The notes beneath the pieces are model-generated. The model made no database searches and was not told the DNA's origin. It worked only from the letters and a program-made list of their open reading frames with translations. Source: a virus. Taken from it: DNA of 25,896 bases. Below are positions 1 to 25,896 of the stretch, in pieces (position 1 is the stretch's first letter; each line of letters begins with the position of its first letter). Where the stretch lies: the IMG/VR virus record IMGVR_UViG_3300031957_002099, positions 1-25,896 of that record, one strand, 5' to 3'. The translations under genes were made by a program, and so were the position numbers.

Positions 1-2
1 GA

Positions 3-1421
3 AAAATATCTCCTGAAGAATTAATAGAAAGAGTTTCTAAAGGTGAAATAATTCCTGAGATGTCAGCTGATACAATAAAAGCTGTTTCAGCGTTTGCGAC
101 TAAAGCTGGTCCAGGAGCTACAATTATAAGAGAAGCAATAGGCATTAGGAAAAATAAATTTATTAATGATGTCTATGAAACACTGCAAAAAGACTTAGCA
201 CCTGATACTAAAGCAGACAACATATTTAAAACTTTTAGCAACAATTCAGCTAAATTGAAAAAAGCAGAAGGAAAAGCCTATGACGAAATATGGGAATCGA
301 CTGCTGGGAAAACATTCTCTGAAATAGACAGTGTTGTTTTATCTCTAGCTCAAGCAAGCAGGAATTCTAGAAATCTTATAAATAATAAGATGGATGAAAA
401 TGGTCTTAAAGCTATTTTTAAAATGGTCGGCAAAGGTGAAAAAGCAAGGCTTGAACTTACTCGTTCTTTAAGTTTAGAAGAAGGTGAAATTGTAAAACGA
501 GCATTTATGGATGCTAAAAAAAGAGCAGACAGAGCTGGAGTCTCTGATAAAGCTGGCACCATGAAAAATTATGAAAATCAAATAAGAAATGTTTTAGATG
601 AGATATCTCCAGAGCTAAAAGAAACAAGACGTAATTGGGCGATGATTGAAAAGTCTATCGAAAATTATGATATTGGTAAAAAAGCTTTTGGTCAAAACCC
701 AGAAGAGTTCGCAGTAGAATTTGAAAAGCTCGTTGCCAATGAAAGTTTAGATGCAATAGAAGCTCTTAGAGCAGGTGCTGCATCAGCATTAAAATTAAAA
801 AGTAAGTCTCCTTCAGCTGTAGGATCAGTCACTAAATTGGCAGATACTAAATTAGGGATATCTACAAAAGAAAGAGAAATATTAGAAATACTTTATCCTG
901 GAGAAAAAATAGAAGACATAATTGTAAAAATAAATAAAGCTCGAGGATCTATCGTTGCTGAAGGTGGAATGTTTGGTGGTTCGCCAACTGCTGAAAGATT
1001 AGGTGCAGCAAGCAGAGTAGGTCAGGTAGGTCAAACTGCAGCAGACATTGCGAGAGTTGTTAACTCTGCAGGCATGGACATAGGTGCTACAACAAGCCTT
1101 GTTACAAGATTGTTCGGTGGCAAAAAACCACCTTTTACAGATGAAGAATATATGCAAATTGCAAAACTCGTAATAGAAGAAGATGCAGAAGTTTTACGCA
1201 AAGCTATAACTGATCAAACATCCATTGATCAAGTTCTGTCTGTGTTCCGCAAAGCTATAACTGCACTCGGAGCTTCTCAACCTAGAGTTACAGCTTTAAC
1301 TTCTGCAACAGAAGGATTAGGAGACAATGTTGATCCGCTCGCCTCGGGAGCATTAGAAGGCATCATACAAATGATAAAACCATCAACAAGTGAAAAAGTA
1401 CAGAGTGCTGTAGGAAATTAG
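3..1421 (+). CDS. Large helical structural protein, probably internal virion/ejection protein (5' end outside window)
   Basis: The reading frame is open from base 3 with no stop, so the gene runs in from the left; ATG at 60 is only the first in-window ATG and lacks the AGAAAGGA ribosome site used elsewhere. The visible 473 residues are rich in Ala, Lys, Glu and Leu, almost all helical by eye, with a Gly/Ala-rich stretch (GGSPTAERLGAASRVGQVGQ) about two thirds along. There is no catalytic motif, signal peptide or clear membrane segment. Its place at the end of the plus-strand late block, just before two membrane proteins, and its composition fit the C-terminal part of a long podovirus internal virion or DNA-ejection protein. 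That function is inferred from context; I do not recognise a named family. The stop codon directly abuts the next gene's ATG. Confidence 0.75.
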   Translation, partial: KISPEELIERVSKGEIIPEMSADTIKAVSAFATKAGPGATIIREAIGIRKNKFINDVYETLQKDLAPDTKADNIFKTFSNNSAKLKKAEGKAYDEIWESTAGKTFSEIDSVVLSLAQASRNSRNLINNKMDENGLKAIFKMVGKGEKARLELTRSLSLEEGEIVKRAFMDAKKRADRAGVSDKAGTMKNYENQIRNVLDEISPELKETRRNWAMIEKSIENYDIGKKAFGQNPEEFAVEFEKLVANESLDAIEALRAGAASALKLKSKSPSAVGSVTKLADTKLGISTKEREILEILYPGEKIEDIIVKINKARGSIVAEGGMFGGSPTAERLGAASRVGQVGQTAADIARVVNSAGMDIGATTSLVTRLFGGKKPPFTDEEYMQIAKLVIEEDAEVLRKAITDQTSIDQVLSVFRKAITALGASQPRVTALTSATEGLGDNVDPLASGALEGIIQMIKPSTSEKVQSAVGN

Positions 1422-1844
1422 ATGGATCCATTAAGCATTGCATTAGTATCCTTTACAGCTTTAAAGAAAGGAATATCCTTAGGCAAAGATATTTCAGCAA
1501 TGGGCAAAGATCTAAACAAGGTCTTTGATTTTATTGATGGCACTAAAGCTGCACAAAAGTCTGGTAATAAAAATGATCCACTGTCCGATTACATCGCATA
1601 TGAAAAAGCACTGGACATGGAAAAACAACTCGAGCAAGTCATCTGGGAGACTCGTGGCAGCAAAGGTGTAGCAACTTTTAAACGTATGAGAACACAGGCT
1701 GCGGAACGAGACAGGCAATCTAAATATGCTGCGGTGGCTCGTAAGAACAGAATATTAAATATTTTATCAATACTTTTAGGAGCAACTATAACAATAGGTG
1801 GTGGAGCGGTTTTAATCTGGGCAGCAATTGAGTTTAAGCCCTAG
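1422..1844 (+). CDS. Small phage protein with C-terminal membrane anchor
   Basis: A 140-residue protein starting directly after the stop of the upstream structural gene. The N-terminus (MDPLSIALVSFTALKKGISL) is amphipathic, the middle (residues 50-110) is charged and likely coiled coil, and residues about 112-136 form one strong transmembrane helix with a Gly triplet, followed by a four-residue tail. I recall proteins of similar layout near the end of late operons in marine phages, with no known function. A role in membrane interaction, lysis or genome ejection is possible. The next small frames overlap or follow at once, so it is probably the penultimate part of the late transcript. Confidence 0.75.
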   Translation: MDPLSIALVSFTALKKGISLGKDISAMGKDLNKVFDFIDGTKAAQKSGNKNDPLSDYIAYEKALDMEKQLEQVIWETRGSKGVATFKRMRTQAAERDRQSKYAAVARKNRILNILSILLGATITIGGGAVLIWAAIEFKP

Positions 1845-1935
1845 TCAGTTGCTTGTTTTTACAATTTCTGTATTAATACTTGCATACTTAGATTCAATAA
1901 CACCTCCGCACCCAGCATGGATGATAGTAAAATGA
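1828..1935 (+). CDS. Possible 35-residue single-helix membrane peptide (TTG start)
   Basis: A frame not used by its neighbours begins with TTG at 1828, overlaps the end of the 1422 gene and ends with TGA at 1933, inside the start of the 1917 gene. It reads SLSPSQLLVFTISVLILAYL after the start, then a Pro-rich segment ending PPHPAWMIVK. That is one convincing transmembrane helix with a short polar tail, placed between two other small membrane proteins in a probable lysis region. No good Shine-Dalgarno sits before the TTG, so translation would rely on coupling. It could be a spanin-like or holin-regulating peptide, or chance. Confidence 0.3.
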   Translation: MSLSPSQLLVFTISVLILAYLDSITPPHPAWMIVK

Positions 1936-2150
1936 ATGAAATGATACCAGATAAAAAAGCTTACCAGAGCAACAGACGAATAATGTGTTACATAGCATTG
2001 GCTCTTATGACGGTGACAACGATAGCAACGATCTGGGATCCTGTGCGCATGGCACACGCTGACGGAGCTATAATGACGCAATATATAGCTCTCAGTGGAT
2101 TGGTGGGTGCTTACTTCGGATTCAGTAGAGAAAAGAAACCTAAATTATAA
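1917..2150 (+). CDS. Two-helix membrane protein, holin-like candidate
   Basis: A 77-residue protein with a charged N-terminal tail, a first membrane helix around residues 22-40, a short polar loop (DPVRMAHADG), a second helix at 51-69 containing GAYFGF, and a basic C-terminus (SREKKPKL). Two helices with both ends inside, about 75 residues, is the layout of class II holins. It is the last plus-strand late gene seen. The endolysin, however, lies in the opposite operon at 5123. ATG 1917 has no clear ribosome site and ATG 1932 is an alternative. Its stop overlaps by six bases the end of a convergent minus-strand gene. The holin role is inferred from topology and position. Confidence 0.6.
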   Translation: MDDSKMNEMIPDKKAYQSNRRIMCYIALALMTVTTIATIWDPVRMAHADGAIMTQYIALSGLVGAYFGFSREKKPKL

Positions 2151-2309
2151 TTTCTCAACAGACAAAACTTTATAGTCTGCTAGTATTTCTTTTGCATTTA
2201 TTTCGCTAGTTGCATAAATGTATATTAATCTTGTTTCGTTTTTTAAAACTGAATGTGATTTATATTCTACAAGATAATTATATAATGGGCTTCGCATCCA
2301 TGCTACCAT
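2145..2309 (-). CDS. Small conserved-looking protein, 54 residues, unknown
   Basis: The start ATG lies inside the end of the upstream nuclease gene (shared ATGGTAG, seven bases), the same coupling seen through this operon, and the frame runs 54 codons to TAA. It begins MVAWMRSPLYNYLVEYKSHS, continues with a beta-like segment (TRLIYIYATS) and ends with a likely helix. The composition is protein-like and the start context is operon-like, so I consider it real although very short. It is the last gene of the minus-strand block and meets the plus-strand gene at 2150 tail to tail with a six-base overlap. No family recognised. Confidence 0.65.
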   Translation of the reverse strand: MVAWMRSPLYNYLVEYKSHSVLKNETRLIYIYATSEINAKEILADYKVLSVEKL

Positions 2310-2725
2310 TTTGATTCTCCAGAGGTTATCATTTCAGCAAGCTCGTGCCAGTCTGATTTCGTCATATTTCCTTTTTTGTAAAAAGAACAAATTTTTAAAA
2401 AGTCAGACTTAGAAGGTCTGTTGTATAAGTCCATTGCATGCTCGCCATTAACTAAAGCAGTAAAGTCTCTTTCTATTCTTATTAGTATGCAAGATTTGCC
2501 TTTTCTTTTTACATACTCTTTTGCCCAGAAAACTTGATTTAGTTTTAATCCGCTGTTGAACCTTTTCTTTGGCCATTTTTTAAGATATTTCAACTCGACC
2601 CAACCAGACTTACCGTTGTCTAAATAATGAACATCTGGCATGCCTTTCATAACTTTATTTTCAACTCTCCACATTTTTAAAGGCAGATTGTTTCTTACTA
2701 ACGTCCAGAAATTACTTTCACTCAT
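2303..2725 (-). CDS. VRR-NUC-like PD-(D/E)XK nuclease
   Basis: A 140-residue protein with the core of the PD-(D/E)XK fold: Glu22, then GMPDV with Asp31, a short turn, then WVELKYLK with Glu44 and Lys46. This arrangement is typical of small phage VRR-NUC or Holliday-resolvase-like endonucleases. Family members act on structured DNA such as branched or recombining intermediates; the substrate here is not known. The gene overlaps the end of the upstream SNF2-type helicase by eight bases, and pairing of a helicase with a VRR-NUC is frequent in phages, which suggests a shared role in processing replication or recombination intermediates. Confidence 0.75.
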   Translation of the reverse strand: MSESNFWTLVRNNLPLKMWRVENKVMKGMPDVHYLDNGKSGWVELKYLKKWPKKRFNSGLKLNQVFWAKEYVKRKGKSCILIRIERDFTALVNGEHAMDLYNRPSKSDFLKICSFYKKGNMTKSDWHELAEMITSGESKW

Positions 2726-4415
2726 CCTCGTCCTCCGACATAAATATTGATATTGGGTCTTTTGTTATAACATCAGCGATGTTCTTTTTGTCTCGCAAGG
2801 CTTTTATAATCTTGCTGTCGACTGACTTGCGAGTTTCGATATCTATATAAGTAACATTATTTTTTGTTCCTATACGGTGACATCTGTCTTCCGATTGCAT
2901 GCGTTGCTCTAGGTCGAAAGAGTTGGAATAATAAATAGCATAATCTGCTGCAGTCAGTGTTAAACCTATACCACCAGATTGGGGTTGACCGATAAAATAT
3001 TGTATCTTAGGGTCGTTCTGAAAACGGTCGACTGCGATCTCTCTAGCGTCTGTTGTTACATCTCCGTGATAACTAACTGCTAATTCACCTAATGCCCTCT
3101 CTATGGCTCTTAAATCAGCTTTAAAACGTGCCCATATGATTACTTTAGAGTCAATATCGCTAAGTATCTCTTTTAGGGCTTCTATACGAGGATTTTTATC
3201 GTTTATAGGTTGCACTCCATCCTCGCTAGGAAACCAACCGCATAATATCTGTTGAAGCCTTAACAACCTTGTTATAGCTTCGGGAGCATCGATAGTCTCA
3301 CCATCTAACTCTGCGACGAAAGTCTTCTTCATGTTCTGATAAAGCTTCTTTTGTTCAGGAGTCATTTCTACATAATGACGTTGGTATATTTTAGAAGGCA
3401 GATCTAAGCAGTCTTTTTTAAGAACTCTGTAGCTGTGACCCTCGATATTGCGAGTAAGCTCGTCGACATTCTGGTAAGAGATGACTTGTTTATTTTCGAA
3501 GCCACCCATAACACAATAACGAGCCTTAAAAGAATAAAAGCTATCATAGCCTAGTATTTGAGGGTCTAAAAATTTGAATTGCGAATAAACATCTTCCGCA
3601 CCTTTTGTTACTGGAGTGCCTGTCATTATTCTTTTAAATGCTGCTAACTTAGAAAACTTAGTTATGATCTTAGTTCGTTTTGCTCCAGGACGTTTAATTC
3701 TAGAACTCTCGTCAACAACAAGCATAACCTTATTTGCTAATAATATTTTTTGCATATAGTAGATTGCTTTCGGGCTAGTAAAAGCTTCAACATTAAAAGT
3801 GAATACTTTTAAAGCCTGCTCGGAAGTATAAATTTCATCGAACTCAACAACTCTAGACTTAGTCATATTTGAAGTATAATAGAACGACTTTCTAGGACAC
3901 CAATCAGGCATATGAGTGTTGACTTCTCTTATCCAGTTGCGGTGGACTCCATTAGGAGCAATAACAACGAGTGCAGTAATTTCACCTTTGCCATAAAGGT
4001 ATGCAGCATTGTCTATGATAACTTTAGTTTTGCCTGTTCCTTGTTCCATCAACAAAGCAAAAGACTTTTTGTCTCGACTCATATAGAATGCTTTGCGTTG
4101 GTGGTCGAAAGGCTTAGTCTTAAAATCATAATCGTCATTGCTAGGAAGGTCAGCTTCTTTCATTCTGAGGTTTTCTTCCATGTCTTTTAAATTTCGGATG
4201 TACTTATCTAGGTCAGGCATTGCAGACTCATCCCACTCCGCATTAGGGAAGAACTTATGCAACCGTTCAATGTTCGCACCAGTCGGATCAAAAAGCAGAT
4301 CTCTGCCAACCCACTTTTTATATCCAGGAAGGCTAGATAATTTCTCAAATGTGTCGCCATCAAGCTTACACTTGATGACGCAATATTTGCCGAAGTCTGC
4401 TTTGGTTATTTTCAC
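2718..4415 (-). CDS. SNF2/SF2-type DNA helicase (DEAD-box-like ATPase)
   Basis: A full superfamily 2 helicase. Numbered from the upstream ATG at 4436 (572 residues), it has motif I EQGTGKT at 131-137, motif II VDESS at 241-245 (DESS instead of DEAH), motif III TGTP at 272-275, motif V GGIGLTLTAA at 488-497 and motif VI QSEDRCHRIG at 514-523, as in SNF2 ATPases. I prefer the GTG at 4415: it overlaps the upstream stop as GTGA, has AAAGG upstream and gives a cleaner N-terminus (MKITKADF). About 100 residues before motif I are unassigned. Likely role: duplex translocase or remodeller in phage replication or recombination. It is followed by a nuclease gene with an eight-base overlap. Confidence 0.92.
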   Translation of the reverse strand: MKITKADFGKYCVIKCKLDGDTFEKLSSLPGYKKWVGRDLLFDPTGANIERLHKFFPNAEWDESAMPDLDKYIRNLKDMEENLRMKEADLPSNDDYDFKTKPFDHQRKAFYMSRDKKSFALLMEQGTGKTKVIIDNAAYLYGKGEITALVVIAPNGVHRNWIREVNTHMPDWCPRKSFYYTSNMTKSRVVEFDEIYTSEQALKVFTFNVEAFTSPKAIYYMQKILLANKVMLVVDESSRIKRPGAKRTKIITKFSKLAAFKRIMTGTPVTKGAEDVYSQFKFLDPQILGYDSFYSFKARYCVMGGFENKQVISYQNVDELTRNIEGHSYRVLKKDCLDLPSKIYQRHYVEMTPEQKKLYQNMKKTFVAELDGETIDAPEAITRLLRLQQILCGWFPSEDGVQPINDKNPRIEALKEILSDIDSKVIIWARFKADLRAIERALGELAVSYHGDVTTDAREIAVDRFQNDPKIQYFIGQPQSGGIGLTLTAADYAIYYSNSFDLEQRMQSEDRCHRIGTKNNVTYIDIETRKSVDSKIIKALRDKKNIADVITKDPISIFMSEDEDE

Positions 4416-5026
4416 AGTCCGAACCTTTCTGCACATATTGGTCCGATGCCTCGCTCAATGCTATCGTGCCTAGTTAGCTCTCGACCACAACAAGCACAAC
4501 TACCAGTCCTGCGACCATAAGCAACTGCTGCGGAAAGAGGATCTTTAGAGATCTGCTCAAGCTTCGGTAAAATATCTTGAGAACCGAACCACTTGCCATC
4601 TTTTACTTTACCTGCATACTCACCTTCAATCTTAACATATAAAGCACCTGCATTTACACCATGGTCTGGAGCTCGAGAAATAACAAGATCCTCAAAACGG
4701 AACTTAGGTGTTTTAATAGCCTCGTGAGCTTTGCTGAACATTTCAGCTACATTGCTAAGATCGACTGAAGGAGCTTCAGCTTTGTTAGCCTTACTAGCTT
4801 TTACCTTCATAAGCATTGCAACTGCAGCACCTGTCTGCTTTTCGGACAATGAACCACGCTTACTAAATTGCTCTACTAAAGACTTAGCAAAAGAATTCCA
4901 AGAAGAAATTTCTCTAAGAGCTCTAATCAATCCAGGATTATCTGAATTGAATCTCCCTACTTTGTGTGCCAAGTCCTCATTCCCAAATACTAATACTGCT
5001 AATTCTGCTGTTGAACTCATTCCCAT
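4412..5026 (-). CDS. DUF6011-like protein with C-terminal zinc-binding motif
   Basis: A 204-residue protein. The first 170 residues contain helices, an Ala/Lys-rich linker and a beta segment (GALYVKIEGEYAGKVKDGKW). The last 28 carry a compact cysteine module: Cys177, Cys180, RELTRHDSIERGIGPICAE and Cys198, which matches the DUF6011-type pattern often found at the C-terminus of phage proteins. It probably binds zinc; the function is unknown. ATG 5026 is chosen because the in-frame TTG further upstream lies in the Shine-Dalgarno (TTGAGAAAGGA). A strong promoter cassette lies directly upstream, and the SNF2 helicase follows with a four-base overlap if its GTG start is used. Confidence 0.75.
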   Translation of the reverse strand: MGMSSTAELAVLVFGNEDLAHKVGRFNSDNPGLIRALREISSWNSFAKSLVEQFSKRGSLSEKQTGAAVAMLMKVKASKANKAEAPSVDLSNVAEMFSKAHEAIKTPKFRFEDLVISRAPDHGVNAGALYVKIEGEYAGKVKDGKWFGSQDILPKLEQISKDPLSAAVAYGRRTGSCACCGRELTRHDSIERGIGPICAERFGL

Positions 5027-5055
5027 AATTTTTTCCTTTCTCAAATTATTAATAG

Positions 5056-5084
5056 AGTATATCTTATTTATTTAAAAAGGTAAA
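5056..5084 (-). promoter_or_regulatory. Sigma70-type promoter, cassette copy D
   Basis: Reading the minus strand: -35 TTTACC at 5084-5079, a spacer of exactly 17 bases, and -10 TATACT at 5061-5056, followed by a short AT-rich leader and TTGAGAAAGGA before the 5026 gene. The same architecture recurs at three other places in the window, which raises confidence well above a single match. Confidence 0.8.
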
Positions 5085-5090
5085 GGACTT

Positions 5091-5111
5091 TGATTCCTTT
5101 AAAAACAATCA
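5091..5111 (-). promoter_or_regulatory. AT-rich dyad upstream of promoter D, possible operator
   Basis: On the minus strand TGATT and AATCA flank an AT-rich core (GTTTTTAAAGG), preceded by TAAG. It lies seven bases upstream of the -35 box. Comparable elements stand upstream of the other three cassette promoters. A transcription-factor site or weak hairpin is possible. Confidence 0.5.
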
Positions 5112-5122
5112 CTTATAAGTTT

Positions 5123-5566
5123 TTACCAAAAAAGATTATAAGGTCTGGGCAAAGGACGCAATAAATCTATGTCTTTTTTCTTGTAAAAAATATGTTTCCC
5201 GACACGTTTTATTCTATGCAATTTATCTGCCCAATATGGATTAACCTCATCATTGTGATAGTGAGTTGCTTCAGACCCTATGACACTTATATATTGACCC
5301 TCTGCTATCATTAGCTCTGCTAAGGCTTTAGATGTTCTTAAAGAGTTGTGCTCTTTAGGATAATCGGACTTACCATCGCACCACCAACTGAATTGGCAAC
5401 CGTCTTTATTTTCTTGTAATACAACTCCGCAGATGTCATTCGGGTAATCAGAAGAAGCCACTCTGTTAAGAGTGACTTCCGCTATTGCTATTTGACCTTG
5501 GATTGGTTCTGACCTAGCCTCAAAATAAATATTCAAAGCTAGGCACATGAGTGCTGTTTCTATCAT
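5123..5566 (-). CDS. SleB/CwlJ-type cell wall hydrolase (endolysin)
   Basis: A 147-residue Hydrolase_2 (SleB) domain protein. Visible family features are ALNIYFEARSEPIQGQIAIA at residues 10-29 with the conserved Glu16, VTLNRV at 31-36, the Cys-containing segment YPNDICGVV, QFSWWCDG at 58-65, and THYHNDEVNPYW plus GKHIFY near the end. These enzymes cleave peptidoglycan, and in a phage this is most likely the endolysin. There is no signal peptide, so a holin would be needed. ATG 5566 is chosen because it overlaps the stop of the upstream gene as ATGA; the longer 5608 start would lie deep inside that gene. It belongs to the promoter C transcript together with the papain-fold protein. Confidence 0.88.
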   Translation of the reverse strand: MIETALMCLALNIYFEARSEPIQGQIAIAEVTLNRVASSDYPNDICGVVLQENKDGCQFSWWCDGKSDYPKEHNSLRTSKALAELMIAEGQYISVIGSEATHYHNDEVNPYWADKLHRIKRVGKHIFYKKKDIDLLRPLPRPYNLFW

Positions 5567-6057
5567 GCAGCCACCAGATCGAAATCGAAAGTAAATTGAT
5601 CGTCGCACTGGCTGTCAAACTTAGGATTCTCAACTTCGTAAAAAGCGTGAACCAGTTTGTTTCTCCAGTGATGCGAAGCATCCATTGCTCTCCACTCAGG
5701 AACTTGATTATCGATTGTAGTCCAGTCACGAGTGTCCATAACGAGAACATGGCGAGTAATTTGAATTATATAAACTTTGCCTTGCTCTAGGTTCTCAGGC
5801 ACGAACTTGCTCAACTTGCGTTTTTTATCGAGTGTTGTCCACTTGCCTTTTATGCCTAGCTTTTTACAAGCTGATGCGATGTTAGTATTGCTAACACCTT
5901 TACAATGACGCTTACCACGGATCGTTTTAAGAGTTTGGTATGCTGGTTCATATTCAGTGCCTGCTACAGTAGCAACTGAAAATGGTCCACACCATGTTAC
6001 TCTCTGCTTGCCAGTCCAGTCAGTAATTTTTCTTTGAAGAGGATTATGCTTGTTCAT
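5563..6057 (-). CDS. Papain-fold cysteine peptidase-like protein
   Basis: A 164-residue protein. TWCGPFSVATVAG places Cys23 at the start of a helix, as in C39 and other papain-like peptidases (pattern CGP-S/T-hydrophobic). TRHVLVMDTRDWTTIDN gives a candidate catalytic His103 followed by Asp/Asn residues. The spacing of Cys and His and the strand-like QGKVYIIQITRHVLVMD fit a single papain-like domain. Target unknown: host protein cleavage, deamidation or peptidoglycan cross-bridge cleavage are all possible. ATG 6057 follows TTGAGAAAGGA and promoter C. The stop overlaps the start of the SleB endolysin (ATGA), so the two are translated together. Confidence 0.65.
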   Translation of the reverse strand: MNKHNPLQRKITDWTGKQRVTWCGPFSVATVAGTEYEPAYQTLKTIRGKRHCKGVSNTNIASACKKLGIKGKWTTLDKKRKLSKFVPENLEQGKVYIIQITRHVLVMDTRDWTTIDNQVPEWRAMDASHHWRNKLVHAFYEVENPKFDSQCDDQFTFDFDLVAA

Positions 6058-6089
6058 GATTTTTGTTTCCTTTCTCAATCAATATAAAG

Positions 6090-6118
6090 AGTGTATCTTA
6101 TTACGCCAGAGAAGTAAA
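6090..6118 (-). promoter_or_regulatory. Sigma70-type promoter, cassette copy C
   Basis: Minus strand: -35 TTTACT at 6118-6113, 17-base spacer, -10 TACACT at 6095-6090, then CTTTATATTGATTGAGAAAGG leading to ATG 6057. The spacer sequence differs from the other copies while both boxes and the downstream leader are kept, which is the pattern expected for selected promoters. Confidence 0.82.
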
Positions 6119-6128
6119 GAACTTTCTT

Positions 6129-6146
6129 TCATTTAAAAAACAATGA
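6129..6146 (-). promoter_or_regulatory. AT-rich dyad upstream of promoter C
   Basis: On the minus strand TCATT and AATGA flank a T-rich core. The outer part (TAAGTCATTG) overlaps the stop codon of dnaE at 6148-6150. The arms differ from those of copies B and D, but the two arms still match each other in each copy. Confidence 0.45.
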
Positions 6147-6147
6147 C

Positions 6148-8958
6148 TTATGTGAGCTTACGCCACTTGTCTATATTTAATTTTCTAAAGCCTTTTTTAA
6201 TTTTGCCTTTTAACAGATACCAATCACCCAACTTACCGTCTTCAACTATTGGTTTGCCGAGCTTGGGATATTTAAATCTGTCGATGCCTGCTAATATTGG
6301 ACCAGTGTCGTCCTCGAACTTCATGTTTAACCAGAGATTGTGAGTCTCGGCTCTGCGACCACCTCTTTTTACTAAGTTTACAGCTTCGTTTAAATCTCTG
6401 AGGTTCTTTTCAACAAGCTTACCGAATACAACAAACTCTCCAGGATTGTCAGCTTCTAAATTATGAATGTCTTCTATTGGTGTTTTAATGTTATGTTCAG
6501 CAGGGTTTTGTTTTATATGACCGAACCTGCGTTCACACTCGAATATATCGTCGTATGGTGTTTTTCCTGAATCTAAGAGCTTGTCTTGCCTTGGGGTTAA
6601 AGGTTGATTTAATCTCCTCCGTTCAACTATGTCTGCTGCGAGCTTTGGACCAAGACCTTTTATACCTATAAGACCACCAATCAACTCTCCGTCTTGTACA
6701 GACCAGTTAAGGCTAGATTTAAATTTGTCGTATGGTTTATAGACCAATCCTTCTTTTACAACTTCTCTTAATAGTTTTACACCTTGGTCTTCGTCTTTTA
6801 CATTCCTGAGGCATGCTGCAGCAAATTCTAATGGAAAGCGACTTTTTAAAACACAACACCAATAGCTGACCAATCCATAGGAAATAGCATGCGACCTATT
6901 AAATGCCCAAGACCCCATTGTGTTTATGTTCTTCCATATCTTTATTGACTCGTCCTCTGGTATGCCTTGTTCTTCCGCACCCACTTTAAACTTCTGCCAA
7001 TATCGATCAAAGAACTCTTCGCCTAAAGATTTACTCATTGCCTTGCGTAATTGTGAAACATCTTCCCAACTCAACTTGCCGACATCACGAGCTATTGTCA
7101 TGACTTGCTCTTGATAAACGACAACACCGAATGTAACTTTTGTTATCTCTTCAGCTAGTGGGTGGAGGTATGTTACAGGTTCTTCTCCTATTTTTCTTTT
7201 TATATACTTTGTTGTGCCACCAGACGTTAATGGTCCAGGACGAGCCAGAGCAGTAATTGAAGCAATATCCTCGAAGTTGCTTATTTTCATCTGACGAGTT
7301 AATGATTGCAATGCATAGCCTTCAAACTGAAATATCCCTGCGTGTCTTTCTTTATTGAGGACATCAAAAGCCTCTTTATCTTCTAGAGGGAAGTTAATGA
7401 TTTTTTCTTTTTCCCAACCAACCTGCTCCAACACATCGTTCAAAACAGATAAAGTCCTGAGACCTAAAGCATCTATTTTTAAAAGGTTTAAGCTTTCTGC
7501 GTCGTGCTTATCTATCTGAGCTGCACCACTTTGAGCACTAACAGAGCAATAATTGCTTACTGGATCTTCTGTTACGATTATCCCTGCAGCATGAACGCCA
7601 GAGTGCCTAGCGTGATTCTCCATCTTCTCAGCTATCTTCATTTGCGGGAACTTTGCTAGGACTGCCTTGCCGATGTCTAGGTCGTTGAACGTATCCATAA
7701 TACACATTGCAGCACGAGCATCTCCACCACTCCGTTCTATGATCGCACCTTTTAGGTCGTTCACTTCCCAAGCTGGAATTCCTAGTTCTTTAGCAACTTC
7801 TGTTATTGTGCTCTTAGCTTTATATCGACTAACAGTTCCTAGGTGAGCAACTTTTTCCGCACCATACTTCTCTCGTAAATACTGGAAAACCATCTCCCTG
7901 CGGTCATCCTGGAAATCTATATCTATATCAGGCAGGTCAGCACGAGTGATGTCTATGAACCTTTCGAACAATAGGTCGAACTTTATAGGGTCAACATCTG
8001 TAATCCCTGTTAAGTAACAAACTAAAGACCCAGCACTCGATCCACGAGCTGGACCAACCATCATATGTTGCTTTGCATAATTAATCATATCAGCAATAAC
8101 ATAAAAATAATCTTCGAACTTTTTACTTGCGATCATTTCTATTTCTCTGGTTAAACGATCTTTGTAAACTTTATCTGTTAGGTCTATCCCTCTAGAGGGT
8201 GCTGCATCTATACACATCTGCTCTAAACTTTTATCTGGTGTAAAAGATATCATCTGAGCAACAGGCAAATCAACATTGCACATGTCTGCTATTTTGTATG
8301 TGTTTTGTATAGCTTCATCTGGCAACCAAGGAACACAGTCTTTAAGCTCATATTCATTTAATAAGTGCATTGGCTTGGTGCGTTCTGTTCTGTTCATCCC
8401 TACCAGAACTTCATAGGCTTTTCTGTCTGTAACTTTAGGATAATAATTGTCAGAAGTTGCTACAGTTTTAAATCCTTTTGTTTTAGAAAACTCTAAAGAA
8501 GCACGAGAACTCATTGGATTAACCTCAATGTAAAGATCGTCTTTTCTGGCCAATGGAAGAAGTCCCCACTGAGGATGTGTTCCACTTAGTATTATTACAT
8601 TTTCAGATATATCAAAAAGATCGGAGTAACTCATTCTAGGGAAGTAATAAAAATTCTCCTTGGCTGTGCTTTTTGTAACGAGTTTATATATCTCAGACAA
8701 ACCAGAATTATTCTTAGCAATAAAAGACATTGTGTTTGCTGTTTGCTTAGTTCTCTCGGTTGCGTCTTCTACAACAGCAATCTCAGCTCCGAATATAGGC
8801 TTGACTCCTGCTTTTTTACAAGCATTGTTAAATGGAACATGTCCCCAAGTTCCAGAGTCTGCTATGCCCATAGCCTTGCCTGCCATCTCAACAAGGTTAT
8901 TTATTGGTCCATAAGCCTTGCGGAATGAATATTCAGTGCGAGTCTTTATGTGTAGCAT
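6148..8958 (-). CDS. dnaE: DNA polymerase III alpha subunit homologue (DnaE-type replicative polymerase)
   Basis: 936 residues, shorter than bacterial DnaE (about 1,160). The N-terminal PHP domain is degenerate: where bacterial proteins have metal-binding HxH before SEYS, this has K5-T-R7 before TEYS. The palm carries GPARGSSAGSLVCYLTGITD (302-321), catalytic PDIDIDF with Asp344 and Asp346, and the third aspartate Asp496 in KIDALGLRTLS. A helix-hairpin-helix (GIKGLGPKLAADI, 765-777) and an OB fold (about 840-936) follow; QDKLL at 791-795 is a weak possible clamp-binding site. The C-terminal tau-binding region is missing. It is therefore the likely phage replicative polymerase without its own proofreading, paired with the DnaQ-like exonuclease two genes upstream. 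ATG 8958 is coupled to the preceding mini-gene through TAATG. Confidence 0.95.
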   Translation of the reverse strand: MLHIKTRTEYSFRKAYGPINNLVEMAGKAMGIADSGTWGHVPFNNACKKAGVKPIFGAEIAVVEDATERTKQTANTMSFIAKNNSGLSEIYKLVTKSTAKENFYYFPRMSYSDLFDISENVIILSGTHPQWGLLPLARKDDLYIEVNPMSSRASLEFSKTKGFKTVATSDNYYPKVTDRKAYEVLVGMNRTERTKPMHLLNEYELKDCVPWLPDEAIQNTYKIADMCNVDLPVAQMISFTPDKSLEQMCIDAAPSRGIDLTDKVYKDRLTREIEMIASKKFEDYFYVIADMINYAKQHMMVGPARGSSAGSLVCYLTGITDVDPIKFDLLFERFIDITRADLPDIDIDFQDDRREMVFQYLREKYGAEKVAHLGTVSRYKAKSTITEVAKELGIPAWEVNDLKGAIIERSGGDARAAMCIMDTFNDLDIGKAVLAKFPQMKIAEKMENHARHSGVHAAGIIVTEDPVSNYCSVSAQSGAAQIDKHDAESLNLLKIDALGLRTLSVLNDVLEQVGWEKEKIINFPLEDKEAFDVLNKERHAGIFQFEGYALQSLTRQMKISNFEDIASITALARPGPLTSGGTTKYIKRKIGEEPVTYLHPLAEEITKVTFGVVVYQEQVMTIARDVGKLSWEDVSQLRKAMSKSLGEEFFDRYWQKFKVGAEEQGIPEDESIKIWKNINTMGSWAFNRSHAISYGLVSYWCCVLKSRFPLEFAAACLRNVKDEDQGVKLLREVVKEGLVYKPYDKFKSSLNWSVQDGELIGGLIGIKGLGPKLAADIVERRRLNQPLTPRQDKLLDSGKTPYDDIFECERRFGHIKQNPAEHNIKTPIEDIHNLEADNPGEFVVFGKLVEKNLRDLNEAVNLVKRGGRRAETHNLWLNMKFEDDTGPILAGIDRFKYPKLGKPIVEDGKLGDWYLLKGKIKKGFRKLNIDKWRKLT

Positions 8959-9023
8959 TAATTATACATCAACACTGCTACAATTAGTGTCCCTACAAGG
9001 AAGCCTATTATTGATATTGCCAT
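8958..9023 (-). CDS. 21-residue single-pass membrane peptide between exonuclease and dnaE
   Basis: A complete mini-gene exactly fills the gap between the exonuclease and dnaE. Its ATG overlaps the exonuclease stop (TAATG) and its own TAA overlaps the dnaE ATG (TAATG). The peptide starts MAISIIGFLVGTLIVAV and ends MYN, essentially one transmembrane helix. The double TAATG coupling and absence of any other spacer argue that it is translated, at least as a bridge carrying ribosomes into dnaE. It might also anchor something at the membrane. No homologue known to me. Confidence 0.6.
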   Translation of the reverse strand: MAISIIGFLVGTLIVAVLMYN

Positions 9024-9559
9024 TATATGTGTCCTTCTTTTTTATACCACTTAATAATTTCTATTGTTGCTTCAACATCATTTAGAGATCTGTGAGCACC
9101 TTCTATCTTCTTGCCCATTATTTCTTCATAGATGTCTCCGAGCTTTCGCATTTTTCCCCAGACGCTTTGCCCAACTTCAACTGTACAAATATGATCCATT
9201 GGCCAAGGAAACTTAGTAACCTTATCGAGCCTTTCTAGTTCAAACCTTAATATCTTCCTGTCGAAAGGTAAATTGTGTGCAGCCATAGAAGTCTCGCCCA
9301 AAAAGAATTTACACAAATCTTTATAGTGAGCAACAAACGGTTTTTTGTCTTTTAGGTCTTCGTCTGTTATCCCAGTTATTTTTGTTATCTTAGGGTCTAG
9401 GCTGTGTCCAGGATTGCACATGAATTCTAGTCGATCATACTCTTCAAAATTACCATCGGTAAATCGGATTGCACCGAACTCAATTATCCTAGGCTGAAGA
9501 TCTAAATCAGAACCCTCAGCTTTAGGCAATCCAGTTGTTTCTAGGTCAAACACTATCAT
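9023..9559 (-). CDS. DnaQ-like DEDDh 3'-5' exonuclease (epsilon-type proofreader)
   Basis: A 178-residue exonuclease with all three motifs: Exo I FDLETTGL (Asp5, Glu7), Exo II AHNLPFD (Asp100) and Exo III HRSLNDVEAT (His156, Asp161), the DEDDh set used by the epsilon subunit of DNA polymerase III. It removes mismatched 3' nucleotides. Immediate proximity to a DnaE homologue whose PHP domain has lost metal ligands makes proofreading for that polymerase the natural role. No C-terminal alpha-binding extension like that of bacterial DnaQ is evident. The start ATG overlaps the stop of the upstream gene (TAATG). Confidence 0.92.
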   Translation of the reverse strand: MIVFDLETTGLPKAEGSDLDLQPRIIEFGAIRFTDGNFEEYDRLEFMCNPGHSLDPKITKITGITDEDLKDKKPFVAHYKDLCKFFLGETSMAAHNLPFDRKILRFELERLDKVTKFPWPMDHICTVEVGQSVWGKMRKLGDIYEEIMGKKIEGAHRSLNDVEATIEIIKWYKKEGHI

Positions 9560-10026
9560 TACTTATTTATCCTAACAATAAATTTAAGATCAACACCTAG
9601 TATATCTTTAGTATCAAAAATAACATAGTTGTAAGATCTCTTGCCTGCGATTGCTGCATTGGTGTGAGAGTCTGTGAAAACCTGCTGTGCGACTTTAATG
9701 TCTCTTTCTTCAAAAAAAGATCTCCATAAAGTAAGCTCATCTTCAGTGCAGTGCATCCCAAGGTGACTAACACTGTTCCTGCCTCTCTTTTCAGAGTCCA
9801 TCCAATTATTCCCTGATGTGTAGTCTAAAACTTCAAACTCTTTCCCAGAGAAGATATCATAGTTAAAAGATAGGTCTGCTTCATTTGTTCCATGGTCTCC
9901 GTAAACCAATCCAGTTGCAACAACATGATCTTCAACCCAATCTACTGCTCCTATCTCAATCAATAGTTTTTTTGCAGCGATTGGGTTCTTTGGGCAGATA
10001 GCGATTTGTTCAATAGTAAATTTCAT
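9559..10026 (-). CDS. VOC/glyoxalase-fold-like protein, function unknown
   Basis: 155 residues from ATG 10026, which follows the SDR gene stop by one base; a longer start at 10098 lies inside the SDR gene and is less likely. The segments DHVVATGLVYG, GKEFEVLDYTSGNNWM, SVSHLGMHCTEDELTLWRSF and a strand-rich end (YNYVIFDTKDILG, LKFIVRI) give repeated beta-alpha-beta character with well placed His and Glu residues (His in SVSHLG, Glu in EFEVLDY). This suggests the vicinal oxygen chelate fold of glyoxalases and dioxygenases, with metal binding possible. The substrate is unknown. It is co-translated with an SDR, so a joint small-molecule role is conceivable. Confidence 0.5.
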   Translation of the reverse strand: MKFTIEQIAICPKNPIAAKKLLIEIGAVDWVEDHVVATGLVYGDHGTNEADLSFNYDIFSGKEFEVLDYTSGNNWMDSEKRGRNSVSHLGMHCTEDELTLWRSFFEERDIKVAQQVFTDSHTNAAIAGKRSYNYVIFDTKDILGVDLKFIVRINK

Positions 10027-10027
10027 T

Positions 10028-10702
10028 TTAAGCTCCATAGGGTAAAATGCATCCAGTAAGATACTTGTGATGCTGTTTGTCTTTAAGTAAATAGGCAACG
10101 AACTCTGCTAATAATTTAGGAGGTGTTTCTTCACCTGTTAACAATCCATTCAATTGATACTCTTGAGCATACTCTTTGCTCCAGCCACGAGTTTTAACAA
10201 CTTGCTCGTCTATTGAATCACTCATGCCAGTGCCAGATAATTTATTAGGAGCAATGCCGAATACAGTTATGCCATGCTTTTTTGTAAGCTCACGAGCCAT
10301 CTGTAAAGTCATTATGTGGGCTGCAGCTTTAGAAGCATTGTATGCGAGAGAACAAGTCATAGGCATGTGGGCTGCATTGCTAACAATGTTTACTATTGTG
10401 CCTTTGCTTTTTATTAACATCGGCAAGCAAGCTTTAGCCATCATGTAAATGCCTTTAGCATTGGTGTCCATAACTTTGTCCCACTGATCTTCTGTAAAGT
10501 TTTCAAGCCAATCAATTATATTAACACCAGCATTATTTATCAATATGTCTAGTTCTTGGATTGAATCTAGGAAGTCAGGGTTGCGGACATCTGCATTGTC
10601 TTTAATATCATAGTCATAAACTGTGTGACCTTGGTTTTTAAGTTCATCGTGTAAAGCCAAGCCAAGACCTTTACCAGAGCCTGTAATCAAAATTTTAACC
10701 AT
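10028..10702 (-). CDS. Short-chain dehydrogenase/reductase (SDR)
   Basis: A 224-residue classical SDR. The cofactor motif TGSGKGLG is at 7-14, Asp32 ends the second strand, NNAG is at 56-59, and the catalytic set is complete: Asn81, Ser108, Tyr121 and Lys125 (YNASK). It should be an active NAD(P)-dependent oxidoreductase; the substrate cannot be read from sequence. Such enzymes are uncommon in small phage genomes and may act as an auxiliary metabolic gene or in modified-nucleotide or cell-surface chemistry. It overlaps the upstream DUF6378-like gene by eight bases (ATGGTTAA) and has AAAGGAG as ribosome site. Confidence 0.9.
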   Translation of the reverse strand: MVKILITGSGKGLGLALHDELKNQGHTVYDYDIKDNADVRNPDFLDSIQELDILINNAGVNIIDWLENFTEDQWDKVMDTNAKGIYMMAKACLPMLIKSKGTIVNIVSNAAHMPMTCSLAYNASKAAAHIMTLQMARELTKKHGITVFGIAPNKLSGTGMSDSIDEQVVKTRGWSKEYAQEYQLNGLLTGEETPPKLLAEFVAYLLKDKQHHKYLTGCILPYGA

Positions 10703-10988
10703 AGTTTTCTCCTTTTATTAATGACTCGACCATTGCTGCATAAACTGCTGCATCGTGTATTGAGTCTTTGTGTTTAAGATCGCTGTTAGCGAACCTTGTA
10801 ATTTTAACAATCATAAGCTCAAAAAGATGCCAGACATTATAATCGTCAACCGTTTTTAAATCAATGCCTTTAGGGAACAATGCAACCATAACTTCACCGA
10901 CTGATTTGTAATTGTCTCCATAGACTTTATTACGTTCACGAAATGTTTCTGCCATCTCCTCTAAGATTTTAGCTGCATCTTTATTCAT
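10695..10988 (-). CDS. DUF6378-like phage protein
   Basis: 97 residues from ATG 10988, which overlaps the upstream stop (ATGAATAA). The pattern RNKVYGDNYKSVGEVMVAL, then DDYNVWHLFELMIVKITRFA, HKDSIHDAAVYAAMVESL matches the phage DUF6378 type (YGDN, an M-x-KIxR helix, D-x-x-DxAxYA). This all-helical fold recalls MazG/dUTPase-type nucleotide pyrophosphohydrolases, so a nucleotide-related role is conceivable but not shown. It sits among nucleotide and replication genes. Confidence 0.65.
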   Translation of the reverse strand: MNKDAAKILEEMAETFRERNKVYGDNYKSVGEVMVALFPKGIDLKTVDDYNVWHLFELMIVKITRFANSDLKHKDSIHDAAVYAAMVESLIKGENYG

Positions 10989-11154
10989 TTTCTGATTTCC
11001 CGTCTTGAAAGCCTTTTTCAACATCATCTTCATAGTTGTTTGCTTTATCAAAAAGCTCTTCTAGTTCTTGTTTTTGGAAATTAGTTATATCGAACAACCT
11101 TCCTATTTTCTGGTTATTAAGTTCGATGTCATTCCCTCTGATTTTAAGGTTCAT
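10981..11154 (-). CDS. Small hypothetical protein, 57 residues
   Basis: Start ATG 11154 overlaps the stop of the HAD phosphatase gene (TAATG); the longer frame from 11205 is inside that gene and less likely. It reads MNLKIRGNDIELNNQKIGRL followed by a helix with many Glu/Lys residues and an acidic tail (DDVEKGFQDGKSENE). No recognised family. Probably expressed by translational coupling within the operon. Confidence 0.6.
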   Translation of the reverse strand: MNLKIRGNDIELNNQKIGRLFDITNFQKQELEELFDKANNYEDDVEKGFQDGKSENE

Positions 11155-11588
11155 TAGAAGTCTCCTGGAGCAACTTGCAGGCAGGTTAATCCCTCGCCAC
11201 GCCACATATCAACAACCGATTGCCTATCTTCTAAAACGAACCAGATGTCTTTGTAATCGAAATTATCTTCTAACAACTTCCTTTTGCAATCTGCGTCTGG
11301 CGACATGTTTTTTAAAGGTCGCATAATAAGCCTATCATAAGGAACATCATTTGTCCTTAACCATTTAGAAGTGTCTCTGCGACAACTCTCATCACGAGCA
11401 GTCATTACAACAATCTCAGTTTCTGCGTCTTGGAGCATCCTTACAATGTTACAAATATTTTCTATGGGTTTATCACCTATGCCTGCTTTGTTAAAAGCTT
11501 TGTAATCTTTATCTTTATATAGGTGTATGCGGTGACCATAGTCAGATAGAGTTCCGTCTAGGTCAGCAATGATTATGCGTTTACCCAT
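11154..11588 (-). CDS. HAD-superfamily phosphatase (polynucleotide kinase 3'-phosphatase-like)
   Basis: 144 residues from ATG 11588, chosen because GGAGG stands seven bases before it. The HAD nucleophile motif IADLDGTLSD has Asp9 and Asp11; EIVVMTARDESCR provides motif II (Thr); KRKLLEDN gives the motif III Lys region; and WFVLEDRQSVVDMWR is motif IV with acidic residues. Final segment GLTCLQVAPGDF resembles the phosphatase half of T4 PseT-type polynucleotide kinases. It may remove 3' phosphates from nucleic acid or act on nucleotides. It overlaps the upstream gene by 16 bases. Confidence 0.82.
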   Translation of the reverse strand: MGKRIIIADLDGTLSDYGHRIHLYKDKDYKAFNKAGIGDKPIENICNIVRMLQDAETEIVVMTARDESCRRDTSKWLRTNDVPYDRLIMRPLKNMSPDADCKRKLLEDNFDYKDIWFVLEDRQSVVDMWRGEGLTCLQVAPGDF

Positions 11589-12058
11589 GATGGCACCTCC
11601 GTGTTCTTCCATACTGCGAAGCTCATCTTCTCTCCTAAGTAATAATCTCTGTAAGCTTTTACAGTGTCATCACCTTTGTATTGATCAGGCATGCACTGGG
11701 GTGGAGGTGTAAAGTCTTTATCAATAGGCATGTGTAAGGGCAATGTTAATAAAGGTGTTAGCAACCTTTCGCATTCATGGGTTTTGCCATACCTAATTTC
11801 GTATTGCTCACAAAGATTAACAAGCAAGTAATATGCCCACCAATAGTTATCAGCACACTGCCTCACCCATACAGCTGAAGGGTGATTTTTAAAAGCAGAC
11901 TTGTAAAGATCATTCTTGTCACAATGATCGTCGCCATCTAGCTCTCGGTGCGCAGTGCATAGCAGTTGTGCAGTCTCGAGTATCATTTTAACACAGTGCT
12001 TATCACAGTGCATAATTGCTGCTTTTTCTGGAGCAGAGTCCAAGTAAAATATATTCAT
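11573..12058 (-). CDS. Pyrimidine dimer DNA glycosylase-like phage protein
   Basis: 161 residues. The pattern MNIFYLDSAPEKAAIMHCDK, HCVKMILETAQLLCTAHREL, NHPSAVWVRQCADNYWW, YRDYYLGEKMSFAVWK and a terminal PSW is a common phage family often labelled as pyrimidine dimer DNA glycosylase-like. If so, it could repair UV damage, which would suit a virus in surface waters; however, activity in this subgroup is uncertain and the T4 DenV active site cannot be confirmed by eye. TTGAGAAAGGA precedes the ATG. A 31-base gap separates it from the HTH gene. Confidence 0.65.
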   Translation of the reverse strand: MNIFYLDSAPEKAAIMHCDKHCVKMILETAQLLCTAHRELDGDDHCDKNDLYKSAFKNHPSAVWVRQCADNYWWAYYLLVNLCEQYEIRYGKTHECERLLTPLLTLPLHMPIDKDFTPPPQCMPDQYKGDDTVKAYRDYYLGEKMSFAVWKNTEVPSWVNA

Positions 12059-12089
12059 GTTGTTCCTTTCTCAATAACAGAATTTTATT

Positions 12090-12329
12090 CTATTTAAGTT
12101 TAAAAGTAAATCTCTTTTTTACTTTATTCCATATGCTATCAACTTCTTGAGTTGCTTCTTCGACCTTTGTATATTGAACTTTGATCGATGGTTTTCTTTT
12201 ATTTAAAATGTAGCTTATGGTTCTTACAGTAACATTTAAATCTTTAGCTATCTCAGACTTTTCAAAGTTATCTTTCATTGAATGAACTCTGTCGATAAAT
12301 TCTTGATTGTACTTTTGCTTAAATGTCAT
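12090..12329 (-). CDS. Small helix-turn-helix protein, possible regulator
   Basis: 79 residues from ATG 12329, preceded by AGGAG at correct spacing; the longer 12377 start would lie inside thyX. The segment SEIAKDLNVTVRTISYILNK is a typical helix-turn-helix (SEIAKDLNV as helix 2, turn, TVRTISYIL as recognition helix) following an upstream helix (NQEFIDRVHSMKD). The C-terminal third is basic. It is likely a DNA-binding regulator, and a candidate to act on the promoter cassettes or GGTAAC repeats in this window, though nothing links it to them directly. Confidence 0.72.
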   Translation of the reverse strand: MTFKQKYNQEFIDRVHSMKDNFEKSEIAKDLNVTVRTISYILNKRKPSIKVQYTKVEEATQEVDSIWNKVKKRFTFKLK

Positions 12330-12337
12330 TTTGACTC

Positions 12338-12985
12338 CTATGGATTTAGTGACTTGCCCATTGATGGTGCAGCCCACTGGGTTGGGGTTAAGAACGGTTC
12401 AGCCCATGGGTGAACATTTACAACTTCCTTAACCATTAGCTTGAAAACATTTTGATATTCACCTTGGGCTCTGGGAGACAGCCTTGACTTTGCCATCTCA
12501 CTTAGCGTTCTTAAATTGAACTTTGCTACGATATTAGTGTGAATGTTTGTAGGCAATATTCCTCTAGCATCCTCTGCAGCAATACCTAAGTCTCTTAGCT
12601 CTTGATATTTATCGTTTATCATTTTCATAGCATCATCGTAAATTACATTCGCAGTTTCGTCTACATATATTTTTTCTGGAGTGTAATAGCTAAAGCCTTG
12701 CATATCTACTGTTCTTTGAGATTGCTGAGCATATGAAGCTTGACGAGTTCTTACAAACTGATGAGTGAACCCACGACTGACTTCACGAATGTTGAATGTG
12801 TAGTCAATGAACTCCCAAGACGATCTAATCGTATTAAGCATGTAATCGAGCTCTGCTTTCTTTTTATCTTCATCCCACTGGGATATTTTATCATAGGCAT
12901 CGTCATCATTCATAAGACGAGTATTTTTTGTGAACAACAGCAAGTCTACTGCGTCCGAGGTATAATTTACAAGTTGTACTTTCAT
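12338..12985 (-). CDS. thyX: Flavin-dependent thymidylate synthase ThyX
   Basis: 215 residues from ATG 12985, chosen because it overlaps the upstream stop (ATGA) and follows AGAAAGGAG. The ThyX signature RHRx7S appears as R79-T-R81 with Ser89 (FVRTRQASYAQQSQR); the usual middle His is Thr. HQF upstream and ARGILPTNI downstream are also typical. ThyX makes dTMP from dUMP using methylene-tetrahydrofolate, FAD and NADPH, supplying dTTP for phage DNA. The gene directly follows an FAD oxidoreductase gene. Confidence 0.95.
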   Translation of the reverse strand: MKVQLVNYTSDAVDLLLFTKNTRLMNDDDAYDKISQWDEDKKKAELDYMLNTIRSSWEFIDYTFNIREVSRGFTHQFVRTRQASYAQQSQRTVDMQGFSYYTPEKIYVDETANVIYDDAMKMINDKYQELRDLGIAAEDARGILPTNIHTNIVAKFNLRTLSEMAKSRLSPRAQGEYQNVFKLMVKEVVNVHPWAEPFLTPTQWAAPSMGKSLNP

Positions 12986-13920
12986 TGTTTTTCTCCTTTC
13001 TGAGAGTGCATCCATCGGTTGTAATTAGAACTTGACCGAATGAATTTTTCTATATGCTGGATATCGTCTGCAACATCATCGAGTAAAATCTGACGCCATG
13101 TTGCAAAACGACCCAGCGAATATATTCCGTATTTACTTGTCATTTCAAATATAAATTGTTTCCTTAATTCTTCGTTGATAGGTTTTATTTTACCAAGATA
13201 CTGCTCAGAAGATTTTAAGTCAACGAGCTTGCTTGGTTTAATGCCGAAGTCTCCCATGAGGACATCCATCATGTGTGGTCCGATAGATGCTTCAGGCTCT
13301 CTAATAAATTCTGATATAACAATATCGCCAACAACAGAGATCCTATAATATGGAACTAATGGGTCTGGGTAGTATATTGTTTGATGAACTTTGCACTCTG
13401 GAGATTCAATGCGAGCTTTTTGAGTCCATATCTTTTGCGAGGGAAAATCTGGTCTGTCTGGCCAACCTACAACTTTCATTAATACTGGCATTGGTATAGT
13501 TGATATTGTAGGGATAACATTTACATCTTTATTGTCAATGCTTGAAAGTTTCATGTCGTATTTTATCTGACAGTTTTCAGACATCATCCCGATAAGTTCC
13601 CATGGTGCTATGTATCGGTCTACAGGCTCAAGACTATTAATAGATCTATTCAATATCGATCCTGTTACTTTTTGTGAGTACAAATTACTCAAGAATAAAT
13701 TCGGCTGGGTGTAAATATCACCTTTGTATTTTATAGCTTTGTTCACTCTTACTTTTGTAAAAGGTATGGCACAAGCTGTACCAACCTTGTCCGTTCTGAA
13801 TCGGAGCAGAGCTCCTTGGTTGTTAGGGAGTTCTTTTTGAGCTTCGTAAATTATAGGACTAAAGCTCCTCAACATATTCCCTGCCAACAACCCTGCTAAT
13901 CCTGCTCCATATATAATCAT
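12982..13920 (-). CDS. FAD-dependent oxidoreductase
   Basis: 312 residues. The N-terminal dinucleotide-binding motif is YGAGLAG (Gly5, Gly7, Gly10) with Glu26 at the end of the second strand (IIYEA), typical for FAD. Near the C-terminus, GIYSLGRFATWRQIL (265-279) resembles the second FAD-contacting segment of amine-oxidase and UDP-galactopyranose-mutase-like enzymes. The middle is divergent, so the substrate is unknown. ATGA overlaps on both sides place it between an unknown basic protein and ThyX. Sharing a transcript with ThyX invites the idea of a flavin or nucleotide-modification role; that is inference. Confidence 0.82.
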   Translation of the reverse strand: MIIYGAGLAGLLAGNMLRSFSPIIYEAQKELPNNQGALLRFRTDKVGTACAIPFTKVRVNKAIKYKGDIYTQPNLFLSNLYSQKVTGSILNRSINSLEPVDRYIAPWELIGMMSENCQIKYDMKLSSIDNKDVNVIPTISTIPMPVLMKVVGWPDRPDFPSQKIWTQKARIESPECKVHQTIYYPDPLVPYYRISVVGDIVISEFIREPEASIGPHMMDVLMGDFGIKPSKLVDLKSSEQYLGKIKPINEELRKQFIFEMTSKYGIYSLGRFATWRQILLDDVADDIQHIEKFIRSSSNYNRWMHSQKGEKQ

Positions 13921-14156
13921 TTCTTTCTCCCATTTTTAGAATAAACACCTTCTGGCTTTTCAAACCTTCTTGTTTTAATATGCTGCCTTTCATATTTAGA
14001 AGGAATATTTAAACGGTTCAACCATTCGTCTGCGTCTTTATCGAGGATAGAATAATCTTCATAATCAGGATCAACCAAAGCTTTATATGCAGAAGCTTTT
14101 TTCATATAATACTTGGACCTCATTAATTTGAATTTTTTTCTATCCTCTTTTTTCAT
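13917..14156 (-). CDS. Small basic hypothetical protein, 79 residues
   Basis: It starts with a Lys/Arg-rich helix (MKKEDRKKFKLMRSKYYMKK), has an acidic centre (DPDYEDYSILDKDADEWLNR) and a basic tail. ATG overlaps the upstream stop (ATGA) and its own TGA overlaps the FAD oxidoreductase start, so it is firmly within the operon. No family recognised; nucleic-acid binding is possible from charge only. Confidence 0.62.
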   Translation of the reverse strand: MKKEDRKKFKLMRSKYYMKKASAYKALVDPDYEDYSILDKDADEWLNRLNIPSKYERQHIKTRRFEKPEGVYSKNGRKK

Positions 14157-14416
14157 TTATCTAATTTCCAAGCTCTTACTTCGTTTGTTGCATAACCATC
14201 AGCACCTCTAACCGCTCTCGACTTGCAATTAAAACCAAGCTTTTTACAAACCATCCTAAAAGAAACAACGTCGCCTGACTTTGGAAACACAACACTGTCT
14301 CCAATAGACATTGCACTAACGAGCCTGACCCACTTATCCCTAGACAATGATGGGTCAGTTAAGGGAACACCACTTTCAATGGTGAACCCTTCTATTTGTT
14401 TTACGAACTTAGGCAT
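14153..14416 (-). CDS. Hypothetical protein, about 87 residues
   Basis: Start ATG 14416 overlaps the upstream stop (ATGCCTAA); further in-frame ATGs at 14449 and 14533 lie deeper in the upstream gene. The protein reads MPKFVKQIEGFTIESGVPL, then DKWVRLVSAMSIGDSVVFPK, VVSFRMVCKKLGFNCKSRAV and ends with RAWKLDK. The last part (a helix, then a strand with ARxW-like ending) resembles small phage DNA-binding modules in which a buried helix is followed by a hairpin. No firm family. Confidence 0.6.
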   Translation of the reverse strand: MPKFVKQIEGFTIESGVPLTDPSLSRDKWVRLVSAMSIGDSVVFPKSGDVVSFRMVCKKLGFNCKSRAVRGADGYATNEVRAWKLDK

Positions 14417-15038
14417 CAATGAGTTCCACTCTGCCTTTTTTAATATCATGAGCGAGATCTTCTCGGCAACCACCTTTTGTGCTACCATGCCCTGCAGCAA
14501 GCTCAACGAACTCTTCGTATGATATTGTGCCATGCCCTAAGAACAAGCTAAAGTTATTCCAGCCACGAGTTCCCTCTTTACGAGGATTGGTATCTATTAG
14601 ACACTTGATCTTTTTACCTGCGAACGCACCACGAGCTTTTGTTGAAGGTCTTATAGTAGTGTTGTGGGGTGTTTTGCCGAGTGGCGTCATTCCTGGAAGA
14701 GCCTCGACCTGAGGTGTCTTTTTGACTTTGTTCATAACCTTGATCGAATCAATCACATTAATTGCATCAAACGGTGTTGATGAAACATGAATGTCCGCAA
14801 TAGCAGTCATGAATCTTTTTGCAGCAGTTTTGCTGTCAGAGAATTTATTGACAGGCTTGTCAGCAATCTCGTTGTATGCATTAACAAGCAATTTGCTTGT
14901 TACATTGCGGTCAGCAATAAGCTCATCAGCGTTTGTAAAAAGAGCAACACCGTTGCCCATTGAACGAGCAGCACTTTCAGATGAATATGCTCTAACAACT
15001 AGGCTCTTAGGGTTCAAAGTATAAGTAATAGTATTCAT
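14409..15038 (-). CDS. Hypothetical phage protein with C-terminal winged-helix-like module
   Basis: 209 residues from ATG 15038, which follows TTGAGAAAGGA; an in-frame ATG at 15065 would lie upstream of the ribosome site and is rejected. The N-terminal half is helical; a Thr/Pro/Gly linker (TPLGKTPHNTTIRPSTKARG) follows; the C-terminus (RKEGTRGWNNFSLFLGHGTI, SYEEFVELAAG, DLAHDIKKGRVEL) is a small repeated type in phage proteins and probably a winged-helix-like DNA or protein-binding module. It is driven by promoter B and heads the segment reaching into the unknown genes and FAD/ThyX region. Confidence 0.7.
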   Translation of the reverse strand: MNTITYTLNPKSLVVRAYSSESAARSMGNGVALFTNADELIADRNVTSKLLVNAYNEIADKPVNKFSDSKTAAKRFMTAIADIHVSSTPFDAINVIDSIKVMNKVKKTPQVEALPGMTPLGKTPHNTTIRPSTKARGAFAGKKIKCLIDTNPRKEGTRGWNNFSLFLGHGTISYEEFVELAAGHGSTKGGCREDLAHDIKKGRVELIDA

Positions 15039-15072
15039 GATTTTTTCCTTTCTCAAATTAATCAATATAGAG

Positions 15073-15101
15073 AGTGTATCTTTTTTCTTTTAAGAAGTAA
15101 A
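15073..15101 (-). promoter_or_regulatory. Sigma70-type promoter, cassette copy B
   Basis: Minus strand: -35 TTTACT at 15101-15096, 17-base spacer, -10 TACACT at 15078-15073, then CTCTATATTGATTAATTTGA and the AGAAAGGA ribosome site of the 15038 gene. Both boxes are identical to copies A and C. Confidence 0.82.
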
Positions 15102-15113
15102 GGACTTTCTTTC

Positions 15114-15129
15114 TCTTTAAAAACAAAGA
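15114..15129 (-). promoter_or_regulatory. AT-rich dyad upstream of promoter B
   Basis: On the minus strand TCTTT and AAAGA flank GTTTTT, preceded by TTAAG. It lies between the helicase stop and the -35 box, and corresponds in position and core (TTGTTTTTAAA) to the elements of copies A, C and D. Confidence 0.45.
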
Positions 15130-15137
15130 CTTAAACA

Positions 15138-16601
15138 TTATATAGAAAAATATTTTAATCCTCTTGGACCAATTAAATACAAATTCTCCTTGGTTCTTGT
15201 TAGTGCAACGTACCATACTCTGTTCTCCTCGTCTGTTCCTAGATTGTCCCAACTTAGCTTTCCCATGTCTGTTATTAATACAACATTGTCTGCCTCGCCA
15301 CCTTTGCTTTGATGGATTGTTGATATTGTTATTCTTGGGCTGTCTTTAAATTTTTCTCCATTGCGTAGGCAAGATCTCAAATATTCTCTTTCTTCGGGTG
15401 GCAGACCTTTTAACATTGTCATCCAGTCTTGGCTCTTAGCTGCTTGCGGCAGACCCATATCAGAAATTCTATATGAATCTTTTTTATCTAGTTTAACTTT
15501 AAAATTAAAAAAGCCTATCAAATTTTTAGCTTCATGTACAGATATTTCTTTATCGACACGCAACTTTTCCCAAGATGTTATTGCTAGAGTTTCGTCACTG
15601 TCTAAAGAGCTCTTGCCATTGTAATTGTATGCAAAGCCTTGTTGGCGGACAACCTTCTTTACTCTGTTTAAAAGGTATTTACTCCGACTCATACAAAGCC
15701 AAGTTCCCTCTTTGCTGAAGTCAACATTGTCTACATCTGATACATAGTTGACAGTTCCTTTATCTAATCTTGGTTGCCATGGCTTTGCATACCTATTTTT
15801 TATTCTGTTAACAACATCATTAGCCAATCTGTGGACTGATCTAGGAATCCTAAAGCTTTGAGGCAATATTCTTTTATCACCTTGTAAACTTAAAAACTTA
15901 GCAACGTCTGCTCCTGCCCATCCGAATATAGCTTGGTCGTCGTCGCCTGCGATGTAAACTTCGGAAGCTTCTGCGGAAGCAATAATTGCCATGCGGTATT
16001 GTAGGGAACTTAAATCTTGAGCCTCGTCAACTATGCATATGTCTATAGGCAAGGACGAGTTGTATTTTTCTAACATGTCAGTAAAGTCTAACAAGCCATT
16101 TTCTTTTTTAAAAGTATAAAGAGATTTGTGATATTGATTAACAGCATGCAGGGTTAAGTCTCTTTCATTCGTCATATAATATTGATCCTCTATAGAACGA
16201 ACACCAACTCTGGCCAAAGACTCAACTCTAGAACATTTATCTCCTAAACCATAGCCAGTGTGCAGACCTAGATTCTCATCATAGATGCCTTTAAACTCTA
16301 CACCCATAGCTTTACCCAACCTACGATAGTGGGAGTCGGTCATTACTTCGTCTCGTTGCAACCCAAGAACTTTAAAAGCTAAAGAGTGCAGTGTTCTAAA
16401 GTAAGGAAATCTATCTGCATCAAAACCAAACTGTGCCATAGCTCTTTCTTGAGCTTCGGTTGCTGCTTTGCGAGTGAATGCTAGATAAGCAATCCTTTCA
16501 GGAGGAACTCCTCTTTTCAGGCTCTGTTCTACTATGTTTATAAGAGTTGTTGTCTTGCCTGTTCCTGGAGGTCCAAGTATTATCTGAACGTGTCTTCTCA
16601 T
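15138..16601 (-). CDS. UvrD/Rep-like superfamily 1 DNA helicase
   Basis: 487 residues with a complete SF1A set: motif I GPPGTGKT (10-17), Ia AFTRKAATEA (41-50), II VDEAQD (191-196), III GDDDQAIFGWAGA (219-231), IV region QSFRIPRSV (248-256), V TIHQSKGGEAD (428-438) and VI VWYVALTRTKENLYLI (462-477). This is a 3'-5' translocating helicase type; it is compact compared with UvrD (about 720 residues) because insertion domains 1B/2B are reduced. No DnaB-type replicative helicase is visible in the window, so this or the SNF2 protein may unwind the fork. AGAAAGGA precedes the ATG. Confidence 0.95.
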   Translation of the reverse strand: MRRHVQIILGPPGTGKTTTLINIVEQSLKRGVPPERIAYLAFTRKAATEAQERAMAQFGFDADRFPYFRTLHSLAFKVLGLQRDEVMTDSHYRRLGKAMGVEFKGIYDENLGLHTGYGLGDKCSRVESLARVGVRSIEDQYYMTNERDLTLHAVNQYHKSLYTFKKENGLLDFTDMLEKYNSSLPIDICIVDEAQDLSSLQYRMAIIASAEASEVYIAGDDDQAIFGWAGADVAKFLSLQGDKRILPQSFRIPRSVHRLANDVVNRIKNRYAKPWQPRLDKGTVNYVSDVDNVDFSKEGTWLCMSRSKYLLNRVKKVVRQQGFAYNYNGKSSLDSDETLAITSWEKLRVDKEISVHEAKNLIGFFNFKVKLDKKDSYRISDMGLPQAAKSQDWMTMLKGLPPEEREYLRSCLRNGEKFKDSPRITISTIHQSKGGEADNVVLITDMGKLSWDNLGTDEENRVWYVALTRTKENLYLIGPRGLKYFSI

Positions 16602-16662
16602 TTTCTTCCTTTCTAAACTTCCACAATATCCACTCGTGGTATCTGTCTGGTTCTTTTTCCAT
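16498..16662 (-). CDS. Possible small ORF between primase and helicase
   Basis: An ATG directly follows the primase stop (TAAATG) and opens 54 codons. The first 20 or so residues (MEKEPDRYHEWILWKFRKEE) lie in the short gap and look protein-like; the rest overlaps the helicase start in another frame and is low-complexity in Arg, Asn and Ser. It may be a real short gene, a coupling device that carries ribosomes to the helicase start, or a remnant. Confidence 0.28.
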   Translation of the reverse strand: MEKEPDRYHEWILWKFRKEENEKTRSDNTWTSRNRQDNNSYKHSRTEPEKRSSS

Positions 16663-18189
16663 TTAGAACTCTTCTGTTATTGCACTCGGGACATCTAATT
16701 CTTCGTCGTCGAAAAACTCTGGCTCAGGCACTGACCATACTTTAACTGGCTTAGATTTAATTCTAAATGTTTTTCTATCGCCACCCAACAGCCTTAACCA
16801 AGACCATATTTGATGTTGGGTTGTATATCTAAAACGTCTTGCCTCTAGATATATAAATAAGTCTTCAGACCGAAAGTAAACTTTTGCTTCGTCAGAGTCG
16901 TGCCATGGCTTGCCATTCATTATTTCGTCTTTTTGACGAGCTTGGACTTTACCTGTTAAAAAGCTATCTAGCATTTTTTCGAACTGACCTTGGGGTGAAG
17001 CATCGTCTGGGTCGACTATTACTTCTACATTTTCTAACAGCTGGTTTATCCTTTTTTCCCACTTAGGTGCTGGCATTGTGCTCGGACATTTGTTTAATTT
17101 TTCTACACATATTTTTTGGAGTTGTCTTTGGTCTAGTAATTGGGGTGTTGTTACTTCTATTCTTTCACCTTGCATCTCTATGTACCATCTTACAGACTGA
17201 CGATTTTCAGTTTCGTATTTTGTTATGGCGTCAACCTCTAAAGCTAGACCACCACCAACACCACCTATGCCATGGTCTCGCTTCATGCATTTAGACTTTT
17301 CGCAATAGTTACATATTGGACTTTGTTTACATGTGTAGGCATATTCTTTTTTGCTGATGCCTTTTACTAATCCATTAATCTCGGAGGATGGTAAAGGCTC
17401 GCTAACATGTTCATAATTAAACTTCATTAAATCTTCTTGCCAGTCGTCAGGGTTCTTCTTACGATAATAAACACCAACATTGAACAGAGAAATGTTTCGT
17501 CCACCTTCAGGGAAGCCCATAGTCATAATATGTTGAAGGCATGGTGGTCCATCGCTAAAGTGATCAACGAGTTCTGGTTGTATTTTTTCTAGAGCCTCGA
17601 ATGTTGTTTTCTTTTTTTCAGCTAATTCTATAAACTCTTTTAGGTTTAATTTTTTATTTTTATTTATTGCATAGCGTTCTGTTTTGTCGCCATCCCAATA
17701 ACATAAGTTTATCCAGTTGCCTCTGTCACGTTCGTTCGCTCTAGATATTTGCTTGGGGAAAACTTCCGACCCACCATAGCCTAGTTGAGCAGCGAACTCA
17801 TTGAGCTTTGATACCATATCAATAGCAGGAATGGCAGGCTCACAAAAAAGATAGAGGTGAGCACCGCCAGACTTAGAACGACATAGTACCAAAGGTGTAT
17901 CACGAATCTTTTTTTCCAGTGATTCAAGACTTTCATTTAATTTTACCTCACCTCTAATGTCAATATCAATAACACCAAAATGACAGCTATTATTATTTAA
18001 TAGTGGAATAACTCCTAATATATATTCGCCACCATTAAGATGTTCTTTAAAATTAATCTCAGTTGCTGGGTCACTTACTGTTACTGCTCGACCCGACATT
18101 TTTCCGTCAGCTTCTTTTTTATTGACCCTATATTGGCCATGAGCTGATTCGAAACCTTTAAACAAATCCATAAATCTTTTTACATACAT
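16663..18189 (-). CDS. AEP-superfamily (TOTE-type) DNA primase
   Basis: 508 residues. The archaeo-eukaryotic primase active site is visible: FGVIDIDIRG with Asp75 and Asp77, SKSGGAHLYLF (105-115) with the conserved Ser/Gly/His111, and GNWINLCYW (157-165). A second domain contains PPCLQHIM (Cys217), GGRNISLFNVGVYYRKKNPD, and a cysteine cluster with Cys287, Cys293, Cys296 and Cys301; four of these could hold an iron-sulfur cluster or zinc as in PriL-like domains. The C-terminal third is unassigned. It would lay primers for the DnaE polymerase. AGAAAGGA stands before ATG 18189; the upstream gap contains a strong hairpin. Confidence 0.88.
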   Translation of the reverse strand: MYVKRFMDLFKGFESAHGQYRVNKKEADGKMSGRAVTVSDPATEINFKEHLNGGEYILGVIPLLNNNSCHFGVIDIDIRGEVKLNESLESLEKKIRDTPLVLCRSKSGGAHLYLFCEPAIPAIDMVSKLNEFAAQLGYGGSEVFPKQISRANERDRGNWINLCYWDGDKTERYAINKNKKLNLKEFIELAEKKKTTFEALEKIQPELVDHFSDGPPCLQHIMTMGFPEGGRNISLFNVGVYYRKKNPDDWQEDLMKFNYEHVSEPLPSSEINGLVKGISKKEYAYTCKQSPICNYCEKSKCMKRDHGIGGVGGGLALEVDAITKYETENRQSVRWYIEMQGERIEVTTPQLLDQRQLQKICVEKLNKCPSTMPAPKWEKRINQLLENVEVIVDPDDASPQGQFEKMLDSFLTGKVQARQKDEIMNGKPWHDSDEAKVYFRSEDLFIYLEARRFRYTTQHQIWSWLRLLGGDRKTFRIKSKPVKVWSVPEPEFFDDEELDVPSAITEEF

Positions 18190-18209
18190 CCCCAGTCCTT
18201 TCTAATGGT

Positions 18210-18250
18210 GGGTTGCTAAGAAGGAACTATGTAAAAAACCTTAGCAACCC
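18210..18250 (-). other. Intergenic hairpin between SSB-like gene and primase
   Basis: Perfect 11-base inverted repeat, GGGTTGCTAAG and CTTAGCAACCC, with a 19-base loop, followed on the upstream side by a small CTAAC/GTTAG palindrome (18251-18263). No T-run follows in either direction, so it is not a classic terminator; an mRNA-processing or stabilising structure is more likely. Confidence 0.6.
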
Positions 18251-18271
18251 TAACAATGTTAGCAGTTACAG

Positions 18272-19066
18272 CTACATAACATCATCATTCGGGGAGTCAG
18301 GAGCAACTTTAACATCGCCACTTTGTATGTTCTTACGGAACTCACGTGCCTCGAGGTATATACTTTGACCTGAGTCGACATTTTTTAGTATGCCACCCGA
18401 CTTAGAATCGAACTTCATTGACACTTCCCAGTTGAACCATGAGCCCATATCATTTTGCTCTGGGACAGATGTAAGAGTATATGCTGTCCAGAACATTGCT
18501 GGGTTGATAGATCCTTTGCCTGATGGGTGAGGTATCTGAAGCCTGTTGATCATTGAGTTCCATTTTTTAGACTTCTTAATGCCTGAAGAACTCATAGATA
18601 TAATTGCTGGGGAATATCCTCCGTCATCCTCAACAACATAGACGAAGTATTCAGCCGTTGCCACCATTGAATTGCCGTCTGGTGTTCGGAGCTTGCCTCT
18701 GTCGTCTTGTACGCAACTGTCTAGGTTTGCAGGTTGCAAGCCATGATCTCGGATAAGCTTCCGATCATCGCTCCATTCGATAAAAGTTTTGCGATAGCTT
18801 ACAGGAACAATCGTTATTCCAGCTTCACCATCACTCGCCTTGCCAGAAACATTATCATAAATCATTCCAGCTTCCGCACCCTTAACATGAGCAGCATCTG
18901 CTTTATTGACCTCTGGACTTTGGGCTTGTAGTATTTTAAGACGAGGGATCAACATGTCGTCAGCTGTCATGTTCTCGCCTGCTGTACCAGCATCTTCTAA
19001 TAAAATGCTAGGGTCGAATGCAATTACATTGCTTTCTTCTTTTACTTCTACTTCATTTTTAGCCAT
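18272..19066 (-). CDS. Conserved phage protein, possible single-strand DNA-binding protein
   Basis: 264 residues. Segments such as DMLIPRLKILQAQSPEV, GEAGITIVPVSYRKTFIEW, EYFVYVVEDDGGYSPAIISM and KKSKKWNSMINRLQIP are beta-rich and resemble a conserved phage group located next to primases. The C-terminal tail is acidic and flexible (VAPDSPNDDVM), as in many SSB proteins that recruit partners. No decisive motif is visible, so the SSB role rests on position, fold impression and tail. The upstream stop is overlapped by TAATG, so it is translated with the coiled-coil protein. Confidence 0.5.
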   Translation of the reverse strand: MAKNEVEVKEESNVIAFDPSILLEDAGTAGENMTADDMLIPRLKILQAQSPEVNKADAAHVKGAEAGMIYDNVSGKASDGEAGITIVPVSYRKTFIEWSDDRKLIRDHGLQPANLDSCVQDDRGKLRTPDGNSMVATAEYFVYVVEDDGGYSPAIISMSSSGIKKSKKWNSMINRLQIPHPSGKGSINPAMFWTAYTLTSVPEQNDMGSWFNWEVSMKFDSKSGGILKNVDSGQSIYLEAREFRKNIQSGDVKVAPDSPNDDVM

Positions 19067-19656
19067 TATACACCTCCTGTTAATTTGGCTTTACGACCTA
19101 CATATATTTTAAATAGGTCATGGGGGACATCCTTCCCGTCAGACAACTGTTCTTTTATAAAAGAATTTAGTCTGCCGTGATGAACACCGACTGCTCGGCG
19201 ATAGAATAAGTTCCGCTCACGCAACTCTTCTGTAAAGTCATTGCAAGCTTTATCTTCGCCTTTACTGAACTGAACCTCAACATTACTTTTAATCAAGTCG
19301 CCAGCATTATTACCACGCAACCAATCAAAGCATTGTTGTTGACGTAGCTCTAGTTCAGGTCTGTCTTCAGGCTTGGCACGCATTATTGCCGTTGCTGAAG
19401 GTATTGAACCAGAAGCAATATCTTGAATTTCAACCTTAGCACCATTGTTAAGAGTGAAGTCCTTCATATTCAGTTCTTGCATTAAATCGGGCAAGTCCTG
19501 TTCAGCCAACTTAGTCAGGTTCTGCTTCTTTTCTTTCAATAGCTTTTCTAGATCTTCGATTTCTTTTTCGGTATCGAACATCTTTTGAGCTAAATCAGAT
19601 ACTGCACCTAGTGAATTTGACGCAGGTGCTACGTCGTCAAGCAGATTAATCGTCAT
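19066..19656 (-). CDS. Conserved phage protein with N-terminal coiled coil
   Basis: 196 residues. Residues about 20-55 form a strong coiled coil (TEKEIEDLEKLLKEKKQNLT); LPDLMQELNMKDFTLNNGAK and an EIQD strand follow, then a helical C-terminus containing FYRRAVGVHHGRLNSFIKEQ. This layout occurs in unknown phage proteins next to the SSB-like gene and suggests an accessory recombination or replication factor; no catalytic residues stand out. Ribosome site AGAAAGGA before ATG 19656. Confidence 0.6.
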   Translation of the reverse strand: MTINLLDDVAPASNSLGAVSDLAQKMFDTEKEIEDLEKLLKEKKQNLTKLAEQDLPDLMQELNMKDFTLNNGAKVEIQDIASGSIPSATAIMRAKPEDRPELELRQQQCFDWLRGNNAGDLIKSNVEVQFSKGEDKACNDFTEELRERNLFYRRAVGVHHGRLNSFIKEQLSDGKDVPHDLFKIYVGRKAKLTGGV

Positions 19657-19668
19657 TGTTTTCCTTTC

Positions 19669-19914
19669 TTAACTATGGATTGGCAAGGCATCGAATGTAT
19701 CAAAAGGGATATCAATCCATCCCGACTTCGTTTCATCCAATAAAACTCGCACTCTCATTTCTTCATCGTTATGTGACATTGCAAACACCACAGGAAATAA
19801 AGTGTCTTCGGTGTGCTTCATAAAATCTTTCTTGCGAAGCGTCCTGTTCCTGTTCGTTTTTATTGCCACATTATTTGCTTTACGCAGATCTTCTTTTGTA
19901 AAACATTTAACCAT
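19669..19914 (-). CDS. Small hypothetical protein, 81 residues
   Basis: N-terminus is basic (MVKCFTKEDLRKANNVAIKT), followed by beta-like stretches (FPVVFAMSHNDEEMRVRVLL and SGWIDIPFDTF). The ATG overlaps the upstream stop (ATGGTTAA) with AGAAAGGAG as ribosome site. Function unknown. Confidence 0.65.
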   Translation of the reverse strand: MVKCFTKEDLRKANNVAIKTNRNRTLRKKDFMKHTEDTLFPVVFAMSHNDEEMRVRVLLDETKSGWIDIPFDTFDALPIHS

Positions 19915-20281
19915 TTACTTTCTCCTTTCTTAATTCTAAGGCAACTGGCATATACCAACCTTTGCGTCTATCCCTTTCGCCTTCTTCCATATTGCGTTCC
20001 CAACGTAGGACACGCACGACTGGTGACATTTCAGATGCAATCATAACAGCTATCATTACAGCAATAGGGTCACCACCTCCTGGCCAAAGAATATAATCCT
20101 CTGGGCAAAAATCTTTCATTATCTTTCTAGCTTTCTGTATCGATGGGCTGGGCAGGAACTGAGGCTTTTCGTTCGGTTCGAAAACAATCTCAAGCGAACC
20201 ATAACGTGCAGCGTCAGTAAGGTCTGGAGTCCAACCGAACTTATTCTTTACAGGTCGATTTACGACATAAACTTTTGGCAT
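19907..20281 (-). CDS. Conserved marine-phage-type hypothetical protein, 124 residues
   Basis: The protein reads MPKVYVVNRPVKNKFGWTPD, then ARYGSLEIVFEPNEKPQFLP, DFCPEDYILWPGGGDPIAVM and ends with WERNMEEGERDRRKGWYMPV. A D-Y-x-L-x-P-G-G-G-D-P segment followed by a hydrophobic helix suggests a compact alpha/beta fold; I recall comparable unnamed proteins in early regions of marine phages. It is the first larger gene of the minus-strand block and probably early. ATG 20281 follows GAGAAAGGA. Confidence 0.68.
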   Translation of the reverse strand: MPKVYVVNRPVKNKFGWTPDLTDAARYGSLEIVFEPNEKPQFLPSPSIQKARKIMKDFCPEDYILWPGGGDPIAVMIAVMIASEMSPVVRVLRWERNMEEGERDRRKGWYMPVALELRKEKVNG

Positions 20282-20314
20282 TCATTAATCCTTTCTCAGT
20301 ATTAAATTCACCTT

Positions 20315-20344
20315 AATGTATTTGACTATAAATTAAAAGGTAAA
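20315..20344 (-). promoter_or_regulatory. Weak promoter candidate before the minus-strand operon
   Basis: Minus strand TTTACC (20344-20339), 18-base spacer and TACATT (20320-20315). The -35 equals copy D, but the -10 is poor and the conserved leader is absent, so it is only tentative. It lies in the last codons of the extended zinc-ribbon frame. Confidence 0.3.
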
Positions 20345-20418
20345 ATATATTCCTCTACAGGGCTTGGTTTTACTTTTAATTTTTTAGCTCTTATTTCTCG
20401 GTCAAAGAACTCATCCTC

Positions 20419-20562
20419 TCATATTTGAAATGTTCGGAAACGATAATGGCAAATATTGCAGAGCCTGTGACGATGAGTTGTGTTGTAAGATCTTGAAGTA
20501 TTAATTATTCTAGTGTCTTCTTGATTGCATTTAACGCAATTCATATTTTTCCGCTGCCTCAT
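20419..20562 (-). CDS. NrdR-like zinc-ribbon protein, interrupted by in-frame TGA
   Basis: From ATG 20562 (AGAAAGGA eight bases upstream) the frame encodes 47 residues and stops at TGA 20421-20419. It contains CVKCNQEDTRIINTSRS and RHRLCNICHYRFRTFQI, the zinc-ribbon pattern of NrdR repressors (CxxC, T-R-V/I-I-x-S-R, R-R-C-x-x-C-x-x-R-F-T-T). The same frame continues after the TGA for 30 protein-like codons (starting EDEFFDREIRAKKLKVKPSP) to TAG at 20326. Either the gene naturally stops early, carries a nonsense change, or is read through. It lacks the NrdR ATP-cone, so it is at most a DNA-binding ribbon. It may regulate adjacent sites. Confidence 0.6.
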   Translation of the reverse strand: MRQRKNMNCVKCNQEDTRIINTSRSYNTTHRHRLCNICHYRFRTFQI

Positions 20563-20628
20563 AAATAAATTCCTTTCTAAGCATTTAATTAGTGTAATTC
20601 AAGAAAAATCAAAAGACAACAACTTTTT

Positions 20629-20890
20629 TGCGTTACCGCACTTATTAATAAATAACAATGCCGTAACCAAAGTTCTGGCGTTACCGCACTGCAGTTGTTT
20701 CTAGATACGTCCATGGAATTTTAGATTGTACTATATAAGATAATATTTTGAGGTTAAAAATATTTTTCTAAAATTCGTGAATTTGCGGTAACGTCGGTAA
20801 CGAAAGGTCTTTTGTTTATTAAATACAATCGCTTGGCGACGTTACCTAAGTCTGAAAATGGTGGTAACCGAAACCAGTGTTTGGTAACTA
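20629..20890. repeat. GGTAAC repeat cluster around AT-rich core: candidate origin or operator array
   Basis: Seven GGTAAC cores in both orientations lie at 20632-20637, 20680-20685, 20787-20792, 20796-20801, 20841-20846, 20863-20868 and 20883-20888, with a degenerate CCGTAACCAAAG at 20661-20672. Several share flanks: GTGCGGTAACGC twice, GGTAACGTCG twice, GGTAACNAAAG twice. The first is nearly dyad symmetric (TGCGTTACCGCA). The two copies at 20787 and 20796 are nine bases apart. The stretch 20700-20780 between them is very AT-rich (TATATAAGATAATATTTTGA), as expected for an unwinding element. This 600-base non-coding zone between divergent transcription units is the best origin candidate; a repressor-operator array is the main alternative. 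Confidence 0.6.
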
Positions 20891-21085
20891 AAGTTTTTTA
20901 ATCTCTGATACCATTTCTTTTTCTAAATCTTTACAATCGTTTATGTGTTTTACCAGATCGTTTTTAATATGATTCAGAACATCTTTGTGTGTTTTCAAAT
21001 TATTCCTGCCTCCATACCATTGACTTTTTTCTTTGTCGTCCTTTATGTGTATGAATAAAGTTCTTGCTATTTTTAAATTATCCAT
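20888..21085 (-). CDS. Small hypothetical protein, 65 residues
   Basis: MDNLKIARTLFIHIKDDKEK, then a Gly/Arg turn (WYGGRNNLKTHKDVLNHIKN) and a charged helix to the end. The ATG overlaps the stop of the 21227 gene (ATGGATAA), which is the operon pattern of real genes here. Likely early; no family recognised. The last repeat of the GGTAAC cluster touches its stop codon. Confidence 0.6.
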   Translation of the reverse strand: MDNLKIARTLFIHIKDDKEKSQWYGGRNNLKTHKDVLNHIKNDLVKHINDCKDLEKEMVSEIKKL

Positions 21086-21227
21086 TGCTCTGATCCTTTA
21101 CTATATGCTTATAGCCTTTACTGGTAGGATATTCTTCGTTAAGAATTTCAATCCAACCTTTTAAATTTTGTGGATTAGTAGCAATAAACATTAGTTTGTC
21201 ATTTTCATATGTATATACTGTTTTCAT
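21078..21227 (-). CDS. Small hypothetical protein, 49 residues
   Basis: Starts MKTVYTYENDKLMFIATNPQ and continues NLKGWIEILNEEYPTSKGYK, a compact beta-alpha-like mini-protein. AGAAAGGAAAAGAAA stands directly before the ATG, matching the standard ribosome site of this genome, and its stop overlaps the next gene by eight bases. It is the first minus-strand gene from the divergent control region. Function unknown. Confidence 0.65.
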   Translation of the reverse strand: MKTVYTYENDKLMFIATNPQNLKGWIEILNEEYPTSKGYKHIVKDQSNG

Positions 21228-21368
21228 TTTCTTTTCCTTTCTGACAGTTGTAAGTTAAGTATATATTATTTTTTTATTGTTTTTCGTTTTTTTAAAAACT
21301 TTTTTTCTAAAGTCTTGTAAGTGATTGTTTTTAAACAAATCAAAGTTTAGAATATTTTAAAAAAAGAC
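21228..21368. other. Divergent AT-rich control region between minus and plus operons
   Basis: No gene seen. A minus-strand -10-like TATACT lies at 21263-21258 without a convincing -35. The stretch 21268-21310 is almost entirely A/T with long T-runs and may be intrinsically bent. The plus-strand dyad and promoter A follow. Confidence 0.5.
21322..21342 (+). promoter_or_regulatory. AT-rich dyad upstream of promoter A
   Basis: TGATTGTTT and AAACAAATCA form the best inverted repeat among the four cassette dyads (one extra base in the second arm). It lies 26 bases before the -35 box, preceded by TAAG as in copies B to D. Confidence 0.55.
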
Positions 21369-21397
21369 TTTACTTATGCTTCAAGACGAGATACACT
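21369..21397 (+). promoter_or_regulatory. Sigma70-type promoter, cassette copy A
   Basis: Plus strand: -35 TTTACT at 21369-21374, 17-base spacer, -10 TACACT at 21392-21397, then CTTTATAT as in copy C. It is the only copy facing right and drives the two-gene early plus-strand unit. Confidence 0.85.
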
Positions 21398-21405
21398 CTT
21401 TATAT

Positions 21406-21428
21406 CGGAAGGGGAAATTGTTCTCCCG
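21406..21428 (+). other. Leader hairpin before the 21453 gene
   Basis: GGGGAA (21411-21416) pairs with TTCTCC (21421-21426) over a four-base ATTG loop with one G-T pair; an outer CG/CG pair is separated by a three-base bulge. It begins only a few bases after the expected transcription start, so it would cap the 5' end of the transcript and may protect it. Confidence 0.45.
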
Positions 21429-21452
21429 ACGATTTGAGAAAGGAACTAAAAA

Positions 21453-21941
21453 ATGGATACTGCGATTAGAATTAAGAATAACGAAGGTCAAGTAGAAACA
21501 CTATGTAGTGTTGTAACTCCTACAACTTGGGAGTGTGTTCATTATGATGTAGATGATTATCAAGATAATGAAGATTATGGTTATGTTGCTGATTATGCTC
21601 TTCCTGCCGAAGGTTATAGTGAGAAAGTAGAAGCAGACCTTTATGACGATTTAGCAGATACTCATTATGCTACAGTTGCGAATAAGTTTCGTCTTTTAAA
21701 AGAAGCAGGTTTTTTGGAAGTTGAGGTGGGTAATAAGACACGAGATTTTTGGAAAGCTCTTAATTCTATAATGACATCTAAAGCAACATTAACTGATCTA
21801 GATTATAAAGAAGGTGCTACTATTAAGGCAGCTTGCTTGAAGCGTCATGCTTATTATATAGATACAGGTTCTTTTTGGGGTTGTGATGAAGAGCTAGGTT
21901 TTAGTAATTTTTCTTCAGGTTGTTTTTATAATTATAGATAG
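21453..21941 (+). CDS. Acidic hypothetical early protein, 162 residues
   Basis: MDTAIRIKNNEGQVETLCSV opens a strand-rich N-terminus; residues 30-75 are very acidic with many Tyr and Asp residues (VDDYQDNEDYGYVADYALPA); a helical middle (VANKFRLLKEAGFLEVEVGN) follows, then an end rich in Cys, Gly and aromatics (DTGSFWGCDEELGFSNFSSG). The strong negative charge would suit DNA mimicry or inhibition of a host nucleic-acid-binding protein, but no family is recognised. It stands alone behind promoter A with ribosome site TTGAGAAAGGA, so it is likely one of the most strongly expressed early genes. Confidence 0.7.
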   Translation: MDTAIRIKNNEGQVETLCSVVTPTTWECVHYDVDDYQDNEDYGYVADYALPAEGYSEKVEADLYDDLADTHYATVANKFRLLKEAGFLEVEVGNKTRDFWKALNSIMTSKATLTDLDYKEGATIKAACLKRHAYYIDTGSFWGCDEELGFSNFSSGCFYNYR

Positions 21942-21955
21942 TTCGCACTGATGAT

Positions 21956-21976
21956 GGAGAGGGTTGCTCCCTCTCC
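21956..21976 (+). other. Strong intercistronic hairpin before the 22023 gene
   Basis: GGAGAGGG (21956-21963) pairs perfectly with CCCTCTCC (21969-21976) around TTGCT. There is no T-run, so it is not a standard terminator. It may stabilise the downstream mRNA or be a processing site; it lies 46 bases before the next start codon. Confidence 0.6.
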
Positions 21977-22022
21977 GAAACCGAAAGGTCTGCGAAAGCA
22001 ATAACAAGAAAGGAACTAACGA

Positions 22023-22583
22023 ATGTTAAAAAGATATGTAATCAGAGTTTACACCGAGACTAAAGTTGACGGAAAAGTTATAGACAACAAAGCAGGATAT
22101 TTTTTCGAGTTTGCTTGTAACAAATATTTGAGAACGCAAGATGTTGTTACAAAAACCTTTGCGACAAGAGAAGAAGCAACCGCAGTAATGGAAACTCTCC
22201 CAATGCTTAGAGTTAGCAAGTTGAGTGGCGGTCAAGAGTTTGTTGAGTTTTATAATTTATCAACAGATGTTGTTAAGTTCTCACACGCCAATAACAACGG
22301 TTGGAGCGATGTGCATCCTTTTGAGATTGTTCGAGTTGTTTCCCCAAAGACTATAGAAGTTCGAATGATGGATTCTGAGGAGTTGCCTTGGGATAAAGAT
22401 TTTCAATCAGGTGGGTTCTTTGGCCATACATCAAACCAGAGCGATCAAAAGTGGAAAATAACAAGCAACTCTAGCAACCCAGTAATGAAGGCTAGACTTA
22501 GAAAAGACGGTTATTTCCATTCCGATCACGGACGTCACAGCTTAGCAAACGAGCCTAGGAAGTTTTACGATTACAACTTCTGA
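22023..22583 (+). CDS. Conserved phage hypothetical protein, 186 residues
   Basis: MLKRYVIRVYTETKVDGKVI starts a beta-rich domain. The second half contains HPFEIVRVVSPKTIEVRMMD, FQSGGFFGHTSNQSDQKWKI and a C-terminal EPRKFYDYNF, a pattern I recall from unnamed conserved phage proteins (a Gly-Gly-Phe turn, NQ, and a final FYDYNF). AAGAAAGGA precedes the ATG. It is the second and last gene of the promoter A unit and is closed by a terminator ten bases after its stop. Function unknown; strongly expressed early product is likely from context. Confidence 0.72.
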   Translation: MLKRYVIRVYTETKVDGKVIDNKAGYFFEFACNKYLRTQDVVTKTFATREEATAVMETLPMLRVSKLSGGQEFVEFYNLSTDVVKFSHANNNGWSDVHPFEIVRVVSPKTIEVRMMDSEELPWDKDFQSGGFFGHTSNQSDQKWKITSNSSNPVMKARLRKDGYFHSDHGRHSLANEPRKFYDYNF

Positions 22584-22592
22584 TAAATCAAA

Positions 22593-22624
22593 AAAGCTCA
22601 CTGTAAAAAGTGGGCTTTCTTTTT
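22593..22624 (+). terminator. Intrinsic (rho-independent) terminator
   Basis: AAAGCTCACT (22593-22602), loop GTAAAA, AGTGGGCTTT (22609-22618): a ten-pair stem with one G-T pair, followed by CTTTTTG. It separates the early plus unit from the late structural operon. Confidence 0.85.
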
Positions 22625-22636
22625 GCCTAAAATTAG

Positions 22637-22657
22637 TTTACAGTTGTTTTACAGTTG
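22637..22657 (+). repeat. Tandem TTTACAGTTG repeat before terminase genes
   Basis: Two perfect copies of TTTACAGTTG (22637-22646 and 22648-22657) separated by one T, between the terminator and the terminase genes. No standard -10 follows at the right distance. It may be a late activator site. Confidence 0.5.
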
Positions 22658-22690
22658 ACCACTGCAAGTCAAGGTTGAGAGGAGGGCAAC

Positions 22691-23233
22691 GTGGTTTCAG
22701 ACAAAGGAAAGAAAGTTCAAGTTCAAAGACCTATTAACAATGGTCGCAAGGTTGAGCCAGAAAAGTGGGATGGTAAGTTCAAATCTGTTGAGCCTTTAAA
22801 GAATCAAAAGCCAGCCCAACATCGTCAAGATCGTTATAAAAAGTGGAACCATCCAGCCACAATCAATTGGATCATGGGTCAAGCTGACCCTGTAGGATTT
22901 CTAGCTTCGGTTATGCAAGGCAAAGAAATGTTTCCTGTTTACACTCAGGATCAAGATGGAACAGTGCAACATGTTGGTAAGGTTGGAGCTGACCCTGAGT
23001 TGAGGGTTATGGCTGCGAAGACTTTGCTTGGCAAGTGTGTTCCTGATTTAAAGGCTGTTGAGATAACAGCACAAATAGAAGAAAGAAAGGTGCTTGACAT
23101 AAGCAAATTAACAGACAATGACCTCACCACAATTGAACGAGTTCTTGAACACGCTGTCATTGAAGGAGATCCGAGCGGAGAGAATGAGGAGATCTCTGAA
23201 GGAGTTTACCAAAAACTCATGGCAGGCGATTGA
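22691..23233 (+). CDS. Probable small terminase subunit (TerS)
   Basis: 180 residues from GTG 22691, preceded by AGGAGGG, which is a strong ribosome site. The N-terminus is basic and disordered; the core NHPATINWIMGQADPVGFLA, DPELRVMAAKTLLGKCVPDL and KAVEITAQ is helical; the C-terminus is acidic. Position immediately upstream of TerL and overlapping it, and a helical DNA-binding-like core, make this the likely subunit that recognises phage DNA for packaging. Sequence alone does not prove this. Confidence 0.7.
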   Translation: MVSDKGKKVQVQRPINNGRKVEPEKWDGKFKSVEPLKNQKPAQHRQDRYKKWNHPATINWIMGQADPVGFLASVMQGKEMFPVYTQDQDGTVQHVGKVGADPELRVMAAKTLLGKCVPDLKAVEITAQIEERKVLDISKLTDNDLTTIERVLEHAVIEGDPSGENEEISEGVYQKLMAGD

Positions 23234-24626
23234 ACCAGGACGAGACTTTCACGACAACTGGCACATTGATGCTATATCCGAACATCTGCAGGCAGTTGTT
23301 GAAGGAGACATTAAACGTCTTATAATTAATATTCCACCTCGGCATATGAAGTCTATCTCGGTTGCGGTTGCGTTGCCTGCTTGGACTTGGACCATACAGC
23401 CAAGCAAAAAGTTCTTGTATGCATCTTATGCAGGGTCACTTTCTATTAGAGATTCGGTTAAGTGTCGGAGGTTGATTGACAGCCGTTGGTATCAACAACA
23501 CTTTGGTGAGTCTTTTAAGCTAACAGGCGACCAGAACCAAAAGCAAAGGTTCGAAAATGACAAGACTGGTGCAAGGATCGCTACATCGGTTGATGGTGCG
23601 TTGACAGGTGAAGGTGGTGACATAATCGTAATTGACGATCCGCACAATGTTCGAGAGAGTGAATCGTCAACAGTTCGTGATGGTGTTTTAGAGTGGTGGG
23701 ATCAGGCTATGCAGACTCGTCTTAATGATCCTAAGACTGGTGCGTTTATTATTATCATGCAAAGAGTTCATGAAAGAGACCTCACTGGCCATATACTTGC
23801 AAATGAACTCGGTGAGGAGTGGGATCATTTATGCATTCCTGCACGTTATGAAGTCGGTCACCCAACACCAACAAGATCTCGTTTAGGTTTTACAGATCCT
23901 AGAACTAAAGAAGGTGAATTGCTTTGGCCAGATAGGATTGATGTAAAAACATTAGACAATCTAGAGCGATCATTAGGCAGTTATGCATCCGCAGGACAAC
24001 TGCAACAGCGTCCAATGCCCAAAGGTGGCGGTATATTAAAACGTGAGTGGTGGGTGCCATGGGACAATCCTGATTTACCTGAGATAGAATATGTATTGCA
24101 ATCTTGGGACACTGCATTCAGCGTAAAAGAAAAGAGCTCTTATTCTGCTCGCACAACATGGGGTGTTTTTAAAGAAAGAGGAATGACCTGTGCCATTGTT
24201 TTAGAAATGTGGTATGATCGTGTTAGTTATCCTGAGCTGAGAAAGCTCGCTCAAGAAGCATATCAAGACTGGGAGCCAGACGCAGTGTTGATAGAAAAGA
24301 AGGCTTCTGGCCAATCTTTATTGCAAGATTTACGCATGGCAGGTGTGCCAGTTCTTGAGTATATGCCTGACAGAGATAAAGAAGCTCGTGCCCATGCAAG
24401 CTCGGCATTATTAGAAGATGGAAGAATTTACTTTCCATCTGACAAAAAATGGGCTAAGAATTTAATAGACATCTGTGCAGCATTCCCTGCAACCGATAAT
24501 GATGACATAGTTGACACATGTACTCAGGCTTGGTTAAGATTAAGAAAAGGTTGGTTTGTTACACATTCTGAGGATTTTGAAGAAGACGATTATGAGGAAA
24601 AACAAAGGATAACAATATATGGCTAG
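23118..24626 (+). CDS. terL: Terminase large subunit (TerL)
   Basis: 502 residues. ATPase domain: Walker A-like PPRHMKS (73-79), YASYAG (101-106), Walker B with catalytic acid IIVIDDP (169-175) and MQRVHERDLTG (214-224). RNase H-like nuclease domain: QSWDTAF with Asp331, LIEKKASG with Glu393, and FPATDNDDIVD (456-466). It packages DNA into the prohead and cuts concatemers. The ATG at 23118 gives a 116-base overlap with TerS; ATG 23184 (GGAG close upstream) is the alternative. The portal gene overlaps its stop. Confidence 0.97.
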   Translation: MTSPQLNEFLNTLSLKEIRAERMRRSLKEFTKNSWQAIEPGRDFHDNWHIDAISEHLQAVVEGDIKRLIINIPPRHMKSISVAVALPAWTWTIQPSKKFLYASYAGSLSIRDSVKCRRLIDSRWYQQHFGESFKLTGDQNQKQRFENDKTGARIATSVDGALTGEGGDIIVIDDPHNVRESESSTVRDGVLEWWDQAMQTRLNDPKTGAFIIIMQRVHERDLTGHILANELGEEWDHLCIPARYEVGHPTPTRSRLGFTDPRTKEGELLWPDRIDVKTLDNLERSLGSYASAGQLQQRPMPKGGGILKREWWVPWDNPDLPEIEYVLQSWDTAFSVKEKSSYSARTTWGVFKERGMTCAIVLEMWYDRVSYPELRKLAQEAYQDWEPDAVLIEKKASGQSLLQDLRMAGVPVLEYMPDRDKEARAHASSALLEDGRIYFPSDKKWAKNLIDICAAFPATDNDDIVDTCTQAWLRLRKGWFVTHSEDFEEDDYEEKQRITIYG

Positions 24627-25896
24627 AAAACCAGTTGCGATTCAACAACAGTTAGCTCCCTTTGCAGAATCTGCTCCTGCAGATGACCTACAAGTTGAAG
24701 CGATTGGTGATGAAGTCTTAATAGGAGATCCTGAACTAGACAATGTAAAAGAGCAAGACACAAACTTCGGCACTAACTTAGCTGAAGACATGCCTGCAAA
24801 AGATCTAGTTAGCAAAGCCTCAGATTTAATTCGTTATTATGATAATGACCGTGAGGCTCGTTCTGATTGGGAAGAGCGATATAAAAAAGGTCTCAAGACT
24901 TTAGACCCAGACGGTGGGATGGAAGAATCAGAAGATGAGCGAGCAACTCGTGGCTTGTCTACTGTTGTGCATCCTATGATTGCAGAAGCTGCAACCCAGT
25001 TCAATGCGAAGGCTATCGCAGAACTTTATCCGAGTGGTGGTCCAGTAAAGGCTGTTATCATTGGTGACCCTAATGAAGAGCTAGAAGAACAAGCTCGTAG
25101 AGTTCGTGAGTTTATGAACTATCAGATAACTCAAGAGATGCCTGAGTACTTCCCTGACTTAGACCAGATGTTGTTTCACCTGCCTCTCGTCGGACAAACT
25201 TTTAAAAAGATATGGTGGGACAGCAATCTAGACAGGCAATGTTCACAGTTCGTAAAAGCAGAAGACTTTGTTGTTGCACCAGAGAGCAAAGACATTCAAA
25301 CATCGCCACGTTACACACATGTTATCCGCATGCCTAAAAATGATTACAACCGATATGTTGAATCAGGGTATTATTTGCCTAGTGACGATAAAGGTGGCGA
25401 CATAGATCCTTCAGGAGATACAGTCGGTGAAGTCGAAGGTGTTGATCAATATGGTGACGATGCTCAAGATGAAATAATGACTCTTTTAGAGATGCATGTT
25501 TATGAGAACTTCGAAGATGAAGATGCTGAGGTTGCTATACCTTATGTTGTAACAATAGATTATGATAACGAAAACATTGTAAGCATTCGTAGGAACTGGC
25601 ATGAAGATGATGAAAGAAAGATTCGCAGGGAGTGGTTTGTTTCTTACAAGTTCCTTCCTGGATTGGGTTTTTATGGCTTTGGTTTATTTCATCTTATTGG
25701 TGGACTGGGCAAAGCAGCAACTGGATCTTTACGAGCTTTATTAGACTCAGCTGCATTTGCGAATATGCAAGGTGGCTTTAAGTTGCGAGGCAGAGTCTCT
25801 GGTGGCGAGATACAAGTCAATCCTGGAGAGTTTGTTGATCTCGACGCAACGGTTGACGATGTTAACAAGTCTATTATGCCTTTACCGTTTAAAGAA
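24619..25896 (+). CDS. P22-type portal protein (3' end outside window)
   Basis: ATG 24619 overlaps the TerL stop by eight bases and the frame stays open for 426 codons to the right edge. A disordered acidic N-terminus is followed by ASDLIRYYDNDREARSDWEE, TRGLSTVVHPMIAEAATQFN, LFHLIGGLGKAATGSLRALL and AAFANMQGGFKLRG, characteristic of the P22-like portal family in podoviruses. The dodecameric portal forms the DNA channel and binds TerL. The missing end should carry the barrel region. Confidence 0.93.
   Translation, partial: MARKPVAIQQQLAPFAESAPADDLQVEAIGDEVLIGDPELDNVKEQDTNFGTNLAEDMPAKDLVSKASDLIRYYDNDREARSDWEERYKKGLKTLDPDGGMEESEDERATRGLSTVVHPMIAEAATQFNAKAIAELYPSGGPVKAVIIGDPNEELEEQARRVREFMNYQITQEMPEYFPDLDQMLFHLPLVGQTFKKIWWDSNLDRQCSQFVKAEDFVVAPESKDIQTSPRYTHVIRMPKNDYNRYVESGYYLPSDDKGGDIDPSGDTVGEVEGVDQYGDDAQDEIMTLLEMHVYENFEDEDAEVAIPYVVTIDYDNENIVSIRRNWHEDDERKIRREWFVSYKFLPGLGFYGFGLFHLIGGLGKAATGSLRALLDSAAFANMQGGFKLRGRVSGGEIQVNPGEFVDLDATVDDVNKSIMPLPFKE

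Follow-up and report, generated by a model that had tools for sequence, protein, structure and literature searches.

The array of short repeated words described here is probably an iteron-type phage replication origin. It was found in a marine phage sequence of 25,896 bases from IMG/VR, the whole of which is referred to below as the window and which is probably incomplete. The words are clustered at 20632-20888, their layout is conserved to the base pair in related phages while their letters change at fixed positions, and the arrays occur together with a module of replication genes. Origin function itself is inferred and has not been demonstrated by experiment. An iteron origin had been proposed in an earlier note on this sequence, and that reading is supported by the clustering, by the conservation and by the location of the GC-skew minimum, the last being confounded by divergent transcription.

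The repeat array and its surroundings

GGTAAC occurs seven times in the window, and all of the copies lie within 257 bp (20632-20888), four on the + strand and three on the − strand. Shuffled windows contained a mean of 6.4 copies, but these were scattered over the full length. An unbiased scan of all 6-mers placed GGTAAC first for local clustering in the window (log P −27); the strongest 6-mer among 60 dinucleotide-preserving shuffles, AAAAAA, was weaker (log P −18). It is apparent that the earlier note was correct in describing seven copies in both orientations within about 260 bases. The one degenerate copy that it mentioned was identified as GTAACC, at 20663-20668.

The sites are described relative to a central TATA element on the − strand (CTTATATAGT, 20730-20739), which served as the anchor for the alignment of 50 relatives. 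To one side of it, on the + strand, are the GGTAAC sites a5 (20787-20792; GTTACC when read on the − strand from the TATA element, at −55), a4 (20796-20801; −64), a2 (20863-20868; −132) and a1 (20883-20888; −152), with an inverted GGTAAC, a3, on the − strand (20841-20846; −109). A further site not included in the earlier note, a2′, reads GAAACC on the + strand (20870-20875; GGTTTC at approximately −138 on the − strand), and its position is conserved among relatives, with variable letters. The right block consists of r1 (20680-20685) and r3 (20632-20637), both GGTAAC on the − strand, and the variant r2 on the + strand (GTAACC, or GGTTAC on the − strand, 20663-20668). The tract between a5 and the TATA element (20735-20783) is AT-rich, as had been observed previously, and is a candidate DNA-unwinding element. 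AT-rich DNA adjoins the array in the window family (38 arrays), with a mean AT fraction of 0.86 in the 20 bp at −40.

The array had also been placed in a non-coding zone between divergent operons. Oppositely transcribed blocks do flank it, but the gap is partly coding, as it contains an ORF of 65 aa (20888-21085). A σ70-like promoter read by eye, P_L (TTGTCT-N17-TACACT, 20591-20619, − strand), leads into an operon of gp32, gp33, gp34, primase and helicase genes, and similar sequences (TTTACT/TTGACT-N17-TAnAnT) were seen by eye in relatives. P_R (TTTACT-N17-TACACT, 21369-21397, + strand), likewise read by eye and an inference, points toward the terminase genes. Between the array and P_R, next to site a1, there is a 390-bp insertion (20907-21296) bearing small ORFs, namely that of 65 aa and one of about 49 aa. 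The insertion is absent from the close relative L082 and lies outside the conserved element.

Several other features of the window were recorded. Inverted words resembling AACAAC...GTTGTT surround the right block, both in the window (20590-20700) and in relatives, and in relatives a word AACRACTTRCR precedes a1 and a4; these may possibly constitute a second motif. The early gene block includes a short-chain dehydrogenase-like gene (PF00106, 10028-10702), which is unusual cargo. No Rfam family was matched by the array of the window, and an RNA element was rejected on that basis. DnaA boxes (TTWTNCACA) are absent from the entire window, and a DnaA-dependent, host-type origin was rejected accordingly.

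The cumulative GC skew was expected to reach its minimum at the array. In the window the minimum is at approximately 21.24 kb, 0.35 kb from the array, and in five long relatives (G001, G002, G006, G007 and G009) it is within about 0.3 kb. The values are 17,703 for an array at 17,712-17,944 in G001, 24,411 for one at 24,569 in G002 and 18,688 for one at 18,654 in G006. The minimum is therefore near the array, but the genes diverge at the same place, so that the minimum is not independent evidence. In the co-directional genomes of phages K21lambda1 (K21), Bhz20 and Kokobel2, moreover, skew reveals no clear origin. GC skew was thus rejected as independent proof of an origin.

Conservation of the layout and arrays in other phages

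Approximately 100 related loci were drawn from IMG/VR, using the primase and the gp34-like gene as queries. Relatives with enough flanking sequence have a cluster of short words at the same intergenic place; the word is GGTAAC where the relationship is close, and elsewhere GAAACC, GAACCC, CGTTCC or GGAAAC. Relatives were aligned on the TATA element and 38 non-redundant arrays were counted, a GnnnCC-type word within 3 bp being scored as a match. Sites a1, a2, a3, a4 and a5 were occupied in 36, 29, 32, 37 and 36 of these, respectively, as compared with only 2–3% at random offsets. The supposition that the array would be conserved in related phages was therefore well founded. Site positions are kept almost to the base, and the letters differ between phages (GTTACC, GAAACC, GTTCCC and others); fixed positions with letters that change between lineages are the pattern expected of protein-binding sites. 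The right block (about three further sites, at +50 to +105) is found in most relatives but is missing from some (L028, L029, L034, L049, L063, L070 and others), so the left block and the AT tract are regarded as the core. No second cluster of the word was found in the relatives that were searched whole, and relatives of the window have one main array in approximately 50 kb.

The replication module of the window is encoded on the − strand. It includes an AEP primase of 508 aa (16663-18189), proteins similar to Pam3 gp34 (18272-19066; annotated as ATP-binding in DSL-LC04) and Pam3 gp33 (19066-19656), a UvrD/Dda-like SF1 helicase (15138-16601) and an SNF2-like SF2 helicase (2718-4436). Also on this strand are a Pam3 gp32-like protein (19907-20281), encoded by the first long gene beside the array, and a small protein without established function (2303-2725), whose relative region in K21 is annotated as a DNA helicase. 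Profile searches revealed that gp33, gp34, the primase and the two helicases are common to the window family and distant array-bearing phages, as are the small protein (eight of nine distant phages) and, in some, gp32. Terminase and structural genes, on the other hand, are common only to the window family, 023Pt and DSL-LC04. No regulator common to the array-bearing phages was detected in these searches, which small, fast-evolving regulators could escape. That it is mainly the replication module that is common to distant phages argues against both a packaging site and a shared regulator.

Comparable arrays were found in cultured phages whose primase shares about 30% identity with that of the window, where they lie immediately upstream of the gene for that enzyme (K21lambda1, PMBT28, PSA28, VLCpiS6a, Kokobel2 and Acinetobacter phages). 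In Klebsiella phage K21lambda1, VLCpiS6a, PSA28 and Salmonella phage PMBT28, three GGAACG words stand in tandem, with an inverted pair and further words besides; the words are GGAACC in Providencia phage Kokobel2 and GTAACC/GGAACC in Acinetobacter phage Bhz20. K21 (L125, 44940-45410), Kokobel2 (L127, 14085-14535) and Bhz20 (L126, 43060-43170) each have another array, separated from the first by about half a genome and lying toward the terminase end of the map. Two origins in one phage would be reminiscent of SPP1. Both arrays of these three phages are situated upstream of early promoters, an arrangement that also fits regulation and so counts against an origin, as does the lack of AT-rich DNA flanking the K21 arrays. 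In K21lambda1, Bhz20 and their relatives, the primase and array are found alongside genes annotated for 2-aminoadenine (2-aminooxy adenylosuccinate synthetase and dATP triphosphohydrolase), and these arrays may consequently be read in Z-DNA.

In the seawater phage 023Pt_psg01 and in IMG/VR locus L108 the parts follow one another in the same order (words in tandem and inverted, a T-rich tract, TATA), with the words TGGCACA and TGTTAC and with the arrays far from the primase. Recurrence of the layout at such a distance is expected of a cis element acting on the whole genome. Evidence against the origin reading comes from three phages that carry the module, DSL-LC04, R5C and Pan1, none of which yielded a convincing array; candidates at 23.07-23.5 kb in DSL-LC04 (CCGCACC words) and at 4.7-5.4 kb in R5C were not persuasive. 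The region in DSL-LC04 (W01, 23065-23524) is non-coding, with CCGCACC repeats and a TGGCATGCCA palindrome, and is a possible origin of a module-bearing phage that lacks the standard array. A generic detector found no array in 35 kb of PB1 or in parts of CN1 and Hera.

IMG/VR was also scanned by letters alone for the pattern GTTACC-N3-GTTACC, AT tract and TATA element, in that order, which yielded 75 stretches, 73 of them newly fetched. Multi-site arrays (four or more sites, in both orientations) were present in 56 of the 73, and in 1 of 25, 2 of 9 and 4 of 18 matches to three control words; one control-word array, L270, also carries the replication module. Proteins similar to those of the window, most from the module or the terminase, are encoded at 52 of the 73 loci, and the window primase was found in none of 22 control records searched. 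Most array loci without the module have a different initiator or primase-helicase beside the array: DUF927 with HTH_56, the Cch/SaPI-Rep type (L203, L205, L210, L212 and L229), NrS-1-polymerase-like proteins (L190 and L208), a VapE-like protein (L194), a D5/P4-type helicase (L189) or a Toprim primase (L211). Such arrays are thus associated with unrelated kinds of replication gene. Because the search itself fixed the letters, it does not show how common GTTACC is among phage origins at large. One contig, IMGVR_UViG_3300028591_000050 (36,111 bases; L171, L184, L198 and L232), has four similar GTTACC arrays (GTTACCaaaGTTACCaaaGTTACC plus an AT tract) near a transposase and a terminase; these are perhaps several origins or a repeated regulatory element.

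Origin function, the site reader and rival explanations

In the mechanism proposed, several copies of a phage-encoded initiator would bind the short sites at their fixed positions (GnnnCC words, 8–9 bp apart in the tandem pair and inverted elsewhere) and form one nucleoprotein complex. That complex would open the adjacent AT-rich tract, a step that is likewise inferred, and helicase and primase would start DNA synthesis there. Given an origin, the AEP primase is the most likely reader of the sites, with roughly even chances; its binding is inferred. It would bind by means of its C-terminal winged helix, mark the origin and prime.

The sole Pfam family of the primase is AEP-TOTE (2.6e-9). The fold and motifs of a TOTE/CAPP-like AEP are present, with invariant residues D74, D76 and SKSGGAH, and the AEP core resembles CRISPR-associated CAPP (Z 18.5). 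Beyond the core there are a helical region that contains a cysteine cluster and, in the C-terminal part, a winged-helix region (residues 395-495; 16705-17007, − strand), the candidate site-recognition domain. For the model of the C-terminal part (pLDDT 82), the first Foldseek match was SaPIBov1 Rep (8tch; E 0.007, probability 0.97), and VIA-align matched it to pCW3 TcpK on oriT (Z 7.8) and to residues 436-556 of SCCmec Cch (5dgk; Z 7.6, 87 residues, rmsd 2.7). Because this part resembles the winged helix by which SaPI Rep and SCCmec Cch bind their origins, the primase could both mark the origin and prime there. Structure matches with Z below 8 could, of course, reflect a common winged-helix arrangement, and hhalign of the region against the Cch HTH (HTH_56) was weak (probability 28%). 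No AAA+ domain or helicase core matched the primase in fold searches.

The same origin might instead be read by gp34, gp33, a helicase or a host protein, with the primase acting afterwards, a lesser but serious possibility whose standing overlaps with that of the origin reading itself. There is precedent in RSF1010, in which RepC reads the iterons and RepB′ primes (PMC4234260). Both gp33 and gp34 belong to the shared module, and gp33, gp34 and UvrD have 11-16 columns that separate GTTACC-type from GAAACC-type arrays, as compared with two in the primase. The residues of the primase thus barely track the site letters, which allows for another module protein as the reader. The separating columns, however, follow phylogeny, with 2-3 changes whichever tree is used. 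Site letters track the tree just as protein residues do, and their covariation indicates no single reader. In addition, neither Pfam nor NCBIfam recognised a DNA-binding domain in these module proteins, whereas the primase has its winged-helix region. Two other binders had been suggested previously and are not supported: the HTH protein (12090-12377) was not detected in the array-bearing G006, G007 and G009, and beside the array of some families (e.g. L043 and L057) there is no zinc ribbon.

A transcriptional operator is an unlikely alternative, in which a phage regulator would act cooperatively on the divergent promoters P_L and P_R, or on one at the central TATA element; such a role, by itself or alongside an origin, is not excluded. 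The array does lie between divergent transcription blocks flanked by σ70-like promoters, the TATA element is conserved at a fixed distance, sites a4 and a5 would be approximately 60-75 bp upstream of the start of such a TATA promoter, the position of a class I activator, and the early-promoter setting of both arrays in K21 and Kokobel2 is in keeping with such a role. The array phages nevertheless share detectably only replication proteins, with the reservation about small regulators noted above, and neither the HTH protein nor the zinc ribbon accompanies all arrays. Regulators usually have several targets, unlike the single main array of the window relatives. An origin is favoured over an operator because the arrays travel with the replication module without a detectable shared regulator, and because, in other phages, the replication initiators next to arrays of these letters are unrelated ones. 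The operator alternative raised in the earlier note is thereby weakened. A packaging site (pac or cos) bound by the small terminase subunit is very improbable and was rejected: the distance from one array to the terminase genes is 0.3-4 kb in the window family, K21, Bhz20, Kokobel2 and 023Pt, some GTTACC arrays elsewhere (L169 and L232) are near such genes, and the pac site of phage P1 is hexamer-rich, but no single terminase family co-occurs with the arrays, the window terminase has no detectable relative in K21, Bhz20 and Kokobel2, whose arrays resemble that of the window, array 1 of K21 is 22 kb from the terminase and adjoins the primase, and the ends of the long relative contigs are not at the array.

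Comparison with known systems

Nothing found in the open-access literature (PMC) matched iterons of GGTAAC/GTTACC or a comparable origin in an AEP phage, and no described origin was found for phages with this AEP primase family, including the relatives with 2-aminoadenine (Z-DNA) genes. The origins of phage lambda (O iterons) and P4 (crr/ori) are similar to the array in that iterons are next to AT-rich DNA in a phage. They differ in their initiators and in host helicase loading, and the lambda iterons are inside a gene and all direct.

In the SaPI Rep/ori (SaPIBov1) and SCCmec Cch/Cch2 systems, short iterons are beside the initiator gene and are recognised by the C-terminal domains of SaPI Rep and Cch2 (PMC7581432). 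The closest structural matches of the C-terminal region of the window primase are SaPIBov1 Rep, TcpK and Cch, and phages with Cch-type proteins have GTTACC arrays. The DNA-binding domain of those initiators, however, is on an AAA+ (DUF927 or D5) helicase, a criterion not met by the window primase, in which it is on an AEP enzyme with no AAA+ found; the helicases of the window are separate SF1 and SF2 proteins. NrS-1 likewise combines an AEP enzyme of a marine phage with a sequence-specific start (TTTGGTTA, overlapping GGTTA; PMC8718748), and NrS-1-like proteins adjoin GTTACC arrays, as described above. That sequence, in contrast, is present in only two copies, one per strand, at the genome centre (PMC7102993), without an array; recognition is on a single-stranded template, and NrSPol has its own helicase domain. 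RSF1010 oriV also involves iterons and an AEP primase (RepC for the iterons, RepA helicase and RepB′ primase), but has RepC as a separate initiator and primes at the hairpins ssiA and ssiB (PMC4234260). In pRN1, an AEP protein with a winged helix (the ORF904 PrimPol) starts replication of the element, but the putative origin is a stem-loop of about 100 nt downstream of the gene, without iterons (PMC4234260).

A broader proposal can be advanced only tentatively, with less than even confidence. The AEP primase family may be an origin reader with the iteron-reading half of SaPI Rep/Cch-type initiators and no helicase, which marks and primes the origin, and a GTTACC-like code, its spelling varying over a fixed layout, may be common to unrelated phage initiators (Cch-type, VapE, NrS-1-like and D5). 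The array is a short, portable candidate origin with defined partner genes, so that origin function, the identity of the initiator and replisome loading are directly testable. Its conserved layout and changing letters offer a natural, matched series of site variants for the study of co-change between origin and reader, and the sequence rule from the search finds candidate origins in unannotated phages. Iteron origins are known; the novelty here lies in a fixed layout with changing letters, in the association with a module of AEP primase, SNF2 and UvrD proteins, and in an AEP primase that bears a Rep/Cch-like domain.
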